Assembly (NCBI GenBank): GCA_001799995.1
Contig: MGUK01000095.1
Location: 1 to 64,000, forward strand
Direction: 5' to 3'
DNA: 64,000 nucleotides
DNA from: Elusimicrobia bacterium GWF2_62_30
GTDB taxonomy: Bacteria > Elusimicrobiota > Elusimicrobia > Elusimicrobiales > UBA9959
Shown: positions 1 through 64,000 of the stretch, piece after piece
How the letters are laid out: every line of letters starts with the position of its first letter
Position numbering within the stretch: position 1 is the stretch's first letter
Notes under the pieces: model-generated
Databases searched by the model: none
Told to the model about the DNA's origin: nothing
What the model saw: only the letters and a program-made list of their open reading frames with translations
Translations under genes and position numbers: made by a program

Positions 1-1194
1 GGCCTGGTTCAGCGAACCGGCCCGGAAATAGTAAGTGGTATTGGAATCCAGGGTGGTAAGGGTAAGGCTGTTATGCGCGGTATCGTAAGTGGAGGAGGAA
101 AGCGCCGCTCCCCAGCTGGTGCTGGAAACGGAGGCTTCCAGCCTGTAGCCGCTGGCGGAGGGCAAGGCCGTCCAGCCGAAAGTGGCGGCTCCCGCCGTCC
201 AGTCTGACCAGTCGCCGGCGGAGGTCGCCTTCTGGAACCCGGCCAGCGGCGCGGCCAGCGTGGTAAAGGAACGCGTATTGGACAGGTTGGCCGTCCCGAT
301 CCAGTTCAGCGCGCCCGCGGTGTAATAGTACGTGGTGTTGGCGGTAAGCCCGGAAAGCGTGGCGGAGGAAGCAGCGGACAAGGGGGAATTCCACGGCGCG
401 AAGGGGGCGGCCATGGATTCGGACAGAGAATACAAAAGACGGTAGCCTTCCGAGCTCTGCGCCTGTACGCCGTCCGAGACCGGCACCCAGGAGACCGTGA
501 CGCTGCTTTCATGCACGTCTTCGCCCAGGATGGAAAGCCGCATGGCCAGCGTGGAGGAAGAAACCGTGGCCGTATAGGCGGTATAGTCTCCGCCGAAAGC
601 GCGGGCCCTCGCCTTGAAATAGTAGGTGGTATTGGCGTTCAGGCCGCCGATAGAGACCGGCGGGATCTGGTAGTTGCCGGTCCGGGCCCCGGTGAAGCCG
701 CTATTGTCGGCGTACGCCACCTCGTAAGTGGTCCAGTCCGGATTGCCGGAGGTGCCCCAGCCCAGCCCCGCCACGGCCGTAAAGGAGGAGGGGGCGGAGA
801 ACCGGTAAGACTCGAAATAGGCCGGGTCCCCGGGCGCGGCGACGGTAGTGGAGACCGCTACCTGGTTGGCGGGGTAGGCTCCGTCGTCTTCCGCGCGTAT
901 CTTCACGCGGAAAGTGTAGGAAAAGGTGGTGCCGGCGGTAAGGCCGGCATAGGTTCTGGTGTTTCCCGTGACCGTGCCGCTGGCGATCACGGTGGCAAAG
1001 CCGTCGGTGGAAAGGGCCGCCGTCAGCGGCACCGGGGTGTTGTTGATATAAACGGTAGTGTCCCAGGACAGGGTGATAGTGCTTATGTCGCCCCCGGAGA
1101 CATAGGGGTGCAGGTCGGTATACGCGCCCGCAGGCCGGCCCGCGCCAAGCAGCAGCGCGGCAAGCAGGAGGCCCTTTGTCATCCTGGAGAGCAT
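1..1194 (-). CDS. Secreted fibronectin type III repeat protein (C-terminus outside window)
   Basis: The minus strand is open for 398 codons from an ATG at 1194 to the window edge, so only the N-terminal part is seen. A signal peptide of about 24 residues (MLSRMTKGLLLAALLLG..., Ala-x-Ala-like end before YTDLHPYV) opens the protein; a second ATG at 1182 is also possible. The rest is a series of beta-sandwich-like repeats of about 90 to 110 residues, each ending in the FN3-type phrase L.ANTTYYF.A.A. Such modules usually mediate surface binding or act as spacers in exported enzymes. No catalytic domain is visible in this part. Divergent from the next gene. Confidence 0.8.
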   Translation of the reverse strand, partial: MLSRMTKGLLLAALLLGAGRPAGAYTDLHPYVSGGDISTITLSWDTTVYINNTPVPLTAALSTDGFATVIASGTVTGNTRTYAGLTAGTTFSYTFRVKIRAEDDGAYPANQVAVSTTVAAPGDPAYFESYRFSAPSSFTAVAGLGWGTSGNPDWTTYEVAYADNSGFTGARTGNYQIPPVSIGGLNANTTYYFKARARAFGGDYTAYTATVSSSTLAMRLSILGEDVHESSVTVSWVPVSDGVQAQSSEGYRLLYSLSESMAAPFAPWNSPLSAASSATLSGLTANTTYYYTAGALNWIGTANLSNTRSFTTLAAPLAGFQKATSAGDWSDWTAGAATFGWTALPSASGYRLEASVSSTSWGAALSSSTYDTAHNSLTLTTLDSNTTYYFRAGSLNQA

Positions 1195-1253
1195 GCTATA
1201 GTCTATCAGAAACCCTCGTAAAAGCAATGTCATTTATATTACAAAGTATAGAT

Positions 1254-1283
1254 TTGCATCGTGCGCGCTTTCTATTATATTAT
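1254..1283 (+). promoter_or_regulatory. Candidate sigma70-type promoter before the propeller-like gene
   Basis: TTGCAT at 1254-1259, an 18-bp spacer and TATTAT at 1278-1283, in an AT-rich stretch between divergent genes. Overlapping AT-rich hexamers leave the exact -10 uncertain. Confidence 0.4.
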
Positions 1284-1347
1284 AATCCGGAACACTAAGC
1301 CTGAACACAAGTCCCGTTTCTATAATAAAAAGGCCGGCCCTCCCGCG

Positions 1348-2430
1348 ATGAAGATGAAACTATCAATACCCTTCCTGTCCCTGCTGGTCGCGGCGGCCGT
1401 TCCTGTCTTCGCGCAGCAGGAAGTTGCCTTGCCCGCCTTCGAGCTCTCGAGCGGCACCCCGCTGCTGGTCCAGGCCGGTTCCAGCGGGTCCGTGGTAGGC
1501 CAGGGCGGGAATTATGCCGCGGCCTTGCCGGACGGCGGAGTATTCTGGCTGCTGAATAATTTGTGGGTAGGGGAAAGCCGCGAGGACGGGCAGAGCGCGG
1601 TCTGGGGTATAGTGGACGGGGCGGTAGCCCTGTCGCGCAGCACCGGGCCCGTAGCGCGGGGCGCAACGCTCGACTACGTTTCGGACGAGAACGGCTGGCC
1701 GCTCTCGCTACTTTCCGGGAACCCCGGGGAATACAGCCAGGCGCGCAAGTTCAGGCCCAGGGCCGGCGTGGCGGCCGGGGGCAAATATTACGTTTTCTAT
1801 TCCGTGCTCAATAACTTCGGCCCCGAATTTTACGATTATTTCCGGGTCGGGCAGGGCCTGGCCTGGTCGGAAAATCCGGCCGGGCCGTACCAGAAGGCGC
1901 CGGGCCCCGGCGGCCAACCCCTGTGGAACGACATCGAGCCCGCGTTCGGGTCCGCCCTGTGGCCCGATGAGGACGGCTGGCTCTACGTCTACGGCCGGGT
2001 AATGACCGAGCCGGGCAGGTACGGCGCGGCGCTGGCCCGGGTAAAGCCGGAGGACCTGCCGCTCAGGGAAAAGTATTCCTATTACAGCGTCGAGGCCGCC
2101 AGCGGCGCCTGGACGGACGACGTTTCCGAAGCCTCCGTGGCGCTGGAGGACGCGCCCGAAGAGTTCTCCGTGTCGTACAATGACTTCCTGAAGAGCTACC
2201 TGGCGGTCAGCCTCGACCAGGCCACCGGCCGGGTACTGGCCAGGCAGGCTCCGGAGCCCTGGGGCCCCTGGAGCGCGGGCGCGGCGCTGCTCGCCTGTAA
2301 AGAGGCCGACTACTGCGAGGGAGCCAAGGAGCAGGCCGTTTTTGCGGCCGACGGCGGCCGGAAGATCTTCTTAACGCTGGAAAAAAAGAACGTGCCGTAC
2401 CTTTATTCCGTAACTTTCAAGCAGCCCTAA
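1348..2430 (+). CDS. Secreted beta-propeller-like protein, DUF4185-like
   Basis: The protein starts best at the ATG at 1348 (or 1354), which gives a clean signal peptide MKMKLSIPFLSLLVAAAVPVFA. An in-frame GTG at 1261 would put a hydrophilic extension before it and is less likely. The mature part has repeated aromatic and Gly-rich blades (GGVFWLLNNLWVG, GGKYYVFYSVLNN, DGWLYVYGRVM, GRKIFLTLEKKN), as in DUF4185 or GH43-like five-bladed propellers, where such blades often bind or cut glycans. No catalytic residue can be assigned with confidence. It ends 12 bp before butyrate kinase and may share its transcript, but no metabolic link is evident. Confidence 0.6.
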   Translation: MKMKLSIPFLSLLVAAAVPVFAQQEVALPAFELSSGTPLLVQAGSSGSVVGQGGNYAAALPDGGVFWLLNNLWVGESREDGQSAVWGIVDGAVALSRSTGPVARGATLDYVSDENGWPLSLLSGNPGEYSQARKFRPRAGVAAGGKYYVFYSVLNNFGPEFYDYFRVGQGLAWSENPAGPYQKAPGPGGQPLWNDIEPAFGSALWPDEDGWLYVYGRVMTEPGRYGAALARVKPEDLPLREKYSYYSVEAASGAWTDDVSEASVALEDAPEEFSVSYNDFLKSYLAVSLDQATGRVLARQAPEPWGPWSAGAALLACKEADYCEGAKEQAVFAADGGRKIFLTLEKKNVPYLYSVTFKQP

Positions 2431-2442
2431 AAGGACCATTTA

Positions 2443-3561
2443 ATGACCGAATACAACATCCTTGTCATAAACCCCGGCTCCACCTCCGACGAGGTCAGTT
2501 ATTTTCACGGCGAGAAAGAGGTCTTCCACAAGACGGTGCGCTACAGCCCGGTGGACCTTAAGCCCTATGAACGCGAGAAGATAACGGCGCAGTTCGACCT
2601 GCGTAAAAAAATGGCGCTCGAGGCGCTCAAGGAGCACGGCGTGGACCTGAAGGAACTGCACGCGGTGATAGGCCGCGGCGGCCTGGTGAAGCCCATAGAG
2701 GGCGGCGTGTACGCGGTGGACGACGCGCTGCTGGCGGACCTCAGGGAAGGCGTGCTCGGCGACCATTCCTCCAACCTCGGCGGCATCATCGCCCACGACA
2801 TCGCGGCCCCGCTGGGCATCAAGTCCTTCATCGCGGACCCCGTGGTGGTCGACGAGATGCTCCCGCTGGCCCGCTACTCCGGCATGCCGGAAAATCCCCG
2901 CATTTCCATCTTCCACGCGCTCAACCAGAAGCGCGTAGGCCGCCACGCGGCGCGCCAGCTGGGCAAGCCGTACGAGGAATGCCGGCTGATCATCATGCAC
3001 GGCGGCGGCGGCATCTCCGTGGGCGCGCATATGGGCGGCCGCGTGATCGACGTGAACAACGCTTTGAACGGCGACGGGCCGTTCACCCCGCAGCGCTCCG
3101 GCGGCGTGCCCGCCGGCGGCCTGGTGAAGATGTGCTTCAGCGGCAAGTACACCCAGCAGGATATGATGCTCAAGCTTAAAGGCCAGGGCGGCCTGGTGGC
3201 CTACACCGGCACGTCGGACTGCATCGCGCTGGAAAAATATATCCTGACCGGGGAGATCAAGCCCGGCTGCGGCCTGGACCCCGACAAGATGACCCGCGAC
3301 GAGGCCCGCGAAGCCGTGGACGCGATGGGCTACCAGATCTGCAAGGAGATAGGCGCGATGGCGACGGTGCTGGAAGGCAAGGTGGACGCGATAGTGCTCA
3401 CCGGCGGGCTCGCCTACGACAAAGTGCTGGTGCCGGAGATAAAGCGCCGCGTCGGCTGGATAGCGCAGATCCTCTCCTACCCCGGCGGCGACGAGATGAC
3501 GGCGCTGCGCACGGCCGCCGAGATAGCGCTGCGGCGGCCCGCGAAGATAAAGAAATACTGA
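2443..3561 (+). CDS. buk: Butyrate kinase
   Basis: 372 residues, the normal length for the family. It transfers phosphate between butyryl phosphate and ADP, the ATP-yielding last step of butyrate formation, and belongs to the acetokinase (ASKHA) superfamily. The N-terminal phosphate-binding motif NPGSTS is at residues 10-15. Family signatures follow: GRGGLVKPIEGGVY, ADPVVVDEM, SIFHALNQKRVGRHAA, HGGGGISVGAHMGGR, NALNGDGPFTPQRSGG and a C-terminal LTGGLAYD. SD-like AAAAGGA lies just upstream. Its product partner Ptb follows 34 bp downstream, so the pair forms a Ptb-Buk module. Branched-chain acyl substrates are an alternative, because the sequence does not fix chain length. Confidence 0.93.
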   Translation: MTEYNILVINPGSTSDEVSYFHGEKEVFHKTVRYSPVDLKPYEREKITAQFDLRKKMALEALKEHGVDLKELHAVIGRGGLVKPIEGGVYAVDDALLADLREGVLGDHSSNLGGIIAHDIAAPLGIKSFIADPVVVDEMLPLARYSGMPENPRISIFHALNQKRVGRHAARQLGKPYEECRLIIMHGGGGISVGAHMGGRVIDVNNALNGDGPFTPQRSGGVPAGGLVKMCFSGKYTQQDMMLKLKGQGGLVAYTGTSDCIALEKYILTGEIKPGCGLDPDKMTRDEAREAVDAMGYQICKEIGAMATVLEGKVDAIVLTGGLAYDKVLVPEIKRRVGWIAQILSYPGGDEMTALRTAAEIALRRPAKIKKY

Positions 3562-3595
3562 TTTTCGGTCGCTCGGTAAACGCTATAGGAGGCAT

Positions 3596-4528
3596 ATGAA
3601 CTTCAAGAACTTTGACGAACTGCTCGGCCTGGTGAAAGGCAAGACCAACCGCATAGTGGTGCCCGGCGCCAACAACGACGAGGTGCTTACCGCCTGCAAG
3701 ATGGGCGTGGACCACAAGATCATCTCCGGCGGCATCCTCATCGGCCCGAAGGCGCAGGTAGAAGAGATGGCGAAAAAGGTGGGCCTGAACCTCGCTATCT
3801 TCGAGATCATAGACATGACCGACCTGCAGGAGATCTGCAACCGGGCCGTGGACCTGATCAGGGAAGGCAAAGGCGATTTCCTGGTGAAGGGCCTGGTGGA
3901 CACCAAGTTCTATATGAAGGCCATCCTGCGCAAGGAAGTGGCCGCCGTGCCCGAAGGCCGGGTGCTCAGCCACTTCGTGCTGTTCGAACTGGCCAACTAC
4001 CACAAACTTTTTTCCGTTACCGACGCGGCCATCCTTATCAGCCCGACCCTGGAGCAGAAGGTGAAGATAACCGAGAACGCCGTGGAGATCATGCGCGCGC
4101 TCGGCGTGGAAAAGCCGAACGTCGCCGTGGTCTGTCCCGTGGAAAAGGTCAACGAAAAGATCCCCAGCACGCTGGACGCGGCCGCGCTGGCGGGCATGAA
4201 CAGGGAAGGAAAGATAAAGAACTGCGTGGTGGAAGGCCCCTACGACGTGTACATCTCCTTCTCCAAGGAGCTCGCCGCCGAGAAGGGCATCAAGGGCGCC
4301 GTGGTGCCGGGCAATACCGACATCGCGCTGTTCCCGGACCTCGACAGCGCGAACCCGGTCTACAAGTGCCTGTCTTTCTTCGGCGCCGGCATGAAGTCGG
4401 CCACGCTGCTGGCCGGTTCGAACATCCCGGTGATCCTGCCGTCGCGCACGGACTCGCCGATGACCAAGCTGCATTCCATCGCGCTGGCCTGCTATCTCAA
4501 GGACGCCGCCAAGGTGGCGGCGAAATAA
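3596..4528 (+). CDS. ptb: Phosphate butyryltransferase
   Basis: 310 residues. It converts butyryl-CoA and phosphate to butyryl phosphate and CoA, feeding Buk just upstream. The sequence shows the phosphotransacetylase/Ptb fold, with the opening VVPGANNDEVLTA, the middle DFLVKGLVDTKFYMKAILRKE and the C-terminal phrase GAGMKSATLLAGSNIPVILPSRTDSPMTKLHSIALA. A strong SD (AGGAGG) sits 5 bp before the ATG. The butyryl-CoA-forming enzymes are not in the window, so direction and true acyl chain in vivo are inferred from the pairing with Buk. Confidence 0.93.
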   Translation: MNFKNFDELLGLVKGKTNRIVVPGANNDEVLTACKMGVDHKIISGGILIGPKAQVEEMAKKVGLNLAIFEIIDMTDLQEICNRAVDLIREGKGDFLVKGLVDTKFYMKAILRKEVAAVPEGRVLSHFVLFELANYHKLFSVTDAAILISPTLEQKVKITENAVEIMRALGVEKPNVAVVCPVEKVNEKIPSTLDAAALAGMNREGKIKNCVVEGPYDVYISFSKELAAEKGIKGAVVPGNTDIALFPDLDSANPVYKCLSFFGAGMKSATLLAGSNIPVILPSRTDSPMTKLHSIALACYLKDAAKVAAK

Positions 4529-4561
4529 CCAAGGCGGCATATCTTCAAGGAGGAACTACTT

Positions 4562-5050
4562 ATGGCATGGGATTTTTTAAAGAAACTGGTAGGGAACAGG
4601 GAGGAAGCGGCCAAGGCCGCGGCGTCGGCTCCGGCCGCGCCCAAGCCGGCCCCGGTCCCGCCCGTGAAAACGACGGAGAAGGCGAAGCCTGCCGCTGCCG
4701 CGGCGAAACCCGCGGCGCCGGCAAGGGAAAAGTCGCCGGAGGAAAAGACCGACGACGAGCTGGCGGCCGAGCTGGACAAGATCTCGCCGCAGATACTGGC
4801 GCAGGCCAAGGCTCCCCAGCAGCGGAGCCTGATAATAAGCATTTACCGCAAGATGCTTATCGCCAAGGTGGATATCAACGACGATAAAGAAGTGAAGAAG
4901 TGGATGCAGAAACATCCCGAGGTGCTCCAGGGCGGCGACGTCGTGAAAGTGGAGACCGTGCGCCGGGAAGAGCCTAAAATAGGCCGCAACGACCCGTGCT
5001 CCTGCGGCTCGGGGAAGAAATACAAGAAGTGCTGCGGCGCCGGCAAGTAA
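4562..5050 (+). CDS. SEC-C motif protein
   Basis: 162 residues. The N-terminus [16 protein letters not shown] is followed by an Ala/Pro/Lys-rich linker (about residues 12-58), a short helical region (about 60-115) and a C-terminal SEC-C zinc-binding motif, [17 protein letters not shown], at about residues 144-160. This motif occurs at the SecA C-terminus and in many small proteins; in SecA it binds zinc and SecB or ribosomes. A SecA-related role is not shown here. A near-perfect SD (AAGGAGGA) lies 8 bp before the ATG. It is the last gene of the buk-ptb unit and is followed at once by a terminator. Confidence 0.75.
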
Positions 5051-5070
5051 CGGCCTTCGTCCCTGGAAAT

Positions 5071-5101
5071 AAAAAACCCCCGGCTGACCGGGGGTTTTTT
5101 T
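5071..5101. terminator. Bidirectional intrinsic terminator
   Basis: A-run, stem ACCCCCGG / CCGGGGGT around a CTGA loop, then a run of seven T. It lies between convergent genes (the SEC-C gene and the minus-strand secreted protein), so it can serve both. Confidence 0.9.
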
Positions 5102-5117
5102 ATCGGCGCTGCTCCTT

Positions 5118-5900
5118 TTAGTTCCAGGACATCGCGGGGGCCTCGGCGGCCTTGAGAGGGGGGATGGCCTTGGTCAGTTCCTTCTGCTCGGCGGTGAGGT
5201 CCCGGAACTTGCCGTTGGCGTCGGCGGAGTAGGTCCAGACCCCGGCCTTGGTGCTCAGCACGTTGGAGACGGACCATTTAAGGTCGGACTGCAGCATGGC
5301 CACCGGGTTCTGCGTGGTGCCGATGTTCATCGGGTTGGACATCACGGCGTCCAGGTTGAAGTGCCAGCCCCATTTCACGTCCACGCTTACGGCTTTGACC
5401 GTGAAGTTGGTCAGGTATTTCCCGGTCACGGCGCCGGCGGGGCGGTTCTCCGTGCCTTCAGTGGCGCCGTAGAAGAAGGAGATCTTGTACTTCACCTTGA
5501 TGACGTCGATGTTGTAGAGATTGGTCACCGTGTAGCTGTAGATGTATTCTTTCGGGCCCTGCCAGCCGGCCACGCTGCTCCAGTTAAGGTAGATGGAAGG
5601 GGGAAGGGCGCTGGCGTAAGCCGCGCTGGCCGCCCCGGAAGGAGCGCCGCCGCTTACCACGTTCCAGGCGGCTATGCCCGTGTTTATCAGGGCGGTGGCC
5701 GTCGCCACCTGCTTGCCTGTCCGCGGCAGGCCCTGGGGCCTTTCCAGGATGACTTCCTTGCCGGAGCCTGCTTCGGTGACCGAGACCGACTCGCTCTTGA
5801 TACCGTAATAATCAGAGGCGCTGCCGGCGAAGGCCGGGAGCTGGAAAACGGGGGAGACCGCCAGAAGTACCGCCGCCGCCCGGATCAGATTCGTTTTCAT
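5118..5900 (-). CDS. Secreted protein of unknown function
   Basis: 260 residues from the ATG at 5900, chosen because a strong SD (CAGGAGG) lies 4 bp upstream and a signal peptide (MKTNLIRAAAVLLAVSPVFQLPAFA) begins there. In-frame ATGs further upstream lack both. The mature protein is beta-rich and aromatic (IYLNWSSVAGWQGPKEYIYSYTV, VDVKWGWHFNLDAVM) with no recognised domain and no cysteine pair. It has its own promoter with the CTGGGYC-type upstream element described at 5940-6006. It is divergent from the TPR-kinase gene. Confidence 0.75.
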   Translation of the reverse strand: MKTNLIRAAAVLLAVSPVFQLPAFAGSASDYYGIKSESVSVTEAGSGKEVILERPQGLPRTGKQVATATALINTGIAAWNVVSGGAPSGAASAAYASALPPSIYLNWSSVAGWQGPKEYIYSYTVTNLYNIDVIKVKYKISFFYGATEGTENRPAGAVTGKYLTNFTVKAVSVDVKWGWHFNLDAVMSNPMNIGTTQNPVAMLQSDLKWSVSNVLSTKAGVWTYSADANGKFRDLTAEQKELTKAIPPLKAAEAPAMSWN

Positions 5901-5939
5901 GTGTCCTCCTGAAAGCTGTCTCTTCATTACTACATTCAT

Positions 5940-6006
5940 AGTTTATACCCGGGAGCCATTATCCGCAAGGGAGCAAAGGCCCAGGCCCGCGGGCCAATGT
6001 ACCCAG
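5940..6006 (-). promoter_or_regulatory. Promoter with tandem CTGGGYC operator-like elements
   Basis: Read on the minus strand: -10 TAAACT (5945-5940), 17-bp spacer, -35 TTGCGG (5968-5963), 7 bp, then CTGGGCCTT (5984-5976). A second CTGGGTACATT starts at 6006, exactly 22 bp upstream of the first. The same element at the same spacing stands before other genes for exported proteins (see 21322, 22498, 27524, 59515), so an activator site next to a weak -35 is likely. Confidence 0.6.
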
Positions 6007-6024
6007 CTTATCCGGCACGGACCG

Positions 6025-6061
6025 CTGGGCCCTTGACAAATATCAAATCGCCCTCTATGCT
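6025..6061 (+). promoter_or_regulatory. Promoter of the TPR-kinase gene
   Basis: TTGACA at 6033-6038, 17-bp spacer, TATGCT at 6056-6061. CTGGGCCC directly abuts the -35, an arrangement resembling the promoters at 57110 and 62449. Confidence 0.6.
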
Positions 6062-6101
6062 ATTATTTACAAAATTAAGTCAGGCTCATAGTTAAATTGA
6101 T

Positions 6102-8660
6102 ATGCGGAAAGAAATCTCCACCTTCTTGCTTGCCCTTGCCATTACGGCCGTGGGCCCTTTTGCCGCGCTTTCGGCGGAGGATGAGCCCGGGGCGGGGACT
6201 ACGGGCAGCCCGGTGCTGGTGAACGCGGACGCCAATGACCCCGGCCAGAAGCCTTTTTTTGACGGCGGCGAAAGCGATCTTGATGTTTTCCGCAATAACG
6301 CGTCGGACCACCCGGAAGTTTCGGCCGCCGCCCTGGTGCGGCTGCTGGCCGGCATGCCCGAGAACGAACAGGCCACTTTCCGGCGCCAGAACTGCGGCAA
6401 GATAGTGGAGATGCTGGCCGCCCTGGACAAAGACGTAAAGGGCGGGCGCGTTACCGCCGGGGATTATACCGAGATCGCCGGCCAGCTGGCCCCGTTCCGG
6501 ATACACACCCTGGCTTTCTTCGAGGCCCCGGACAATGGCGCCGGCAGCCGTGGCTTTAACCGCAACGGGCCGGGTAACAGGCCCGACGCGGGCGGACCGG
6601 GCGGCGACAAGCCGGGGGTGACCGCCGCCGATACCGGTACGGAAGACGGTACGGATTCCAACCCGGTGGACGCCCTGGTGCAGACGCGCATGGTGATCAA
6701 TTCCGGCGACCCGGAACAAACTGCCGCGGCGATAGACAAGGTGCGCTCCGAATTCCCGGACAACCCCTCGGTGCAGGTAGCGGCGGCCACGTATTACAAC
6801 GAGACCGGGGATTCGAAGAACGCCGAGAAAACCGCCACCTTCGCCATCTCGCTGGATTCTAAAAACCCCGACGCCTACAAGACCCGGGCGCTGGCGCGCG
6901 CCACCATGGACGACCGCAACGGCGCCATCGAGGACATACGCAAGGCCATGTCGATAAACCCGCAGGACGAGTCGGCCCGCGTCCTGTCGGTCCTGCTTGA
7001 GAGTAAAAAATCGGCGCGCACGCTGAAGACGGTTTCCTCCCTGCAGGAGATGAAGCGCGCGCTGGGCATGAGGGAAGACACCGTGGACGCCGTGAAGATG
7101 GGTTCCGGCGGCACCGTGCCGGCCTCGATAGAGGGCCAGGAAAGCGCTTCTTCCCCCGACTTCGCGAGGTCCAAAGCGTACCTCAAGACCGCCCTGGCCA
7201 AGAACCGCCTGGGAGATTATGAGAGCGCCGCGGGCTACGCTTCGCTGTCCATAGAAAAGGACCCGGCCAACTTGGAAGCCTACCTGGAGCGGGCCAACGC
7301 TTATAACTTCATGGGGCGCTATGACGACGTCATCCGCGACACCGGGCATGTGATAGGCAAGGACCCGCGCAACCTGCAGGCCTTCAACATGCGCGCCTGG
7401 GCGCTGAACCGCAAGGGCAAGGCGGCGGACGCGGAGACCGACGCCAGCCGCGCGATAGGCATCAACCCTAATTTTGCCGACGCCTGGTTCAACCGTGCCC
7501 TTTCCTATGAGAAGCAGGGCGATTACAAGAAGATGCTGGAGGATTTCAGGCAGGCCGCGGCGCTGAGCGGGGATTATTCCAGCCGCTACCAGGACGCCGT
7601 GGCGCAGTACGGCCCGCGCGTGCCCGGCTTTAACGCCGCCGCCCGCCCGGCCCCCGCGTCCTACGGGCCCGACGGCGAGGTCAAAGAGGAGAAGGGCCGC
7701 AACCCGCTCAGGCGGTTCATCCTGCTGATGATCTTCACGCTTACCGGCGGGGGCCTGGTCGCGATGGGGCTCATCCATATAACCAGCGGGCGCGAGGAAA
7801 AGGGCAAGATCTCCGGGCGCAGGACCCATCCCGACGTGCTGTCCCCTTCCATCTTCTACGAGGGCGTGGCCACCGGCAAATACAAGATCGAGAAAAAAGT
7901 GGGCGAGGGCGGCATGGGGCAGGTCTACCTGGCCGTGGACCAGTCCCTGGGCAGGAAGGTGGCCATCAAGAAGATGAACGAGGAGATCAAGGTGAACGAG
8001 CGCGAGAAGCAGCGCTTCCTCGACGAGGCGCGCACGGTAGCGCTGCTGCACCACCCCAACGTCGTGGAGATCTACACCATCTTCGAGGAAGAGGACGATA
8101 TCTACCTGGTGTTCGAGTACGTGGCCGGGCGCACCCTGGACAGGGTGCTGGATTCGGAGGCGCGCATCCCGTTCGAGAGGGCCCGCACCCTGCTGGACCA
8201 CGCGGCCAAGGCGCTGGCCTACGCGCATTCAAAGGGCGTGGTGCACCGCGACCTGAAGCTTTCCAATATCATGATCTCCGACGAGGGCGAGGTGAAGGTG
8301 ATGGACTTCGGCCTGGCGCGCAGGGCCATGGAATCCATGGCGCGCTTCTCCTCCAATAAAGAGGTGGTGGGTTCGCCGGCCTACATGGCCCCCGAGCAGG
8401 AGCTGGGCGTGTCCTCCGTGGAGTCCGACATCTATTCGCTGGGGGTCTGCCTGTACGAGTCGGTGAGCGGCGTGCTGCCTTTCCAGGGCCCGGACTTCCA
8501 TACCCAGAAAACGCACAAGGCGTACCAGAAGCTTTCCGATGTCGTCCTGGGGCTGCCCAGGGAGATCGACGCGGTGGTGGACCTGTGCCTTTCCCCCGAG
8601 CCTGAGAACCGCTTCCGCACCGTCGAGGACTTCCGCCGCGCCCTGAACCTTGTCCCGTAG
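6102..8660 (+). CDS. Transmembrane Ser/Thr protein kinase with periplasmic TPR sensor region
   Basis: 852 residues. An N-terminal signal peptide (about 1-25) is followed by a Gly/Asp-rich low-complexity stretch, two blocks of TPR repeats (about 189-300 and 356-490), one membrane segment (about 540-558, FILLMIFTLTGGGLVAMGLI) and a Hanks-type kinase domain (about 594-850). All kinase landmarks are intact: Gly loop GEGGMG near 600, VAIKK with Lys623, HRDLKLSN with catalytic Asp717, DFG with Asp735, and GSPAYMAPE. The topology inferred is TPR outside and kinase in the cytoplasm, opposite to the common order of kinase first and sensor last. Substrate unknown. It has its own promoter and terminator, so it is transcribed alone. 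Confidence 0.88.
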   Translation: MRKEISTFLLALAITAVGPFAALSAEDEPGAGTTGSPVLVNADANDPGQKPFFDGGESDLDVFRNNASDHPEVSAAALVRLLAGMPENEQATFRRQNCGKIVEMLAALDKDVKGGRVTAGDYTEIAGQLAPFRIHTLAFFEAPDNGAGSRGFNRNGPGNRPDAGGPGGDKPGVTAADTGTEDGTDSNPVDALVQTRMVINSGDPEQTAAAIDKVRSEFPDNPSVQVAAATYYNETGDSKNAEKTATFAISLDSKNPDAYKTRALARATMDDRNGAIEDIRKAMSINPQDESARVLSVLLESKKSARTLKTVSSLQEMKRALGMREDTVDAVKMGSGGTVPASIEGQESASSPDFARSKAYLKTALAKNRLGDYESAAGYASLSIEKDPANLEAYLERANAYNFMGRYDDVIRDTGHVIGKDPRNLQAFNMRAWALNRKGKAADAETDASRAIGINPNFADAWFNRALSYEKQGDYKKMLEDFRQAAALSGDYSSRYQDAVAQYGPRVPGFNAAARPAPASYGPDGEVKEEKGRNPLRRFILLMIFTLTGGGLVAMGLIHITSGREEKGKISGRRTHPDVLSPSIFYEGVATGKYKIEKKVGEGGMGQVYLAVDQSLGRKVAIKKMNEEIKVNEREKQRFLDEARTVALLHHPNVVEIYTIFEEEDDIYLVFEYVAGRTLDRVLDSEARIPFERARTLLDHAAKALAYAHSKGVVHRDLKLSNIMISDEGEVKVMDFGLARRAMESMARFSSNKEVVGSPAYMAPEQELGVSSVESDIYSLGVCLYESVSGVLPFQGPDFHTQKTHKAYQKLSDVVLGLPREIDAVVDLCLSPEPENRFRTVEDFRRALNLVP

Positions 8661-8680
8661 GCTTTACCCGCTAAAATGAA

Positions 8681-8709
8681 ACGGCCGGTCTTCAGACCGG
8701 CCGTTTTTT
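8681..8709 (+). terminator. Intrinsic terminator after the kinase gene
   Basis: Perfect 11-bp stem ACGGCCGGTCT / AGACCGGCCGT with a one-base loop, followed by six T. Confidence 0.9.
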
Positions 8710-8744
8710 GTCTATTCGTATCTCATAGGGCTGCGCGTGCGTCG

Positions 8745-8775
8745 CGCTGGGGACGGGTTAGCAAACCGCGCGAAG
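8745..8775 (+). repeat. Remnant of the palindromic repeat arm
   Basis: GGGGACGGGTTAGCAAAC at about 8750-8767 matches the outer arm (GGGGACnGG plus TTAGCAAAAC) of the repeats at 8808 and 57452, but the rest of the element is missing. Likely a truncated copy. Confidence 0.5.
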
Positions 8776-8807
8776 ACCTGTCGCTTCCCTCCATCCGGCG
8801 GCCGTCA

Positions 8808-8919
8808 CGGGGACCGGAACGCAAAACGCGCTAGGGCACACCGTGCCCGTCGCTCATCCTCCTCCTTCGCCGCTTACGCAAGGCTCAGTCGTCGGAAGGT
8901 TTTGCTAATCCGGTCCCCG
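8808..8919 (+). repeat. Palindromic dispersed repeat, copy 1
   Basis: Inverted ends CGGGGACCGG (8808-8817) and CCGGTCCCCG (8910-8919) enclose an 85-bp core bounded by GCAAAAC and GTTTTGC (8821-8905). The core is nearly identical to the one at 57476-57560: the stretch from TCGCTCATCCTCC through GGAAGGTTTTGC is the same. It contains a hairpin GGGCAC-ACC-GTGCCC. No coding frame with a plausible start is present. It lies between convergent genes, as REP- or MITE-like elements often do. Confidence 0.8.
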
Positions 8920-8952
8920 CGCCGTCCGCAGGCTTGCGCAAAAGCTTTGGAG

Positions 8953-9078
8953 GGACGGACGTGGGGGCCGGGTTAGCAAAACCGTCCGTAGGCCGAGGCT
9001 TGCATCGCGCCGAGGCCGGAGGAAGAGCGAGGCACGGTGTGCCGAGCGCGTTTTGCGTTCCGGCCCACATGGCCGTCC
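8953..9078 (-). repeat. Palindromic dispersed repeat, diverged inverted copy 2
   Basis: Read on the minus strand, this copy begins with a GGACGG end and GGGCCGG, then GCAAAACGCGCTCGGCACACC and GTGCC, as in copy 1, and ends in GGTTTTGCTAACCCGG with the matching end. The 81-bp core (8976-9056) has a diverged middle, but the hairpin GGCAC-ACC-GTGCC is kept. Copies 1 and 2 thus form a large inverted repeat; about 31 of 33 bases match in the arms. Confidence 0.75.
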
Positions 9079-9127
9079 CGAACCCCGCAACAGGGCGCGC
9101 TTTCTGTGCTAATTAATTAGAGGAATT

Positions 9128-10654
9128 TCAGGCTGCGTCTTTGGGGGCGCACTTCAGGGGGGAAGCTACGTATTTAAGAGCCTTGCCGATGCTGTAGGTC
9201 TTCTGACCAGCGGGCAGGGTCTTCATCAGGATCTTGGTGTGGCTCAGGTCGTCGCCCAGCGTAACTATCGGCGGCTCTTTGTAGCCGCTGGGCCAGGTCT
9301 GCGGAAAGCCCGCCGTCGCGAGCAGGCCGTTGCACAGGCAGACGCGGCCCTTCGTGTGGGCCGCCTTGCCGCCCTTGCGCACGTATTCGGCCTCGTTCTC
9401 GGCCGGGCAGCGGAAAGCCAGATCGCCGTCTGGTTTAAGATAGGCGCTCTGGAGGAAGCCGATATCGCAGATGCGTTTGCGGACCGAGTAAACGGCCTCT
9501 TCTGAAAGCGTCCCCGGTATTTCGGCCACCTTGAAGGGGAAGCCGCTGGGCGAAGCCCTGCCGTCGGTGCGGATGTTCAGCTCGCCGCGCATAAGGAGTT
9601 CCAGCGCTTGCTCGCGCAGCTCCGCGGCCAGGCCCGACTGCCCAGAAAGCGCGGCCATCGTGCCGAACTGTATGCCGGTGGCGCCCAGCTCCAGCGCCTC
9701 TTTAAGTTTTTCAGGGCCGCCGTAAGCGCCGGCCAGCCAGAAGGGCAGGCCCAGGCCGGCTATGGCTTTTACGTCTATGGCGTCGGCGTCCGTGTAGATG
9801 ACCAGGGGCTCCCCGCGGTTGTTGAAAGCTTTTTTGCCGGGCGGGGCGTTGTGGCCGCCGGCCACCGCGCCTTCGATGATGAACCCATACGGCCGGGCCT
9901 CCACGTTGGAGGCCAGGGCGTTGGCCAGCAGGAAAGACGAGACTATAGCGAGGAATTTGGGCTGCAGGAGCGGCGCGGAGCCGCGGGTGCCGAGAAAGCC
10001 GGGCCGCAGGCAGAGCGAAAAATCGCCGGAAGAAGAATCGGTGCCGAAAACCCGGATGGGCATTTCCGCGTCCTCGTGGCGGCACAGTTTGCGGATCATG
10101 CCCGGGATATCGGACGGGCTCCCGGCGCCTATGGCCACATAGTCCACGCCGGCCAGCATGGCCCCGTAGAGGCCCCAGGGAAGCGGCCGCTCCACCTTGC
10201 GCAGGTAGTTTATGGCGACGCTGCCCTTATGGCCTTCTTTCGCCAGCCAGACCTCGGCGAAGTTGGCGGCCAGCGTGAGCACCTGGAAATCCATGCCGGG
10301 TTCCCAGAAAGATTTTTTCCCGGTCGCGGCGTTGCGCACGCGGTCCAGTTTAGCCGTGGGGGTGGCTTTGTACTGCGCGCCCTGCGGTTTGCCGCCCTCT
10401 ATAAAATATTCTTTCAGTATCCTGCCGACCGCGCCGGAAAGGCCGGGCTGGCGGCGGATGAGTTCGGCGAAGGCGCGCCTGACATGGCCGCCCGGGTCGC
10501 CGTCCTGGAGGATGCGGGCGTAAACTACGTCCAGCGCGGTGCCGGAAACCGTGCCTATGCCGCCCATCATGGAGACGATGCGCGACATTACCCAGCAGGA
10601 GATCCAGATCCCCATGCCGCCGGTGATTATCGCGGGATCGTTCTGCTCGGACAT
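9128..10654 (-). CDS. Nitronate monooxygenase-family FMN protein
   Basis: 508 residues, longer than the usual 320-370 of simple nitronate monooxygenases. TIM-barrel FMN-binding signatures are present: GGMGIWISC near the start, GFIIEGAVAGGHNAPP, GLPFWLAGAYGGPEKLKEALELGATGIQFGT. The last 100 residues add a Cys-containing segment (CLCNGLLATAG). The long form resembles PfaD-type and other uncharacterised members, so the substrate should not be assumed to be a nitronate. SD GGGGA lies upstream. The preceding 114 bp hold two overlapping TATAAT-like -10 boxes on the minus strand (10722-10727 and 10703-10708). Downstream lies the palindromic repeat cluster. Confidence 0.75.
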   Translation of the reverse strand: MSEQNDPAIITGGMGIWISCWVMSRIVSMMGGIGTVSGTALDVVYARILQDGDPGGHVRRAFAELIRRQPGLSGAVGRILKEYFIEGGKPQGAQYKATPTAKLDRVRNAATGKKSFWEPGMDFQVLTLAANFAEVWLAKEGHKGSVAINYLRKVERPLPWGLYGAMLAGVDYVAIGAGSPSDIPGMIRKLCRHEDAEMPIRVFGTDSSSGDFSLCLRPGFLGTRGSAPLLQPKFLAIVSSFLLANALASNVEARPYGFIIEGAVAGGHNAPPGKKAFNNRGEPLVIYTDADAIDVKAIAGLGLPFWLAGAYGGPEKLKEALELGATGIQFGTMAALSGQSGLAAELREQALELLMRGELNIRTDGRASPSGFPFKVAEIPGTLSEEAVYSVRKRICDIGFLQSAYLKPDGDLAFRCPAENEAEYVRKGGKAAHTKGRVCLCNGLLATAGFPQTWPSGYKEPPIVTLGDDLSHTKILMKTLPAGQKTYSIGKALKYVASPLKCAPKDAA

Positions 10655-10768
10655 CAGCAGTTCCCCGCCTGAACGGTAAATACGATGGTGTAAATATTCG
10701 CCATTATATAGTCAATATACGATTATAGAAATTTTTTGCGGCGCGTGTCAGGTTTTTTCGCGGCGGGT

Positions 10769-13519
10769 TCAGTTTTTCAGCTTGAAAAGCCTGGAGTATT
10801 CCAGTGAAAAACCCGTGGTCAGGTTAGAGGCGTAGCCGTCCAGCTTCTTGCCGGACGCCAGCAGGTAGCTGACGAAAGGGTTTATCTTTATGTCGCCGTA
10901 GAGCCTGGTGCTGACCTTCAGGTTCAGCTCCAGGCGGTCCTTCAGGTCGTAGGCCGTGTCGAAGCGGCTGCGGGCGAAATTCCGGTAGTTGCCGTCGGCG
11001 TTCAGGGTCAGGGCCGTGCCCGGGATAGGCCAGTTCAGCCGGAAACCGGTCTCCGCCGCGTACTGGGTGCGCGCGGGGGAATAAGTGTAGATCTGTTCCG
11101 TGGTGAGGCCGGCGTATAATTCCTGCAGGTTGGTGCCCTCGAACAGCTTCAGGCCGGCCTTGCCGCGCAGGATCCTGCGCAGGGGCAGGGCGGGGGCTCT
11201 CGAAAACTCGGTATCGTAGGCCGCGGCGGCGAAGGGGCCCAGCACGATAGGGCCCAGGCCGCCGTTGTAACTCCTCAGCCTGTAGCGCACCTCGCCTTCG
11301 CCCACCAGCTGGTCCACGCTCTCGGCCGTGACGCGGGGCTGGCCCGAAGGGCGCAGCACCACCTTGCCGTAATCCGCCGAGACGCCGGAATCGAACCTGA
11401 ACTTGCCGGAATAGTATTCGGAGACCAGCCGGCCGGAGCCCTGTATCCTGGTCTGGTCCACCGCGCTCAGGCGCGATTCGTTCACGCTGGCGAAGCCGGG
11501 CCCGCCGGTCACCCCGGTGTTGACCATCTGCAGCGCCAGGCTGCGCAGGTTTATGCGCCAGATATCGCGGCTTTCCGTGATGTTGAGGGCTTCCTTCTGA
11601 ACGGCTTTCTCCCACGCTTCGCGGGAGGCCGCGGAAGTTTTCAGGGCGCGCAGGTCGTCTATCACCGCGCCGTGCAGCGTAGCGGCGGGGACCTTGACGC
11701 GCTGTACCTCGGGCTTCCCCTGCAGCAGGCTTGCCGGCAGCACCGTAAGGTAAAGTTCCGCGTCCCTGAGCGGCAGGCCCGCCACGCGGCCGGACTCGTC
11801 CAGGCCCGACAGCGCGTAGTATTCCCTGCCCAGGTAGGACCGGGCGGAATAATAGGCCGACAGGCTGGCCGAAGCCGGTGGGCGCTTCCTGAAGAAAGAC
11901 CGTATCAGCGAGCCGGGGACCCAGGCCGTCTCGAGCGGCTCGTCGGGGCCGAGCCAGATCTTGACCAGCGAGGACGGGGTGTCTCCCAGCACGTTGTTGC
12001 CGCTGGGCGTCAGGCGCAGCACCGCGACCTCGGTCTTGAAGCGTTTGCGCAGCAGGGAGGCCGTCATGTTGAAAAAATCCGGTATGGCGTAGATAGGCTC
12101 CGGCTGCCTGCCGCGCAGCGAGAGGTGGCGGGGGTCCGGCAGCAGGGAATCGCCGGAGCCGAGTATGCGTTCGACCACGCGCTCTTTCAGCGCGGTCTTT
12201 TCCCGGTAGTAGAAAGGTTCGGTGCCGTCCTCCATGCCCGGCAGCGTCTCCACCGCGGCGAGCCTGCCCTGCCGGCCGAATTCCAGCGTTATCTTGCCGG
12301 AGCCGCTGGAGTCGGGGAAGACGGCTATGCCGTGGCCGCGCTGGCCCTCCTTCTGACGTTTAAGGAGTTCCACCCGCGTCTTCATCGCGGCCGAGCTTTC
12401 CCAGCTCTTGGGCCCTATTATGACGTCCAGGCCCTTTACGCTCATCAGCCAGCCGAAATCTTCCCGCCGGTAGAAGGAAACGGCCACTATGGCGACGGCT
12501 TTCTGCTTCTCCCTTAGCTCGGTTATCAGGGCGCCGAGCGCCTCTTCGTCCTTGGGGTTCCACAGCGCGAACGGCGAGCCGGAAAGTTCGGAAACGGACG
12601 CCGCGTTGTACGGGGCCAGGGCGATGAAGGCGGTCCTGACGCCGGCTATCCTGCGCACGGAATAGGGCTTTATCACCGCCGCCAGCCGCGGGTCCGAGAT
12701 CCTGACGTTGGAGCAGACGAACTCTACCGGCCCGGAGGAAAGCGGCACGCCGGCCTGGGCCCAGCCCCGGAAATTCTTCAGGTCCTGGAGGTCGAGGGCG
12801 GCCACGTCCACGCCGGCGTCCGCCAGGTATTTGAACATGGGCGCCGGGTCGGCGTCGGGGAGTTCGCCGTCCAGGTGGCTGCCGGGGGCCAGGCTGAGCA
12901 GCAGGTTCGTGTCCTTGCGCGAGGCCTCCTCCACTACGCCGCTGCTCGGGCTGTTGAGCCCCATCGGCACGGCCAGGCTGACGAATTCGGCCTGAGCGCC
13001 GTCCAGGGAGAGGCGGTGCACCATTTTAAAGGTCGGCTCCCACAGGCGTTTTTCCTTCAGCGACGGTATGTACAGCACCTTGAACTTCAGGCCGGACGGG
13101 GAGAGCCCGGAAAGGATATCCGCGGGCAGGCGCTCCGCGGCCGGGTAGGAGGCTTCGCTGGTCTTTATGCTGTCGGCGAAGGCCTCCACCAGTCCGGGCG
13201 GAGGCAGCAGCAGGGAATTATCGGCCGCGAACACGTCCTGCCTGTGGTCCAGCGCGTAATCCGTGGTGCGCTCCAGTTCCTGCGCGGAGAGTTTGTCCGG
13301 CGCTTCCAGCACGAACCTGGCGCCGTTGGTCCGCGTGACGGCGTTGTAGACGTTCTCCAGTTTGACCGTGCCGGTGGAACCGGCGAACTCCTCCACCGCG
13401 GCGGACATGTCGAAATCCATGCGGTAGCCGTGGTCGAAATAGTGGATAGAGGCGGCGGCGGCTTCCGCCCGGCCGGGGGACAGCAGGAGCACCAGTGCCG
13501 CGGCGGCAAAAAAAGGCAT
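10769..13519 (-). CDS. Degenerate 5'-nucleotidase-like protein fused to a C-terminal beta-barrel-like domain
   Basis: 916 residues. A signal peptide (MPFFAAAALVLLLSPGRAEA) leads into a calcineurin/5'-nucleotidase-like region (about 150-640). The fold-level landmarks can be followed (LADAGVDVAALDLQDLKNF where active enzymes have LGYDA..TLGNHEFD; GLDVIIGPKSW where they have DVIIGGHSH), but the metal-binding Asp, Asn-His and His residues are replaced. The last 250 or so residues are alternating beta strands ending in an aromatic/charged strand (GFSLEYSRLFKLKN), typical of an outer-membrane barrel. Probably a non-catalytic envelope protein; function unknown. It ends 114 bp before the next minus-strand gene. 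Confidence 0.6.
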   Translation of the reverse strand: MPFFAAAALVLLLSPGRAEAAAASIHYFDHGYRMDFDMSAAVEEFAGSTGTVKLENVYNAVTRTNGARFVLEAPDKLSAQELERTTDYALDHRQDVFAADNSLLLPPPGLVEAFADSIKTSEASYPAAERLPADILSGLSPSGLKFKVLYIPSLKEKRLWEPTFKMVHRLSLDGAQAEFVSLAVPMGLNSPSSGVVEEASRKDTNLLLSLAPGSHLDGELPDADPAPMFKYLADAGVDVAALDLQDLKNFRGWAQAGVPLSSGPVEFVCSNVRISDPRLAAVIKPYSVRRIAGVRTAFIALAPYNAASVSELSGSPFALWNPKDEEALGALITELREKQKAVAIVAVSFYRREDFGWLMSVKGLDVIIGPKSWESSAAMKTRVELLKRQKEGQRGHGIAVFPDSSGSGKITLEFGRQGRLAAVETLPGMEDGTEPFYYREKTALKERVVERILGSGDSLLPDPRHLSLRGRQPEPIYAIPDFFNMTASLLRKRFKTEVAVLRLTPSGNNVLGDTPSSLVKIWLGPDEPLETAWVPGSLIRSFFRKRPPASASLSAYYSARSYLGREYYALSGLDESGRVAGLPLRDAELYLTVLPASLLQGKPEVQRVKVPAATLHGAVIDDLRALKTSAASREAWEKAVQKEALNITESRDIWRINLRSLALQMVNTGVTGGPGFASVNESRLSAVDQTRIQGSGRLVSEYYSGKFRFDSGVSADYGKVVLRPSGQPRVTAESVDQLVGEGEVRYRLRSYNGGLGPIVLGPFAAAAYDTEFSRAPALPLRRILRGKAGLKLFEGTNLQELYAGLTTEQIYTYSPARTQYAAETGFRLNWPIPGTALTLNADGNYRNFARSRFDTAYDLKDRLELNLKVSTRLYGDIKINPFVSYLLASGKKLDGYASNLTTGFSLEYSRLFKLKN

Positions 13520-13632
13520 GGAGGGTAGATTAGCATTTTTAGTATTTTTCGGTCTTCACGAAAGCTGTATAATAAATATGGAGCGGCCCGGCCGCTTTCC
13601 GTGTACCCGAATTTCCAGCGCAAGGAGACAAC

Positions 13633-14667
13633 ATGAAAGCTCTTGTCAAGAAAAAGGCCGAAAAGGGACTCTGGCTGGAGGACGTTCCCAAACCGCAGAT
13701 AAAAGACAACGAGGTGCTGATAAAGATAAAGCAGACCGCCATCTGCGGCACCGACATTCATATCTACCAGTGGGACGACTGGGCGCAGAAAACCATTCCC
13801 GTGCCGATGCACGTCGGCCACGAATTCGTGGGCGAGATAGCCGAACTGGGCAAGAACGTGAAAGGCCATACCGTTGGCGAGCGCGTCTCCGGCGAGGGCC
13901 ACATCGTCTGCGGCCACTGCCGCAACTGCAAGGCCGGCCACCGGCACCTGTGCGTGAACACCAAGGGCATCGGCGTCAACCTGCCGGGCTGCTTCGCCGA
14001 ATACCTGGCCATCCCCGCCGAGAACGTGTTCCCGCTGCCGGCCGGGGTTTCGGATGACGAGGCGTCCATCCTCGACCCGCTCGGCAACGCGGTGCATACC
14101 GCCCTTTCGTTCGACCTGATCGGCGAGGACGTGCTGATCACGGGCGCGGGCCCGATAGGCATCATGGCCGGGGCCATCGCCAATCACGTGGGCGCGCGCC
14201 ACACGGTGATCACCGACGTCAACGAATACCGCATGGACCTGGCCCGCAAGCTGGGGATAAAGAACGTGGTGGATTCCCGCCGGGAAAAGCTGCCCGACGT
14301 GATGCACAGCCTCGGCATGACGGAAGGCTTCGACGTGGGCCTGGAGATGAGCGGCAACGCGGTTGCCTTCAACGATATGATCGGCGCCGTCAAGATGGGC
14401 GCGAAGATAGCGCTGCTGGGCATCCTGCCGCCGAATACCACCATCCCGTGGAACCAGGTCATCTTCAAGGCGCTGTTCCTCAAGGGCATCTACGGCCGGG
14501 AGATGTTCGAGACCTGGTACAAGATGTGCGCGATGCTGACCAGCGGCCTGGACATAAAGCCGATCATCACGCACCGCTTCCCCGCGAAGGATTTTAAAGA
14601 GGGTTTCGAGATAATGTCCTCCGGCAGATCGGGCAAGATAATACTCGACTGGACCGGCATTAACTGA
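13633..14667 (+). CDS. tdh: L-threonine 3-dehydrogenase
   Basis: 344 residues, a zinc-dependent medium-chain dehydrogenase of normal length. It oxidises threonine with NAD+ to 2-amino-3-ketobutyrate. Catalytic zinc ligands are visible at Cys38 and His63-Glu64 (GHEF); structural zinc cysteines at 93, 96, 99 and 107; the nucleotide-binding GAGPIG at about residue 172. Over its whole length it reads as bacterial Tdh ([34 protein letters not shown]). SD AAGGAGA lies upstream and a TATAAT at 13568-13573 may be the -10. No glycine C-acetyltransferase (Kbl) gene is adjacent, so the threonine cleavage pathway would need it elsewhere. Confidence 0.93.
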
Positions 14668-14692
14668 CCCCAGGGACCGACAGGTTCGCAAG

Positions 14693-15937
14693 ATGAAAAA
14701 AACTTCGATAGTCACCATTGTCTGCGTTTTCCTTCTTCTGACCGGCTGCGGCCTGTTCAAGCAGAAAGCGGCGGGCTACTACCTTGATAAAGCGCGCGCC
14801 GCCGCGCAGAAACAGAACCTTACGCCGGCCGAAGCCGACGCCGCGTTCGCGCAGATAGAAAAGTCCTGCTCCTACGCTCCCGGTTCCGCGCAGGCCGTGA
14901 CCGTGCTGGAGGACCTGGCCGAGGCCGCCGTAAAGAGCGGCTACGCCAAAGCGCAGGAACTGGAACTGAACGCTTTGAAGAAGATGATCGCCGCCGACGC
15001 CCATTTCTGGCCGGCGCGCGAGGCGCTTATAAATTTCCTGGCGGCCCGGGGCGACGTCAGCGGCCTTGCCGACGAGGCCATCAACGCCGAGAGGATCGCC
15101 TCCGGGGCCGGCAAGGGCGAGCCCGGCGTGCGTTACTGCGCCCTGCTTGCGCAGCTGGCGGCAACGGCCTCCGCGGCGCCCTGGATAGCTTCCGAGGCCT
15201 CCCTTAACGTCAACAAGTCGCCTTCGGCCTTCTTCGAAAAGGCGGGGATCTATTCCTCCGCGGTCGCGAAGTCCTCCGACCTGCGCAAAGAGCTGGAGAA
15301 GCTGGCCGCCACCGACCCCACGCTCAAACAGGCGGCGCCGGCCGAACTGGTTTCCGCCGCCGAGGTGGCCGCCGCCGACGCGCTGAAGGACCCCGATGAG
15401 ATAGACCGCGCGCAGGAGTTCAACGAGCGCGTGGAAGCCGAGCCGGCGTTCAAGCGGGCCGTGGACATGACCGTGCAGGGCAACACCGCGCTGGTAGCCA
15501 AAGATTACACGAAGGCCCGCGCTTTTTACCAGGGGGCCCTGGCCCAGTACCCGGGGCTGATGGACGCCAGGCGCCAGCTGGCGGAAGTGGATTTCCAGGA
15601 AGGGGTGCGGCTGGCGGCGGTCGGCGAATCCAAAAAGGAGGCCAACCTCCTCCTGGGCCGCGCCTACGCCGGGGTTAATTCCGTCATAAAGGACTCGGTC
15701 ATCACCCCGAACTATATCCCTTTCCTGAAGCGCGACAAGTTCCTGGGCGAGACCTACGCGCTGAAGGCCGCCACGCTTTCGGCCATGCGCGCGGTGGAGG
15801 GCCCCAAGCTGAAGAAACCCACGCTGGCCAGGCTCGAGAAGGAATTCAAAGCCTCGCTGGATGAAGCCCTCAAGCTGAGTCCCGAAGGGCGCCTGGCCCG
15901 CGAACTGCTGGAACGCTACACCAAAGAAGGTTTCTGA
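14693..15937 (+). CDS. TPR-like lipoprotein
   Basis: 414 residues. The N-terminus MKKTSIVTIVCVFLLLTGC is a lipoprotein signal with Cys19 as the acylated residue. The rest is helical and Ala-rich; a recognisable TPR pair lies at about 262-310 (NTALVAKDYTKARAFYQGALAQYPGLMDARRQLAEVD, split by position). It is probably a periplasm-facing scaffold. It lies 25 bp after tdh and 21 bp before the next secreted protein, so all three may share a transcript although no functional link to threonine is evident. Confidence 0.7.
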   Translation: MKKTSIVTIVCVFLLLTGCGLFKQKAAGYYLDKARAAAQKQNLTPAEADAAFAQIEKSCSYAPGSAQAVTVLEDLAEAAVKSGYAKAQELELNALKKMIAADAHFWPAREALINFLAARGDVSGLADEAINAERIASGAGKGEPGVRYCALLAQLAATASAAPWIASEASLNVNKSPSAFFEKAGIYSSAVAKSSDLRKELEKLAATDPTLKQAAPAELVSAAEVAAADALKDPDEIDRAQEFNERVEAEPAFKRAVDMTVQGNTALVAKDYTKARAFYQGALAQYPGLMDARRQLAEVDFQEGVRLAAVGESKKEANLLLGRAYAGVNSVIKDSVITPNYIPFLKRDKFLGETYALKAATLSAMRAVEGPKLKKPTLARLEKEFKASLDEALKLSPEGRLARELLERYTKEGF

Positions 15938-15958
15938 GCCGGACTAATAGGTGAGAAT

Positions 15959-16648
15959 ATGAGGTCCCTGACCGGTAGTTCCCTCTTCGTTCTTATCCTT
16001 ACTTTTTCCTGCTGCCCGCCCGCGCGCGCCGGCGAACCGGCCGGCTCCGCCGCTCCCGCGGAAACCGCGGTTTCCAGCGCCGCCGTCCCGGGCCCGGTCC
16101 CCGACAACGGCCGCCTTACGCTGAATATTTCCAAAAATTCCAACTACTCCCGCGTCGGGCTGGATTATTCGCTGAAATGGGATTTCTCCGACCTGGGTTC
16201 CTTCCGGCCGGGGCTTAAGACCATATCTTCAGGGCTCAGGGTGCTGTCTTCCTGGGATATCACGGAGAATACGAGGGTTAATTATTACGGCCTGAAGACC
16301 AATCCCTGGCGCATGATAATAGGCGTTTCCGATGCGGTAGGCGGGAACGCCCCGCCGGCGGCCGGCGGCAGCGCGGTGCTGTCTGATACCGCGCCGCGCA
16401 AAAGGCTGCGCCTTTCCATCTCGCCGCTGGTGGACGACGTCAAGCAGAGCATCGACGACGGGCTGCGGGATTTCCTGCTGAAAGAATCCATGAAAGGCGC
16501 TTCGCCCCAGTGGCAAAAGGTAAGCGCGGAGGGGAAGCGGGAATTCATGCGCGACGTGCTCTCCCTCGGGATCTGGGACACCGCGCTGCCGGCGATGCGG
16601 GAAGGCAAAGCGGGACTGGAATATTTAAGCGAAAAACCCGTCAGGTGA
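15959..16648 (+). CDS. Secreted protein of unknown function
   Basis: 229 residues with a signal peptide (MRSLTGSSLFVLILTFSCCPPARA), an Ala/Pro-rich spacer, and a mature part with beta-strand patterns (LTLNISKNSNYSRVGLDYSLKWDF, TRVNYYGLKTNPWRMIIG) then a helical C-terminus. SD TAGGTGAG lies upstream. The tail overlaps the convergent REC/PPDK_N gene by 8 bp. No family recognised. Confidence 0.7.
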   Translation: MRSLTGSSLFVLILTFSCCPPARAGEPAGSAAPAETAVSSAAVPGPVPDNGRLTLNISKNSNYSRVGLDYSLKWDFSDLGSFRPGLKTISSGLRVLSSWDITENTRVNYYGLKTNPWRMIIGVSDAVGGNAPPAAGGSAVLSDTAPRKRLRLSISPLVDDVKQSIDDGLRDFLLKESMKGASPQWQKVSAEGKREFMRDVLSLGIWDTALPAMREGKAGLEYLSEKPVR

Positions 16649-19595
16649 ACGCGGCCGCCCCGCGGCCTTCCGAACCATCCACCCTTATATCCAGCGGCCT
16701 CTCGAACCTCAGGTGCCTGATGTGCGCCAGTTCTGTGAAAGGCTTCTCCGCCTTAAGGCGCTCCCACTTTATAAAAGAATCCGCCGCGGTCTGGTGTATG
16801 GTGAAATAGCCTATCCCCAGCGAGGTGACGTTGTGGAAGAAATGCGTCCCGTACGACGGGTCCACCACGAAATCCCCGTAGGCCGCCTCCACTATTATCC
16901 TCGAATGCGAAATGTGGTGCCACTTTACCGGGATGCCCAAGAGCGGGTCGCTTGAGCCCCAGCGGCCCGGGCCTATGATTATGTACGGACGCCCCTCGGC
17001 CCCCAGGCGCGCGTTCAGCTCGCCTATCTCCGCGGTTATGTCCATGGTCTTGAGCGGGTTGAAATTCTCGGGGATCACGTAGATCAGGTCGAAGATGTCC
17101 CGGTGCGCGCCGTTGCCCAGCGCCTGCGGGCACAGGCAGAACACGTTCTCCTGGTTGATATCCCTGAGGGTTACCTTCTTGACCGGGCTGCGCGAGACCA
17201 TGGGCCGCATCTGCAGGATATTGAAGCCCGCCGCGCCCGTTTTGGGGTCGTAATCGCAGGCGAACTCCATCTCGATGTTGGTGCCCATCGCTTCCTTGCC
17301 CAGGGCGGCCAGGGTCTTTAGTATGTCGGCCAGCGGGAGCATCTCGTTCTTGAGGATGGGCGCGAAGGTAATCAGGCGCGGCCCCGGGTTGGCTATCCCG
17401 TCGTAAATGCGGTCGTCCTCGCTGGAATAGGTGGAGCCCAAGAGCTCCATGCTCCCGTCCTCCTCGGCCGCGGCGATGCCGGCGTGGGTCAGCGCCGGCT
17501 CTTCATCGTAGCGCGGCGGCGCCGAGGGCCCGGCGATATTGAGCGCTATGAATTTCTTCTGCGAGTTGGCCAGGAAGTCCGAGATCGTGGAGAACTGGTG
17601 CAGGTTGTGCGGGTAGGCGGGGGAGAAGCGCAGCGCGGTGGCCCCTTCCACTATGGTCTTGCCCAGCCCCAGCGCCACGTGCGCTATCGGGTCTTCGGCT
17701 CCCAGCGGCGGCACCGGGTAATAGTTATAGGACTGCATTACCCCGGCGAAGGCGGGGTAGAAGCGGCCGGAGGGATGCGGCCGGCCCACCACCTGCTGTA
17801 TTATCACGGCCATCTTTTCCTCGTCGATAATAAGCGGGTTCAGTTTGCGGTAGGCGCGCGCCTCGCGGGAGAACACCGAGGCGTACACGAACTTCACGGC
17901 CTGCTCCAGCTCCGCCAGGCGCCGGGCGGGGTCGGGGTTGTTGTTGGGCAGCATGTAGGTCTTGTAAACGCCGGCAAAAGGCTGCGTCTTGGAGTCTTCC
18001 AGCAGGGAAGAAGAACGCACGGCCAGCGGGCCGCGCAGCTTGTCTATCACGGCCTCCAGGTCCCGGGTGACGTAATCGGGCAGGCGGGACTTCTCGAATA
18101 TTTCCGCCACTTTCTCGTCGGAATGGTTCTCGTTCATCAGGGAATCGAGGTTGTTCTGCTCTATGAAGAAATCGAACACGTCGGTGGCCAGCACGATGGT
18201 GTTGGGCACCATCACCGTCACGCCGTCCCAGCGGGTTTCCAGGTCCCCGCTCTTGGAGAGCAGAAAATCCACGAAGGCGAGCCCGCGGGCCTTGCCGCCT
18301 ATGGAGCCGGCGCCGATCTTTACGAACGGCGTGGTGTCGTCGAACATCCGGCGGTCGAACTTCAGCACGGTGCCCAGCTGCGTCTTGTAGATGAACTGGT
18401 GCAGCGTCTCTATGAGGTACTTGCGCAGGCCCTCGGGGTTGCCGAACTCGGAGATCCTCTTGGGGCGGATATTATAGGCCGTCTCGAACTCCGTGCGGGC
18501 GAACAGCCACTTAGAGAAATGGTTGCGCCCGGCGTGGTAGAGGATCGAGTCCAGCGGCACCATCTGCAGGAGCTTGAGCATGGTGTGCATATCGGACGCG
18601 CGGGCTATCTCGGAGCCGTTCTTGTCCGTGAAGATGAAATCGCCGAAGCCGAAATAGCGCAGGATGAAGCCGCGCAGCTGCTTGGACAGGTCCGGGGCGG
18701 CCTTGTACATGAAGGAGGCGCCCAGCGCGCCCGCCTGCACGGAAAACTTCGCGTTGGACGACTGCAGGAGCACCGGCATGTCCGGGTTCTCGGCCTTGAT
18801 GCGGCGCGTCAGCTCCAGCCCGGCCTCCGGGCTGCAGACGCCGTTCATCGGGTATTCGATGTCGCTGATGACGCCCAGCAGGTTCTCTTTGTAGTTTGAA
18901 TAAATGTGCCAGGCCTCGTCGTAGGTGCTGCAGAACAGCACCTTCGGGCGCGCGCGCAGGCGCAGCGTCTTCTTGGCGGGGTTCAGCTCCTCGGCCATCA
19001 CGATATGGGTCTGCTTGAGCAGCTCGGTGTAGATGACCGGCAGGTAGGAGGAATAGAACTTGATGTTGTCCTCCACCAGCAGCACGGCCTGCACGCCCAC
19101 CTCGGCGTCGTGCTCGAAATTGCGCTCGTCCTCTATCAGGTTGATGATCGCCGCGAAGATGCGCGTGTCGCCGTTCCAGAGGTAGACGCCGTCGGCGAGC
19201 TGACGCGCCCCCTCGGGGATGTTGTTGATGTCCTGGATGTTGAAGGAGAGCAGCACCACCGGCAGTTCCGGGCGCCCGGCCTTCAGCTTGCGGAAGAAAT
19301 CGGTCATGTCGGTCTCGCCCACCTGGATCATGGCTATCACCAGGTCGAACGAGCCCCGCTCCAGCTTCTCCAGCGCCTGCTCCGAGCTGGCCACGCGGGT
19401 GATCTTGGGCGCGGCGCGGGGCCCGGAATCCAGCATCTCTCCGAAAAGGGCCTCGTTGAGGCGGTCGTCGTCGGCCAGCAGAAAGGAGTCGTAGAGCGAG
19501 GCCACCATCAGGACGTTCTTGATCCTGAAGGGCATCAGCTTTTCGAAACCGCCGAATTCCACTTCAAAGTCAGAGGCTTTTCGTTTGGAGTTCAT
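16641..19595 (-). CDS. REC-REC-PEP/pyruvate-binding (PPDK_N) domain protein
   Basis: 984 residues from the ATG at 19595; a longer in-frame extension to 19940 would overlap the GNAT gene and is rejected. Residues about 25-150 and 200-400 resemble response-regulator receiver folds (FDLVIAMIQVGETDM, VQAVLLVEDN, GVISDIEYPM). From about 500 to 800 comes a pyruvate phosphate dikinase/PEP synthase ATP-grasp domain (GAGSIGGKARGLAFVDFLL, LAVRSSSLLEDSKTQPFAGVY). The phosphohistidine swivel and the TIM-barrel PEP domain are missing; instead a conserved-looking tail has GPGRWGSSDPLLGIPVKW. It cannot perform complete PEP synthesis. A phosphotransfer or signalling role is inference. Similar long two-part proteins are, as I recall, annotated as PEP synthase in Bacteroidota. 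Confidence 0.7.
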   Translation of the reverse strand: MNSKRKASDFEVEFGGFEKLMPFRIKNVLMVASLYDSFLLADDDRLNEALFGEMLDSGPRAAPKITRVASSEQALEKLERGSFDLVIAMIQVGETDMTDFFRKLKAGRPELPVVLLSFNIQDINNIPEGARQLADGVYLWNGDTRIFAAIINLIEDERNFEHDAEVGVQAVLLVEDNIKFYSSYLPVIYTELLKQTHIVMAEELNPAKKTLRLRARPKVLFCSTYDEAWHIYSNYKENLLGVISDIEYPMNGVCSPEAGLELTRRIKAENPDMPVLLQSSNAKFSVQAGALGASFMYKAAPDLSKQLRGFILRYFGFGDFIFTDKNGSEIARASDMHTMLKLLQMVPLDSILYHAGRNHFSKWLFARTEFETAYNIRPKRISEFGNPEGLRKYLIETLHQFIYKTQLGTVLKFDRRMFDDTTPFVKIGAGSIGGKARGLAFVDFLLSKSGDLETRWDGVTVMVPNTIVLATDVFDFFIEQNNLDSLMNENHSDEKVAEIFEKSRLPDYVTRDLEAVIDKLRGPLAVRSSSLLEDSKTQPFAGVYKTYMLPNNNPDPARRLAELEQAVKFVYASVFSREARAYRKLNPLIIDEEKMAVIIQQVVGRPHPSGRFYPAFAGVMQSYNYYPVPPLGAEDPIAHVALGLGKTIVEGATALRFSPAYPHNLHQFSTISDFLANSQKKFIALNIAGPSAPPRYDEEPALTHAGIAAAEEDGSMELLGSTYSSEDDRIYDGIANPGPRLITFAPILKNEMLPLADILKTLAALGKEAMGTNIEMEFACDYDPKTGAAGFNILQMRPMVSRSPVKKVTLRDINQENVFCLCPQALGNGAHRDIFDLIYVIPENFNPLKTMDITAEIGELNARLGAEGRPYIIIGPGRWGSSDPLLGIPVKWHHISHSRIIVEAAYGDFVVDPSYGTHFFHNVTSLGIGYFTIHQTAADSFIKWERLKAEKPFTELAHIRHLRFERPLDIRVDGSEGRGAAAFT

Positions 19596-19695
19596 AGCCG
19601 TAAATTTTACTAAATTAGACCCGCCGCCGTTTTTTGCTGCCGGGCGCGCATGCCGCCGGATGCGGCGGGCGCCCGGAAAAATATAGAATAGGTGA

Positions 19696-20232
19696 ATGGC
19701 CGAGTACTTCTTGAAAAGCGAACGCATAGGGTTCAGCCGCTGGAGCGAAGCGGACCAGGACAGGATCTGGGAGGTCTTCGGCGACCCCGAGCTGACTAAA
19801 TTCGTGGGCGGGCCGTTCACGCGCGAGCAGGTGCGCGCCGCGCTGGCGGCCCAGATAGCCGCGCAGACCGCCCGCGGCATACAATACTGGCCGCTGTTCC
19901 TGGTCTCCACCGGGGAGTTCATGGGCTGCTGCGGGCTCAAGCCCAGGCAGCAGCCGGAATACTTCGAGCTGGGCTGCTACCTTAAGAAGAGCTTCCAGCA
20001 TAAAGGCTACGCGGCGGAAGCGGCCCGCGCGGTAATAGCTTACGGCTTCGATACGCTGAAGGCGCGGGCCCTGTTCGTCGGGCATCACCCGGAAAACCAG
20101 CCCTCCCGCACCCTGGCGGGGAAGCTGGGTTTCACGTATGTCCGCGACGAACTATATCCGCCGACGGGGTTGAAGCACCCGCTCTACAGGCTGAACGCGC
20201 GGCCCGCGGCGCTTGCCCCGCGCCAGCCCTGA
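19696..20232 (+). CDS. GNAT-family N-acetyltransferase (RimJ/RimL type)
   Basis: 178 residues. It starts with the usual ...SERIGFSRWSEADQDRIWEVFGDPELTKFVGG of RimJ/RimL-like acetyltransferases and carries the acetyl-CoA loop region (LKKSFQHKGYAAEAARAVIAYGF) and the NQPSRTLAGKLGF motif near residue 135. Substrate unknown; amino-terminal or small-molecule amines are typical. It is divergent from the REC/PPDK_N gene, with about 100 bp between, and has a weak SD (TAGGTG). Confidence 0.85.
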   Translation: MAEYFLKSERIGFSRWSEADQDRIWEVFGDPELTKFVGGPFTREQVRAALAAQIAAQTARGIQYWPLFLVSTGEFMGCCGLKPRQQPEYFELGCYLKKSFQHKGYAAEAARAVIAYGFDTLKARALFVGHHPENQPSRTLAGKLGFTYVRDELYPPTGLKHPLYRLNARPAALAPRQP

Positions 20233-20333
20233 GGCGCCCCGCGCCCTCGTTCCCTTCTGATTCCTTGCCAATTACAGCGGCATTTGCTAAAAAGTAGTGC
20301 GGCTCCATTTCTTACTAGATCGCAAAGGACGGT

Positions 20334-21245
20334 ATGAGCAAAAACATCCTGGTCGTAGGTTCGGTGGCTCTCGATTCCGTTAGCACCATTCATGGCAGGA
20401 CCAAAAGGGCCCTCGGCGGCTCGGCCGTACATTTTTCGCTTTCAGCCTCGCAGTTCGCTCCCGTTAAGCTGGTGGGCGTGGTAGGCGGGGATTTCCCGCC
20501 CTCTTTCCGCAAGCTGCTCTCCAAGCGCAATATAGACCTTAAAGGCATGCAGGTGATGCCGGGTCGCACCTTCCACTGGGAAGGCAGCTACGACAGGGAT
20601 TTCAAGAACGCCCGCACCATCGCCACGCACCTCAACGTCTTCGAACATTTCAAGCCGGCGCTCAGCCCGGAGCACAAGACCTGCGGGGTGCTGTTCCTGG
20701 CCAATATAGACCCCGACCTGCAGCGCGACGTCCTGGGGCAGATGGCCAAGCCCCGCCTGGTGGCCTGCGACACCATGAATTACTGGATCTCGCTCAAAAA
20801 GAAGTCCCTGCGGAACCTGCTGGCGAAGGTTAACCTCCTTTTCATCAACGAAGAAGAAGCCCGGCAGCTTACTAAAGAGTATAACCTCATTACCGCCGCC
20901 AAGATGGTGCGGAAAATGGGGCCGCAGGCCGTGGTGATAAAGCGGGGGGACAGCGGTTCCATGCTCTTTTACGGCAACGACGTGCTGGCCATGCCCGCCC
21001 AGCCCGTTGAGAAGGTGGTGGACCCCACCGGCGCCGGGGATACCTTCGCCGGCGGCTTCATGGGCTACCTGGCCGCTTCGCCCGACTGGCGCGATGTCAA
21101 TGTCCTGAAGCGCGCCATGGCTTACGGCACGGTCATGTCCTCTTTCAGCGTGGAAAATTTCAGCGTCAGGCGCACCCACAAGCTTTCGACGCGCGAAATC
21201 GACAGGCGCTTCCTTAAATATACGAAGTCCCTGCTGGTGGATTAA
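20334..21245 (+). CDS. PfkB-family carbohydrate or nucleoside kinase
   Basis: 303 residues, the normal family length. N-terminal VVGSVALDS and GGSAVHFSLSA form the substrate side, and the C-terminal ATP/anion-hole motif DPTGAGDTFAGGFMGYLA holds the catalytic Asp. The substrate cannot be told from sequence; ribokinase- and adenosine-kinase-like members share these features. SD AAAGGA is upstream. It is followed by the protease promoter, so it is probably monocistronic. Confidence 0.88.
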   Translation: MSKNILVVGSVALDSVSTIHGRTKRALGGSAVHFSLSASQFAPVKLVGVVGGDFPPSFRKLLSKRNIDLKGMQVMPGRTFHWEGSYDRDFKNARTIATHLNVFEHFKPALSPEHKTCGVLFLANIDPDLQRDVLGQMAKPRLVACDTMNYWISLKKKSLRNLLAKVNLLFINEEEARQLTKEYNLITAAKMVRKMGPQAVVIKRGDSGSMLFYGNDVLAMPAQPVEKVVDPTGAGDTFAGGFMGYLAASPDWRDVNVLKRAMAYGTVMSSFSVENFSVRRTHKLSTREIDRRFLKYTKSLLVD

Positions 21246-21321
21246 TACTATTACCTCACAGGCTGCGCCTGATATCGCCCAAAAGGCCTATGCCGCCATG
21301 GGCCCTAAGGCCCGAACGGGT

Positions 21322-21366
21322 CTGGGCCCGCTGCCTATTGACATCCGTCAAAGCGAATTGTATAAC
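21322..21366 (+). promoter_or_regulatory. Promoter of secreted protease with CTGGGYC element
   Basis: CTGGGCCCG (21322-21330), 7 bp, TTGACA (21338-21343), 17-bp spacer, TATAAC (21361-21366). The element keeps the same distance to the -35 as at 59551 and 22498. Confidence 0.7.
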
Positions 21367-21409
21367 ATAGCACTGAAGCAACAAGACTAAGCAAGTTCCT
21401 GGAGGAGTT

Positions 21410-22411
21410 ATGAAAAATCTGATGAAAGCGACCCTTAGCATAGCGGCCATAGTGGCGCTGCCCGTTCTTTCTTTTTCGGCGGGCAAGAGCATCTACGGTT
21501 CCGATGACCGCCTGAACTACTACGAAGCTTCTGCCGGCATGCAGACCCTGGCGGATTCCGTGGTCTCGTTCTGGAAATCCTACAAGGTGACCGAGAACGC
21601 GGCCACCGGCAAGATGGACCTGACCGTGAGGACGCTGGGCGACGCCAAGAACCTCTGTCCCGGCCAGAAGTTCCGCGACGAGAACGTGGGCGCCTTCTGC
21701 TCCGGCTCCCTCGTGGGCGAAGATATCGTTATGACGGCCGGCCACTGCGTAAAGACGGAAACCGACTGCGCCGCCACCAAGCTGGTGTTCGGCTTCAAGG
21801 TGGGCAAGGCCGGAGAGGCCGGCGCCTCCTCCGTAGCCAAGAGCGAGGTGTACAGCTGCTCGAGCATAGTGAAGCGCTACCTGGTGGGCGAACCCGGCTC
21901 CCCGGCTCCCGCGGGCCAGACCCTGGGCGCCGACTACGCGCTGATCAAGCTTGACCGCAAGGTGACCGGGCATAAAGTGGCGGCTGTCAACAGGAACCCG
22001 ACCACCAAGAAAGGCGATAAGTTGTTCGTGATAGGCCACCCGTCCGGGCTGCCCCTCAAGGTAGCCGGCGGCGCCGTAGTGCGCGACGCCAGCAAGATCG
22101 GCTACTTCATAGCCGACCTGGACACCTTCGGCGGAAATTCCGGTTCCGCGGTGTTCAACGCCTCCAACAACAAGATAGAAGGAATCCTGGTGCGCGGCGA
22201 CAACGACTATATCTCCACCCCGGCCGGCTGCAACTCTGTGGCGACTTTCGAACAGACCGGCGGCCGCGGCGAGGATGTCACCAAGATAGCGGTGGTTTCC
22301 CCCGACATCCCCAAGATGGAGAGCGAGAAGGACTCGACCGAGTACACCAACGTGGACTCTAAGGGGCTGACGCCCGTGAAGGCCGCGCCCAAGACGACGA
22401 TAGGCTTCTGA
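21410..22411 (+). CDS. Secreted trypsin-like serine protease
   Basis: 333 residues, signal peptide MKNLMKATLSIAAIVALPVLSFS. The chymotrypsin-fold triad is complete: His112 in MTAGHC, Asp175 in GADYALIKLD and Ser244 in GGNSGSAV. The region GHPSGLPLKVAGGAVVRD is typical of bacterial V8/trypsin-like enzymes. Several cysteines suggest disulfides in the exported form. A clear paralogue is at 61226-62263, sharing the mature N-terminus GKSIYG.D.RL.Y.EA. SD CTGGAGG. Terminator follows directly, so it is a single-gene unit. Its target is unknown. Confidence 0.9.
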   Translation: MKNLMKATLSIAAIVALPVLSFSAGKSIYGSDDRLNYYEASAGMQTLADSVVSFWKSYKVTENAATGKMDLTVRTLGDAKNLCPGQKFRDENVGAFCSGSLVGEDIVMTAGHCVKTETDCAATKLVFGFKVGKAGEAGASSVAKSEVYSCSSIVKRYLVGEPGSPAPAGQTLGADYALIKLDRKVTGHKVAAVNRNPTTKKGDKLFVIGHPSGLPLKVAGGAVVRDASKIGYFIADLDTFGGNSGSAVFNASNNKIEGILVRGDNDYISTPAGCNSVATFEQTGGRGEDVTKIAVVSPDIPKMESEKDSTEYTNVDSKGLTPVKAAPKTTIGF

Positions 22412-22433
22412 AGCCTGTTTAACTAAAAGCGAG

Positions 22434-22466
22434 AAAGACCCCCCGGCAGCGGGGGGTCTTTTTTTT
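22434..22466 (+). terminator. Intrinsic terminator after the protease gene
   Basis: Stem AAAGACCCCCC / GGGGGGTCTTT, loop GGCAGC, then a T run. Confidence 0.92.
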
Positions 22467-22497
22467 GCGCCGCCGGCGGCCAAAAGACTTTTGCGGC

Positions 22498-22542
22498 CTG
22501 GGTCTTTCGGCCTATAAAAAGCCGCCGCTGCGCGGGTAAACT
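22498..22542 (+). promoter_or_regulatory. Promoter with CTGGGYC element, weak -35 and TAAACT -10
   Basis: CTGGGTCTT (22498-22506), 7 bp, a poor -35 ATAAAA (22514-22519), 17 bp, TAAACT (22537-22542). From the -10 on, 13 bases (TAAACTATATACA) are identical to those at 27563, and the upstream element has the same distance in both. Confidence 0.6.
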
Positions 22543-22585
22543 ATATACAGGTAAATTAAAAGGCACCACTGTCGCTAATTGGCTG

Positions 22586-23626
22586 ATGAAGGCAAACAAA
22601 ATATACAGTCCCGCTGAAAACCTGAAAAGGGCGTTCGCCGCTTTTCTCTTCGCTTCCGGCCTGCTGCTGGCGCCGCTGTCCGCGCTTTCCGCCGCCGGGG
22701 CCCTGGATTCGCTTTCGTCGCTGGCCGCCCCTTACGCCGTAGACGTCCCGGTCGTTTCCACCCCGGCCGTTTCTACCGGCACCGTAGTGACCGGGAAGGC
22801 GCTGAACGCCTATTTCCTGAGCGTGGGCCAGGGAGACGCCGAGTATATAGAACTGCCCAATGGCGGTAATGTTCTCATCGACGCGGGCCCCAATCCCACG
22901 GCGCCGCTCATCGAGTTCCTTACTGAGCACGGCATAACCAAGATCGACCACGTGGTGCTGACCCATCCGCATTCAGACCATTACAGCGGGCTCGGCTATA
23001 TTTTCGACAATATCAGCGTGGCTAATTTCTACGACACCAGGATGGATAACACCGGCTCCGCCAGGATAAAAACACTGCGGGCCAAAGTCGGTGAACTTGG
23101 CATTAACGCCGTATACCCAGCCGCGGGCGACGAATTGAACTGGGACCCGGAAGTAAAAGTAAAGGTGTTAAATAGCTGCTCTGAACCCGGCGAAAGCGGC
23201 TCAGGCCACGTTCTCAACGATTGCTCGATAGTGCTGAAAGTGACCTACCAGAACAGTTCGATACTTTACATGGGCGACGCCGAGACCGATGTGGAGGAGA
23301 AGTTGATCGCCGCATACGGGGATGAACTGAAGGCCGATGTCCTGAAGGTCGGGCATCACGGCAGCGCCACCGCCTCCAGCCCGGCTTTCCTGGCCAAGGT
23401 CCGGCCCTGGCTGGCCTATATCGAGGTGGGCTACCTCAATACTTTCGATTTCCCGGCTCCCTCCACTTCTATCAACCTGGCCGCCATTGGCGCCACGCCG
23501 CGGCTTACCTACATAACGCGCAACGAGGTTTATACTATCCCGGCCGCGCCGCCGGGCCCCGGCGGCACGCCGCCGCTGCCGCCGCTGCCCCCCATTCCGC
23601 CGTCTCCCGTATTGCCGGCACGGTAG
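22586..23626 (+). CDS. Secreted ComEC/Rec2-like metallo-beta-lactamase-fold protein
   Basis: 346 residues. A signal peptide (about 1-38) precedes an MBL domain of the kind found at the C-terminus of ComEC: AYFLSVGQGDAEYIELPNGGNVLIDAGP, then the metal motif THPHSDHYSGLGY, DCSIVLKVTYQNSSILYMGDAE, and LKVGHHGS. Unlike ComEC it has no multi-pass channel part, so it is a free exported hydrolase, probably a nuclease or phosphodiesterase acting outside the cytoplasm. The C-terminus is a Pro/Gly-rich tail (PPLPPLPPIPPSP). The promoter at 22498 carries the CTGGGYC element. Confidence 0.85.
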   Translation: MKANKIYSPAENLKRAFAAFLFASGLLLAPLSALSAAGALDSLSSLAAPYAVDVPVVSTPAVSTGTVVTGKALNAYFLSVGQGDAEYIELPNGGNVLIDAGPNPTAPLIEFLTEHGITKIDHVVLTHPHSDHYSGLGYIFDNISVANFYDTRMDNTGSARIKTLRAKVGELGINAVYPAAGDELNWDPEVKVKVLNSCSEPGESGSGHVLNDCSIVLKVTYQNSSILYMGDAETDVEEKLIAAYGDELKADVLKVGHHGSATASSPAFLAKVRPWLAYIEVGYLNTFDFPAPSTSINLAAIGATPRLTYITRNEVYTIPAAPPGPGGTPPLPPLPPIPPSPVLPAR

Positions 23627-23640
23627 GGTTTTTGCTATAA
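23611..23640 (+). promoter_or_regulatory. Extended -10 promoter upstream of a 200-nt leader
   Basis: TGCTATAAT (TG at 23632, TATAAT 23635-23640) with TTGCCG at 23611-23616 as a possible -35 (18-bp spacer). It overlaps the end of the MBL gene and would start RNA near 23647. Confidence 0.65.
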
Positions 23641-23646
23641 TGGATT

Positions 23647-23847
23647 TACAGCATTGGTCAGTCAGCAACGTAGTTTCCGTATCTTACAAGCTGCGCAGGT
23701 ATCCTTAAACACCTAAGACTACCTCCCGCAGTGATGTCCTTCCCAGATAGTATTCGGAAGGCGCGTTAAGTTCCTCCCACCTACAATCGGAGCTTAACAC
23801 AAAGTATCGGGAATATAATAGAAATTATATTCGGAGGCTTTGTGTTA
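23647..23847 (+). promoter_or_regulatory. Structured 5' leader with a hairpin that masks the SD and start codon
   Basis: The last 53 nt fold as an outer 10-bp stem (TAACACAAAG 23795-23804 with CTTTGTGTTA 23838-23847, which includes the A of ATG) and an inner perfect 9-bp stem (GAATATAAT 23811-23819 with ATTATATTC 23824-23832). The SD GGAGG (23833-23837) lies in the internal loop. Upstream GTTAAG (23765-23770) can instead pair with CTTAAC (23793-23798), competing with the outer stem. TTCCTCCCACC at 23771-23781 is complementary to the SD. Two further stems lie upstream (CTGCG 23691 with CGCAG 23727; CCTTCC 23738 with GGAAGG 23756). It matches no riboswitch class I know. Confidence 0.6.
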
Positions 23848-24440
23848 TGAAAAAGTACATACCTGTTATCTGTTTTGCTATTACCGCTTTGGCCGGTACC
23901 GTTTCCGCGCGTGCGGACGGCGGCGCCCTTGTGGCCGTTCTTTCCATGACGGACTCCGCGGCGCAGTCCCGGGCCGCCGGGCTGCCCGTACCATCCCTGG
24001 AGCGGGTCGGCCAGGCCCAGCTGAGGCTTATCGACATCACCGAGAAGTGCCTGCGCGACGGCGAGGTGGTCTCCGCCTTCCCCGCCATCTACACGCTGGT
24101 CCATAACGAGGAGAACGCGCGTGTTATAAAGGTTTTCAGTTTTGTGGACATGAAAGGGCTGGAGCGCCGGGTGGAGGTTTATTATACCGGCGGCGACTGG
24201 ATGCAGTACGGCCTGGTTTACGTGGCCACCAACGCCGGCGGCGCCAGGGACAGGGCCAGAGCCTACTTCGTGCAGGAGCTCTCCACCACCGACAGGGAAG
24301 AGGGAGCCGTTGAACCCAGGGTGGATCCTTTCGATAACGCCGGGCTCATGAAGTTCCTGGCCGCGGAGTTCCTCGAGGCGTCCGGCGGCGTTAAGGCCGG
24401 GTTCGTCAGCTTAGCGGAGGCCCCGGCTTCCGCCGACTAA
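23847..24440 (+). CDS. Secreted protein of unknown function under leader control
   Basis: 197 residues with a signal peptide (MKKYIPVICFAITALAGTVSARA). The mature part has mixed strands and helices (VGQAQLRLIDITEKCL, RVIKVFSFVDMKGLERRVEVYYTGGDWMQYG) and no recognised domain. The start is fixed by the SD CGGAGG 9 bp upstream, which sits inside the regulatory hairpin. It is the first gene of a likely three-gene unit with the two exported proteins that follow (24- and 12-bp gaps). Confidence 0.75.
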   Translation: MKKYIPVICFAITALAGTVSARADGGALVAVLSMTDSAAQSRAAGLPVPSLERVGQAQLRLIDITEKCLRDGEVVSAFPAIYTLVHNEENARVIKVFSFVDMKGLERRVEVYYTGGDWMQYGLVYVATNAGGARDRARAYFVQELSTTDREEGAVEPRVDPFDNAGLMKFLAAEFLEASGGVKAGFVSLAEAPASAD

Positions 24441-24464
24441 AACAGGGTAGCTACAAGGAGACTT

Positions 24465-24836
24465 ATGAAAATATTAATCACCATGCTGCTGGTTTCTTTG
24501 CCCGCGGCGGCGCAGGCCGGCGGGATGTACGGCGGCGGCCACAAAGCCATGATGGGCATGCACTTCGCCACGCTCCTTTACGCGGTTATCGCGGCCCTGG
24601 GCTACTGGGTGCTGCAGCATTCGGCGAAAGAAACGGCGGCCTTCGTAAAGCGGACCGGGATCGGGCTGGGGATGTTCCTGGTCGTAGTCGGCATGCTGGG
24701 CGTGCTTTGCGGCGTGGGCAGCCATGTTAAGAAGCAGGCCCCGTGCTGTCCCGTCTCGGTGGAACAGGGCAGCGCGGCCGAGCTGCCCGCCATGATGGAG
24801 AAAGCCGCGGAGCCGGCGAAGAAAAAAGGCAAATAA
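24465..24836 (+). CDS. Small membrane protein
   Basis: 123 residues: a signal or first membrane helix (MKILITMLLVSLPAAAQAGG), a Gly/His/Met-rich junction (MYGGGHKAMMGMHFA), two further hydrophobic helices (about 36-50 and 65-87), a CC pair (PCCPVSV) and a Lys/Ala-rich tail. SD CAAGGAGA. The Met/His-rich stretch and cysteine pair hint at metal contact, but no family is recognised. Confidence 0.7.
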   Translation: MKILITMLLVSLPAAAQAGGMYGGGHKAMMGMHFATLLYAVIAALGYWVLQHSAKETAAFVKRTGIGLGMFLVVVGMLGVLCGVGSHVKKQAPCCPVSVEQGSAAELPAMMEKAAEPAKKKGK

Positions 24837-24848
24837 CTATTGGACCTT

Positions 24849-25559
24849 ATGCGTATATTCATAATGCTTATGCTGGCCGCCGTTCCGGCCCGCGCGCAGT
24901 GGGGCGCCGCCGAAGGCCGCGCCCTGGCGGCGCGGCTCGACGCCCGCGCGGAAATTTCCGTCATAGGCAAAACGCCCCTGCTCGACATGCTGGCCGCGCG
25001 CCCGCAGGCCTGCCTGCCCGTAGTCATAAGCAGCGTCACTTTTCTCGCCACCATAGACCTGGACCTGAACTGGGACAGCTGGTTCGCCCTGAAGCCGGCG
25101 GACGGCGGCCTTGGCGCCGGGGCCTGGAAAGAAGCCGACCTGGCTTCCGGAGCGGTATATAAATACAAGGGCCTCGAGCTCCGCCTGAAAGAAACCGAAG
25201 GCGTGGTAAGCATTGAAACTGCCTCCGGTGAAAAAGCCGAAGTGTCCGTCAGCGCGCTTTTCGACAAACTTTATTCCTCCTCGCTCAAAGTCACTTTCGG
25301 CGGCGCGGTCACCTACGCGGTGTTCCGCAACCTGTCCCCGCTCAGCGAAGAAGAAGGCACAGCGGCGCTGCGCCTGGGTTCCGACGGGCTGTACTACTAT
25401 TCCCTTACCCCGGACCGGCAGATAGCCGCCGCGCCGCGCTGGTTGCTGGCGGTTAACGGCGTGCTTTACGGCCTGAGCGTAAAAGATTCTTCCCTGCTTT
25501 TCGTCTCTAAACCCATCGAGATGAAATTGCCCGTCCTCCCCGAACGCGCTCATCCCTGA
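24849..25559 (+). CDS. Secreted protein of unknown function
   Basis: 236 residues from the ATG at 24849, giving the signal peptide MRIFIMLMLAAVPARA; a TTG at 24840 would add three residues and is less likely. No SD is obvious, so translation may be coupled to the gene ending 12 bp upstream. The body is amphipathic with beta-strand patterns (VYKYKGLELRLKETEGVVSIETASGEKAEVSV) and no known motif. Confidence 0.65.
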   Translation: MRIFIMLMLAAVPARAQWGAAEGRALAARLDARAEISVIGKTPLLDMLAARPQACLPVVISSVTFLATIDLDLNWDSWFALKPADGGLGAGAWKEADLASGAVYKYKGLELRLKETEGVVSIETASGEKAEVSVSALFDKLYSSSLKVTFGGAVTYAVFRNLSPLSEEEGTAALRLGSDGLYYYSLTPDRQIAAAPRWLLAVNGVLYGLSVKDSSLLFVSKPIEMKLPVLPERAHP

Positions 25560-25669
25560 GCGGCCCCGCGGTTTGGCCGTCGGCATAGCCATTGGCTTGC
25601 GCGGCGGCGCGTCTACTGCTATCATACTCTCTGCGGCGCAGAACGGCGGGAACGCCGGGGAAGATAATT

Positions 25670-26740
25670 GTGGCTGACACCCTAAAAAGAAAAGCGGTAT
25701 TCCTGGCGGCGCAGTTGGCGCTGCTGGCGGCCGCCTCCCTGCCCGCCCGCGCCTATTACGGCTTCCGCGACCCGCATGTCGACACCTCCTATTTCGTCAA
25801 GGCCAGGGTCCGCTACTGGTTCACCTCCTCGTCGGCCCTTACCCGCGCTTATTACCTGATGCCGGCGTCCGACTGGAGCCCTCCCACGAGCGATATCCAG
25901 ATGGGGTGGACCAACGAGTACAAGCCGATGGACGCCTCCTTTCCACTGGTCTCGCTGGAGCTGCAGCCCATCAAAGGCCTTTCCGCCGGTTTCGAAGTTG
26001 GGGACAATTCCTTCACAGGCAAGTTCAGGCAGGACGAATGGCTGCACGCCAATAACCGCGTGCTTTACCTGCTCAACGGCGTGACCTGGTACAGCCCGCA
26101 GCACCGCTCCTACGCCATGGGACGCGGCAGGCTTACCGGCCGGGCCCGCCAATACGCGGCCGACGCCTACCTGCGCGTCTATAAGTCCAAGCGGACCCGT
26201 ACGGACGATGATTTTCAGCTCAACCATGCCGCCGACATTTTCGCCGGCTATTCCTGGTACGAGACGAGCACCCGCATAGACGACTGGTACGCCGTATACT
26301 CCACGGATTTTTTCGTGCCCACGCACCCGGTGGGCCGGGTGGCCGGGATGGATTCCGTTTCCAGGCTGCGGGTTTACGGCTGGCGCGGCGGCTTCAGGGA
26401 CCAGATAAGGATATCGGAAAAGCTGTACGCGGAAAGCAAACTGGGCTTCGCCCCGCGGGCCAAATTCACAGGGCAGGACCACTGGAACCTGCGCTCCGAC
26501 CTTAAAGATCCCAGCCTCCGCCGCAAGGCCAACGGGAAGTTGTTCGACTTTTCCGTCTGCCTGTCATGGAAGTTCTGGAAGCAGTTCGAGCTCGAGGGCG
26601 GCTACCAGGTCTGGTCGTTCACCTCTACCCTGGGCAAGGAAATATACTACTACACCGACGGCTCTACGGCCGAATATAAAATGGACAAGATCAAGATCTT
26701 CCGCAAAGGCGCTTTCCTCAGCCTTTCCTGGAAATACTGA
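25670..26740 (+). CDS. Outer-membrane beta-barrel protein, omptin-like architecture possible
   Basis: About 356 residues from the GTG at 25670, chosen because it has an SD-like GGGGAAG at the right distance and directly begins a signal peptide (ADTLKRKAVFLAAQLALLAAASLPARA). An upstream ATG at 25592 adds a non-conserved Arg-rich stretch. The mature protein has many Tyr/Trp-rich alternating strands and ends in WKY-type aromatic residues (FLSLSWKY), as expected for a barrel. Omptin or Protochlamydia-type barrels look similar in size, but I see no certain omptin active site. The next gene starts within its stop codon. Confidence 0.6.
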   Translation: MADTLKRKAVFLAAQLALLAAASLPARAYYGFRDPHVDTSYFVKARVRYWFTSSSALTRAYYLMPASDWSPPTSDIQMGWTNEYKPMDASFPLVSLELQPIKGLSAGFEVGDNSFTGKFRQDEWLHANNRVLYLLNGVTWYSPQHRSYAMGRGRLTGRARQYAADAYLRVYKSKRTRTDDDFQLNHAADIFAGYSWYETSTRIDDWYAVYSTDFFVPTHPVGRVAGMDSVSRLRVYGWRGGFRDQIRISEKLYAESKLGFAPRAKFTGQDHWNLRSDLKDPSLRRKANGKLFDFSVCLSWKFWKQFELEGGYQVWSFTSTLGKEIYYYTDGSTAEYKMDKIKIFRKGAFLSLSWKY

Positions 26741-27426
26741 TGCACGCAAAAGCTAAGACAGCCGACCTTTTCAGCCGCCTCCGGGCGGGCCAGGTCGCGC
26801 AGCTGCGCCGGCTCGACAGCCCGCGCAAGTTGCAGGATTTCCTGGACTACGATATAGCCTATAACGGGGGGGAGGATTCCACCTGCCTTTCGGTGTCGGA
26901 AGTGCTCAGGCAGCGCCGGGCCCACTGCATAGAGGGGGCCATGCTGGCCGCCGCGGCTTTCCTCCTGCAGGGCAGGAAGGCCCTGCTGCTCGACCTGCGG
27001 GCCAACCCGCGCGACGACGACCACGTGATAGCGCCCTTTACCGAGAACGGCCGCTGGGGCGCGGTGGCCAAATCCTGTTTCTGCGGCCTGCGCTACCGGG
27101 AGCCGGTGTACCGGTCTTTCGGGGAGCTGGCGCGCAGCTATTTCGAGTTCTATTATAACGACACAGGCGAGAAGACGCTGCGCGAATTCTCCGCCCCGTT
27201 CGAAGTTTCCCGGCTTAAGCCGGACTGGCTGTGCTCGGAAAAGAACGTGTTCTACGTAAGCCGGAAGCTGGACGCGCTCAGGCATACGCAGATGGTGCCT
27301 TACCAGCAGCAGCGCCGGCTGCGCCGCGCCGATTCCCTGCTGCGCCAGGCCGAAATAATAGGCTGTACCGGCGCCCCGCTGACAAAAAGCAGCCCCCGGC
27401 CATATAGAAAACGGCAGCCCCGGTAA
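26740..27426 (+). CDS. Transglutaminase-like cysteine protein
   Basis: 228 residues, no signal peptide. The pattern of a transglutaminase-like fold is present: Cys in RRAHCIEGAMLAAAAFL (about residue 66), then Asp-Asp-His in RDDDHVIAPF (about 88-92). These may be the Cys-His-Asp set of a peptidase or amidase. Its ATG overlaps the stop of the barrel gene (TGATG), so the two are translationally coupled. Target unknown. Confidence 0.65.
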   Translation: MHAKAKTADLFSRLRAGQVAQLRRLDSPRKLQDFLDYDIAYNGGEDSTCLSVSEVLRQRRAHCIEGAMLAAAAFLLQGRKALLLDLRANPRDDDHVIAPFTENGRWGAVAKSCFCGLRYREPVYRSFGELARSYFEFYYNDTGEKTLREFSAPFEVSRLKPDWLCSEKNVFYVSRKLDALRHTQMVPYQQQRRLRRADSLLRQAEIIGCTGAPLTKSSPRPYRKRQPR

Positions 27427-27523
27427 AACCTCCCTTTCCCTGCCACCCCTGGAACCGTTCATAATTGCCGGAGTTAAGTATACTGTCCCTCTAATTACCT
27501 AGTTACCTTTTGGCGGGCGGGGG

Positions 27524-27568
27524 GTAGGTCTTTTTGCCCTTTTGGGGCGGGGCCGGGACTGATAAACT
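27524..27568 (+). promoter_or_regulatory. CTGGGYC-class promoter giving a probable leaderless mRNA
   Basis: GTAGGTCTT (27524-27532, 7 of 9 to the element), 7 bp, TTTTGG (27540-27545), 17 bp, TAAACT (27563-27568). The ATG at 27575 lies 7 bp after the -10, where transcription should begin, and there is no SD. Confidence 0.55.
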
Positions 27569-27574
27569 ATATAC

Positions 27575-28372
27575 ATGCTAAAACAGATCTCCCGCCGCTG
27601 TTTGCTCCCGCTTTCCCTGCTTTTCCTGCCGCTGTTCTCTTCGGCCGCCGCGTTCGAAGAAATCTACAGCGCTTCCGGCTACAACTTCTCGGCCGGCCTC
27701 TCCGCCTTTGTAAGCCCGCCCGCGGCGCCGGTGTCCTTCCCGTCCGCGGTAATAGATAAAGCCGCGGCGTCCGGCCATTACTTAACGCCTTCTGAACTGG
27801 ACCTCTCCGCGGTGCCCGCGGCGCCGGCCGACGGTTCCGCCGCCGATAAAAAAGACTTCGAGACGCTGCTGGCCTGGCAGGCCGGCCGCACCGGCGCGCA
27901 GTGCTCGCTGGCCCAGTCCGAGACGGAACATTCCTTCGAGGTGTTCTTCGGCAAGATCACCCCTTTCGCCGTTCCGCAGCCGGACGCCGTTAAGAAGTTC
28001 TTCAGCCACGTAGGGAAAGATTCCGTGGCGGCCCATACTTACCTCAAGGGTATTTATAAACGCGAGCGCCCGTTCGTGCGCGACGCCCGGATAAAGCCCT
28101 GCGTCATGCGGCCGCGCGGGCTGGCTTATCCCAGCGGCCACGCGACCATGTCCAGGCTCTTCGCCCTGATACTAGGCGACCTGGTGCCGTCGCGCAGGAA
28201 AGCGTTCATCGCCCGCGCCGACGAGGCCGCGCTCAACCGCGTAATAGCCGGCGTCCACCATCCCACCGACATAGAGGCCGGCCGCCTGCTGGCCAACGAG
28301 CTTTACCGCAACCTGCTTGAAGACGAGGCTTTCGTCTCCGACATGGAGAGCATGCGCGCCTACCTGCGCTAG
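27575..28372 (+). CDS. Exported PAP2 / class A acid phosphatase
   Basis: 265 residues with a signal peptide (MLKQISRRCLLPLSLLFLPLFSSAAA). The three PAP2 motifs are present in order: KGIYKRERPF, YPSGHATM and GVHHPTDIEAGR, carrying the phosphate-binding Lys/Arg and the two catalytic His. Class A acid phosphatases hydrolyse phosphomonoesters in the periplasm or outside. Although it is a phosphatase, no Pho box is seen; its promoter is of the CTGGGYC class. Confidence 0.9.
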   Translation: MLKQISRRCLLPLSLLFLPLFSSAAAFEEIYSASGYNFSAGLSAFVSPPAAPVSFPSAVIDKAAASGHYLTPSELDLSAVPAAPADGSAADKKDFETLLAWQAGRTGAQCSLAQSETEHSFEVFFGKITPFAVPQPDAVKKFFSHVGKDSVAAHTYLKGIYKRERPFVRDARIKPCVMRPRGLAYPSGHATMSRLFALILGDLVPSRRKAFIARADEAALNRVIAGVHHPTDIEAGRLLANELYRNLLEDEAFVSDMESMRAYLR

Positions 28373-28413
28373 CGCTGTTCCGGCCGTCTTTTGGGTCTAA
28401 AGTCCCAGGCCGC

Positions 28414-28480
28414 CTGGGTCCTTTGTGCCCATGCGGCAGGGGCGAATACGATTGTAGAATCTACTTACGCGTTATATAAT
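28414..28480 (+). promoter_or_regulatory. Promoter region of the deiminase-like gene
   Basis: CTGGGTCCT at 28414-28422 and a TTGGGTC-like copy 23 bp upstream; TTGTAG (28452-28457), 17 bp, TATAAT (28475-28480), with TAGAAT (28455-28460) as an alternative -10. CTTACG (28464) and CGTAAG (28494) form an inverted repeat around the start region and could be an operator. Confidence 0.5.
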
Positions 28481-28520
28481 GTTATACAGCTATCGTAAGA
28501 CCGGGCTCAGAGAGGACTGA

Positions 28521-29732
28521 ATGAAAAAAGCAAACTTTCTCGTGTTATCCCTCCTGTCATCCGTTTCCTCCGGGGCCTATGCCCTGGACCTGAACAATCC
28601 CCTTCCCAACTGGATAGACCCGGGCCGCGAAAAAGTGGTCAAAGCCGCGCCCGCGGAGACAGGCCTGCGCGCCGTCCCGCCGTCGGGTTTCCGCATGCCG
28701 GCCGAATACGAGCCCGTGGCCGGCGTGGTCATCGGCTGGGCCGGCTATACCGGCATGCTCGCTAAAATAGCGCAGGCCGCCGCCGGTCCCGGCAACGCCA
28801 AGATCTTCGGCGTAGCCGCTCCCGCCACTCTTTCCGGCGTTCCCGCTGATAAATACAAGAAGCTGGACCTCCCCATCGACACCGTCTGGGTGCGCGATTA
28901 CGGCCCTTTCGGCATCACCAGCTCCGGCAAGCTCGGCATAGTGGATACGGTTTACCGCCATTACCAGTACCGCCAGGACGACGACACGCTGCCCGCCAAC
29001 CTGGGCAAAGCCCTCGGCGCCAGCGTCTTCGGCACCAACATCATCCTGGACGGCGGCAACCTGATGGTGGACACGAAGGGCAACCTGTTCATGACCCGCC
29101 GCACCTATATGTGGAATTCCTCCATGTCCCAGGAGCAGGTGGATACCGCGCTCAAGGCGCAGTTCAAGGTGAACAATATCCATGTTTTCGACTACGCCGG
29201 CTACCCGGGCGAGCCTAAGGACGGCACCGGCCATATCGACATGTTCATGAAGCTGCTCAACGACCACACCGTGCTTATCACGGTGGCGGAAACCGAGCCG
29301 TTCAAGACCAATTCCGAAAAAGCGATGGCCTTCTTCAAGGGGCGCATGGCGCCGGACGGCCAGCCTTACAAGATCGTGACCGCCAAAGGCTGGGCGACTT
29401 ACGGGGCCTGGTACACGTATACCAACTCGCTGATCGTAAACAATACCGTCATCATGCCCTCTTATTCCGGGCATGCCCAGGACGAGGCGCAGGCTATAGC
29501 GGCTTACAAGGCCGGGATGCCCAATGTCACGGTGGTGCCCGTTAATTCCGACGACAGCATCACCGCCGGCGGCTCCATACACTGCGTCACGCAGACCCTG
29601 CCGGTGCTCCCAAGCAAAGATATGAAGCTGGGGCCGTACATAGACGTGGCCCCGAACTTCGGGCCTTACAGCCTGTCCGGCCTGGGCGAGTTGCCCGCCC
29701 TCGGCCAGCTTACCGACGCCCTCGGCCGGTAA
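28521..29732 (+). CDS. Secreted agmatine deiminase / peptidylarginine deiminase family protein
   Basis: 403 residues with a signal peptide (MKKANFLVLSLLSSVSSGAYA). The guanidino-group-modifying fold is clear: MPAEYEPVAGVVIGWAG, WVRDYGPFGI, ILDGGNLMVDTKGN, GHIDMFMKLL and the catalytic Cys in GGSIHCVTQTLP. Cytoplasmic members (AguA) make N-carbamoylputrescine; secreted members such as the Porphyromonas enzyme act on protein or peptide arginine. The signal peptide favours the second, but this is inference. SD AGAGGA. Terminator follows; single-gene unit. Confidence 0.85.
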   Translation: MKKANFLVLSLLSSVSSGAYALDLNNPLPNWIDPGREKVVKAAPAETGLRAVPPSGFRMPAEYEPVAGVVIGWAGYTGMLAKIAQAAAGPGNAKIFGVAAPATLSGVPADKYKKLDLPIDTVWVRDYGPFGITSSGKLGIVDTVYRHYQYRQDDDTLPANLGKALGASVFGTNIILDGGNLMVDTKGNLFMTRRTYMWNSSMSQEQVDTALKAQFKVNNIHVFDYAGYPGEPKDGTGHIDMFMKLLNDHTVLITVAETEPFKTNSEKAMAFFKGRMAPDGQPYKIVTAKGWATYGAWYTYTNSLIVNNTVIMPSYSGHAQDEAQAIAAYKAGMPNVTVVPVNSDDSITAGGSIHCVTQTLPVLPSKDMKLGPYIDVAPNFGPYSLSGLGELPALGQLTDALGR

Positions 29733-29747
29733 ACTATCGTTACAATT

Positions 29748-29787
29748 CCGGGGCCCGCGTCCTGACAGGCGCGGGCCCCGGTGTTTT
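29748..29787 (+). terminator. Intrinsic terminator
   Basis: 12-bp stem CCGGGGCCCGCG / CGCGGGCCCCGG around TCCTGACAGG, then TGTTTT. Confidence 0.85.
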
Positions 29788-29835
29788 ATGGCGGAACCGC
29801 GCCGCCTCTTATTATTTTTGTAGAATTCTATATAT

Positions 29836-31224
29836 ATGGCAAAGTCCGGCAGCGCAGGAGCCTTCTTCAGGGCACCAGGACGTAACAGGCCTGCCGGGGC
29901 TTTTGTAAAGTTCGCCGTTCCCGTCGCCATAGCGGGGCTGCTCGGCTGGGCCCTCTGGCTGAGGCCGGAGCAATTCCTCTGGATCTACCCCGCTTTCGGC
30001 TCCCTGTTCCTGTGGTTCTCCTGGTCAGGGGAGAAGGAAGTCAAATACATCGTCCTTTTTCTGGTCACGGTCGCGGGCTTCGTGCTGCCAAAGCTGGCCC
30101 CCGGCGGCGACTCGCTGGCCGTCATGGCTGCGACCATGGCCGAGCTGCTGTGCCTGTGGCTGATCTTCTTCTTCCTGGCCCGGCTCGAGAGCGCGCGGCA
30201 GTCCGCGGGCGAGAAGCTTGCGGCCCGCGAAGCCGAGGCCGCCCTGCGCATAAAGAACCTTAAAGACGAGTTGGCCCGCTACCGCCTGCACCGCGAAAGC
30301 ACCCTGGCCAGCATCCGCGACAAGGGCGCGCTGGCCGCCTCGGTGCAGGATATGGGCGCCGCGTCCACCCCCGACGAGATAAAGGCGCGCCTGGAAAGCG
30401 TGCTCGAGAAATACTTCCCGGGCGCCGCCGTGGAACTGCATTCCGGCGCCCCGCGCGATTTTGCCGAGAAATGGGTGGCGGAACGGAAGATACCGCTGCT
30501 GGTGCGCAATTCGGAAGAGGACAGCCGTTTCGCGCGCGGCCTTTTCGGGCCCGGGGAGCGGTCGCTGATGGCGCTCCCGCTGCACCTGTTCGGTTCGCTG
30601 GTGGGCTTTATCCGGGCCTCGGCCCCGGAGCCGGACCGCTTCAAGGCCGGCGACCTGCGCGGCGCGGAGATCTTCTGCGCGCTGGCGGGCGTGAGCATGG
30701 AGAACATCTACCTTTACGAGAAAGTGCGGGAGCTGGCCATAAAGGACGGGCTTACGGGGCTTTACACCCACCGCGCCATGCAGGCACGCCTGGAGGAAGA
30801 GATCCTGCGCTCGGCCCGCACCAAGGTCCCGTTCTCGGTGATAATGGCCGATATAGACCATTTCAAGTCCTATAACGATACCTTCGGCCACCAGGCCGGG
30901 GACGCCGTCCTCAAGGCCGTGGCCGAAGTGTTCTCCGCCGGCGTGCGCGACATAGATTTCGTGGCCCGCTACGGCGGGGAAGAGATGGCCGTGATCCTTA
31001 CCGGAGTGAGCAAAGGCGAGGCGCGGCTGGTGGCCGACCAGCTGCGGCGCTCCCTGGAGGCGAGGCAATTCGATTTTAACGGCGTCCGCTCGGGCGTCAC
31101 GGCCAGCTTCGGCGTGGCGGAATTCCCCGCCGAGGGCGCCATAGCCAGCCAGCTGATACGCGCCGCCGACGAGCGGCTTTACCGCGCCAAGCAGGGCGGG
31201 CGCAACAAGGTGGTGCATGAATAG
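29836..31224 (+). CDS. Membrane diguanylate cyclase with GAF-like domain (I-site present)
   Basis: 462 residues: about four membrane segments (15-125), a coiled coil (130-160), a GAF-like region (170-290) and a GGDEF domain (300-460). The active site GGEEM is intact, and RDID lies five residues before it, matching the RxxD inhibitory site, so product feedback is likely. It makes c-di-GMP from two GTP at the inner membrane. TAGAAT at 29821-29826 puts the likely RNA start about 3 nt before the ATG, and no SD is seen. It overlaps the next cyclase gene by 8 bp. Confidence 0.9.
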   Translation: MAKSGSAGAFFRAPGRNRPAGAFVKFAVPVAIAGLLGWALWLRPEQFLWIYPAFGSLFLWFSWSGEKEVKYIVLFLVTVAGFVLPKLAPGGDSLAVMAATMAELLCLWLIFFFLARLESARQSAGEKLAAREAEAALRIKNLKDELARYRLHRESTLASIRDKGALAASVQDMGAASTPDEIKARLESVLEKYFPGAAVELHSGAPRDFAEKWVAERKIPLLVRNSEEDSRFARGLFGPGERSLMALPLHLFGSLVGFIRASAPEPDRFKAGDLRGAEIFCALAGVSMENIYLYEKVRELAIKDGLTGLYTHRAMQARLEEEILRSARTKVPFSVIMADIDHFKSYNDTFGHQAGDAVLKAVAEVFSAGVRDIDFVARYGGEEMAVILTGVSKGEARLVADQLRRSLEARQFDFNGVRSGVTASFGVAEFPAEGAIASQLIRAADERLYRAKQGGRNKVVHE

Positions 31225-32482
31225 GCCCGAGCTCTGGCTGGCGGCCGCCGCAGCGGCCCCGCTTTTGTCCTACTTCCTGGGGCGGCTGCACCGCTGGGCC
31301 GGGCTGGCCGCCGGCATCGCGTTTTTCATCCTGGCCGCCGCCCTGCAGCCTCTGGTGCTTTCCTCCGGCCTGCCTTCCGCGGTGCTGTGCCTGTGGACAG
31401 CCGCCGCGCTGGCGCATTCCGTGGTCCTTAACGGCGCCGCCGGCGCAGCACCGGAAAGTTCCGGGCTCGAAAGGGCCCTGAAGACCGCGGCGGAAATGGA
31501 GGGCGAGCTCGCCCAGGCCCGGGAGGAGGCGCGCCTCACCGCCGCCGGGGAGAAAAGATCGCTGGCCGTCTATTCGGCGGTAAAACTGCTTTCCGAGACC
31601 GTAGACCCGGAAGCGGCGGCCCGGCAGCTGGGCAAATACCTGGCGGATTATTTCGAGACCGAGCGCGCCGCGCTTTACCTGGCCGGCAACTCGCCGGGAG
31701 AAATGGAGCTTTTCGCGGCCGGCGCCGCGGCGGCGTCCCTGCCGCCCCTCCAGGCCTTCTTTACCGCCGGGGCTTTTCCCGCCGCGCCGGAACTGAGGGA
31801 CGGCGTAGCCGTGGCCCCGGTGCGGTCCTCGGCGCAGGAAGGCGAGGTGATGGGGCTTCTTGTTTTCGAGCCGGGCCGGGGCGGGGGGGAAGCCGCGCTG
31901 GAAGCGGCGGGGCGTTTCACCTCGGAGATCTCCTTCGCGCTCAGGCGCGTGCAGCTTTTCAGGCAGGTGGAATGGCTCTCGCTCACCGACGGGCTGACGG
32001 GCCTCTGGCGCCGCAACGCGCTGGACGAGAAGATAAAAGAGGAGATCCGCCGCTCTTCCGCTTTCAAGACCACGCTGGGCTTCATGATCGTGGATATCGA
32101 CCATTTCAAGCGCCTCAACGACAATTACGGCCACCAGTTCGGCGACGCCGTGCTCAGGCGCGTGGCGCAGCTGCTCAAGGCCGGCGTCTACGAGACGGAC
32201 TTCGTGGGCCGCTACGGCGGCGAGGAGTTCGGCATAGTGCTGCCGCGCGCGGACGCCGTGGGCGTGCTGCGCAAGGCCGAGGCGCTGCGGGCCCGCATAG
32301 AGTCCGAGGTTTTCTCGCAGGGGCTGGAAAGCGTGAAGCTTACGGTTTCCATCGGCATAGCCCATTTCCCGCGCGACGGGCGCACGCCCGCGGAGCTTAT
32401 CCGCAAGGCGGATACGGCGCTTTACGCCGCCAAGGAAAGCGGACGCAACAGGGTAGTGGACGCGGCGGCGCAGGCCGCCTGA
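31217..32482 (+). CDS. Membrane diguanylate cyclase with GAF-like domain (I-site absent)
   Basis: 421 residues: about three membrane helices (1-75), a helical linker, a GAF-like domain (about 105-240) and a GGDEF domain (about 255-420) with GGEEF. In the position of the inhibitory RxxD the sequence reads YETD, so product inhibition through this site is probably lost, unlike its upstream neighbour. Same architecture as that neighbour suggests an old duplication. The two start/stop regions overlap, so they are co-translated. Confidence 0.9.
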   Translation: MNRPELWLAAAAAAPLLSYFLGRLHRWAGLAAGIAFFILAAALQPLVLSSGLPSAVLCLWTAAALAHSVVLNGAAGAAPESSGLERALKTAAEMEGELAQAREEARLTAAGEKRSLAVYSAVKLLSETVDPEAAARQLGKYLADYFETERAALYLAGNSPGEMELFAAGAAAASLPPLQAFFTAGAFPAAPELRDGVAVAPVRSSAQEGEVMGLLVFEPGRGGGEAALEAAGRFTSEISFALRRVQLFRQVEWLSLTDGLTGLWRRNALDEKIKEEIRRSSAFKTTLGFMIVDIDHFKRLNDNYGHQFGDAVLRRVAQLLKAGVYETDFVGRYGGEEFGIVLPRADAVGVLRKAEALRARIESEVFSQGLESVKLTVSIGIAHFPRDGRTPAELIRKADTALYAAKESGRNRVVDAAAQAA

Positions 32483-32541
32483 GGTTTTCGGTTCGCCGCG
32501 GCGCGGGCAAAGCCCGGGCCGTATGAGATCACGGAGGAACA

Positions 32542-33603
32542 ATGGAAGAAAATAACAACAGCAACCCGGTGCCGGGCCCGCAGCCCGCTCCGGCCGTTTC
32601 GCCGGCGCCGGCGCAGCCCGCCGCCGGGCCGGGGCAGGCGGGGACAGGGCTCTGGCTCAAGGTAATAGCCGTGCTTTACGTGATCTCGCTCTTCGCGGCC
32701 ACCACCGTGATCTACAAAGCCGAAGAGGCCAAGAAGAGCAAAGAGAAAAAGATGGACATGTCCAAATTCAGCTCCCTCGTAAAGAGCAAGAAGGACGCCG
32801 TCGCTGTGATCCCGCTTTACGGCGTCATCACGCAGGGCAACTCCTCCCGCTCCTGGGACAAGGGCAGCCAGCAGGTAGCCAGGCGGATAAAGCTGATGGC
32901 GGACAAAAAAGAGGTCAAGGCCATACTGCTGGACATAAATTCCCCCGGCGGTTCCGTGGGCGCGGTGCAGGAGATCTATACCGCCATCCTGCGCGCCAAG
33001 CGCGAGACCAAGAAGCCCTTCATCGCGCGGTTCGGGGAGGTCTCCGCCAGCGGCGGCTACTACGTGGCTTCCGCCTGCGACCTGATAGTAGCGCAGCCCG
33101 GCACCATCACGGGCTCTATCGGCGTTATCTTCAGCGTGAGCAATTTCGACGGCCTCATGAAGAAGGTAGGGATGAAGAACGAGGCCATCAAGTCGGGCAA
33201 GTTCAAGGATATAGGCTCGCCGATGCGCGATATGACTCCGGAGGAGCGCAAGCTGCTGCAGACGCTGATAGACGATTCCTACGCGCAGTTCGTGACGGCC
33301 GTTTCGGAAGGCCGGAAGATGCAGACGGATAAAGTGAAACTGCTGGCCGACGGCCGCATCTACACCGGCCGGCAGGCGCTGGAGAACGGCCTGATCGACA
33401 AGGTCGGCGACCTGCAGGACGCCCTGGACGCGGCCGGGGACCTGGGCAAGATAGGCCGCAACCCGCGCGTGATCTCCGAGAACGACCCGCTGGAGAACTT
33501 CATGTCGCTCATCGACAGCAAGCTCGGGCTGTTCGGCTCCGGCGCGATGCCCGAAGCCCTCGAACTGACGCCGCGCCTCGAATACCGCTGGTACGGACGC
33601 TAA
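32542..33603 (+). CDS. sppA: Signal peptide peptidase SppA
   Basis: 353 residues, the short single-domain form. A Pro/Ala-rich cytoplasmic start and one membrane helix (about 38-58) precede a Ser-Lys protease domain: LLDINSPGGSVGAVQEIY, then the nucleophile Ser in GEVSASGGYYVASACD and ITGSIGVIF, with a catalytic Lys expected upstream. It cleaves remnant signal peptides in the inner membrane. SD CGGAGGA. First gene of a run with 11-, 4- and 16-bp gaps. Confidence 0.92.
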   Translation: MEENNNSNPVPGPQPAPAVSPAPAQPAAGPGQAGTGLWLKVIAVLYVISLFAATTVIYKAEEAKKSKEKKMDMSKFSSLVKSKKDAVAVIPLYGVITQGNSSRSWDKGSQQVARRIKLMADKKEVKAILLDINSPGGSVGAVQEIYTAILRAKRETKKPFIARFGEVSASGGYYVASACDLIVAQPGTITGSIGVIFSVSNFDGLMKKVGMKNEAIKSGKFKDIGSPMRDMTPEERKLLQTLIDDSYAQFVTAVSEGRKMQTDKVKLLADGRIYTGRQALENGLIDKVGDLQDALDAAGDLGKIGRNPRVISENDPLENFMSLIDSKLGLFGSGAMPEALELTPRLEYRWYGR

Positions 33604-33613
33604 AGGAGGGCAA

Positions 33614-34159
33614 ATGGATTCTTTCCATGTTTTGACGGAAGTGCTGCAACGCCCGGCGCTGCTTGCCGGGCCGGAGCGGCTCACAGGCATCAACCGCACC
33701 GGCATCTTCGGGTATTTTACCGGAACGCTCGGCGCCTTCATGTTCATGCGGCTCTACTCCGCGATACCACCCGGCGTCATGTCCTTCATGATGGTGTTCG
33801 GCTTCGTGATAGCGCTGAACCTGCTGCTGGCCGCCGTAATACACCTGTTCATGGAAATGACGGACGCGCCGGGCAGCGCCCACAGGCTTTTTACCGCGTT
33901 CGGCTATTCCGACTACCTGCTGACCCTGCTGCTGCCGCTCGGCTTTATCGCCAAGCTCAACTATATCCCGCCCTTCGTCTGCATTTTCCTGTGCGCTGGG
34001 CTGGTGGTTTACGCCAGGGTGATGCTGATCAAGCGGGTCTACCCGGTCTCGGTGAACAAGGCCCTGCTGGCGATAGCGCTGCCGTACGCCGCGTTCATGA
34101 CCGTGTGCTTCTTCGGGGCCATCTATTCCCTGGCCTGGTTCGTCTGGCTGCTGATCTGA
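33614..34159 (+). CDS. Yip1-like multi-pass membrane protein
   Basis: 181 residues with about five hydrophobic helices. The N-terminus (FHVLTEVLQRPALLAG) and spacing of helices resemble the Yip1 domain family, whose bacterial members have no settled function. SD AAAGGAGG. Between sppA and the hydrate epimerase with tiny gaps. Confidence 0.6.
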   Translation: MDSFHVLTEVLQRPALLAGPERLTGINRTGIFGYFTGTLGAFMFMRLYSAIPPGVMSFMMVFGFVIALNLLLAAVIHLFMEMTDAPGSAHRLFTAFGYSDYLLTLLLPLGFIAKLNYIPPFVCIFLCAGLVVYARVMLIKRVYPVSVNKALLAIALPYAAFMTVCFFGAIYSLAWFVWLLI

Positions 34160-34163
34160 GGTT

Positions 34164-34892
34164 ATGTCTAAAATACCCCAGGTAAAAGAATTCGGCGGGC
34201 TGCCGGTGGTAACGTCGGAGAAGATGAAGTACCTCGACAGGAAGGCTTCGCTCGAGCACGGCATCCCGGCGCGCGCGCTCATGGAGAACGCGGGCCGCGC
34301 GGTGGCGGAAGAGACCCTGAAGTTCGCCCTGGCGGAGCTGGGGAAAAAGCCGGAGGAGCTCAGGGCCGCGGTCTGCTGCGGCAAGGGCAACAACGGCGGC
34401 GACGGGCTGGTGGCGGCCCGCTATCTCAGGCAGGCCGGGGCCCAGGTGAAAGCCTTCATACTTTCGCCCAGGGACATAGGCTACCCCGAACTGGTGGTGG
34501 CCAACCTGCAGGCGGCCAAGGACGCCGGCGTGACCGTCGCGATGACGGAGAAGGACGGCCTGGAAGCCCTGGCGGCGGAGTTCGCCGCGGCGGACCTGCT
34601 GCTGGACGCGCTGCTGGGGATAAGCGCCGTCGGAAAACCCGTGGGGCCCGTGCGGCGCGTGATACAGCTCATGAACAAGAGCGGCCGCCCGATAGTGGCG
34701 GTGGACCTGCCTTCCGGGCTCAGCCCGGATACCGGGCATCACAGCGGGGTGTACATCATGGCGAAGCTGACGCTTACTCTGGGTTTCGCGAAGACCGGGC
34801 TGATGGCGGCCCACGCTCAGCCCAATACGGGGAAGATAATGGTTCTTCCCATAGGTTATCCGCCGGCGCTCATAGAAGAAGCGCGCGGCTAG
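34164..34892 (+). CDS. nnrE: NAD(P)H-hydrate epimerase (YjeF N-domain)
   Basis: 242 residues containing only the epimerase half of the usual NnrE-NnrD fusion. Signatures: SEKMKYLDRKA, VCCGKGNNGGDGLVAARYL, DLLLDALLGI and VAVDLPSGLSPDTG. It equilibrates damaged R- and S-forms of NAD(P)H hydrate so that the dehydratase can repair them. The ADP/ATP-dependent dehydratase domain is absent here and must be encoded elsewhere if the pathway is complete. It starts 4 bp after the Yip1-like gene. Confidence 0.88.
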   Translation: MSKIPQVKEFGGLPVVTSEKMKYLDRKASLEHGIPARALMENAGRAVAEETLKFALAELGKKPEELRAAVCCGKGNNGGDGLVAARYLRQAGAQVKAFILSPRDIGYPELVVANLQAAKDAGVTVAMTEKDGLEALAAEFAAADLLLDALLGISAVGKPVGPVRRVIQLMNKSGRPIVAVDLPSGLSPDTGHHSGVYIMAKLTLTLGFAKTGLMAAHAQPNTGKIMVLPIGYPPALIEEARG

Positions 34893-34908
34893 AAAAACGG
34901 GAGATGGT

Positions 34909-35322
34909 ATGATAATTGCTATAGCCGACGACGATCAGAACCTGCTGACCATGCTGGTGCCGCACCTTGAACACCAGGGGCATACGGTGCTGCTGGCGGT
35001 GAACGCGGCGGAGCTGATGAAAAAGATAAAAGGGGCCAGGGTCGATCTCATTATCTCGGACATAAATATGCCGGGGTTCGACGGCGTGGAACTTTACCAG
35101 AAGGTGCGCGGGATGCCGGAGTACGCCGCGGTCCCCTTCATTCTCTGGAGCGGGGTAGAAAAGGAAAAAGGGGAGGCGCTGGCCCGCAAGGACCCCAAAC
35201 TGTGCTTCCTGAAGAAACCTTTCAACATCGCAGTGCTGCAGAAAGTCTTCGACGAGCTGTCGGACCTGCCGCTTTTCGGCGACTTCGATTCCCCGGGCGG
35301 CAAGCCGCCCCTTAAAATATAG
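34909..35322 (+). CDS. Stand-alone response regulator (receiver domain)
   Basis: 137 residues, one REC domain: acidic pair DDD at about 6-8, phosphoacceptor Asp in LIISDINMPGFDG at about 49, Ser in LWSG and Lys in FLKKPF. No output domain; CheY-like or a phosphorelay partner. No histidine kinase lies next to it. SD GGGAGA region upstream. Confidence 0.88.
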   Translation: MIIAIADDDQNLLTMLVPHLEHQGHTVLLAVNAAELMKKIKGARVDLIISDINMPGFDGVELYQKVRGMPEYAAVPFILWSGVEKEKGEALARKDPKLCFLKKPFNIAVLQKVFDELSDLPLFGDFDSPGGKPPLKI

Positions 35323-35368
35323 CTTCCGGCTCCCGCCGGAGCCCCGGCCCGACCGCAGCAGGAGCACT

Positions 35369-37173
35369 ATGCGTCCCTTCAACGACAGCGTGATCTACTT
35401 CGCGGTGGTGGACAGGTTCTTCAACAGCGACCCCGCCAACGACAACGGCCGCAGCCCGGAAGCTTTCGACGCCTCGCAGACCGACTGGTTCAAGTACTGG
35501 GGAGGGGACCTGGGCGGCATGATACAGAAACTGGATTATCTCAAGGAGCTCGGCTGCTCCTCGGTCTGGCTTACGCCGCTCTTCGACCAGGCGGACGGGC
35601 TGGTGGACGTGGAAGGGCGCGGCATCGCCGCCTACCACGGCTACTGGGCCAAGGATTTCAAGCGCCTCGACGAGCACCTCGCCTCTTCGCCGGAGGATAT
35701 CCGGCTGTTCGCTTCCAAGAATACGATCGTGGACCGGCTGGTCGCGGAGATGCACAAGAAGGATATGCGCCTGGTGCTCGATATCGTCTGCAACCATTCC
35801 AGCCCGGCCCGGCGCCCCGACGTCGGCGGCGGCCCCGTCAAAGGCGAGATCTACGACGACGGGAAGCTCCTCACTTCCTACGACGACGACAAGCTGGGCT
35901 GGTACCACCGCAACGGCGGCGTGTGCGACTGGGACAACAAGGGCCAGGTGGAGACCAGCGAACTGTGCGGGCTGGCGGACTTCAACGAGTCCCATATAGG
36001 CTACCGCACTTACATAAAGGACGCCATGCGGCTCTGGCTGGACAAGGGCGTGGACGCTTTCCGCGTGGACACGGTAAAGCACATGCCGCAGTGGTTCTGG
36101 CAGGAATTCGTTTCGGACATGGTCTTCCACCGCCCGGACCTGTTCATCTTCGGCGAATGGTTCCAGGGCGGCTGCTTTGACCCGCTGTCGGTGCAGTTCG
36201 CCAACAAGAGCGGCATGGGCATGCTGGACTTCGGCGTGCAGCGCGGCCTCGAAGACTGCCTGGCCCGCGGCAACGAACAGGGCTTCGCGCTGCTCGACAA
36301 GGTGTTCTCCCTGGACCACCTCTTCGACGACACGCGCCACCTGGTCACCTTCATAGACAACCACGATATGCCGCGCTTCATGTCCTCCGGCGCCGCCCCG
36401 GCCCGCGTGGATATGGCGCTGGCCGTCATCCTTACCTGCCGCGGCACGCCCTGCATCTATTACGGCACGGAGCAGTACCTGCATAACGACACCAACGGCG
36501 GCGCGGACCCGTACAACAGGCCGATGATGGAGAAATGGGATACCGGTACCCCCGCTTTCAAACTGGTGAAAAACTCGCCCGGTTGCGCCGCGAGAACCCG
36601 GCCGTGCAGCACGGCAGCCAGCGCAGGAAGCTCCTGTCCGCCGACGTTTACGCCTATACCCGCGTGTACCGCTCCAATTGCTGTCTCGCCGTTTTCAACC
36701 GGGGGCCGGAAACCGCGGTATCCCTGGAGAGCATAGAGATGCCGGACGGGATCTACAAGGACGTTCTTTCCGACAGGGCCGTCACGGTCAAAGGCGGGCG
36801 CATCGAAGGGCTCACGCTCGGCCGCGACGCCTCTTTCGTCATCTCTTACTGCGCGCCGGCGCGCGGGAAGAGCGGGCTCGAGCTCACGTTCCTGCTCAAC
36901 GGTTTCAAGACCGAGTTCGGCCAGCGCGTAAAAGTTACCGGCAACTGCCCTGAACTGGGGAACTGGGACCTGGCCAAGGCCTTCCCGCTGGAATACATAA
37001 ATGACAACGCCTGGCTGGGCAGCCTGCCGGTAACAGAAAGCGCGGGAAAGAATATAGCCTATAAGTTCGTGGTGGGGAAGGACGGGGACGGCGTCCTGTA
37101 CGAGAACAGGCCGGCGCATTTCCGCCTGCTGCCCGCGGAGGGCCTGCTGGAGCTGCAGCACCGCTGGAGCTGA
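35369..37173 (+). CDS. GH13 alpha-amylase with C-terminal CBM20-like domain, interrupted by a one-base frameshift
   Basis: The GH13 part is intact to about residue 400: LVLDIVCNH, FRVDTVKH with nucleophile Asp234, FIFGEWFQ with acid Glu263, and FIDNHD with Asp333. At a run of five A (36569-36573) the frame fails: the upstream frame runs on as nonsense to 36736, while the -1 frame continues sensibly as KLARLRRENPAVQHG..., a beta domain, and a starch-binding CBM20-like end (VKVTGNCPELGNWDLAKAFPL) stopping at 37173. One extra A would restore about 601 residues. No signal peptide is seen, so it is probably a cytoplasmic maltodextrin- or glycogen-acting enzyme. The break may be a sequence error, a real mutation or slippage. 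Confidence 0.8.
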
Positions 37174-37187
37174 CCAGGACAACAAAA

Positions 37188-37230
37188 AAGAAGAACCCCG
37201 GGGCGAGCGGCGCACCGGGGTTCTTCTTTT
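37188..37230. terminator. Bidirectional intrinsic terminator
   Basis: Long stem AAGAAGAACCCCGG / CCGGGGTTCTTCTT between the convergent amylase and tilS genes, with T and A runs on the two sides. Confidence 0.88.
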
Positions 37231-37243
37231 GCGCGGCGGCCGG

Positions 37244-38002
37244 TCAGCCCTTGGCCTCGCCGATGACCGCGGCGAGTTTGCCGGAAAGCTCCAGCAGGTG
37301 CTGGCGCAGCCGCGGCTGCTTGGTCTCGAGCAGGGGCAGCAGCGTCTTGCGTATCCAGTTGCGCCGGTACTGTTCGTCGTCGTTGGTGTGGTCCTTCTTC
37401 GACGGCAGGGCGTTGAGCTTGAGATAAAGTTCTATGTCCTTGCGGGAAACCGCCAGCAGGGGGCGGATAAGGTTTACGCGCCTGCGGCCCTGCCGGCAGA
37501 GTTCCCGCTTTACAGGTATGCCCAGCAGCCCCTTGGGCTCGGTGCCGCGCAGGAGGTTGAGCAGAATGGTCTCGGCGTGGTCGTCCGAGTGGTGGGCCAC
37601 CGCCACCAGGGCGCAACCGTATTTGAGCGCCGTCCGGGAAAGCAGGTGGTAGCGGGCGTTGCGCGCGGTATGCTCCACGCTGGTGCCGTGCCTGCGGGCC
37701 AGCTTCCTGACGTCGGCGGAAAGGATAACGGTGTCCAGGCCGTACCGGGCACCCAGCTTTTTAACGAAGGCGGCGTCGGCATCGGCGCGCCTGCCGCGCA
37801 GCTTGTGATTTATGTGGCAGATCTGCAGTTTCAGCTTGTGGGAGCGCGCCTGGCCGGAAAAATAATCCAGCATGACCACCGAGTCCGGCCCGCCGGAGAC
37901 GGCCAGCAGTATGCTGTCCCCGTCGGAGAAAAGGCGCAGCCCGCGGGAAAACGCGTTGACGCGGTTCCAGAGGTGCAGGGTTACGGCTTTCCGGGCGGGC
38001 AT
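37244..38002 (-). CDS. tilS: tRNA(Ile)-lysidine synthase
   Basis: 252 residues. The PP-loop SGGPDSVVMLDYF binds ATP, followed by QICHINHKLRG, EHTARNARYHLL, VAVAHHSDDHAETILLNLLRG and the tail QYRRNWIRKTLLPLL, all TilS hallmarks. It converts C34 of tRNA-Ile(CAU) to lysidine so that AUA is read as Ile. The C-terminal substrate domain of the long form is missing; short TilS versions exist in many bacteria. AUA (ata) is very frequent among Ile codons throughout this window, so the enzyme matters here. Confidence 0.9.
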   Translation of the reverse strand: MPARKAVTLHLWNRVNAFSRGLRLFSDGDSILLAVSGGPDSVVMLDYFSGQARSHKLKLQICHINHKLRGRRADADAAFVKKLGARYGLDTVILSADVRKLARRHGTSVEHTARNARYHLLSRTALKYGCALVAVAHHSDDHAETILLNLLRGTEPKGLLGIPVKRELCRQGRRRVNLIRPLLAVSRKDIELYLKLNALPSKKDHTNDDEQYRRNWIRKTLLPLLETKQPRLRQHLLELSGKLAAVIGEAKG

Positions 38003-38097
38003 TAAGGAATTATAGCAAACCGCCTGATTTTACCGGGAATTTACAGCCGGCGCGGCCGGACTGTCGTAAAATATAAGGGAAGGGATAACGGACTTTG

Positions 38098-38103
38098 TAT
38101 AAT
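38098..38103 (+). promoter_or_regulatory. -10 box of phoB, probable leaderless start
   Basis: TATAAT in TTGTATAAT; the phoB ATG at 38111 is where transcription should begin, 8 bp later. No SD precedes it. Confidence 0.5.
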
Positions 38104-38110
38104 TCTGCTT

Positions 38111-38803
<693 letters not shown>

Positions 38804-38806
38804 CCG

Positions 38807-40192
38807 ATGAAGTCCGCCGCCACTTTAAAATTCCGTATACTCGTGTCCCATGTTCTGGCCGTGCTTTTTTCCCTGGCCGCCGCCGCGTTCCTCGTGGACA
38901 GCTCCCTGGTCCCTGGGCCGGTCATGCGGGCCCACTTCGTCGCCGTGCTTTTTCTTTCGGTGCTTTTCGCGCTGGCTGTCGGCTGGGTAACGGGCATGCT
39001 GGTCAGCCGCCAGTTCGGGGAGATAGTCGCCGGCTCCAAAAAGTTCGCTGCCGGTGATTTCAGCTACCGCATCCCGGTGGGTTCTTCCGGCGAGCTTAAA
39101 AAACTTTCCGAGACCCTTAATTTCATGGCCGGAGAGATCGGTGGAAAAATTCGGGAGGCCGAGCTGCGCCGCCTGGAACTGGAAGCGGCTTTCCGCGACA
39201 TGTCGGAAGCTATCCTGATCGCCGACGGGGCGGGCATAATAACGCGCATAAACCCGGGGGCGCGCAGGCTTATGGGGGTTAAGGGTTTCGACCCGGAGGG
39301 GATGCGCCTTTCGGCCATGCCGGGCGGCGCGGAGCTTTCCTCTGCCGCCATAAAGGCCCTTTCCAGCGGGAAACCCGTCTCTTTCGAACTGGAGCCGGCG
39401 TCGGCCCAGGGGACGGTGCTGAGCGTGAACGCCTCCCCCATAATAGAGAACGGCACCGTAGGGGGATGCGTGCTGGTGGCCAGGGACATCACCGGGCCGC
39501 GCAAGCTCGAGGAGATGCGCAGGGATTTCGTCGCCAACGTTTCGCACGAACTTAAAACCCCGCTGACGGCCATAAAAGGCTGCGCGGAAACGCTGCTGGG
39601 CGGCGCGCTCGAGGACCGCGAGCATGGGCCGGGCTTCGCGCGCAGCATCTATGAGCAGGCCGGCCGGCTGGACAACCTGGTCAACGACCTGCTGAAGATA
39701 TCGTACGCGGAGTCCGGGCGCGACGCCGCCGAGAGGACCTCCGTGGACCTCAAGGCGCTGGCGGCTGACGCCGCCGCGGGCCTGACCGCGATGATGGCGA
39801 AGAAGAAGGTCTCTTTTCTCAATCTCGTGCCAGCCGGCTGCGCCGTGAGCGCCGACAGGGACAAGCTTTCCCAGGTGCTGATCAACCTGCTGGACAACGC
39901 CGTGAAATACAACAGGGAAGGAGGAGAAGTTAAGATATCCTCCTCCGTGGAAAGCGGCTTTGTTAAGATCTCGGTGGAAGACACCGGCCCTGGCATAGCC
40001 CCGGAACATCTCGCGCGTATTTTCGAGCGCTTCTACCGCGTGGACAAGGCCCGTTCCCGCGAACTGGGCGGCACCGGCCTGGGCCTTTCCATCGTCAAGC
40101 ACCTGGTGGAGCTGCACGGCGGCCTGACCGGCGTGGAAAGCGTCGAGGGCCGCGGCTCCGCCTTCTGGTTCACCCTGCCGGTCCCAAAGTAA
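38807..40192 (+). CDS. phoR: Phosphate regulon sensor histidine kinase PhoR
   Basis: 461 residues: two membrane helices (about 10-70), HAMP-like segment (about 70-120), PAS domain (about 128-235), HisKA with phosphorylated His247 in FVANVSHELKTPL, and HATPase with INLLDNAVKYN, DTGPGIAPEHL and GGTGLGLSIVKHLVELHGG. The short extracytoplasmic loop fits PhoR, which senses through the PstSCAB-PhoU complex and not by binding a ligand. The phoR stop is followed by a convergent pilin gene. Confidence 0.92.
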   Translation: MKSAATLKFRILVSHVLAVLFSLAAAAFLVDSSLVPGPVMRAHFVAVLFLSVLFALAVGWVTGMLVSRQFGEIVAGSKKFAAGDFSYRIPVGSSGELKKLSETLNFMAGEIGGKIREAELRRLELEAAFRDMSEAILIADGAGIITRINPGARRLMGVKGFDPEGMRLSAMPGGAELSSAAIKALSSGKPVSFELEPASAQGTVLSVNASPIIENGTVGGCVLVARDITGPRKLEEMRRDFVANVSHELKTPLTAIKGCAETLLGGALEDREHGPGFARSIYEQAGRLDNLVNDLLKISYAESGRDAAERTSVDLKALAADAAAGLTAMMAKKKVSFLNLVPAGCAVSADRDKLSQVLINLLDNAVKYNREGGEVKISSSVESGFVKISVEDTGPGIAPEHLARIFERFYRVDKARSRELGGTGLGLSIVKHLVELHGGLTGVESVEGRGSAFWFTLPVPK

Positions 40193-40278
40193 CGCCTCCG
40201 GCCAGGGCCGGGCTTAAATAATAATTAGTGATGTGGACTTCGCGCTCCGCCCTGAACGGGCGGTTGCGGGATGACCCG

Positions 40279-40689
40279 CTACGGCTGAAGCGAGACGCAG
40301 GAATCCGTGCCGGCCGTAACGCAGGTGATCTTATGTGTGTCCATAGTATAGACCAGCGAATAGCACCCGTACCCGTCAGCGGGCGGGCAGGCGGCGTTGC
40401 CGGGTTTGCGCAGGGCGGTGAGGGCCGTGGCGTTGGTGGACATGTTGAAAAATTTCAGGCCGGTGGCGGAAACGCCGAGGACGTTCACGTCCGTAGTATA
40501 GGCGCCGGTGCGCAGCATCTCCGCGTTCTGCGCGCTGCCCATGGAATAAAGCGCGGTCATGGCTTCGGCCGCCCTGCCTTTTTCCACTATCTTGAAATAC
40601 TGGGGTATGGCGACGGAGGCGAGGATGCCTATGATGAGCACCACCACCAGCAATTCTACAAGCGTAAAACCCGCCCTGACGCTTTTCAT
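40279..40689 (-). CDS. Type IV pilin-like protein
   Basis: 136 residues. A short positive leader (MKSVRA) and the prepilin peptidase site G|FTLVEL precede a hydrophobic N-terminal helix (VELLVVVLIIGILASVAIP) with the conserved Glu5 and the PQY...E.GRAAEAM stretch. The C-terminal part has two cysteine-bounded loops (ACPPADGYGC and ITCVTAGTDSC). It may be a major or minor pilin or a secretion pseudopilin. It stands alone, opposite to the Pho genes around it, with SD GGGAGA. Confidence 0.9.
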   Translation of the reverse strand: MKSVRAGFTLVELLVVVLIIGILASVAIPQYFKIVEKGRAAEAMTALYSMGSAQNAEMLRTGAYTTDVNVLGVSATGLKFFNMSTNATALTALRKPGNAACPPADGYGCYSLVYTMDTHKITCVTAGTDSCVSLQP

Positions 40690-40721
40690 AGTCTCTCCCG
40701 CCGACTAAGTGAATCTACCTA

Positions 40722-40751
40722 ATTATAGCGGTAGGGCGGGCCTTAATGCAA
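40722..40751 (-). promoter_or_regulatory. Promoter of the pilin gene
   Basis: On the minus strand TTGCAT (40751-40746), 18-bp spacer, TATAAT (40727-40722). Confidence 0.6.
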
Positions 40752-40793
40752 ATGCCGCGCTGCCTTTTCCTGCCCGTATCTTCTTTACCCGCA

Positions 40794-40837
40794 TTTTACC
40801 GCCGCCTTAAACGCGCTTTATACGCGTTTTCTAAACT
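40794..40837 (+). promoter_or_regulatory. Pho box promoter of the porin-pstS unit
   Basis: Three 11-bp direct repeats, TTTTACCGCCG (40794), CCTTAAACGCG (40805) and CTTTATACGCG (40816), then -10 TAAACT at 40832. The box starts exactly 38 bp before the -10, as in the two other boxes here (43012, 46500). The 11-bp period is that of PhoB sites. The ATG at 40844 is at the expected RNA start, so the mRNA is probably leaderless. Confidence 0.75.
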
Positions 40838-40843
40838 TTAAGC

Positions 40844-42121
40844 ATGAGGCTAAAGAAAATCTTTATCGCGGTGTTGTTGCTCGCGGCGGCCATGCCCGCC
40901 CGCGCCGGCGAACTGGACCTGCTCCTCGACCGGCTTGTGGAAAAGAACGTGCTCGACGGAGGCGAAGCGCAGGAAATACGCATAGGGACCCAGGAGGAAG
41001 TAAAAAAAGAGATCTCGCAGCAACGCCACGCCGCGCTGCCGATGTGGGTGCAGACGCTGAAGTTCCGCGGGGACGTGCGGCTGCGCTACCAGTACAACGA
41101 CAACGAGAACAAGAAGTTCGAGCAGCACCGCGGGCGCTACCGCCTGCGCTTCTTCGTGGACTCCAAGGTCAACGAAAAGTTCTATACGGGCTTCGGTTTC
41201 GCCAGCGGCTCGAGCGCCGACCCCCGCTCCACCAATCAAACCTTCGGCGACAATAACGGGAAGAAGAATCTATATATAGATTATGTCTTTGCCGAGTACA
41301 ACGCCAGCGAGAACCTGGCCTTCAGCGCCGGGCGCACGAAGAACCCGCTGTGGCTTACCAGCGACATGCTGTGGGACGCGGATGTCAACCTCGAAGGGAT
41401 CAGCGTGAAGGTCAACTATCCGCTGAACTACAACTGGCGGTTCTTCGCCACCGCGGGTTACGCCGTGCTGGGAGAGTCGCTGAACAAGACGCAGGACCCC
41501 GGGCTGCTGTACGCGCAGCCTGCAGTAGGCTGGCACGACGACGACGGCGTGTACGACTTCAAGGCCGGGGCCGCGCTGTACGGCTTCGACCACCAGAAGC
41601 ATAAGGTCCCGTTCGCTTACCGTCCTTCCACCGCGGACGGGTATCTGCAGTCCAATACGCTCAAGGGCGGGAGATATAAGTACGGCTATGATTCCATCAG
41701 CCCCGAGGTGGAGCTGAACGCCAACATCCTGGACCCCGTAGCCATGCCGCTCTTCGGCCTTTTCGGCTACAACATCACCTATGCCGGCCTGTTCGGGAAT
41801 TATTTACAGACCTTCGACCATGGCGCCGGCAACAAAGGCTGGATAGCCGGGCTGAAGCTGGGACAGCGCAAGGTGGAGGACGCCGGGCAATGGCAGTTCG
41901 GCTGGAGCCTCAGGCAGCTGCAGAAGGACGCCTGGCTGGATAATTACCCGGACTCCGACTTCTACGGCGGGTCCACCGGCGTGCAGGGCCAGCGCTACCA
42001 GCTTGCCCTCGGCCTGATGAGGGACTTCGCGCTGAACCTGAGCTGGTTCGACGCCAGGCCGCTTGGCGGCGCGCTAAAGCGCGAGCGCCTGCTGCAGGCG
42101 GACATCAACCTGAAATTCTAA
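40844..42121 (+). CDS. Phosphate-regulated outer-membrane porin (Porin_5-like)
   Basis: 425 residues. Signal peptide MRLKKIFIAVLLLAAAMPARA, a short helical segment (about 22-60; LDRLVEKNVLDGGEAQEI...) as in putative porins, then a beta-barrel: FRGDVRLRYQYNDNENKKF, NLYIDYVFAEYNASENLAFSAGRTKNPLW, and a final strand LLQADINLKF ending in Phe. The position between phoR and pstS and the Pho box suggest uptake of phosphate or phosphate esters across the outer membrane. It forms a unit with pstS 12 bp downstream. Confidence 0.85.
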   Translation: MRLKKIFIAVLLLAAAMPARAGELDLLLDRLVEKNVLDGGEAQEIRIGTQEEVKKEISQQRHAALPMWVQTLKFRGDVRLRYQYNDNENKKFEQHRGRYRLRFFVDSKVNEKFYTGFGFASGSSADPRSTNQTFGDNNGKKNLYIDYVFAEYNASENLAFSAGRTKNPLWLTSDMLWDADVNLEGISVKVNYPLNYNWRFFATAGYAVLGESLNKTQDPGLLYAQPAVGWHDDDGVYDFKAGAALYGFDHQKHKVPFAYRPSTADGYLQSNTLKGGRYKYGYDSISPEVELNANILDPVAMPLFGLFGYNITYAGLFGNYLQTFDHGAGNKGWIAGLKLGQRKVEDAGQWQFGWSLRQLQKDAWLDNYPDSDFYGGSTGVQGQRYQLALGLMRDFALNLSWFDARPLGGALKRERLLQADINLKF

Positions 42122-42133
42122 ATAAGGCGTAAA

Positions 42134-42946
42134 ATGAGGAAAACTATGAAAAAAATAATGACGATACTGATGATAGCGGGCCTGGGCGCCAGCGCCCATG
42201 CCGGCAAAGTGGTGATCGAGGGTTCTACCACCGTGCTGCCCATAGCGCAGCGGGCCGCCGAGGTGTTCATGAAGAACAACCCTGACGCGGACCTGTCGGT
42301 GCGCGGCGGCGGCTCCGGCGTGGGGATAGCCTCCATAATAGACGGCACCTGCGACATCGCCGACGCTTCCCGGGCCATAAAGCCCGCCGAGCTCGAAAAG
42401 GCCGCCAAGCGCGGGCGCGACCTGAAGGCGCACATCATAGCGATGGACGGCATCTCTCATATCGTGCACCCGTCCAACTCCATGACGGGCCTTACCAGGG
42501 AGCAGATAAAGAAGATCTACACCACCCGCATCAAGAACTGGAGCGAAGTGGGCGGGCCGGACCTGAAAATAGTGGTGATCTCGCGCGACAGCGCCAGCGG
42601 CACCTTCGAAGCGTTCAGCGAAATGGTGCTGGACAAGAAGAAGGTGCGCCCGGACGCGATCATGCAGGCCTCCAACCAGGCTATCGCTTCCATCGTAGCG
42701 CGCACCCCCGGCGCCATCGGCTACGTGGGCCTTGGCTACGTGACCGGCACGGTGAAGCCCCTTGCCGTGGACGGCGTGATGCCGGCGAAGGAAACCGTTC
42801 TGCGCAACAAGTACCTCATCTCCAGGCCGCTGTTCATGTACACTAACGGCAAGCCCGCGGGAACGATAAAGTTGTTCATCGACTTCCTGAAAGGCCCCGA
42901 GGGACAGAAGATAGTGGAAGAGGAGGGCTTCGTTCCTCTGAAATAG
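42134..42946 (+). CDS. pstS: Phosphate ABC transporter substrate-binding protein PstS
   Basis: 270 residues with a signal peptide (MRKTMKKIMTILMIAGLGASAHA). Phosphate-binding loops typical of PstS are seen: IEGSTTVLPIAQRAAEVF, GGGSGVGIASIIDGTCDIADASR, and SRDSASGTFEAFSEMVL. It hands periplasmic phosphate to PstCA. It is the second gene of the porin unit; a terminator and a fresh Pho promoter separate it from pstC. Confidence 0.93.
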   Translation: MRKTMKKIMTILMIAGLGASAHAGKVVIEGSTTVLPIAQRAAEVFMKNNPDADLSVRGGGSGVGIASIIDGTCDIADASRAIKPAELEKAAKRGRDLKAHIIAMDGISHIVHPSNSMTGLTREQIKKIYTTRIKNWSEVGGPDLKIVVISRDSASGTFEAFSEMVLDKKKVRPDAIMQASNQAIASIVARTPGAIGYVGLGYVTGTVKPLAVDGVMPAKETVLRNKYLISRPLFMYTNGKPAGTIKLFIDFLKGPEGQKIVEEEGFVPLK

Positions 42947-42970
42947 CGCCGCGGCGGTACGGCAGCAATG

Positions 42971-43000
42971 AAAGGCCGGCTCTCCGCCGGCCTTTCTTTA
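42971..43000 (+). terminator. Terminator between pstS and pstC
   Basis: 10-bp stem AAAGGCCGGC / GCCGGCCTTT around TCTCC, then CTTTATAT. Confidence 0.8.
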
Positions 43001-43011
43001 TATTACCCGGA

Positions 43012-43055
43012 TTTTACACGGGCTTTAAACGGTTTTGACCCCGGTTCGCTAAACT
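43012..43055 (+). promoter_or_regulatory. Pho box promoter of pstCAB-phoU
   Basis: 11-bp repeats TTTTACACGGG (43012), CTTTAAACGGT (43023) and the weaker TTTGACCCCGG (43034), followed by TAAACT at 43050. Start-of-box to -10 is 38 bp. Confidence 0.75.
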
Positions 43056-43078
43056 AAGTGAAGAAGGACCTGTAAAAG

Positions 43079-43963
43079 ATGAACCGAAAAAAAGAACGCC
43101 TGATAAAATACCTGTTCACGACGCTGGCTTTCGCTTCGCTGGCCTTCCTTATAGGCATTGTCCTGGTGCTCTTTAAAGAGGCGCTACCCATTTTCGCCAA
43201 GGTCGGGCCGAAGGCTTTCCTCCTCGGGGAAAGCTGGTATCCGACAGCCGAACCGCCGGAGTTCGGTATCCTGCCGCTGATACTGGCCTCGCTGTGGGTA
43301 ACCGCGGGGGCGCTGGTCATCTGCGTGCCCCTCGGAGTGGGCAGCGCTTTATACCTGCACGAACTGGCGGGACCCCGCCAGCGGGCGGTGCTCAAGCCCG
43401 TTATCGAGATCCTGGCTTCGGTCCCTTCCATCGTCTACGGCTTTTTCGGCATGGTCATACTGGCGCCCTGGCTGCAGGATACTTTCGAACTCCCGATCGG
43501 CCTTTGCGTGCTTACCACCAGCATCATCCTGGGCGTGATGGCCACGCCCACCGTCGCGAGCATCGCCGAAGACGCGCTGAGCTACGTGCCCAGGTCCTTC
43601 CGCGAGGCTTCTTTCGCCGTAGGCGCCGACCGCTGGCAGACCCTGACGAAAGTAATAATCCCCGCCGCCGGCTCGGGCATTTCCACCGCCATAATCCTGG
43701 GCATGAGCCGGGCCATCGGCGAGACCATGACCGTGCTGATGGTGGCCGGCGGGTCCGCCGTAATACCTTCTTCTATCTTCGATCCGGTGCGGCCCATGAC
43801 GGCGGCCATAGCGGCCGAGATGGGAGAGGCGCCGGTGGGCAGCGAACACTATAACGCCCTGTTCGCCATAGCGCTGATACTGTTCCTGATAACTTTCGTC
43901 TTCAACATAGCGGCCGAACTTATAAGCCGCCGTTTCAGGCTTAAATTGGGGCTTTCCAGATGA
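43079..43963 (+). CDS. pstC: Phosphate ABC transporter permease PstC
   Basis: 294 residues, six membrane helices. Typical phrases: LPLILASLWVTAGALVICVPLGVGSALYLHE, EILASVPSIVYGFFGMVIL, and the ATPase-contact loop SYVPRSFREASFAVGADRWQT. SD AGAAGGA. The ATG of pstA overlaps its stop (ATGA). Confidence 0.93.
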   Translation: MNRKKERLIKYLFTTLAFASLAFLIGIVLVLFKEALPIFAKVGPKAFLLGESWYPTAEPPEFGILPLILASLWVTAGALVICVPLGVGSALYLHELAGPRQRAVLKPVIEILASVPSIVYGFFGMVILAPWLQDTFELPIGLCVLTTSIILGVMATPTVASIAEDALSYVPRSFREASFAVGADRWQTLTKVIIPAAGSGISTAIILGMSRAIGETMTVLMVAGGSAVIPSSIFDPVRPMTAAIAAEMGEAPVGSEHYNALFAIALILFLITFVFNIAAELISRRFRLKLGLSR

Positions 43964-44892
43964 GGGCCCGGACCTTGATGAATACCCATGAAAGCGCGAT
44001 CGCGAGCGTGCCCCCGGTCCGGCAGCCGGCCAGGGGACGCAAAAAGCGCGGCCTTACGCAGAAAATAGGCTTCGCCGCGCTGGCCGCGTGCATGGCGGCC
44101 AATATCTTTTTCCTGGGGGCCATAATATTCTTTATCGGGCTCAAAGGCCTGGGCGCCATAAACTGGGCGTTCCTGACCCAGGCCCCGCGCGACGCTATGA
44201 CCGCCGGCGGCGTAGCCCCGGCCATCGTCGGAACTTTATATCTTACGCTAGGCGCAATAATGTTCGCGCTGCCGCTGGGCGTGGCCAGCGCGGTGTACCT
44301 TACGGAATATTCGCCTAAAGGCTGGATAGTGAACCTGCTGCGGGTCAGCGTCAATAACCTGGCGGGGGTGCCCTCGGTGGTTTTCGGGCTGTTCGGGCTT
44401 ACCGTGTTCGTGAAATACATGGGGTTCGGGGTTTCTATCATTTCCGGTTCGCTGACCCTGGGCATACTGGCCCTGCCGGTGATAATCTCGGCTTCGCAGG
44501 AGGCGCTGGTGGCGGTGCCCCAGTCCATCAGGGAAGCTTCGCTGGCGCTGGGCGCCACGCAGTGGGAGACCATCCGCAAGGTGGTGCTCCCGGCCGCGCT
44601 GCCGGGCATCCTCACCGGGGTTATCCTCAGCGTAGGCCGCGTGGCGGGCGAGACGGCGCCAATACTGTTCACCGCGGCCGCCTTCTACGTGAAGGGCTAC
44701 CCGGATTCGCCTTTCTCCGAGGTGATGGCGCTGCCTTACCACATTTACGCGCTGATGACCGAAGGCACGCATCCTGAAGAGCAGACCAGGATAGCCTACG
44801 GTTCCAGCCTGATCCTGCTGGCGCTGGTGCTGTCGGTGTCGATGATCGCTATCTTCATAAGGCAGAGGCAAAGGAAAACCTATCATGCATGA
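43960..44892 (+). CDS. pstA: Phosphate ABC transporter permease PstA
   Basis: 310 residues, six helices after a basic cytoplasmic start ([15 protein letters not shown]). [19 protein letters not shown] and the coupling loop [38 protein letters not shown] are diagnostic of PstA. It overlaps pstC by 4 bp and pstB by 8 bp. Confidence 0.93.
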
Positions 44893-45760
44893 TACCATGG
44901 TGGATTATGAAAAACAGATGGGCCTGGAGAACTTCCACCCGTCCCTGGTGAAAGGCCCGGTGGGGATAAATATGAACTCCCTGGGAGAAGCCGATTTGTT
45001 CGGCTCGGAGCCGAAGATCGACGCGCGCGGCGTTAACTTCTACTATGGCTCCAAAAAAGCTCTGAACAATATAAACCTGGGCTTTTTGCCGCGCCGGGTG
45101 ACGGCCATAATCGGCCCGTCCGGCTGCGGCAAGTCCACGTTCATCCGCCTCCTGAACCGCATGCACGAGCTGGTGCCCGGCACGCGGCTGGAGGGGGAGA
45201 TCCTGCTGGACGGGCTGGATATCACGGGCCCGGCCTGCGACGCCGCCGAGCTGCGCAAGCGCGTGGGCATGGTGTTCCAGAAGCCCAACCCCTTTCCCAA
45301 GACCATTTTCGAGAACGTGGCCTACGGCCTGGAAGTCAACGGCGTCACCGACAAGGAACTGATCCGGGGGAAAGTGATAGATTCCCTGAAAAAAGCCGCG
45401 CTCTGGGGCGAGGTGAAGGACCGGCTGAAAGACAGCGCGCTGGGCCTTTCCGGCGGGCAGCAGCAGCGGCTGTGCATCGCCCGGTGCCTGGCCGTGGAGC
45501 CGGAGGTGATCCTTTTCGACGAGCCCTGCGCCAGCCTCGATCCCATCTCCACGGGCAAGATCGAGGAACTGATCCTGGAGCTGAAAAAGGAATACACGAT
45601 AATTATCGTCACGCACAATATGCAGCAGGCTGCGCGGGTTTCCGACAGGACGGCCTTCTTCCTGATGGGCGAGCTGATAGAGGAAGGCCGCACCGAAAGG
45701 ATCTTCAAGGCGCCGCGCGACAAGCGCACCGAAGACTATATCACGGGCCGGTTCGGTTAA
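44885..45760 (+). CDS. pstB: Phosphate ABC transporter ATPase PstB
   Basis: 291 residues; the first 40 or so precede the usual PstB start ([16 protein letters not shown]), so translation could also begin at a later ATG. Walker [11 protein letters not shown]-loop [20 protein letters not shown], signature [16 protein letters not shown], Walker [23 protein letters not shown] and the H-loop TH are all intact. Powers phosphate import. Confidence 0.95.
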
Positions 45761-45769
45761 GGGGAGAAC

Positions 45770-46438
45770 ATGGAAAGACATTTTGACGAGGAATTAAGAC
45801 AGCTTAAAAGCCAGCTGCTGAAGATGGCCGAGATGGCCCAGGCCGCGATAACGCAGGCCGTGGAAGCGCTGAAGAACAGGGACAAGGACGCGGCGCAGCG
45901 CGTGATAGATTCCGACGTGGGCATGGACAGCCTGGAGCTGGTCATCGACGACAAATGCCTTGACCTTATAGCCCTGCACCAGCCGATGGCCGGCGACCTG
46001 CGCTTCATTACCACCGCGATCAAGCTCAACGCCGAGCTGGAGCGCATCGGGGACCTGGCCGTGGACGTGGCGCAGCGCGCGCTGGAAATATCGGGCAAGC
46101 CGGAGCTGAAGCCGCTGGTGGATATCCCGCGCCTGGGGGAAATGGCCAAGAGCATGACCGGGAAGGCCATAGAGGCTTTCATCAAAGGCGACACCGCGCT
46201 TGCGAAGGCGGTCGTGCTTTCGGACGCCGAAGCCGACGACCTGAAACGCGCCGTGGAGAAGGAATTGATCTACGACTATATGATGAAGGAGGCCGCCACG
46301 GCCGACCGCGCGGTGCCGCTGCTGCTGGCCGCGCGCCACCTGGAGCGGGTCTGCGACCATGCCGTCAGCATGGCCGAGGACATAATTTACATGGTTTCGG
46401 CCGTGGTGGTGCGGCATCACCCGGAAGAACTGAAATAG
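45770..46438 (+). CDS. phoU: Phosphate signalling protein PhoU
   Basis: 222 residues, all-helical repeat with the two PhoU halves (LELVIDDKCLDLIALHQPMAGDLRFITTAIKLNAELERIGDLAVDVA and AARHLERVCDHAVSMAEDI, each containing the metal-binding E..R..D pattern). It links PstB activity to inhibition of PhoR. SD GGGGAGA; ends the pst operon. Confidence 0.93.
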   Translation: MERHFDEELRQLKSQLLKMAEMAQAAITQAVEALKNRDKDAAQRVIDSDVGMDSLELVIDDKCLDLIALHQPMAGDLRFITTAIKLNAELERIGDLAVDVAQRALEISGKPELKPLVDIPRLGEMAKSMTGKAIEAFIKGDTALAKAVVLSDAEADDLKRAVEKELIYDYMMKEAATADRAVPLLLAARHLERVCDHAVSMAEDIIYMVSAVVVRHHPEELK

Positions 46439-46488
46439 CAGCTCACGCAATTTCCCGCGGAATTCCTCCTCGTCGCGGGAAGGGAGCG

Positions 46489-46543
46489 CTTTACATACAT
46501 TTTACACGGGCTTTATGCGGGCTTCATACGCTTGTTCTAAACT
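46489..46543 (+). promoter_or_regulatory. Four-repeat Pho box promoter of the Pit unit
   Basis: 11-bp repeats CTTTACATACA (46489), TTTTACACGGG (46500), CTTTATGCGGG (46511) and CTTCATACGCT (46522), then TAAACT at 46538. The TTTTAC repeat starts 38 bp before the -10. Strongest of the three boxes. Confidence 0.78.
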
Positions 46544-46577
46544 ATAGGGGTAGTCTAACCCGTTACCAGGAGAGAAT

Positions 46578-47204
46578 ATGGCCATTAATTTCATGCCCAA
46601 GGAAGTGAAGTTCTTCGATTACCTCAACCTGCAGGCCGAGAACCTGATGAAGATCGCGGCCTTTTTTAAAGAAGCCGTGAAGGACGGCGTGCTGGACGAG
46701 GCCGAAGTGAAAAAGATCCATGACCTGGAGCACGAAGGCGATACGCTGGCGCACGAGATCACCGACATGCTCAACCGCACCTTCATCACCCCCATCGACC
46801 GCGAGGATATTTACGCGCTGGCCAACCAGATAGACGACGTGGTGGATATGCTTAACGCCATGGCCGGCCGCGTGAAGCTCTATAAACTCAGCCCCGGCGA
46901 CGCGCATTTCGCGCAGTTCATAGACCTTATAGACCAGGCCGCCGCCGCCCTGGCGAACGCGGTCAAGTTCATGCCCGATACCAAGCGCCAGCGCCGCGTG
47001 CTGGACCACTGCATCGAGATCAACCGCCTGGAGAACCTGGGCGACGCCGTCCGCGAAAAAGCCATCAGCAACCTGTTCGAGACCGAGAAAGACCCCATGA
47101 TGGTCATAAAGTGGAAGGAGATCTACGAAGTTGCCGAAGGCACGCTGGATAAATGCGAGCACGTGGCGAAAGTCATAGAGGGCATCTTGGTGAAACATGG
47201 ATAG
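46578..47204 (+). CDS. DUF47/PhoU-like accessory protein of Pit
   Basis: 208 residues, helical, with PhoU-like EGD..AHEI and IDDVVDMLNAMAGRVKLY motifs. DUF47 proteins are commonly encoded directly before Pit and are thought to control it. SD CAGGAGAG. Its stop overlaps the Pit start by 8 bp. Confidence 0.9.
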   Translation: MAINFMPKEVKFFDYLNLQAENLMKIAAFFKEAVKDGVLDEAEVKKIHDLEHEGDTLAHEITDMLNRTFITPIDREDIYALANQIDDVVDMLNAMAGRVKLYKLSPGDAHFAQFIDLIDQAAAALANAVKFMPDTKRQRRVLDHCIEINRLENLGDAVREKAISNLFETEKDPMMVIKWKEIYEVAEGTLDKCEHVAKVIEGILVKHG

Positions 47205-48195
47205 CACGCTGATCGCCATTATCTTCCTGGTCGTCCTGGCGCTGTTCTTCGACTTCCTGAACGGCTTCCATGACGCGGCCAATTCCATCGCCACCATCGT
47301 CGCTACCCGCGTGCTGTCGCCCAAGTACGCGGTCATGTGGGCGGCCTTCTTCAACTTCATCGCCTTCGCCTTCTTCGGCCTGCACGTGGCCAATACGCTG
47401 GGCAAGAACATCATCGACATCACGCAGGTGGACAGCTATGTCATCTTCGGCGCGCTGATGGGGGCCTGTTCCTGGAATATCATCACCTGGTATTTCGGCA
47501 TCCCGTCCAGTTCCTCCCACGCGCTGGTGGGCGGGCTGATAGGCTCGGCGGTGGTGAAGGCCGGCACCTCGGCGCTGATGATGAGCGGGATACTTAAGAC
47601 GGTGGCTTTTATCGTCATCTCCCCGATGGTGGGCATGGCGCTGGGCGCCATTTTCGGGACCGTGATCTACAACCTCTTCGCCAAACAGACGCCGTCAAAT
47701 GTGGACCACTGGTTCCGCAAGGGGCAGCTGCTGTCGGCCGCGGCCTACAGCCTTGGCCACGGCGGCAACGACGCGCAGAAGACCATGGGCATCATAGCCA
47801 GCCTGCTCTTCAGCGCCGGCTACCTAGGCCCGGAATTCCACGTGCCGCTGTGGGTAGTGCTCTCCTGTCACGGCGCTATCGCGCTGGGGACCATGTCCGG
47901 CGGCTGGAGAATAGTGAAGACCATGGGCAACAAGCTTTCCAAGCTTAAACCCGTGGACGGCTTCTGCGCCGAGGGCGCGGCCTCCATGGTACTGTTCGGT
48001 GCCTCGGCTATCGGCGTGCCGATAAGCACCACCCATACCATCACCGGCGCCATAGTGGGCGTCGGTTCTCTCAAGGGGGCGCGCGCCGTGAAATGGGGCG
48101 TGGCCGGCAACATAGTCTGGGCCTGGATCATCACGATCCCGGCCGCGGCCCTTATATCCGCCGCCTGCTATAAACTGGCCGTGCTGGTGTTCTAA
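47197..48195 (+). CDS. pit: Inorganic phosphate transporter Pit
   Basis: 332 residues, about ten membrane helices. The two inverted PHO4 signatures are present: FDFLNGFHDAANSIATIVATRVL near the start and SLGHGGNDAQKTMGII at about residue 185, with ISTTHTITGAIVGVGS later. Low-affinity symport of metal phosphate with protons is typical. Placed under a Pho box, which is unusual for Pit. Terminator follows. Confidence 0.93.
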   Translation: MDSTLIAIIFLVVLALFFDFLNGFHDAANSIATIVATRVLSPKYAVMWAAFFNFIAFAFFGLHVANTLGKNIIDITQVDSYVIFGALMGACSWNIITWYFGIPSSSSHALVGGLIGSAVVKAGTSALMMSGILKTVAFIVISPMVGMALGAIFGTVIYNLFAKQTPSNVDHWFRKGQLLSAAAYSLGHGGNDAQKTMGIIASLLFSAGYLGPEFHVPLWVVLSCHGAIALGTMSGGWRIVKTMGNKLSKLKPVDGFCAEGAASMVLFGASAIGVPISTTHTITGAIVGVGSLKGARAVKWGVAGNIVWAWIITIPAAALISAACYKLAVLVF

Positions 48196-48210
48196 GTTCC
48201 CGCGGCAAAT

Positions 48211-48241
48211 AAAAAACCCTCCTTAGCGGGAGGGTTTTTTA
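48211..48241. terminator. Bidirectional intrinsic terminator
   Basis: AAAAAACCCTCC / GGAGGGTTTTTT hairpin, loop TTAGCG, between pit and the convergent rubrerythrin-like gene. Confidence 0.9.
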
Positions 48242-48257
48242 TTGGCGGCGGCCGGTT

Positions 48258-48851
48258 TCAGGCGGGCAGGTGCGGATAGGCGGACCTGATCTTCCTCTCG
48301 TGCTCGCGCTCTTCCTGCACAAGTTCGTGCATCCTTAATTTGCGCCAGGAATCCGGAAAGGAGTGTTCGAACAACAGATAAAAGTCGGCGGTCTTGATCT
48401 CCTGGCGTATCGCCCACCAGGCCAGTTCATCCTCCCTGGCTCCGCGCGCGGGCCTGTCCTCGAAGATCCCGGCCTTTTTCATCTGTTCCAGGAGGACCGG
48501 CCATTCGGCCTTATTGGGGGGGAGCGTGTCCCAGCGCTCAATGTAATCCTGGAACAATTGCTTATGGGCCGCCTCCGACTCCGCCAGGCCCGAACAAAGG
48601 GCCCGCGTCTCGGGGGTCTTCGCCATCCTGGCCAGTTCCAGGTAGACCTCCCGGCCGCCTTCCTCTATCAGTACCGCCAGCCTGTAAAAATCGCGCAGCC
48701 GCGCGTTAATGCCCAGGAGGGCCATCCGGCTTCCTTTTTTAGGCGGGCTCCATTCGTCGGCGCTGCGCGACCTGACATATTGGGCGATAAAATGCGCAGC
48801 GAAGAGCGCGATTATCGCGGCGGTAAGAAAATAGATGATGTTGTCGCTCAC
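48258..48851 (-). CDS. Membrane-anchored rubrerythrin/ferritin-like diiron protein
   Basis: 197 residues. One N-terminal membrane helix (about 5-25) is followed by a four-helix region with ferritin-like ligands: EEGGREVYLELA, SEAAHKQLFQDYI, EIKTADFYLLFEHS and EEREHERKI. These E and E..H residues would hold a di-iron site, as in rubrerythrins, which reduce peroxide. No rubredoxin domain. TATAAT (in TTGTATAAT) lies upstream on the minus strand near 48864-48869. Confidence 0.75.
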   Translation of the reverse strand: MSDNIIYFLTAAIIALFAAHFIAQYVRSRSADEWSPPKKGSRMALLGINARLRDFYRLAVLIEEGGREVYLELARMAKTPETRALCSGLAESEAAHKQLFQDYIERWDTLPPNKAEWPVLLEQMKKAGIFEDRPARGAREDELAWWAIRQEIKTADFYLLFEHSFPDSWRKLRMHELVQEEREHERKIRSAYPHLPA

Positions 48852-48942
48852 AGGTAAGATTATACAATTTGCGGGTTCAGGTGCCGGAAGGCCGTATTCC
48901 GGGCTGGGCCCCGCAATGAAAAAGGTTAAAAGGCGCGGCGGT

Positions 48943-49425
48943 TCATTTAACTACGGGTAAGCCGGCGGCCGTCCAGGCGATGATGCCGCCGGCGATATCG
49001 TGCGCCCCGGTAAAGCCCAGTTGGCCCATGGTCTCCAGGGCTTTGCCGCTGCGCTTGCCGGAACGGCAATAGATCAGGTAGTTCGCGCTTTTATCCAGCT
49101 TGCCGAGCTTTTCGGCGAAGTCAGGCGCGTAGAAATCCATCAGCGCCGCGTCCTTCAGGCGGCCCTGGGCGTATTCGTCCGGAGTGCGTATGTCTATCAG
49201 CGCGGGCTTCTGCTGTTCCAGGAATTCCAGCGCCTTTGCCGGCTCCAGGTTCGGCGCAAGCCGGGAGGAGGCGACCGCCTGCGGGGCGGAAGGGGCGAAG
49301 AAGGAAGTAAAGCTCTTCATCATTTCTTTAAAGGAAAACGGCTTTTTCCCGTCGAACATGTCAAAAGACCAGGCCGCGCTGCCGGCCAGGCAGAGAAGGG
49401 CCGCTGCGAAAACTATTCTTTTCAT
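48943..49425 (-). CDS. Exported rhodanese-domain protein
   Basis: 160 residues: signal peptide (MKRIVFAAALLCLAGSAAWS), a linker, and a rhodanese domain (about 70-160) with LIDIRTPDEYAQGRLKDA and the active-site Cys in YCRSGKRS. Sulfur transfer or a thiol-based role in the periplasm. TTGCGA - 17 bp - GATAAT lies upstream with SD AGGAG. Confidence 0.85.
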   Translation of the reverse strand: MKRIVFAAALLCLAGSAAWSFDMFDGKKPFSFKEMMKSFTSFFAPSAPQAVASSRLAPNLEPAKALEFLEQQKPALIDIRTPDEYAQGRLKDAALMDFYAPDFAEKLGKLDKSANYLIYCRSGKRSGKALETMGQLGFTGAHDIAGGIIAWTAAGLPVVK

Positions 49426-49499
49426 GGTATTCTCCTGTCATTGCCGGAATTATTATCCCATTTAGGCGGACCGTTCGCAAAGAGCGGCGAAGGGTGACC

Positions 49500-50522
49500 T
49501 TAAAGGCCGAGCCGGCCGCCGGAGAGCCTGAGCTCTTCCATGCCGGTCTTCAGGGTGTAAATTTTAAGCCAGCTGTTATAGACCGAGCAGTAGGCCGCGT
49601 CGGAGGAGGAGCCGGCGCTTTTGAGGCAGGCGCCGTTGAGCTGGTCTACGGCGAGGTTCTCATACTCTTTCTTGATGATCCAGTCCGCGTCCATCGCAAA
49701 GCCGCAGCGCAGCACTATCTTGTCCTGCTCTTCCGGGGTCTTGCCGCGCAGCCAGTCCATCAGTTCCACGGAGCTGGTCCCGCAGAGTTCCGTCTTCCAC
49801 TCGGCTTCGTTGGCCGCCTGCAGGGCCGCCTTCCCGCCGGAACCGGGCGCGGTTTTTTGCAGCATCTGGGCGAAGCGCGCTGAGGCGGCCGCCGTTTCCG
49901 CCGGGCCGAGCTTGGCGAACTTGGCGGAGGTATAATGCGCCTCCACTTTTTTGAGCAGCGCGGGTTTAAGCGCTTCGAAATAATACGCGTCCCAGGAGGA
50001 GATGGCGGCCCGGGCTTTGGCTTCCTCGGCCTTCTTGAGCTTGTTTGAGCGGTCGCAGCCGGAGTCCAGGGCGCAGACCTTGTCCGGCAGGGTGGCCGCG
50101 TCGTACTTCTCCTGTACCGTCTGCGAGTTATAGCGGTAAACCGGGGAGAAAACCGTCGCGCTCTCCGGGCTCAGGTCGAGCACGGTGAAATTGTGGAAAT
50201 CCGGCAGGGTGGAGTCCTGTATCTGCACCAGCAGGCGGCGCGGCCAGCCGGTAAGCCGGTAGAAGCGCAGGCTGTTCATGGAGTAGCGGAAATACGGGTG
50301 GCCGTTTACCAGGTAATCGAAAGAGCCGCTGAATTCGGCAAGCAGGGCCGCGTTGTCGGTTACCCGGAAATTGCCGGCTGTTTTTATGGGGGAAGGCGCC
50401 GTTACCCGGGGCAGGGCCAGTTGTTTTATCTCCAGGGGTTTAATTGCCTGCAGCTCCGCGAAATCCGTCGCGTAAGCCGTGCCGGAAAACATAAGGAAAG
50501 CCGCCGTAAGGGTTCTTATCAT
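49500..50522 (-). CDS. Secreted protein of unknown function
   Basis: 340 residues from the ATG at 50522, which begins a signal peptide (MIRTLTAAFLMFSGTAYA); an in-frame ATG at 50573 adds a non-signal extension. The middle is helical (TLPDKVCALDSGCDRSNKLKKAEEAKARAAISSWDAYY, seen in pieces) with several paired cysteines, suggesting disulfides in the exported form. No family recognised. Divergent from alaS. Confidence 0.7.
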   Translation of the reverse strand: MIRTLTAAFLMFSGTAYATDFAELQAIKPLEIKQLALPRVTAPSPIKTAGNFRVTDNAALLAEFSGSFDYLVNGHPYFRYSMNSLRFYRLTGWPRRLLVQIQDSTLPDFHNFTVLDLSPESATVFSPVYRYNSQTVQEKYDAATLPDKVCALDSGCDRSNKLKKAEEAKARAAISSWDAYYFEALKPALLKKVEAHYTSAKFAKLGPAETAAASARFAQMLQKTAPGSGGKAALQAANEAEWKTELCGTSSVELMDWLRGKTPEEQDKIVLRCGFAMDADWIIKKEYENLAVDQLNGACLKSAGSSSDAAYCSVYNSWLKIYTLKTGMEELRLSGGRLGL

Positions 50523-50639
50523 ATGTATAGGATACCCCGCGGACGGGCTTTGTATAAGTGTCAAAAGCCCCACCCGTTTTGGGCAATGGTACTATTGATA
50601 ACCGTCAAACCCGTGGCTCCGGCGGCAGCGGCGCGGAAC

Positions 50640-50667
50640 CTGACCCCGCCGGGCAATTTTGTATAAT
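50640..50667 (+). promoter_or_regulatory. Promoter of alaS
   Basis: CTGACC (50640-50645), 16 bp, TATAAT (50662-50667) in TTGTATAAT. Confidence 0.5.
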
Positions 50668-50723
50668 CTACTTCCGGATAAAGCGGGATTTCCCTGCCGC
50701 CGCGGCGTTTTTTTAAGGATCTT

Positions 50724-53372
50724 ATGCAAAGCCACCAGATACGCAAAAGTTTTTTGGATTTTTTCGCCAAGAACGGCCACCCGGTAGTTAAATCGAGCCC
50801 GCTGATACCGGAGGGCGACCCCACGCTGCTGTTCACCTCCGCCGGCATGGTGCAGTTCAAGCCATACTACCTGGGACTCAAGACCGACATGAAGCGCGCG
50901 GCTTCCTGCCAGAAGAGCTTCCGTACCACCGATATCGATAATGTCGGCAAGACCATCCGCCACCTGACCTTTTTCGAGATGCTTGGGAACTTCTCCTTCG
51001 GCGACTATTTCAAAAAGGAATCCCTGGCCTGGGGCTGGGAGTTCTTCACCAAGGAAATGGGCCTGCCCGCCGAGCGCTTCTACCCGTCCATCTACGGCGG
51101 CGGCGTGGCCCCGCGCGACGAGGAAGCCCGCGGCATCTGGGAAAAAATACTCCCGGCCAACCTGCATTCCCATATCATAGAGCTGGGCGACAAGGACAAT
51201 TTCTGGGCCATGGGCGACACCGGCCCCTCGGGCCCCTGCTCCGAGGTTTACTGGGACCGCGGCGAACAGTACGCGCACAAAGGCTGCGAAGGCCCCGGCG
51301 CCTGCTCCTGCGACCGCTATATAGAGATCTGGAACCACGTTTTCACGCAGTTCGACAAGCAGCCCGGCGGTGTCTACGCCCCGCTGCCCAAGAAGAACAT
51401 CGATACCGGCATGGGCCTGGAGCGGCTCACCTTCGTGGTGGAAGGCAAGGAGTCCCCTTTCGAGACCTCCCTGTTCTTCCCGGTGATCGAGGCCGCCTCC
51501 AACCTGCTGAACGCCGACTACAAGGCCTCGCCGGAGAATACCTCCGCTTTCCGCATCATCTCCGAGCACCTGCGCGCTTCTTCGTTCCTGATCTCCGAGG
51601 GCGTGATCCCGTCCAACGAGGGCCGCGGCTACGTGCTGCGCCGCCTGATCCGCCGCGCCAGCCGCTACGGCCGCATGCTCGGCGCCAGGGACCCGTTCCT
51701 GCACAAGCTTACCCCTGCCGTCTATGATATCTTCCGCGGGGTTTACCCCGAGGTGGAAGCCGCCGCCAAGCAGATCTCCGAGACCCTGCGTTTCGAGGAG
51801 CAGGGCTTCATCGAGACCCTGGAGACCGGGGAGAAGTTCCTGTCGGACCTGATGGACAAATTCCCCAAGGGCATCCCCGGCAGCGAGGCCTTCAGCCTTT
51901 ACGAGACCTACGGCTTCCCGTTCGAGCTTACGCGCGAGCTGGCCGAAAAGAAAGGCGTGCCGGTGGACGAGAAGGGCTTCGACGAAGCCCGCAAGGCCGC
52001 GCAGAGCGTGGCCAAGGCCGGCTGGAAGGATTCCGGCGAGAAGAACGCCTTCATCTTCCAGACCGCCGAGGAGAAGCTGCCGGCTACCGTTTTCAAGGGC
52101 TATGACGTGACAGACTGCGAGGCGGCTATAGTGTCGCTGCTGGACAGCAGCGGCAAAATGACGGATTTCCTGCCGGCCGGCTCCGAGGGCTACGCCGTGC
52201 TGGACGTTACGCCGTTCTACGCCCAGTCCGGCGGGCAGGCCGGGGACCTGGGGTCCTTCTTCGTGAACGGGAAAGAGTACGCCTCCATCACCGACACGCA
52301 GAAGCCCGTCTCGAAAGTTTATTTCCACGCGGTGCGCGTGCACGAGGCGCTGAAGACCGGCATGAAGGTTTCGGCCCGCGTTTCCACGGACCGCTATTTC
52401 ACGGCCTGCAACCATACCGCCACCCATGTTATCAACGCCGCGCTCAAACAGGTGTTCGGGGAAAGCACCCGCCAGGCGGGTTCCGAAGTGGACCCGACGC
52501 GTTTCCGCTTCGACTACACCGTGAACAAAGCTCCCGCCGAAGGCGAACTGGAGCGGGTGGAGGAGATAGCCAACAGCGCCGTGCGCGAGAATTACGGCGT
52601 GCACAAAGCGGAGCGCCCGCTGGCCGACGCGGAGAAATTCGGCGCCACCACGCTGTTGGGCGAGAAGTACAGGGACCCGGCCCGGTTCGTGCTGATCAAC
52701 CGCGGTGGCTTCGACGCCGCGAAGGAACGCTACAGCCTGGAGCTTTGCGGCGGCACCCATATCGACCGCACCGGCGAGTTGATAATCATAAAGATCCTCA
52801 AGGACTCTTCAGTCTCGCGCGGCGTGCGCCGCATAGAAGGCGTGGCCGGCCCGGCCGCGGTAAAGTATCTGTCCGGCCTGGCGCAGGTGGCGGAAGCCGT
52901 TTCGGCCAAGCTTTCCGTGCCCCCGCAGGAGCTGGAGGCCCGCGTGGGGCAGCTGCTGCAGAATATAAAAGAATTGAAGGCCGGCAAGAGCAAGGCGGCC
53001 CAGGCGGCCCCGTCCAACGAGGGGCGCAAGCTGCTGTCGGAGGGGATAGACGGCTCCGGCTCCAGCTTCCTGGTCTATGACGCCGGCGCCGTGGAGATGA
53101 AGGAGCTGCGCGGCCTTTCCGACCAGGTCAAGAAAGACCTGAAGTCGACGCTGCTCTTTATTTACTCCCGGACGGAGGACAGGCTGTCGTTCATCATTAC
53201 CCATACCGGCGACGTAAAGGCCGACGCCTCCGCCATAGCCAAGTGCGTGGCCGGCGTGCTCAACGGGTCCGGCGGCGGCCGCAAGGACTTCGCCCAAGGC
53301 GGCGGTGACGTGCCCTCCGATCTCCCGGCTTTCGAAAGAAGCCTGGTGGAGATAGCGAAAAAGCATATCTAG
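50724..53372 (+). CDS. alaS: Alanyl-tRNA synthetase
   Basis: 882 residues, full length. N-terminal aminoacylation domain (IRKSFLDFFAKNGH, SPLIPEGDPTLLFTSAGMVQFKPYYLG, FFEMLGNFSFGDYFKKE), the editing domain with HTATH near residue 565 and CGGTHIDRTGEL near 675, and the C-terminal DHHA1-like domain. Charges tRNA-Ala and clears Ser/Gly mischarging. SD AAGGAT is weak. tRNA-Arg follows 71 bp downstream. Confidence 0.96.
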   Translation: MQSHQIRKSFLDFFAKNGHPVVKSSPLIPEGDPTLLFTSAGMVQFKPYYLGLKTDMKRAASCQKSFRTTDIDNVGKTIRHLTFFEMLGNFSFGDYFKKESLAWGWEFFTKEMGLPAERFYPSIYGGGVAPRDEEARGIWEKILPANLHSHIIELGDKDNFWAMGDTGPSGPCSEVYWDRGEQYAHKGCEGPGACSCDRYIEIWNHVFTQFDKQPGGVYAPLPKKNIDTGMGLERLTFVVEGKESPFETSLFFPVIEAASNLLNADYKASPENTSAFRIISEHLRASSFLISEGVIPSNEGRGYVLRRLIRRASRYGRMLGARDPFLHKLTPAVYDIFRGVYPEVEAAAKQISETLRFEEQGFIETLETGEKFLSDLMDKFPKGIPGSEAFSLYETYGFPFELTRELAEKKGVPVDEKGFDEARKAAQSVAKAGWKDSGEKNAFIFQTAEEKLPATVFKGYDVTDCEAAIVSLLDSSGKMTDFLPAGSEGYAVLDVTPFYAQSGGQAGDLGSFFVNGKEYASITDTQKPVSKVYFHAVRVHEALKTGMKVSARVSTDRYFTACNHTATHVINAALKQVFGESTRQAGSEVDPTRFRFDYTVNKAPAEGELERVEEIANSAVRENYGVHKAERPLADAEKFGATTLLGEKYRDPARFVLINRGGFDAAKERYSLELCGGTHIDRTGELIIIKILKDSSVSRGVRRIEGVAGPAAVKYLSGLAQVAEAVSAKLSVPPQELEARVGQLLQNIKELKAGKSKAAQAAPSNEGRKLLSEGIDGSGSSFLVYDAGAVEMKELRGLSDQVKKDLKSTLLFIYSRTEDRLSFIITHTGDVKADASAIAKCVAGVLNGSGGGRKDFAQGGGDVPSDLPAFERSLVEIAKKHI

Positions 53373-53443
53373 GCGGCCAGCCCCTAAAAAGTATAATATA
53401 GTTCCGGTATATCGGTTAGGAAAGCGGTTCAAGTTCTTTTTGC

Positions 53444-53518
53444 GCGCCCGTGGTGAAATGGATATCACAGGAGCCTCCGAAGCTTCTAGTGCAGGTTCGA
53501 TTCCTGCCGGGCGCACCA
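53444..53518 (+). tRNA. tRNA-Arg (anticodon CCG), CCA encoded
   Basis: Full cloverleaf: acceptor GCGCCCG / CGGGCGC, D stem GTGA / TCAC, anticodon stem GGAGC / GCTTC with loop CTCCGAA (anticodon CCG, reads CGG), T arm GCAGG-TTCGATT-CCTGC, discriminator A and genomic CCA at 53516-53518. TATAAT at 53392-53397 is a likely own -10. Confidence 0.95.
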
Positions 53519-53700
53519 AAATCTGTTGTAAGGAACCCGGAGCGGGACATAATCATGTTCCGCGTCAGGAATCGAAAGCCGGAGCCGCGAGGCCACCAGG
53601 CCGCAGCAGCGAGGCGGGGTCGCAGGCCGAGCGCCGCGACGGCGGCGCGAGGACCTGTGACAGATTCCTGCCCGCGATGTAAGTGGGGTTTGGGGACGGT
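53519..53700 (+). other. GC-rich structured spacer next to tRNA-Arg with tRNA-like fragments
   Basis: No credible gene. GCGGGACAT (53551) pairs with ATGTTCCGC (with one G-T) as a hairpin. CAGGAATCGAA at 53567 is the reverse complement of the tRNA T-arm TTCGATTCCTG, and GATTCCTGCC returns at about 53662 as a partial direct repeat of the tRNA 3' end. AATCTGT (53520) and ACAGATT (53658) bracket the stretch. This could be an insertion remnant at the tRNA end or an unusual structured RNA. Confidence 0.45.
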
Positions 53701-53718
53701 TCGCTAGCTCCTTCCTAC

Positions 53719-55197
53719 ATGAATTTCGAAGAAGAAATATCCCTCCTGATTAAATCCCGCTACCCCCTGGTAGTGGTTGATGCCATAGACGAAGATTATA
53801 TCCTCGCCCGCCTGCAGGAAGTTGCCAACGACCAGTCCCAGGCCTTCTACCCCTGGTCCCTTTCCAAGGGGCTGCGCGTGGGGACCAACGAGAATTCCTT
53901 CTACAAGACCAACGACGCCCTGGGGATGATGCGCATAGTAGCGGAGCTCCTCAACAAGCCCCACAGCGCCGTTTTCGCCTTCTGCGACCTGGACCGCTTC
54001 CTGGCCGACGCCGTGGTAGCGCGCTTTTTCAAAGACATCGTCAACCGCATAAAGGGTACGCCCACCACGGTGGTGCTGGTGGGCGCGGAGAACAAGCTCC
54101 CGCCCGATATCGCCCCGCTGGCCGCGCGCATCACCGGCGGCTATCCCGACGAGATGGAGATAATGGACGAGGTCAATAATATCGTGGCGGAATTCAGGCT
54201 GTCGGGCGTCTCCCTCGACGTGGAATTGTCCCCGGAAGAATTGCGCCGCGTGGTCAAGACCCTGAAAGGGCTGTCCCTGCAGCAGGTGCGCAACGCGCTG
54301 AACACGTGCATCCTCAAGGACGGCTGCTTCAATATTAAGGATATCGCTGAAATAGAAAAGTTCAAAAAAGAGGCTTTCGACCGCGACGGCATCCTGGAAT
54401 TCTTCGCCTCCGAACATACCGGCGGCGTGGCCGGGTTCGAGAAGCTAAAGCGCTGGATAGGCGACCGCAAGAAGTCCTTCTTCACCGAAGGCCCGCTGCC
54501 GCCGCCCAAAGGGCTGCTGATGCTGGGCGTGCAGGGCTGCGGCAAATCCCTGGCCGCCAAGATGATAGCCGGCGAGCTCGGCATCCCGCTTTACCGGCTG
54601 GACCTCAACCGCCTTTACTCCAAGTACATCGGCGAGACCGAAGAGAACCTGCGCAAGGCCCTGGCCACCGTGGAGCGGCTGGCCCCCGTGTGCCTGTGGA
54701 TAGACGAAATAGAGAAGATCTTCGCCTCCTCCTCCGGGGATATCGACGGCGGCGTCTCCAAGCGCGTGCTGGGCACCATGCTCACCTGGATGCAGGAGCG
54801 TAAGGACCGCTCTTTCATCGTGGCCACCTCCAACGACATCAACAGCCTGCCCGCCGAGCTGCTGCGCAAGGGCCGCTTCGACGAGATCTTCTTCGCCGAC
54901 CTGCCCGAAGCCGGGGCCCGGGAAGGCATAATAAAGATACACCTGCAGAAGCGCGGGCTGGTGCCGGCGGCTTTCGACGCTAAAGAGCTGGCCGCCAACT
55001 CCGAAGGGTTCAGCGGCGCGGAGATAGAGCAGGCCGTCATCGCCGCGCTGTACAGCTCTTCCGGCGCCAATGAAAAGATCTCCACCAAACACATCCTGGA
55101 ACAGCTCAAGCTCACCCGCCCCATCTCCGTAATAAAGGCGGAGACCGTGGACTTCCTGCGCAACTGGGCTAAAGAGCGCAATATCCTCCCCGTCTGA
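53719..55197 (+). CDS. Ycf46-like AAA+ ATPase
   Basis: 492 residues from the ATG at 53719; an earlier in-frame ATG at 53683 adds a 12-residue tail of no evident value. The N-terminal half (1-235) resembles the Ycf46 family (FEEEISLLIKSRYPLVVVDAIDEDYI). The AAA module has Walker A GVQGCGKS (270-277), Walker B LWIDEIEK (Asp329, Glu330), sensor-1 ATSND and arginine finger RKGRFDE. Ycf46 proteins are known from cyanobacteria and plastids; function is unsettled. The SDR gene begins 1 bp after its stop. Confidence 0.82.
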   Translation: MNFEEEISLLIKSRYPLVVVDAIDEDYILARLQEVANDQSQAFYPWSLSKGLRVGTNENSFYKTNDALGMMRIVAELLNKPHSAVFAFCDLDRFLADAVVARFFKDIVNRIKGTPTTVVLVGAENKLPPDIAPLAARITGGYPDEMEIMDEVNNIVAEFRLSGVSLDVELSPEELRRVVKTLKGLSLQQVRNALNTCILKDGCFNIKDIAEIEKFKKEAFDRDGILEFFASEHTGGVAGFEKLKRWIGDRKKSFFTEGPLPPPKGLLMLGVQGCGKSLAAKMIAGELGIPLYRLDLNRLYSKYIGETEENLRKALATVERLAPVCLWIDEIEKIFASSSGDIDGGVSKRVLGTMLTWMQERKDRSFIVATSNDINSLPAELLRKGRFDEIFFADLPEAGAREGIIKIHLQKRGLVPAAFDAKELAANSEGFSGAEIEQAVIAALYSSSGANEKISTKHILEQLKLTRPISVIKAETVDFLRNWAKERNILPV

Positions 55198-55198
55198 T

Positions 55199-56653
55199 AT
55201 GGCCATTAAAACGGTCCTGGTAACTGGTCCCACCGGCTATATCGGGGGCCGGCTTATCCCGCGGCTGCTGGCGCGCGGCCTGCGCGTGCGCGCTTTGGCG
55301 CGCCGCCCGGCGGCGCTGGAAGGCCGCCCCTGGTCCGCCAGCGTGGACGTGGTGAAGGGCGACGTCTTTTGCGGCGCCGGCCTGAAAGAGGCCATGGCCG
55401 GGGTCGACGCGGCGTATTACCTTATACACTCCATGTCGGATATGGAGAACTTTGAAAATACCGAAGAGGTCTCCGCCAACAACTTCGCCTCGGCCGCGGT
55501 AGAGGCCGGGGTGAAAAAGATCATCTACCTGGGGGGGCTGGGCGGGGACTCCGCGGGGCTTTCGCACCACCTGCGCTCGCGCCGGCGGATGGGGGAGATC
55601 TTCAGGGCCCGCGGCCTGAACGTGACCGAGCTGCGGGCCGCCATCATAGTGGGCTCCGGCAGCATCTCTTTCGAGCTGATCCGCTACCTGGCGGAGCGCC
55701 TGCCCTTCATCCCGTGCTTTCAGTTCCTGCGCAATACCCGCTGCCAGCCTGTGGCCATACGCGATATCCTGGCCTACCTCACCGCCGCGCTGGATAATCC
55801 CCTGGCCGACGGCAAGATAATAGATATAGGCGGTTCCGGGGTTTATACCTACCGCGAACTGATGCAGATCTACGCCGAGACCCGCGGCCTGAAGCGCGGC
55901 TTCTTCAATTGTTTCATGTGGTCGCCCTTGGTGGCTTCTAAATTCGTAGGGCTGCTCACCCCGGTGCCTTCGGTGCTGGCCAAGCCGCTGCTGGAAAGCC
56001 TGCGCAACGACGTGGTCTGTTCCGACGCGCGGGCGCTGGAGATCTTCCCGGACATAAAGCCGCTGGATTACCGCACGGCCGTTCAATACGCGCTGATGCG
56101 CGTGAGCGAGAACGCTGTGGAGACCTCCTGGACCACCGCCTACGAACCGCATTACGCCAAGCCCTGTTCCTTCATAGACACCGAGGGCATAATTCTGCAG
56201 GACCACTGTATTACCGTCCCCGCCCCGGCCGGGAACGTCTATAAGGTCTTTTCGGGCATTGGCGGCGAGCGGGGCTGGTTCTACGCGCAGTGGCTGTGGA
56301 GCCTGAAGGCGCTGCAGGACAGGCTGATAGGCGGCGTGGGCCTGCGCATGGGCCGGCGCCACCCCGACGTCATCCACCAGGGCGAGGCCCTGGATTTCTG
56401 GCGCGTCGAGCGCGTCATCGAGGACAGGACCATACTGCTGCGCGCCGAGATGAAGCTGCCCGGCAAGGGCTGGCTGCAGTTCGAGACCAGGCCGCTGGGC
56501 GCGGAGCTGTCCATGCTGCGCGTCACGGCTTATTTCGAGCCGCGGGGCCTGCTGGGCAACCTTTACTGGTACCTGCTGTACCCCGTGCATACCATCATCT
56601 TCCGCGGCCTCACCGCGGAGATTAGCCGCCGGGCGGTTTTAATTAAGGCTTAG
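55199..56653 (+). CDS. SDR-family NAD(P)-binding protein with C-terminal DUF2867
   Basis: 484 residues. Rossmann start VLVTGPTGYIGGRLIPRLLARG, then the atypical extended SDR region (AYYLIHSMSD, IYLGGLGGD, LRSRRRMGEI) to about residue 320, followed by a DUF2867/SRPBCC-like region (about 330-480; GGERGWFYAQWLWSLKALQDRLIGGVGLRMGR). Similar fused proteins are annotated as NAD(P)H-binding epimerase-like; substrate unknown. Coupled to the AAA gene upstream and overlapping a small minus-strand gene by 15 bp. Confidence 0.85.
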   Translation: MAIKTVLVTGPTGYIGGRLIPRLLARGLRVRALARRPAALEGRPWSASVDVVKGDVFCGAGLKEAMAGVDAAYYLIHSMSDMENFENTEEVSANNFASAAVEAGVKKIIYLGGLGGDSAGLSHHLRSRRRMGEIFRARGLNVTELRAAIIVGSGSISFELIRYLAERLPFIPCFQFLRNTRCQPVAIRDILAYLTAALDNPLADGKIIDIGGSGVYTYRELMQIYAETRGLKRGFFNCFMWSPLVASKFVGLLTPVPSVLAKPLLESLRNDVVCSDARALEIFPDIKPLDYRTAVQYALMRVSENAVETSWTTAYEPHYAKPCSFIDTEGIILQDHCITVPAPAGNVYKVFSGIGGERGWFYAQWLWSLKALQDRLIGGVGLRMGRRHPDVIHQGEALDFWRVERVIEDRTILLRAEMKLPGKGWLQFETRPLGAELSMLRVTAYFEPRGLLGNLYWYLLYPVHTIIFRGLTAEISRRAVLIKA

Positions 56654-56938
56654 CGACGCCCCGCGCAGCTTGCTCACCCACAGCGCCAGTTCCACCAGGT
56701 CAAGGTCCGATATTTCCGGGAAACGGGCGGCCGCCGCGAAAGCGCTGACCGTGGCCCCCTTCCCCTCGAAGCGTATCAGCGCTATGGTCGTGCCGCCGTA
56801 TTTAACTTCGTAGGCGGGGGCGCCGGAGTGCCGGTAGAAATCCGGCCAGTTCAGCGCGCGGTAGATATAGGCCGTAAGCCCGCCGGCCTTCTTCGCTTTG
56901 TAGGTTTCGTTCAGCCATTCTTTCACGGTCCATCTCAT
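56639..56938 (-). CDS. Small conserved-looking protein of unknown function
   Basis: 99 residues with a strong SD (GGAGGTCTT before ATG). No signal peptide. Sequence: helical start MRWTVKEWLNETYKAKKAGG, a mixed core, then a helical end DLDLVELALWVSKLRG. The 3' end overlaps the SDR gene on the other strand. No family recognised; SD and well-formed composition support a real gene. Confidence 0.6.
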   Translation of the reverse strand: MRWTVKEWLNETYKAKKAGGLTAYIYRALNWPDFYRHSGAPAYEVKYGGTTIALIRFEGKGATVSAFAAAARFPEISDLDLVELALWVSKLRGASLSLN

Positions 56939-57002
56939 AAGACCTCCAGCCGCTAAAGATCGCCAGGGAGCAGTCGTGTTGCTGTCTATAGCCTAGCAGG
57001 TC

Positions 57003-57026
57003 AACCCGACAAAGGCGTGTCGGGTT
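57003..57026. other. Perfect hairpin in the 56.9-57.1 kb intergenic region
   Basis: AACCCGACA / TGTCGGGTT, 9-bp stem with loop AAGGCG, followed by the palindrome TTCCAATTTGGAA at 57027-57039. It lies upstream of the small minus-strand gene and of the CGGT-repeat RNA; it may be an operator or a terminator-like element without a T run. Confidence 0.5.
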
Positions 57027-57091
57027 TCCAATTTGGAAAAGATATTTTCGCAATTGCGACGATTTCACGTCGGAGGAATAATAAATGCTGT

Positions 57092-57137
57092 CTGGGTCTT
57101 TATTGGGCCTTGACAAGTCCAGTGGGTCTGCTATACT
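57092..57137 (+). promoter_or_regulatory. Strong promoter of the CGGU-repeat RNA with CTGGGYC element
   Basis: TTGACA (57110-57115), 16 bp, TATACT (57132-57137). CTGGGTCTT (57092-57100) lies 31 bp before the -10, close to the 30 bp seen at the exported-protein promoters. TTGGGCCTTGACA is shared with the MarR promoter at 62442. Confidence 0.75.
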
Positions 57138-57143
57138 ACTAGT

Positions 57144-57445
57144 GCAGTGCTGATCTTTTCGGTGCGCCGGTCCTTCGGTAGTCGTCTCGGTCCGTCGTTG
57201 CGGTGCGGTTCGGTGTGCGGTCTCGGTGGCGGCTTGGCGGGTTCTGCCCGCGGCCCCCGGCGCGGTTCCCCGGTCGGTAGTTCCCGCCCTGCGGCGGGGC
57301 CGGGTAGGCGGTCCGGATGCGGTTCGGTTGCGGTGTCGGTGTGCGGTCGCGGTGCGGTTGCGGTGTCGGTTCCCGGTCCGTCTGTGCAGTGTGCTGGCCC
57401 GTGTGCCACGTGAAGAGCCCCCGATCCCCGGGGGCTCTCGCTTTG
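57144..57445 (+). ncRNA. Candidate non-coding RNA made of CGGU repeats
   Basis: Between a near-consensus promoter and a terminator lies a stretch with no believable reading frame. It contains 23 CGGT tetramers between 57160 and 57377, mostly 1-4 nt apart, and a 16-nt direct repeat (57325 and 57355, 30-nt period). The CGGT-rich arms contain little A and few self-complementary segments, so they should be largely single-stranded. The centre has two stable hairpins (GCGGG-TTCTG-CCCGC near 57238; CCCGCC / GGCGGG near 57284). This resembles in principle a protein-titrating RNA such as CsrB, but with CGGU and not GGA. It does not match RNase P, tmRNA, SRP RNA or 6S signatures. Confidence 0.55.
57414..57444 (+). 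terminator. Terminator of the CGGU-repeat RNA
   Basis: Perfect 10-bp stem AGAGCCCCCG / CGGGGGCTCT, loop ATCCC, followed by a weak T tract (CGCTTTGT). Confidence 0.7.
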
Positions 57446-57451
57446 TATGGG

Positions 57452-57585
57452 GGGCCTGAAGCGGGGGCAGGGTTAGCAAAACGCGCTCGCCCACACCGTG
57501 GGCATCGCTCATCCTCCTCCTTCGCCGCTTACGCAAGGCTCAGTCGTCGGAAGGTTTTGCATAACCCTGTCCCCGCTTCAGGCCC
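57452..57585 (+). repeat. Palindromic dispersed repeat, copy 3
   Basis: Outer ends GGGCCTGAAGCGGGG (57452-57466) and CCCCGCTTCAGGCCC (57571-57585) are perfect inverted repeats; the arms continue as CAGGGTTA-GCAAAAC. The 85-bp core (57476-57560) matches copy 1 at 8821-8905 almost throughout. Its small hairpin is GCCCAC-ACC-GTGGGC where copy 1 has GGGCAC-ACC-GTGCCC: both sides have changed together. Confidence 0.8.
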
Positions 57586-57617
57586 GGGTTTCACTGTTTA
57601 ATTAAGGAGTTGGGAAC

Positions 57618-58442
57618 TTATTTGATTAGGTAGGCGGAGGAGACGGCGATCTGGGGGTCGGCGTAGTAGAGGGGGACGGAGGGGCGCACGGGGCTGAAGG
57701 CGGCGGAGCGGGTATTTATAAGGAGAGCGTGCAGGCACCAGGGGCCGGTGCAGCCGGCCTGGAAGGTCAGCGAGGCGAAGTGGGCTTTGCCGCAGGCCTG
57801 CACGCTGGAGTAGTTGGGGGATTTCAGCTCGCCCTGCTTAGCTCCTACGCAGGTGTATTTGAAAGAGGGGGACGCGGCGGCCAGACCGGGGCAGGTCAGG
57901 CAGGTGGCGCCGTCCAGGTTGTAGTAAACCGTTTTCGAAAGAATAGCCGCGTTCTCTTTGAGGCCCAGCATGGCCAGCAGTTCGTGCGCCACATAGGTGC
58001 CGCTGGAATGGGCCGCTATGACTATCTTCGTGATGCCCGCCGCTGAAAGCGTCTTTACCAGCTGTTCATTGGCTTTTTTCTTCTTGTGGTCGGAATAGTC
58101 CACTATGGCCGGCCCTTTTACCGCCACTACATATTTGAAACCGCCGGCTTCGGCCAGCGCTTTGGCCCAGTTCTTGGAGCCGGGCTCGTCCGCGCCGTAG
58201 CCGCCGTAGGCCAGCAGCACGGTGCCGGCCTGTGGCGCCGTTTCAATGGTCCTCTGCCACATCTCGCCGGCATAGAAGTCCTGCCAGCCGTCAGCAGAAG
58301 TGGAAACATTCACGGGCTCCGTAATGGCCGCCTTTTGCGGGCCAGCGGAATATGATGCCCCGCCAAAATCCAGGCTGGCCGCCCGGGAAAGTCCGGTTGC
58401 GGCCAGGCAGATAAGCAGGATAGCGGCAAGTTTACGGAGCAT
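57618..58442 (-). CDS. Secreted alpha/beta-hydrolase-like protein
   Basis: 274 residues with a signal peptide (MLRKLAAILLICLAATGLSRA). The hydrolase region has YGGYGADEPGSKNWA and a nucleophile elbow AAHSSGTYVAHELL with Ser in a degenerate G-x-S-x-G (AHSSG). Several cysteines (CLTCPG, CTGPWC) suggest disulfides. Substrate unknown. It starts 18 bp after the next upstream hydrolase gene and is cotranscribed with it. Confidence 0.7.
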   Translation of the reverse strand: MLRKLAAILLICLAATGLSRAASLDFGGASYSAGPQKAAITEPVNVSTSADGWQDFYAGEMWQRTIETAPQAGTVLLAYGGYGADEPGSKNWAKALAEAGGFKYVVAVKGPAIVDYSDHKKKKANEQLVKTLSAAGITKIVIAAHSSGTYVAHELLAMLGLKENAAILSKTVYYNLDGATCLTCPGLAAASPSFKYTCVGAKQGELKSPNYSSVQACGKAHFASLTFQAGCTGPWCLHALLINTRSAAFSPVRPSVPLYYADPQIAVSSAYLIK

Positions 58443-58460
58443 AGTTACAATATCAGCCGG

Positions 58461-59486
58461 TCAGTTCGCCTGCCTCGCGAGCAGCATCATGAAAACGGCT
58501 TCCGCGAAGCGGGCGCGGTCGAATTCTATCTTCTTGGTCTTCTTTATGGTGGCGCCGTGGTCCACACCGGGGATCTTGATGTAGTCCGTCCCCGGCAGGA
58601 TGGCGCTGTCCACGGTCACGAGGCCGTCGTTCTTCAGGCCCTGCTTCAACATCCAGTTGCGCAGGGGCCGCAGACCGGTGTCCTGGTCTTTCTCCGAAGG
58701 GTCCTTCCAGGTGGCTACAGAAATTATCGGCACGGCGCTTATTACCGAGCTGACGGCCGCCGCATTGTTTTCCAGGTAGGCTTTCCTGTCGGCCGTGGTC
58801 AGGTTTATCATCGAATCGATGCTGCCGCCCACGCGCTCCAGGAAGCGCGACAGCGGCCCGGCGATGCCGCGGTGCTCCATCACGTAATCGGCCACAGGGG
58901 TGCCGAGGAAAGGGATCTGGCACATCACCACGCCGCGCACTTTAGGGGCCAGCTCCTGCTCCGCCACCAGCGCTTCCAGCACGTCCAGGCCGCCCTTGCT
59001 GGAGCCCACTATCATCACCGGCTTATCCGAAGCCTTGATGGCCGCCGAAATTATAGCCGCGTTCACCTGCACGGAGGATTCAGATTTCATGGAAAGAAGT
59101 TCGTATTCGGCGCCGATGCTTTTCAGCCAGGCTATCTGTTCCGCGAAATGAGGCTTGGGTTTAGCGGCGGGCTTCTTTTTCGCCAGCGGGAGCTTGCTCT
59201 TGTCGAGGTTGGAGAACAGGCCGGAAACCAGGATGAATTTGTACGCTTTAAGTTTCTGCGTCCCTTCGGGGTTCTTCGTGCCGGCCTTTTCAAAAGCGGC
59301 AGCGTATTCGGCGGTAGCATCCAGGCCGTTGACCCGCGCCGGTGCGGCGGCAGCAACGGGAGCGGGAACCGGGGCGTTGGTGCCGGACTTCAATTGTTCA
59401 AGAGAAAGTGTCTGGGCTGAAGCCGCGGCAGCCCCCAGGAGGAGCGAGGCCGACACCAGGAAAGCTGCTGTTCTTATGTTCCGCAT
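58461..59486 (-). CDS. Secreted lipase-like alpha/beta hydrolase
   Basis: 341 residues, signal peptide MRNIRTAAFLVSASLLLGAAAASA, an Ala/Pro-rich linker, then an alpha/beta hydrolase core (about 80-340): YKFILVSGLFSN, nucleophile Ser in VGSSKGGLDVLEAL, CQIPFLGTPVADYVMEH and a C-terminal GVDHGATI with the likely catalytic His. The pattern fits triacylglycerol-lipase/esterase folds. The promoter carries tandem CTGGGYC elements. SD AAGGAG. Confidence 0.75.
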   Translation of the reverse strand: MRNIRTAAFLVSASLLLGAAAASAQTLSLEQLKSGTNAPVPAPVAAAAPARVNGLDATAEYAAAFEKAGTKNPEGTQKLKAYKFILVSGLFSNLDKSKLPLAKKKPAAKPKPHFAEQIAWLKSIGAEYELLSMKSESSVQVNAAIISAAIKASDKPVMIVGSSKGGLDVLEALVAEQELAPKVRGVVMCQIPFLGTPVADYVMEHRGIAGPLSRFLERVGGSIDSMINLTTADRKAYLENNAAAVSSVISAVPIISVATWKDPSEKDQDTGLRPLRNWMLKQGLKNDGLVTVDSAILPGTDYIKIPGVDHGATIKKTKKIEFDRARFAEAVFMMLLARQAN

Positions 59487-59514
59487 TCGAGTCTCCTTAA
59501 CTTCGCGATATTAA

Positions 59515-59581
59515 AGTATACCCCGCGCCCGTGCCCCCGCCAAGCGCCAACGGGCCCAGGCCCGGGTGGTAAAGGACCCAG
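59515..59581 (-). promoter_or_regulatory. Promoter with tandem CTGGGYC elements
   Basis: Minus strand: TATACT (59520-59515), 17 bp, TTGGCG (59543-59538), 7 bp, CTGGGCCCG (59559-59551) and a second CTGGGTCCT starting at 59581, 22 bp upstream. This is the same geometry as at 5940-6006. Confidence 0.65.
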
Positions 59582-59631
59582 CCCCCGGGGACCACTTAGC
59601 TGTTTTTATATATAATCCTTTTGACGCTTTT

Positions 59632-60390
59632 ATGCTTTCTATGCTTCGCCGGCCGGTTTTTATTCTGTGGACAGCCCTCCTGCTTTTGCCGCTGAGCAGG
59701 ATGGGGCTGCAGCTTGCCCGGCTGGGCGGTGCGTCGGCGGGGCTTGAGAAGAATTCGGCCCTGCTGGCCGCCAACGACCGCGAGGCCGCGGCCCTTGAGA
59801 GCGAGATCCGTTCCGGCGCCGAAGAGGCCGCCTTCTTCAACGACATCCTCGCCATCTACCCCGAGAACAAAAGCTACCTGCGCACCCAGAAAGCCATTTC
59901 CGACGAGGTGGGCGCCCTGCGGCGCGAGGCCGGCGCGCGCCTGGGCGGCAGGCTGCACATAGCCGTGGACACCAAAGCCAACAAGCTTTACCTCAAGAAG
60001 GGGCTGCGCCTGCTCTGGGAGGCCGACTGTTCCGTGGGCCAGGGCGGCACGGTAAAGGACAAAAAGACCGGCCGCACCTGGCAGTTCGCCACGCCGCGCG
60101 GGGAATTCCGCGTGCTGACCAAGATAGACAGCCCGGCCTGGATAAAGCCGGATTGGGCTTACGTCGAGAACAAAGAGCCGGTGCCGCCGCCCGGCGACCC
60201 CTCCCGGAAGGTGGAGGGGGAACTGGGCAAATTCGCGCTGGACATCGGCGACGGGTATCTTCTGCACGGGACGAAGAACGAGGAGGCCCTGGGCCGGCCC
60301 GTGTCCCACGGCTGCATAAGGCTGGGGTCCGAGGCGCTGGAGAAACTTTACAAAGCGGTCCCGGTCGGGACCAGGGTGTACATTTACTGA
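59632..60390 (+). CDS. L,D-transpeptidase (YkuD domain)
   Basis: 252 residues from the ATG at 59632 (59641 is also possible); the extension to 59566 lacks support. One N-terminal membrane helix (about 8-28), a coiled segment, then a YkuD domain (about 105-250): LHIAVDTKANKLYLKKG, TPRGEFRVLTK, the His in YLLHGTKN and the active-site SHGCIRLG with Cys. It forms 3-3 crosslinks in peptidoglycan or attaches proteins to it. TATAAT at 59611-59616. The next gene starts inside its stop codon. Confidence 0.9.
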   Translation: MLSMLRRPVFILWTALLLLPLSRMGLQLARLGGASAGLEKNSALLAANDREAAALESEIRSGAEEAAFFNDILAIYPENKSYLRTQKAISDEVGALRREAGARLGGRLHIAVDTKANKLYLKKGLRLLWEADCSVGQGGTVKDKKTGRTWQFATPRGEFRVLTKIDSPAWIKPDWAYVENKEPVPPPGDPSRKVEGELGKFALDIGDGYLLHGTKNEEALGRPVSHGCIRLGSEALEKLYKAVPVGTRVYIY

Positions 60391-61163
60391 TGGAACTTAA
60401 AGAGAAACTTCCCGGGAAGTTGCGGGGGCCGCTGCTGGCCGTGCTTGGCGCGGCCCTGCTGGCGCTGCTCTGGTACGCCGACCGCGAAGTTACGTCCCGG
60501 CTGGCCGCGGCGCGCGCCGACCTGGCGCGGCTGGAAGCGTCCGTGGCGGTTTCCTCCGCTTCGCTGGAAGACCTGCGCGCCATGCGCGACCTGAAGCTTA
60601 AGGACCTGGCGGATCATAAGAAGGCCCTTATGGACCGGGCCCGGTCCAAGAAAGCGGTTTACGAGACCGGCGTAGCCCTGCAGGAGGAAAAGCGCCTCCT
60701 GGAAAAACAGCTGGAGATAATGACCACGTACCTGCAGATCAAAGAGGAGACCGGCAAGATCTCCCTGATGCGCGGGGACCATTCGCTTAAGGATTTCCCG
60801 TTTTCCTTTACGCCGCCGAAGGCTTTCGGGGGCGCCGCGAACATGCCCGCCTCCGCGCGCGTCGTCTCCAAGGAGCGCTTCGCCCACCCGGAGCGGGGCA
60901 AGGTGCAGGCGGATGACGGCAAGCTGACCTGGGAGCCGCCGCAGGTGGGCAAAGACCCGCGCAGCGGCGGGCTGGGGGAATACGTACTGTTCACCGACGG
61001 CCCGCTGATAGTGCACGGTCCTCCCCCGAATAAAACCCTTCACGAGGCCTACCCGCATATCTGCGCCGGGGTTACCGCCTACACGGCCAAAAGGCTCTTT
61101 GAAAGCACGTTCATCGGTACAAAGATAATTTACGAGGCGAAGAAGAAAACGCCCGCCCGCTGA
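60390..61163 (+). CDS. Divergent L,D-transpeptidase-like membrane protein
   Basis: 257 residues; ATG overlaps the upstream TGA. One membrane helix (about 12-30), a long coiled coil (about 32-115), then a region whose end aligns with the upstream YkuD domain: EYVLFTDGPLIVHGPPP against GDGYLLHGTKN, and YPHICAGVTAYTAKRLFES against VSHGCIRLGSEALEKLYKA. The His and Cys are kept, but the conserved Gly before Cys and the Arg after it are lost. It may be a partner or altered-specificity enzyme. Confidence 0.65.
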   Translation: MELKEKLPGKLRGPLLAVLGAALLALLWYADREVTSRLAAARADLARLEASVAVSSASLEDLRAMRDLKLKDLADHKKALMDRARSKKAVYETGVALQEEKRLLEKQLEIMTTYLQIKEETGKISLMRGDHSLKDFPFSFTPPKAFGGAANMPASARVVSKERFAHPERGKVQADDGKLTWEPPQVGKDPRSGGLGEYVLFTDGPLIVHGPPPNKTLHEAYPHICAGVTAYTAKRLFESTFIGTKIIYEAKKKTPAR

Positions 61164-61176
61164 ACCGGGTAAAAAA

Positions 61177-61209
61177 AACCGTCCCCGAGGGGGGACGGTT
61201 CTTTTTTTT
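61177..61209. terminator. Intrinsic terminator, probably bidirectional
   Basis: Perfect 10-bp stem AACCGTCCCC / GGGGACGGTT, loop GAGG, A run before and eight T after, between convergent genes. Confidence 0.93.
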
Positions 61210-61225
61210 GCCGCGGTGGGCGTCT

Positions 61226-62263
61226 TTAGAAGCCGACTTTCACATTGGTGTTGTCCGCGGGCGCCGCGGGGGGTTCCACTTTCACATCCACCACATCGGC
61301 CTTGGCCTTTTCGTTGGCTATAGCCTTGTCCTTAGGGATGTTTTTGACGATAGCGTCCAGCATCTTGGTTACCGCTTCGCCCTTGCCTTCCTTCTGGCCT
61401 ACCTGGTAGGAGACCGTGCAGCCCGCGGGGCCCTTTACGAAGTCGGTGCCGCCGCGGACCAGGATGCCTTCTATCAGCTTGGTCTCGGCGTTGAAGACCG
61501 CCGAGCCTGAATTGCCGCCGAAGGTGTCCAGGTCGGTCATGAAGAAGTACCTGGCGGAAGCGTCGCGGATGCTGGCGCCGCCGGCAAGCTTGAGCGGCAG
61601 GCCCACCGGGTGGCCTATCACGAACAGCTTGGTGTCCTTCACCAGTTTCTGCTTGCGGTTGACGGGCAGCGCCTTGTGGCCGGACACTTTCTTGTCCAGC
61701 TGCACCAGGGCGAAGTCGGGGCCGGGCCCGCCGTTGACCATGTTGCCGATGAGCACGGCCACGGTGTTGACGAAGTTGGTGGGCTGGGTGCCGAGGTTGC
61801 GCTTTATGATCTTCTTGCAGCCGTAAACGTCAGAGGCGGGCACCGTGGTGACGGCGGCTTCGCCTTCCTTCTTTACCTTGTAGCCGAACACGAACTTGGT
61901 GTCCGCGCACTTGGCGTCGTCGGTGATGCAGTGGCCGGCCGTCATTACTACGTCCGGACCTACCAGCGTGCCGGAGCAGAACGCGCCGATGGGCTGCGCG
62001 CGGAACTTCTCATTGGGGCAGAGGTTGAGCGCGCTGCCGAAGTTCATGGTGGCCAGCTTGAAGTCCGAGCCGGAAGCGGTAAGGTTCTTGGCTTCCCAGA
62101 GCGAAACCACCGAGTCGGCCAGCTTCTGCAGGTCGGCGGTAGCTTCGTGGTACTCCAGGCGGTTGTCCTCGCCGTAGATGCTCTTCCCCACGGCGGACGA
62201 CAGTACGGGCAGCGCCGCGGAAAGGAGCGTAAGACTGAAGAATACATGCAGCATTCGTTTCAT
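61226..62263 (-). CDS. Secreted trypsin-like serine protease (paralogue)
   Basis: 345 residues from the ATG at 62263, which has a strong SD (GGGAGGA). Signal peptide MKRMLHVFFSLTLLSAALPVLSSA. Triad His111 (MTAGHC), Asp183 (GPDFALVQLD) and Ser252 (GGNSGSAV). The mature N-terminus GKSIYGEDNRLEYHEA mirrors that of the protease at 21410. The tail is acidic and Pro-rich and may be a pro- or sorting segment. Own promoter; single gene. Confidence 0.9.
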   Translation of the reverse strand: MKRMLHVFFSLTLLSAALPVLSSAVGKSIYGEDNRLEYHEATADLQKLADSVVSLWEAKNLTASGSDFKLATMNFGSALNLCPNEKFRAQPIGAFCSGTLVGPDVVMTAGHCITDDAKCADTKFVFGYKVKKEGEAAVTTVPASDVYGCKKIIKRNLGTQPTNFVNTVAVLIGNMVNGGPGPDFALVQLDKKVSGHKALPVNRKQKLVKDTKLFVIGHPVGLPLKLAGGASIRDASARYFFMTDLDTFGGNSGSAVFNAETKLIEGILVRGGTDFVKGPAGCTVSYQVGQKEGKGEAVTKMLDAIVKNIPKDKAIANEKAKADVVDVKVEPPAAPADNTNVKVGF

Positions 62264-62292
62264 TTGATCCTCCCTCAACAGATTCTCCCCAT

Positions 62293-62322
62293 GTTATATC
62301 CTTTGCGGTTGTCCGATGTCAA
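62293..62322 (-). promoter_or_regulatory. Promoter of the second secreted protease
   Basis: Minus strand: TTGACA (62322-62317), 18 bp, TATAAC (62298-62293). The same hexamers as for the paralogue at 21338, but without the CTGGGYC element. Confidence 0.7.
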
Positions 62323-62448
62323 GTGCGTTTGCGCTGTTCGCGCGCATTGCGCTACGCGCTGCTATTATGCGGCGTAATTGCCTGCCCACAAATTAGGCGA
62401 AAATAATTTAAACTGCCATTATTTCATCCCGATCATGCAGCTTGGGCC

Positions 62449-62477
62449 TTGACATACCGGGAAATTTCTGATATACT
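62449..62477 (+). promoter_or_regulatory. Promoter of the marR-like gene
   Basis: TTGACA (62449-62454), 17 bp, TATACT (62472-62477); TTGGGCC abuts the -35. Confidence 0.8.
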
Positions 62478-62508
62478 TTGGATACTGAATGATTTATAGT
62501 TCAAACCT

Positions 62509-62949
62509 ATGAGCCTCGAAAACAAAGCACGCGAACTCTCCGACTGCATGCACGCCATTATGGCGGAGACCCATCTTAACGATAAGAAATTGATAAACAT
62601 TTTTTCCGCCTTCAGCCCCCAGGAATTCCACGTGCTGATGACGGTAGGACATGCGGGGAATTGCATTATGAGCGATATCGCCGCCAGGATGCAGCTTTCT
62701 TTGAGCAGCATTACCGGTATCGTCGATAAACTGGAGGCCAAGAAGATCGTAAGGCGTGTCCGCTCGGGAGAGGATCGCCGCATCGTGCAGGTCGTTCTCA
62801 CGGATGAGGGGAATAAGGTTTATCAGACGGCGCGGGAAGGGCATCTTGAAATGGTGCGTAATCATCTTAATGCGCTCAGTCCCCAGGAGCAGGACGTATT
62901 CATTGCATTGTTCAGAAAAATTGCGGCTACGATCAAGGAGCGGAAATAG
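62509..62949 (+). CDS. MarR-family transcriptional regulator
   Basis: 146 residues. Winged helix-turn-helix of the MarR type: SPQEFHVLMTVGHAGNCIMSDIAARMQLSLSSITGIVDKLEAKKIVRRVRSGEDRRIVQVVLTDEG (given here as family pattern over residues 36-101), with a helical dimer end. Such proteins usually repress an adjacent efflux operon and release DNA on binding a small molecule. The TolC-type gene 131 bp downstream is the obvious candidate target. No SD is seen. Confidence 0.9.
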   Translation: MSLENKARELSDCMHAIMAETHLNDKKLINIFSAFSPQEFHVLMTVGHAGNCIMSDIAARMQLSLSSITGIVDKLEAKKIVRRVRSGEDRRIVQVVLTDEGNKVYQTAREGHLEMVRNHLNALSPQEQDVFIALFRKIAATIKERK

Positions 62950-63080
62950 ACGGTATTTTTTTTACCCAAAATACTTCAATTTATAAATAATTCTATATCG
63001 AAAACATATAGGTAATGAACAGATAGCGCAGGCACAGAATACGCAAAGATCTTGGAGAGGTTACTCGGTAGTTATATTTT

Positions 63081-64000
63081 ATGCGACACATCACAAACCA
63101 GGCACTGTTAAAACATTTGTCATACATAGCGGTCTCCCTGCTCATCGCCGGGCTATCCGCCGCAAGCGCCGCCGCCGAGACGCTGACACTTACGGATTAC
63201 CTCGGGCAGGTAAGCGCCAACAACTGGAGTTACCAAGGCTCCCAACGCCAAAAAACCGGCTCGGACGCCCGCAAGCGGGAGGCCGACCTGGTCTTCAGCC
63301 CGTCCTTCTTCACGGAAGTGCAGCTAGCCTCGGACAAGAAGGAACCTGACATGGGCATGGCCGGGGTGACCACCTATAAGGAACTTAAAAGCGAGACGTA
63401 TGCCGCAGGGGTAAGCCAGACTTACCCCACCGGCACAAGGGCAAAACTTTATTACTCACTGAACCATTACAGCTACCTTTACGGCGGCTCGCAGGACATG
63501 CGGTATTATTCCGCCAGCCCCGTGGTGGAACTGACCCAGCCGCTGTGGCAGAACTACGGCGGCAGGGCGGACAAAGACAACGAGGAATCCACCCGCGCGC
63601 AGGCGGAAGCCGACGCCTGGAACGCCGAGAGCGACCTGAGGACCTTGCTGGTCAACGCGGAGAAGTCATATTGGGACCTGGCGACGTCCAGGGAATTGGT
63701 GCAGGTGCGCAGCAAGGCTATGGAAGAGGCCCAGGCCATCTACGATTATGTCGGCAAGCGGGCCAACATGAATCTGACCGACAGATCCGACGTGCTGCAG
63801 GCGCGCGCCTCGCTGGAGACCGCGCGGCTCAACCTTAAGAGCGCCACGCATAACGAAGCCGCTGCGCTGCGCGCGTTTAAAGCTAACGCCAACATGGGAG
63901 AGGCCGACCAGGTACCGGAACTTATGCAGTTGAATTGGGATAAAGTAAGGGCGCTGCCGGACCCTGTCTGGGTAAGAGGCAACAGGGCGGACGTAAAAGC
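63081..64000 (+). CDS. TolC-family outer-membrane efflux protein (3' end outside window)
   Basis: Open for 306 codons from the ATG at 63081 to the window edge. Signal peptide (HLSYIAVSLLIAGLSAASAAAE), then TolC-like helices and strands: LTLTDYLGQVSANN, VVELTQPLWQNYGGRADKDNEE, LLVNAEKSYWDLATSRELVQVR and RASLETARLNL. It would form the outer-membrane duct of an RND, ABC or MFS pump; the remaining pump genes should lie beyond 64000. SD GGAGAGG is 20-25 bp upstream, rather far from this ATG. Confidence 0.85.
   Translation, partial: MRHITNQALLKHLSYIAVSLLIAGLSAASAAAETLTLTDYLGQVSANNWSYQGSQRQKTGSDARKREADLVFSPSFFTEVQLASDKKEPDMGMAGVTTYKELKSETYAAGVSQTYPTGTRAKLYYSLNHYSYLYGGSQDMRYYSASPVVELTQPLWQNYGGRADKDNEESTRAQAEADAWNAESDLRTLLVNAEKSYWDLATSRELVQVRSKAMEEAQAIYDYVGKRANMNLTDRSDVLQARASLETARLNLKSATHNEAAALRAFKANANMGEADQVPELMQLNWDKVRALPDPVWVRGNRADVK

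What the first reader, a model, noticed from the sequence alone, without database searches (positions are those of the whole stretch)
5940..6006. A shared promoter element links genes for exported proteins (possible unknown regulon)
CTGGGYCYT, then 7 bp, a mostly weak -35, 17 bp, and a -10 (often TAAACT) recurs at 5984-5940 (minus), 21322-21366, 22498-22542, 27524-27568 (7 of 9) and 59559-59515 (minus). Looser copies are at 28414 and 57092. The distance from element to -10 is 30 bp in the five strict cases. All strict cases precede genes with signal peptides (secreted unknown, protease, MBL, PAP2 phosphatase, lipase-like). This fixed phasing next to poor -35 boxes is what an activator touching sigma70 would leave. 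The extended form, GGGTCCTTTnnGCCC, is an imperfect inverted repeat.
Basis: partly seen in the sequence, partly recalled or inferred. Interest (0 to 1): 0.75.

Follow-up and report, generated by a model that had tools for sequence, protein, structure and literature searches.

The report
Shared switch for secreted-enzyme genes
A short DNA signal, always placed the same distance before the start of transcription, sits in front of many secreted-protein genes throughout a little-studied, mostly uncultured group of bacteria, and looks like the landing site of one activator protein that switches these genes on together.

Summary
In the window, a CTGGGYCYT-like box 30 bp before a sigma70 -10 occurs at all five strict places claimed, plus a sixth at 50573(-). 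Genome searches show an Elusimicrobia-class promoter architecture, TRGGYC-YTTW-GRCCY followed by TAWAMT at fixed spacing: 776 hits in 151 of 196 class genomes, against one hit for the reversed-pattern control.

The element is a dyad centred near -41.5/-42.5. It is often repeated 22-25 or about 48 bp upstream. It precedes signal-peptide genes: 47 of 55 phased sites, against 28% of background genes. Members include clostripain, trypsin-like, PLD, MBL, PAD and amidase hydrolases, plus an unknown paralogous exported family. It is not a general exported-gene promoter.

Best reading: the operator of a dimeric class-II activator. The best candidate regulator is a conserved NarL/GerE-type response regulator, called RR-A here. 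It tracks the element by family, but it was not found in this 84%-complete genome and no binding was tested. CRP/FNR and a second response regulator fit worse. I found nothing in print on this regulon.

The parts
5940..5984 (-). Phased element (CTGGGCCTT) + N30 + -10 TAAACT, promoter of the exported-protein gene 5118-5900(-)
   Evidence: (composite score 26.1); conserved in 26 of 29 genus genomes
5990..6006 (-). Second copy of the dyad, 22 bp upstream
   Evidence: sequence
5118..5900 (-). Exported protein of unknown family (260 aa, signal peptide); member of a paralogous family that is the most frequent in the regulon
   Evidence: (no Pfam); structure model without PDB match
21322..21366 (+). 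Phased element (CTGGGCCCG) + N30 + -10 TATAAC; contains an FNR-like TTGA-N6-TCAA dyad right after the element
   Evidence: (score 15.2)
21298..21314 (+). Second copy of the dyad, 24 bp upstream
21410..22411 (+). Trypsin-like exported protease gene
22498..22542 (+). Phased element (CTGGGTCTT) + N30 + -10 TAAACT
   Evidence: (24.6); conserved in 25 of 29 genus genomes
22586..23626 (+). Exported metallo-beta-lactamase-fold protein gene
27524..27568 (+). Phased element (GTAGGTCTT) + N30 + -10 TAAACT
   Evidence: (22.3)
27575..28372 (+). PAP2 phosphatase gene; signal peptide by eye when started at 27575 (my gene caller started it at 27602)
50529..50573 (-). Sixth phased element (GTGGGGCTT) + N30 + -10 TATCCT, not in the finding
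   Evidence: 22.0
49500..50522 (-). Exported protein gene, no Pfam family; signal peptide by eye (missed by my rule)
59515..59559 (-). Phased element (CTGGGCCCG) + N30 + -10 TATACT
   Evidence: (25.2)
59565..59581 (-). Second copy of the dyad, 22 bp upstream
58461..59486 (-).
28400..28430 (+). Two weak dyads before the exported PAD_porph gene 28521-29732(+); phased score only 12.0, doubtful member
6025..6069 (+). Weak divergent element (score 14.0, poor -10) before the TPR/protein-kinase gene 6102-8660(+), doubtful member

Best explanation
The element is the operator of one dimeric transcription activator that controls a secreted-hydrolase (exoprotein) regulon in the bacterial class Elusimicrobia. 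A dimer binds the dyad TRGGYC-YTTW-GRCCY(A), centred at about -41.5/-42.5. There it overlaps the upstream edge of an imperfect -35 and can touch sigma70 polymerase (class II activation). Further dimers bind copies about 23-24 or 48 bp upstream and probably help each other. Shown: the sequence, its phasing, the tandem copies, its conservation and its link to signal-peptide genes. Inferred: that a protein binds it, that the effect is activation, and who the regulator is. The most likely regulator is RR-A, a NarL/VraR/GerE-type response regulator conserved across most families of the class that carry the element. In f1 and f2 genomes looked at, RR-A follows a dCache-sensor histidine kinase and a receiver-kinase hybrid, so the signal may be an extracellular small molecule. 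I put the operator/activator part at about 0.85 and RR-A as the regulator at about 0.5; the confidence below is for the whole statement.
For: Fixed spacing: 37 of 39 genus hits; 19 pairs at N30 against at most 5 at any other spacing 10-60. Class-wide: 776 hits in 151 of 196 genomes, control 1. Intergenic excess 14 against 0.5. Signal-peptide link: 12/112 against 3/313, 7/44 against 0/135, 6/22 against 0/90 in an f2 genome, 47/55 phased sites against 213/758 genes. Orthologous promoters 26/29 and 25/29. Dyad centre at position 9.5 and tandem copies in 28 of 51 promoters, 35 copies against 3.2 expected. RR-A and element: 145 genomes both, 23 RR-A only, 6 element only, 22 neither; outside f1/f2 49/63 against 2/23. 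RR-A domains and operon; DNA-binding part nearest VraR, also GerE and ComA.
Against: No binding or expression data. RR-A was not found in the window's own genome (best E 5e-45 is a paralogue; 84% complete) nor in five other element-bearing genomes. The co-occurrence is not corrected for relatedness of the families, and 23 genomes with RR-A show no element. Other regulators with the same distribution were not searched for. -35 boxes are better than average, not worse, so the main argument for activation is phasing alone. Two of the samples (G114, G026) show no significant signal-peptide enrichment.
Confidence: 0.58

Rival explanations
1. The element is the operator of a CRP/FNR-family activator. 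The dyad geometry and the -41.5 position are CRP/FNR-like, and two such proteins exist in the genus: one beside hisS, one beside upp with FNR-like cysteines.
For: CRP/FNR-type proteins in 19 of 19 genus genomes searched and their sequences; the dyad is 5-N4-5 like an FNR site (recalled).
Against: No match in 6 of 12 f2 genomes and mostly weak ones in the rest, although f2 carries the element and the regulon: G031, with no match, has 12 element hits. FNR-like dyads occur separately, just after the element, in 4 of 51 promoters.
Confidence: 0.1
2. The element is a repressor operator overlapping the -35, controlling the same exoprotein genes.
For: The site overlaps the promoter, and the -35 boxes are better than those of other -10 sites (2.58 against 1.09).
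Against: A repressor does not need one fixed distance; here spacing is N29-30 in nearly all promoters across a class. Extra copies lie upstream in helical steps rather than over the start.
Confidence: 0.15
3. The regulator is some other transcription factor, for example the second response regulator RR-B or an untested family, acting in the same way as an activator.
For: Only two regulators were profiled across the class; over all 196 genomes RR-B also associates with the element (78 of 84 against 73 of 112, p=2.5e-6), because f2 has it.
Against: For RR-B: outside f1/f2 it is found in 2 of 86 genomes while 51 of these 86 carry the element. For others: not tested.
Confidence: 0.25
4. The box is part of an unusual promoter core, an alternative sigma factor signal, or merely inherited sequence in one gene family, not an activator site.
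For: The element runs straight into the -35 (CCCTTG), and 20 of 55 phased sites are in one paralogous family.
Against: The -10 is sigma70-like and 30 bp away, too far for a sigma -35/-10 pair. Copies occur 22-25 and about 48 bp upstream. The 55 sites fall into 24 protein clusters, 18 of them mostly signal-peptide. Reversed and column-shuffled controls are near zero.
Confidence: 0.04

Closest known systems
Class II activator promoters (CRP or FNR at -41.5 in E. coli; recalled)
   Same: Dyad centred at about -41.5/-42.5, fixed phase to a sigma70 -10, incomplete -35
   Different: Different box; CRP/FNR proteins do not follow its distribution; activation not shown
LuxR/NarL-type regulators GerE, VraR/LiaR, ComA (binding sites recalled)
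   Same: RR-A has receiver + GerE domains and its DNA-binding part is nearest to VraR, GerE and ComA in the PDB; GerE's recalled consensus contains TRGGY, as the half-site here; ComA's recalled box is 6-N4-6
   Different: Other phylum and other targets; binding of RR-A to this box not tested; the GerE consensus could not be verified in the library
Exoprotein regulons such as PlcR of the Bacillus cereus group (recalled)
   Same: One box in front of many genes for secreted proteases, phospholipases and other hydrolases
   Different: Other regulator family and box, other phylum; here the phase is fixed across a whole class

Membership tests
Class II activator-dependent sigma70 promoter | Dyad operator centred near -41.5 at fixed distance from a sigma70-like -10 | tested here: met
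   the transcription start itself is inferred
Class II activator-dependent sigma70 promoter | -35 weaker than in activator-independent promoters | tested here: not met
   mean -35 score 2.58 against 1.09 at other -10 sites; the comparison sites are predicted promoters, so a weak test; TTG is often kept, ACA usually not
Class II activator-dependent sigma70 promoter | Transcription depends on the bound activator | not testable with these tools
   needs reporter or in vitro transcription
Exoprotein regulon | Target genes code for secreted proteins well above background | tested here: met
   47/55 against 213/758; 7/44 against 0/135; 6/22 against 0/90; not significant in G114 and G026
NarL/GerE-type response regulator regulon (RR-A) | Regulator with receiver and GerE domains present wherever the element is | tested here: inconclusive
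   145 of 151 element-bearing genomes have RR-A; G000, G024, G295, G301, G270 and G283 do not; relatedness not corrected
NarL/GerE-type response regulator regulon (RR-A) | Regulator binds the box | not testable with these tools
   half-site resembles the recalled GerE consensus only
CRP/FNR regulon | A CRP/FNR protein in every genome with the regulon | tested here: not met
   (none in 6 of 12 f2 genomes)
Alternative (ECF-type) sigma factor promoter | Conserved box at -35, 16-19 bp before a non-sigma70 -10 | tested here: not met
   box ends 20-22 bp and its conserved part lies 30 bp before a TAWACT/TATAAT-like -10

The most novel reading that the evidence does not exclude
An ancient, class-wide secretion control circuit of Elusimicrobia. 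A membrane kinase with a dCache sensor reads an extracellular compound and a phosphorelay loads RR-A. RR-A dimers line up at 23-24-bp steps on TRGGYC dyads and switch on a battery of secreted peptidases, phospholipases, deiminases and lineage-specific proteins. In part of the promoters an FNR-like dyad set between the element and the -10 adds an oxygen or redox veto. The phased element would then predict much of the regulated secretome of a mostly uncultured lineage from sequence alone.
Probability: 0.4. Interest if true: 0.75.

Novelty: new member of a known kind. Interest (0 to 1): 0.62.

Why it matters
Elusimicrobia are mostly known from metagenomes (general knowledge), and the searches made here turned up no described exoprotein regulon for them. 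A phased operator that marks secreted hydrolases across a class gives a testable regulator-box pair and a way to find the proteins these bacteria send out, including many of unknown family. If RR-A is the regulator, secretion is tied to a kinase with an outside sensor, and what these cells respond to becomes an experiment.

Tried and rejected
Bare 9-mer enrichment in the window: only 95 against 71 +/- 8, too weak alone. Loose 15-mer GGGYCYTTTNNNCCC with one mismatch: 107 hits against 154 for its control, no signal without phasing. CRP/FNR as regulator: rejected by the f2 genomes. RR-B, a second NarL-type regulator beside a PAS kinase: over all 196 genomes it associates with the element (78/84 against 73/112, p=2.5e-6), but that comes mostly from f2; outside f1/f2 there is no association (2/2 against 49/84, p=0.51). 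57092 as a member: N31, good -35, no signal-peptide gene, downstream RNA not unusually folded (z 0.59). Structure of the 5900 family: pLDDT 65, no PDB match at E<=0.001. GerE consensus in the literature: two searches and one paper (passages of PMC4750369) did not give it; it stays recalled. Paper searches for an Elusimicrobia regulon: only listings and abstract starts were seen.

Limits: genes were called by my own script and signal peptides by a crude rule, which missed 27575 (start miscalled) and 50522 in the window; I count such cases as exported by eye only where I say so. The -10 and -35 matrices were typed from general knowledge. The element matrix was trained on 38 phased sites of other genus genomes, not G000, but some of those sites may be in G018 or among the promoters, so G018 and one search are not fully independent; others (G000, second batch; f2) are. 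The output was cut in the middle.

Full report
What was checked. The window is part of a 2.9-Mb, 99-contig genome assembly, 84% complete and, in the window, 62% G+C. Hits of its pattern in named genomes place the lineage in Elusimicrobia. All five strict sites of the finding exist, with exactly 30 bp between the nine-base box and the -10. The box alone is barely enriched in the window. The pair of box and -10 is: 6 at N30 against 0-3 at each other spacing from 26 to 34.

Beyond the window. The stringent pattern CTGGGYCYT-N28-32-TAWACT has 5 hits in the own genome against 0 for the pattern read backwards, and 54 against 2 in 25 genus genomes; in 16 genomes of family f2 it has 1 against 3. When spacing was left free over 29 values, 37 of 39 hits were 43-45 long. 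In 198 phylum genomes the phased form appears in the same family and in other families of the class, and hardly elsewhere. In the collection of 84,980 species genomes a longer pattern hits 23 stretches: 17 titled Elusimicrobia or Elusimicrobiales, 5 titled only 'bacterium', 1 titled Bacillota. The last lies before a gene without signal peptide and is probably chance; of the 23, 14 precede a signal-peptide gene by rule and 19 by eye.

The class-wide form. TRGGYCYTTNGRCNCT-N22-TAWAMT with at most one mismatch hits 151 of 196 class genomes, 776 hits in all; the reversed control has one. Families f1, f2, f7, f8, f24 and f27 carry it, f5 and f29 a little; f3, f4, f6, f9, f25, f26 and f28 have none.

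Anatomy. A matrix was built from 38 phased sites of other genus genomes, leaving G000 out. The consensus is CTGGGCCYTTNGRCNCT. Its best self-complementarity is at position 9.5 (correlation 0.35), so the dyad centre lies near -41.5/-42.5 if transcription starts seven bases after the -10; that start is inferred. In intergenic DNA the element at score 14 or more is found 14 times against 0.5 with shuffled columns; in coding DNA 17 times against about 15. A spacing scan gives 19 pairs at N30 and at most 5 elsewhere. Of 51 promoters scoring 14 or more in four genomes, 28 have a second copy upstream, 35 copies in all against 3.2 expected, mostly 22-25 or 46-51 bp away. That is what dimers lined up on DNA would leave.

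The genes. In the first sample (864 kb of G000 and G018, 425 genes with room upstream), score >=18 is reached by 12 of 112 signal-peptide genes and 3 of 313 others; two of those three, 27602 and 50522 in the window, are exported by eye. In 394 kb of G000 not used before, score >=16 is reached by 7 of 44 against 0 of 135. At >=18 the counts are 3 of 28 against 0 of 100 in G078 (another genus), 6 of 22 against 0 of 90 in G034 (family f2), 2 of 23 against 1 of 75 in G114 (f7) and 1 of 23 against 1 of 79 in G026 (f2); the last two are not significant. Over the phased sites with fetched loci, 47 of 55 precede a signal-peptide gene, 18 of 24 protein clusters, against 213 of 758 background genes; 13 unphased pattern matches were left out of that count.

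What they code for. Of 20 members scanned, Pfam names five clostripain peptidases, two PLD proteins, two HEAT-repeat proteins, and one each of metallo-beta-lactamase, PAD_porph, amidase and M20 peptidase; seven have no family. In the window come the trypsin-like protease, the metallo-beta-lactamase and PAP2. The most frequent member is a paralogous exported family with no Pfam hit; a structure model of it is poor and matches nothing. Many exported proteins without the element look by eye like outer-membrane, efflux or lipoprotein components. So this is a secreted-hydrolase regulon rather than a rule for all export.

Footprinting. Promoters of the 5900 family score 14 or more in 26 of 29 genus loci tested, and those of the metallo-beta-lactamase in 25 of 29, against means of 0.8 and 0.75 with shuffled columns (maxima 6 and 3). 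Nearly all are at N29 or N30, while the bases between change (one locus of each set was skipped, one for lack of the gene start and one at a contig edge).

The regulator. CRP/FNR proteins fit the geometry but give no match in 6 of 12 f2 genomes and mostly weak ones in the rest, while f2 has the regulon. Response regulators with a GerE domain are in 54 of 60 class genomes. One of them, RR-A, is 63-76% identical to the first sequence between families, with an almost unchanged DNA-binding helix. Its presence at E<=1e-80 was compared with the element in 196 genomes: 145 have both, 23 RR-A only, 6 the element only, 22 neither. All genomes of f3, f4, f6, f9 and f28 lack both. Outside f1 and f2 the element is in 49 of 63 genomes with RR-A and 2 of 23 without. 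RR-B shows no such link outside f1/f2. In the f1 and f2 genomes G067, G034 and G026, RR-A follows a membrane kinase and a receiver-kinase hybrid; in G067 and G034 the kinase was checked and has dCache and HisKA domains, the dCache match of G034 being below its cut-off. The closest solved relatives of RR-A are VraR, and by its DNA-binding part also GerE and ComA. The GerE consensus with TRGGY is recalled, not found. RR-A was not found in G000, and relatedness of the families was not corrected for. The assignment is therefore a lead with about even odds.

Mechanism. Most likely, activator dimers bound at -41.5/-42.5, helped by dimers bound one or two 23-24-bp steps upstream, recruit sigma70 polymerase to promoters with an incomplete -35. 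The rigid phasing is the main argument for activation; the somewhat better-than-average -35 boxes keep repression possible. Four of 51 promoters have an FNR-like dyad at a fixed place just after the element, against 0 of 493 background segments; lying between -35 and -10, it would suit a repressor. This is inference.

Novelty. Searches of the paper library for Elusimicrobia with promoter/regulon, secreted/transcription factor/binding motif, regulon, E. minutum/peptidases/pili, two-component/secreted, and Elusimicrobiota with transcriptional regulation listed no paper on such a regulon; only listings and abstract starts were read, and the library lacks most subscription journals. It is a new member of a known kind, an exoprotein regulon with a class-II-type operator, unusual in its spread and strict phase.

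Noticed in passing
40793-40838, 43011-43056, 46499-46544: Three related intergenic repeats (TTTTAC-rich) lie near genes that look like phosphate transport and PhoB/PhoR-type regulation; they resemble Pho boxes (by eye).
   Followed up: no
8806-9071 and 57448-57560: An 85-nt repeat, 93% identical, with inverted copies around it, in two gene-free stretches; perhaps a mobile or REP-like repeat. The RNA of 57140-57570 is not unusually folded (z 0.59).
   Followed up: partly
57092-57137: A CTGGGTCTT box at N31 with a strong TTGACA/TATACT promoter but no convincing gene behind it; a similar site exists in G044 (L136). Possibly a non-coding transcript.
   Followed up: partly
21338-21351; L185, L116, L091: FNR-like TTGA-N6-TCAA dyads directly after the element at position 16-17, in 4 of 51 promoters against 0 of 493 background segments.
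   Followed up: partly
5118-5900; L197:979-4692: A large paralogous family of exported proteins, several copies per genome in nearly all genus genomes, no Pfam family, mostly beta-strand in a weak model.
   Followed up: partly
58461-59486, 22586-23626; L181:14510-15166 and others: Many regulon proteins have a short segment after the signal peptide like 'L..LKA.....VPAP' (by eye); could be a propeptide or sorting segment.
   Followed up: no
L080:13133 and L080:14470: Two neighbouring non-exported genes have GTAAC-N-GTTAC palindromes at their -10 beside a weak element-like box; probably another regulator's site.
   Followed up: no
27563-27577; L132, L291, L296: In some element promoters the start codon lies only 6-7 nt after the -10, which would give leaderless mRNAs.
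   Followed up: no
21410-22411 and 61226-62263: Two paralogous exported trypsin-like genes on opposite strands (DNA 74-82% alike); only the first has the element.
   Followed up: no

Follow-up and report, generated by a model that had tools for sequence, protein, structure and literature searches.

A conserved, riboswitch-like leader RNA before three types of exported-type protein genes in one family of Elusimicrobiota

The leader and its distribution

The window analysed here is a 64,000-nucleotide stretch of contig MGUK01000095.1 from Elusimicrobia bacterium GWF2_62_30, whose 2.9-Mb genome is assembled in 99 contigs. On its forward strand, a gene for a ComEC-like protein of metallo-beta-lactamase fold with an exported-type N-terminus (22586..23626; PF00753, 1.6e-17; ComEC_Rec2, 3.4e-27, below the NCBIfam cut-off) is followed by a gene termed type A (23847..24440), which encodes a 197-residue protein of unassigned family, exported-type by inspection of its N-terminus. 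Upstream of the latter gene lies a leader at about 23648-23849 (+). The promoter seen in the sequence (23612..23641, +) consists of a -35-like TTGCCG (23612-23617) and an extended -10 of the form TG-TATAAT, TGCTATAAT, with its hexamer at 23636-23641, from which we infer a transcription start near 23648. An earlier note, made from the letters of this DNA alone, had described a leader of about 200 nt with an extended -10. Both are present, although the conserved RNA element is narrower, running from its first conserved base to the ATG (23674..23849, +), where it matches the covariance model R1 at 200 bits. It comprises a conserved core of ~135 nt, in which helix P0 closes P1/P1a, P2 and P3, followed by a hairpin that contains the Shine-Dalgarno sequence (SD) and the start codon. 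The fold predicted for the leader, at -59.2 kcal/mol, compares with -44.2 kcal/mol (sd 3.8) in shuffles (z -3.95), none of 200 being as low.

A protein search of 61 genomes finds a type-A gene in 12, the source genome included, all of one genus. The leader precedes 11 of these 12 gene loci, and at the twelfth (L008) the contig ends first. The model R1, built from 14 leaders, gives 62 full-length matches in 47 of the 59 genomes of the uncultured Elusimicrobiota family and none in the remaining 281 of 340 phylum genomes; the source genome holds a single copy. A core model built from all 62 leaders, R2, searched at E<=1 in the 340 genomes, returns the same 47 genomes and three outside the family, whose weak matches (best E 0.04, 0.10 and 0.41) are taken as chance rather than as a wider spread of the element. 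The core pattern of the leader also occurs on 12 named contigs, mostly Elusimicrobia metagenome assemblies and otherwise labelled 'bacterium'. A phage or plasmid origin was considered and rejected, as no match was found among phages or plasmids; one exact pattern match in viral contigs (L133) is not supported by the covariance model.

Each of the 62 copies stands immediately before a gene, in the sense orientation, the position of a riboswitch-type 5' leader. In 57 of the 62 leaders, an extended -10 precedes the element by no more than 65 nt, against 1/57 and 11/61 in control stretches, with 6 to 53 nt between the -10-like site and the start of the element. The earlier note had tied its reading to a transcription start that does not fall downstream of 23765, and the promoter-like sites in these 57 leaders lie upstream of the whole element. 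Within each type of downstream gene, leader DNA is 80-83% identical; the corresponding figures are 51-57% over the first 150 bases of the gene itself and 39-59% in the DNA upstream.

Core helices and the start-codon hairpin

The core was assessed in a structure-blind MAFFT alignment of all 62 leaders (A4), in which 32 pairs were counted, with P0 closing P1, P1a, P2 and P3. Of 1973 cells, 96.5% pair, whereas slid versions of the structure pair in 31-48% of cells, and the covariation score of 0.276 exceeds the 0.042-0.085 obtained for the slid structure. Of the 32 pairs, 20 have double-sided changes, in 126 cells altogether; shuffles give 9.6 pairs and 28.4 cells, with none of 500 as high, although these controls leave relatedness partly in place. 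A covariation analysis of homologous leaders is what the earlier note had proposed. RNAalifold, run unaided on the same alignment, arrives at 25 pairs, of which 17 have double-sided changes. Wobble pairs that are kept across the family (G-U in 49/62 leaders at one P1 pair, U-G in 54/62 at one P3 pair) point to the + strand as the folded strand. By these comparisons, the leader contains a conserved, structured and sensor-like domain backed by compensatory changes, as is expected of a riboswitch.

P1 is a hairpin at 23686..23737 (+), pairing 23686-23695 with 23727-23737, and carries double-sided changes in five of nine pairs. Within it, P1a (23698..23723, +) pairs GGUA (23698-23701) with UACC (23720-23723), three of four pairs showing such changes, and presents an apical loop, UCCnnAAAn(n)CCnAAGAC, that is conserved in A4. 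P2 (23738..23761, +) joins CCTTCC (23738-23743) to GGAAGG (23756-23761), with double-sided changes in all five counted pairs. In P3 (23765..23798, +), GTTAAGTTC (23765-23773) pairs with GAGCTTAAC (23790-23798); 98.9% of cells are paired, five of nine pairs have double-sided changes, and the loop holds a conserved CCNCC (60/62 leaders, loose pattern). All four helices are well supported on this comparative evidence. The pairing of GTTAAG (23765-23770) with CTTAAC (23793-23798), singled out in the earlier note, is helix P3 and is kept in relatives; the two further stems that the note had seen are likewise real, but the element has more parts, namely P0, P1, P1a and P2. A CU-rich segment complementary to the SD does exist at 23771-23781, as claimed, but its pairing is not conserved, only 8 of the 62 leaders having CCTCC in their P3 loop. 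A UUA/UAA extension of P1a suggested by single-sequence folding was dropped, being lost once divergent leaders were added and varying freely in A4. In one leader (L093, 4033-4216, -) the P1a loop carries an extra G+C-rich hairpin of ~35 nt, an insertion that would be expected of a genuine P1a stem.

P0 pairs the 5' strand CCGUA (23677..23681, +) with 23805-23810, leaving U23807 bulged. Its two halves are paired in 96.2% and 95.2% of cells. Double changes are few (2/5 pairs), and support for P0, a helix central to the switch model, is thinner than for the other helices because it is nearly invariant. In L096 a change in P0 is clearly compensated, with only 1/61 strand exchanges on either side equally good. 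In L100 the pairing is kept with another sequence; no other 3' strand fits its 5' strand as well, and 26/61 foreign 5' strands fit its 3' strand. Duplex energies in L093, L097 and L099 do not discriminate between own and exchanged strands.

The SD, GGAGG (23833..23837, +), lies between two stems of a downstream hairpin that reaches into the ATG, as the earlier note had described; the coordinates given here agree with the sequence. The inner AU hairpin (23811..23832, +) is formed by GAATATAAT and ATTATATTC, pairing 23811-23819 with 23824-23832, and the outer stem pairs 23798-23804 with 23838-23844 before running on into the ATG at 23847. The right arm of this start-codon stem, CTTTGTGTT plus the ATG, occupies 23838..23849 (+). 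Its left arm is the strand TTAACACAAAG (23794..23804, +), whose first part doubles as the P3 3' strand. The adjoining TATCGG (23805..23810, +) is the 3' strand of P0 and also faces the SD in the closed hairpin, as seen in alignments A4 and A5 and in constrained folds. Since the 3' strands of P3 and P0 make up the left arm of the SD/AUG hairpin, a complete core and occlusion of the SD are mutually exclusive; P0 and the inner AU hairpin can coexist.

Conservation of this platform was examined in A5, an alignment of 60 leaders from which L098 and L099 were left out for their longer platforms. The SD is conserved, the arms of the AU hairpin vary in length together, and the strand before that hairpin, UUAGCACAAAG, is paired to the nucleotides that precede the AUG at the threshold of -3 kcal/mol or better in 51 of the 60 leaders. 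Loss of this pairing among homologues was the other outcome that the earlier note had named as telling against its reading. The mean energy of the start-codon stem is -6.1 kcal/mol, as against -2.4 kcal/mol for shuffled arms. An expression platform competing with the sensor, as in riboswitches, is thus predicted for these 51 leaders and not in this form for the nine below threshold (L076, L080, L091, L093, L094, L096, L097, L100 and L104). In some of the divergent leaders inspected the SD is masked by the P0 5' strand or other parts of the core, and in others it is largely free, so that a single switching mechanism does not account for every member, and the predicted switch anatomy is that of most members, not all. 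Nearest-neighbour energies favour the closed state by a median of 8.0 kcal/mol (range 3.9-14.0; 57 scorable leaders), a gap that ligand binding could plausibly bridge. Two leaders of one genome (G007), L105 before a type-B gene and L107 before a type-A gene, have an identical AU hairpin with the loop UUCGG, possibly through gene conversion.

Genes behind the leader

The genes behind the 62 copies fall into three types, 16 of type A, 31 of type B and 15 of type C, that encode unrelated exported-type proteins; the type-C count includes one gene cut by a contig end and typed by its N-terminus (L095). The type-A protein has no match in Pfam or NCBIfam, and its predicted model (pLDDT 79.7) has no PDB fold match at E<=0.001. 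Type B shows a weak DUF3108-like match, below cut-off, and its predicted structure comes closest to exported folds of the YmcC-like and lipoprotein-carrier kinds. Type C belongs to the barstars (PF01337, 7.8e-13, one member searched), a family of RNase inhibitors. By inspection, the N-termini of all three types read as signal peptides. Over their N-terminal 66 residues, one C protein and three B proteins match the A-family model (E 8e-9 to 9e-6, in a region of biased composition), making a shared 5' cassette likely.

Copies of the B and C domains without this N-terminus exist in the same genomes, and seven fetched loci with B or C domains lacking it, or related, have no R2 match. Within the family, the full-length B matches, 31 in number, coincide with the 31 leader-bearing B genes, and one full-length B match outside the family (G147) has no R2 match. 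A-type genes are also present in two genomes (G009 and G076) without a visible leader. By genome, the gene-type sets are B in 20, A in 11, BC in nine, AC in three, C in two, and ABC and AB in one each. A and B occur together under the leader in 2 of 47 genomes; so low a count would have a chance probability of 4e-8 among independent genomes, an assumption that does not hold. The leader tree needs eight changes of gene type, well-supported branches requiring at least three for A and for B, and it follows that leaders moved between gene types or that genes were exchanged behind leaders. One RNA element and a similar N-terminus before three unrelated C-terminal domains suggest a control-plus-export cassette passed between genes. 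Many B loci (depending on the cluster, 19 to 26 of the 31) share convergent neighbours at about +900 to +4000 from the element, which from the look of their sequences we take to be YbaB-like and hydrogenase-maturation proteins. These neighbours were considered as a clue to a ligand and set aside, being read as shared ancestry of place.

A candidate translational switch and its alternatives

In its general plan the element resembles translational riboswitches, with a multi-helix core in a 5' leader and a closing helix that competes with an SD/start-codon hairpin; it differs in being confined, as searched, to one Elusimicrobiota family and to three exported protein families. The riboswitch-like layout proposed in the earlier note is borne out to the extent that both competing helices persist, with compensatory changes, in homologous leaders, and the element may be regarded as a riboswitch-like candidate of this group. 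That the leader is a cis-acting translational ON switch of the riboswitch type is, on balance, the probable explanation. In the closed state, the strand TTAACACAAAGTATCGG would extend the AU hairpin and pair across the SD up to the AUG, keeping ribosomes off. In the open state, the core would fold, with P1, P2 and P3 closed by P0, P3 taking CUUAAC and P0 taking UAUCGG from that same strand; the AU hairpin would stay, and the adjacent SD and AUG would be freed for translation of the exported protein. Many unpaired positions of the core are nearly invariant, and for this reason it looks like a sensor. A small molecule or ion that steadies it would be the likeliest trigger, giving the switch its presumed ON direction.

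The same two structures could instead be shifted by a regulatory protein that binds the core. The conserved core and competing helices would fit this arrangement, and a trans-acting protein would explain the common control of three unrelated genes. However, the three downstream proteins share no domain that could serve as a common autoregulator, and the size of the core, its several helices and its many invariant unpaired bases are more often features of ligand-binding RNAs, so that protein control appears unlikely. Little weight is given, likewise, to a constitutive leader, the fold of which would stabilise the mRNA or pace translation or export with no response to a signal. Exported-type N-termini in all three gene types (by inspection) and the variable platform of divergent members are consistent with such a role, but one strand retains two helices that exclude each other, and the SD occlusion predicted in most members would only cost expression if never relieved.

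Melting of the SD hairpin on warming, the RNA thermometer that the earlier note had offered beside a riboswitch, is very improbable. As in known thermometers, which include ROSE and fourU, the SD is hidden with the AUG in an imperfect hairpin with an AU-rich inner stem, and the AUG, taken alone, is predicted to become more exposed on warming (0.05 at 5 C, 0.57 at 42 C). Exposure of the SD itself, by contrast, is predicted by the nearest-neighbour model to stay flat, at 0.42-0.44 from 5 to 42 C and 0.49 at 50 C, and a thermometer would not need the large conserved core of ~135 nt in front. Least credible of all is a leader-peptide attenuator or upstream open reading frame. A core AUG is aligned in 55 of 62 leaders, but it lies inside the conserved P1 region UGAUGUC, and the frame that it opens stops after anything from 2 to 23 codons, with 14 open to the end of the stretch; as a short reading frame is not conserved across leaders, this explanation was rejected.

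The favoured riboswitch-type leader would not belong to a known class, in agreement with the earlier note. Rfam 15 (4227 families) has no match on the element, either in the window at gathering scores or in the leader at E<=10, and 15 further loci searched at E<=0.5 yield nothing on it. The sole match in the window at gathering score is a tRNA gene (53444-53515, +). Literature searches on Elusimicrobia riboswitches, RNA motifs and barstar with riboswitch returned no description of the element, which is, as far as these searches reach, undescribed. Like the orphan riboswitch candidates of a 104-motif set (PMC2864571), it is supported by conservation, covariation and gene context; unlike them, it is not in Rfam 15 and comes from a phylum, the Elusimicrobia, that the main text of that paper does not mention. 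Cobalamin-riboswitch-like matches below gathering occur near L098 and L099; the one at L098 (4302-4438, +) is AdoCbl riboswitch-like, scores 43.1 bits (gathering 50) and lies on the strand opposite to the new element.

Because the element is found in one bacterial family only, before proteins with no known metabolic role, it offers no direct clue to a ligand. Several pointers to a nucleic-acid ligand exist, namely the ComEC-like homologue upstream in 13 of 16 type-A loci, the 2'-dG-II riboswitches (RF03165) at A loci or ComEC-like genes in G076, G067 and G068, and the barstar of type C. The 2'-dG-II class is abundant in these bacteria, occurring in 53 of the 59 family genomes with up to nine copies per genome, and it stands before relatives of the ComEC-like neighbour of type A; it is, however, a 71-position purine aptamer, whose model the new leader does not match. 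One paper (PMC8872408) gives ComEC and endonuclease I, among others, as predicted products of the genes downstream of 2'-dG-II riboswitches. In the present genomes, 2'-dG-II riboswitches (L134-L145) precede exported-type proteins, a ComEC-like protein and, by the look of the sequence, radical-SAM-like proteins. One lies just before a ComEC-like hydrolase in G067; in G068 another is found upstream of the hydrolase, likewise ComEC-like, that belongs to the A locus. In G076 (L127, G076:C32:46500-49500), a 2'-dG-II riboswitch at local positions 586-656 is followed by a single frame from 685 that joins the hydrolase to the A domain, and the new leader is absent there. A crude pattern scan finds no 2'-dG-II aptamer in 13 of 14 A loci and none in the window.

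Given this company of 2'-dG-II riboswitches with ComEC-like and A genes, a nucleic-acid-derived ligand is a reasonable first test and no more. The fuller proposal, that the leader is a new riboswitch class sensing a nucleic-acid breakdown product (a nucleoside, nucleotide or base) and running an extracellular nucleic-acid programme together with 2'-dG-II, is speculative and rather doubtful. Should the leader prove to be a riboswitch, it would be a new class from a phylum in which RNA has been little studied, and its ligand would reveal what these uncultured bacteria sense when exporting three unexplained proteins. Switching itself is directly testable, the RNA being short, the competing strands known and mutations with opposite predicted effects readily named. 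As a minor observation on the 2'-dG-II class, genome G000 has two RF03165 matches, the one listed lying on another contig.

Follow-up and report, generated by a model that had tools for sequence, protein, structure and literature searches.

The question raised by this locus is whether a stretch of a few hundred nucleotides, framed by a promoter and a terminator and crowded with a single tetramer, is the gene of a non-coding RNA, and what such an RNA might do in the cell. The locus lies in a window of 64 kb, the window being the whole stretch of Elusimicrobia DNA that was analysed. The original prediction had proposed here a promoter-driven, non-coding RNA of undescribed class and of about 300 nt, and it is supported by the homologous loci described below and by the absence of the RNA from Rfam. 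Comparison shows this locus to be the predicted gene of a non-coding RNA of ~300 nt, one of several paralogues in a lineage-specific structured family of uncultured Elusimicrobia, and we are highly confident that it encodes a real structured RNA family. The near-consensus promoter, the terminator with a 10-bp stem and the two central hairpins that had been read from the sequence were all found in place, and the parts of the window copy are the following:

57110–57137, + strand: sigma-70-type promoter TTGACA-16-TATACT (TTGACA 57110–57115, 16-bp spacer, TATACT 57132–57137; 11/12 match to consensus), with TG before the −10; the family promoter is known from other copies.
57144–57163, + strand: predicted RNA 5′ end (~57144, from the spacing to the −10) and leader GCAGTGCTGATCTTTT, in agreement with TGYAGTCYTGATCTYTT of the family.
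57164–57170, + strand: 5′ arm GCGCCGG of the closing helix P1, from covariation across copies.
57171–57236, + strand: first YGGU-rich arm, within P1, from sequence and motif counts.
57237–57251, + strand: hairpin P3, GCGGG-UUCUG-CCCGC, visible in the sequence, with a counterpart hairpin in other copies.
57257–57263, + strand: 3′ arm CCGGCGC of P1, from covariation across copies.
57269–57304, + strand: hairpin P4, outer CCCGG/CCGGG and inner CCCGCC-CUGC-GGCGGG (the inner hairpin visible at 57283–57298), kept in the closest homologue, L023.
57310–57378, + strand: second YGGU arm, with a 16-nt repeat at 57325 and 57355; it stands where other members have their longer, covarying 3′ core.
57395–57408, + strand: 3′ hairpin UGGC-CCGUGU-GCCA (family variants UGGC/GCCA and CGGC/GCCG).
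57414–57448, + strand: intrinsic terminator AGAGCCCCCG-AUCCC-CGGGGGCUCU (10 pairs, 57414–57438) and a short U tract, the U tail CGCTTTGTAT being weak; conserved in the 52 complete copies.

Directly 3′ of the terminator, at 57448–57592, stands a hairpin-forming, REP/BIME-like repeat of ~100–145 bp with 53 matching places in its own genome, copies of which also lie beside the family member on contig C77.

Homologues were searched for in the own genome and in 60 relatives, and related genomes were found to hold loci in which promoter, structure, terminator and clustered motif are kept. The initial search gave matches in all 32 genomes of the genus, some of them to the promoter only, and a promoter-plus-leader pattern with at most two mismatches gave 1–5 copies per genome in 30 of the 32. 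Homologues were finally counted in 31 of the 32, the exception being G020, which is 66% complete; G004 had been missed by the pattern because its copy carries the same imperfect palindrome as the window copy. Among the 60 stretches retrieved there are 57 distinct copies, and in 52 of these the sequence is complete as far as the terminator; the own genome has three (C95:57110, C95:154812 and, on the minus strand, C77:15596). Genera g14, g15 and g16 contain matches to the pattern as well, and the copies of the sister genera g15 and g16 show promoter and leader, the helices, and the 3′ hairpin with the terminator, so that the family extends to two or more sister genera within Elusimicrobia. A search of the phylum with the 3′ core found it in 14 of 248 genomes, all in this family and including g15 and g16, and among the records with the promoter pattern all the named ones are Elusimicrobia, the others being bacterial genome assemblies from metagenomes.

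Many copies sit at fixed places. The gene before them is gyrA in ~16 species, as recognised by its Pfam domain DNA_gyraseA_C, and in other cases recQ or a polysaccharide-deacetylase-like gene, two assignments made from the sequence; L165, a copy of genus g15, likewise has recQ upstream. The window copy is preceded by an NAD-epimerase/DUF2867 gene, and since the order in other genomes is NAD-epimerase/DUF2867, deacetylase, RNA, it may be the deacetylase locus after loss of the deacetylase. In one genome, two members 78% identical stand in tandem near recQ (L055, 3010–4297). As to a mobile origin, phage and plasmid records contained no match, and a viral link was discarded, given that the two viral contigs found matched the promoter pattern only, upstream of a protein gene.

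In nearly all copies, the palindrome TTGACAAGTCAA overlaps the −35 element and is followed by a 17-bp spacer, CTGTTATACT and the leader TGYAGTCYTGATCTYTT, of which TGATCTYTT is conserved. A variable insert then separates the two arms of a helix, GCGYCGK and MCGRCGC, the latter leading into GGTT and a C-rich block. The 3′ part holds a core of several hairpins, then the short hairpin UGGC/GCCA and, last, the terminator GAAGAGCCCCCG...CGGGGGCTCTC. The window copy shares with the family the −35 palindrome, in an imperfect version (TTGACAAGTCCA, 57110–57121), the leader, P1, the 3′ hairpin and the GAGCCCCC terminator. The predicted length of about 300 nt holds for this copy, whereas most members are longer, about 350–450 nt (promoter to terminator 189–454 nt, median 386), and contain a covarying 3′ core that is absent from the window copy.

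Taken by itself, the window copy folds no better than shuffles (z −0.03), its energy being ordinary for the composition, and the structure was therefore judged by comparison. Because the arms are variable, a folding from a MAFFT alignment of all copies was too loose, and it was replaced by per-locus alignment and a covariance model. This 3′-core model, R1, was built from gyrA-linked copies and also finds the recQ- and deacetylase-linked ones. Its alignment has 45 rows, a few of them matching weakly, and was fitted to the model, a procedure that favours it somewhat; in this alignment, 96.1% of cells are paired vs. 90.9% in shuffles, 14 pairs show two-sided changes vs. 5.8, and pairing falls to 42–62% when the partner is moved by 1–3 columns. 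Helix P1, which does not depend on the model, shows C-G to U-A changes, with two-sided changes in 14 cells vs. 5.8 in shuffles (maximum 12). A further pairing, in which CUYUUU of the leader would meet GAAGAG at the foot of the terminator, is open to most copies; as a copy's own partners gain nothing in score over swapped ones (13.37 vs. 13.36), it is not claimed. The window locus gave no match to R1 at E 1, and it has, like L023 of G004 (78% identity), a second YGGU arm in place of the 3′ core; the window copy, like L023, is thus a reduced form, and one that consists mostly of YGGU arms.

None of the covariance models of Rfam 15 matched the family, even at E 1, in agreement with the earlier reading of no match to RNase P, tmRNA, SRP or 6S RNA; the matches obtained in the scan were one tRNA outside the locus, weak sub-threshold ones and a spurious miRNA on the adjacent repeat. 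The shared promoter, helices and terminator, the covariation above controls and the lack of an Rfam match together give good support to a new RNA family, previously uncatalogued, lineage-specific, multicopy and structured.

The 23 CGGT tetramers counted in 218 nt were recovered exactly, at 57160–57377, and they are indeed far above chance: the transcript shuffled with its dinucleotides preserved yields 5.3 ± 2.1 (at most 15 in 1000 shuffles), and elsewhere in the window, on both strands, a 218-nt stretch holds at most 6. The 16-nt direct repeat CGGTTGCGGTGTCGGT does recur at a distance of 30 nt. Over all copies, 791 CGGT were observed against 282 expected, and in 20 gyrA-linked copies the YGGU motif occupies a loop of the insert, clamped by GGGCCC on both sides and 25–82 nt long, with 136 observed vs. 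42 expected. In the sister-genus copy L164, CGGU is nearly lost and GGU is retained. The repeated motif announced as CGGU is therefore real, but it is better described as YGGU/GGU in an A-poor, G/U-rich arm. The content of A is 5.1% in the RNA bodies, compared with 23.9% in the 60 bases upstream and 19.4% in the 60 bases downstream, and only 2.7% in the window copy. GGA motifs average 1.1 per copy; the window copy has one, and no ANGGA. The clustering of the motif is kept in homologues and its spacing is not; the arms vary in length and unit order even between close species, as they do in unit order between the window copy and L023, while motif and A-poverty persist; this variation by unit turnover could in part be repeat slippage. 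A similar extra stretch, GGCCGTCTGA...GGGCATAGCCC...ACGGC, was seen inside the variable arm of L067 and L027, which belong to different genomes. A search of the own genome for the tandem YGGU pattern gave four matches, three of them in the window locus, and no set of mRNAs with matching YGGU clusters.

The repeated short motif suggests the capture of an RNA-binding protein, and arms that keep the motif and the A-poverty despite changes in length and order fit what would be a multivalent protein-binding tract. We propose that the RNA would act in trans, with the GC-rich helices P1, P3 and P4 and the 3′ hairpin and terminator as a stable frame holding out the nearly A-free, G/U-rich arms, whose many YGGU sites could bind several copies of an RNA-binding protein. 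The most plausible partner would be a small RRM protein of the genus with a glycine-rich (RGG) tail, which might be sequestered or gathered while the shared strong promoter is active. RRM_1 proteins with glycine-rich tails are present in 31 of the 32 genus genomes, and RRM proteins in none of the 16 genomes searched of another family. The idea that RRM genes occur only with the RNA was not upheld, given that members of the same family, in sister genera without a detected copy, also have them, and the co-occurrence is therefore not specific. Protein titration by the window RNA is plausible. As confidence in the RNA family is very high but much lower in the titration of an RRM protein, the joint statement, namely an RNA-family gene whose product acts in trans by titrating an RRM-type partner, is tentative, and we give it somewhat less than an even chance.

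The best of the other explanations, which we regard as possible but rather doubtful, is that the conserved helices and the 3′ core do the work, as a scaffold or as part of a ribonucleoprotein, and that the YGGU arms are tolerated slippage expansions. In its favour, conservation and covariation are found in P1, the 3′ core and the 3′ hairpin, whereas the arms are changeable in length and unit order even between close species; against it, nearly all gyrA-linked copies remain rich in YGGU and poor in A in spite of the turnover, and the window copy lost the 3′ core yet kept and enlarged its YGGU arms. We consider quite improbable an antisense regulator whose leader or YGGU arms would pair with mRNAs, a reading for which the conserved leader speaks, as does the example of FopS, multicopy sRNAs of an RRM-protein bacterium that act by pairing (PMC11697453). 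The size and heavy structure of the RNA are unlike those of such sRNAs, and the arm sequences are not conserved. Two-tier RNA G-quadruplexes, formed by GG runs in the arms and binding RGG-tail proteins or blocking some process, have only a slim probability: the window copy does have 22 two-tier patterns vs. 4.9 in shuffles, and the RRM proteins of the genus have RGG-like tails, but two longer copies are near the shuffled level (8 vs. 5.5 in L072; 4 vs. 3.3 in L034), and two-tier quadruplexes are weak.

A DNA array of protein-binding sites with incidental transcription, the alternative that the original prediction had offered on account of the clustered motif, is very improbable, because promoter and terminator are conserved, the motif is always on the transcribed strand and the helices covary as paired RNA. 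A small coding gene is scarcely credible: frames of 77–94 aa do exist, since A-poor DNA has few stops, but none is conserved among the homologues or open in most copies, of 42 gaps between close copies only 4 have a length divisible by three, and substitutions show no preference for a codon position.

The promoter class has other users. The palindromic −35 promoter TTGACARGTCAA also precedes predicted secreted-protein genes (L134, L135, L136, L141, L145, L149, L151 and L155), several of whose products, in different genomes, share the motif WTVMVFxNxKNxLE, reminiscent of clostripain-like peptidases, and the palindrome itself may be an operator. The initial scan for promoters, run with a shorter gap, did not hit the RNA; what it brought up was another promoter class, with a spacer of 16 bp. 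A second small RNA candidate of ~60 nt, GGGCCCGCGGCCCCTCTTAGTGGGTTTCTCGCGGGCCC plus a T tract, uses the same promoter class with the 16-bp spacer in several genomes (L139, L140, L146, L150, L152 and L156), and a third of ~110 nt (L147, L148 and L154) begins with GGACGCCGTATA and has a GATAACC...GGTTATC terminator, lying in two of these loci upstream of a glutamate-formiminotransferase-like gene; neither the second (L139 and L146 scanned) nor the third (all three loci) had an Rfam match.

A wider formulation, which we hold unlikely as it stands, would be a new class of large RNAs whose nearly A-free arms are multivalent platforms for small RRM-RGG proteins, under a palindromic promoter shared with secreted-protein and other small-RNA genes; if true, such an RNA would be a bacterial counterpart of RNA-scaffolded RRM/RGG assemblies. 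The present family in any case adds an uncatalogued, lineage-wide structured RNA, unusual in its ~5% A and in its arm architecture, to a phylum with, to our knowledge, almost no RNA biology, and a concrete candidate ligand for bacterial RRM-glycine-rich proteins, whose RNA targets, as far as we know, have been found in few bacteria.

Among known systems, REP/BIME-like repeats are also intergenic and several per genome, but this family has 1–5 copies (about 50 for the neighbouring REP-like repeat), many of them syntenic, with promoter, terminator and covarying structure. OLE, ROOL and GOLLD are likewise large and structured with an unsettled cellular function; in contrast, the Elusimicrobia RNA is shorter, A-poor and multicopy on chromosomes, and without an Rfam match. 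CsrB, to which it had been likened, CsrC and RsmY/Z resemble it in having their own promoter and terminator, many copies of a short motif and a length of ~300–400 nt. They carry (A)NGGA in hairpin loops, whereas here YGGU lies in long G/U-rich arms, and a literal CsrB-CsrA system is rejected, since GGA is rare and CsrA (PF02599) is absent from all 41 genomes searched, with E. coli, B. subtilis and T. maritima positive as controls. The nearest precedent for a putative RRM-bound RNA family is that of Bacteroides, where the RRM protein RbpB binds the 14-member paralogous sRNA family FopS (PMC11697453). FopS members are ~65–70 nt and pair with mRNAs (PMC11697453), whereas the present RNAs are mostly 300–450 nt, highly structured and YGGU-rich, and no sequence relation between the two has been shown; what they have in common are multicopy paralogues, also found here at 1–5 per genome, with their own promoters, in bacteria with RRM proteins and, here, without CsrA.
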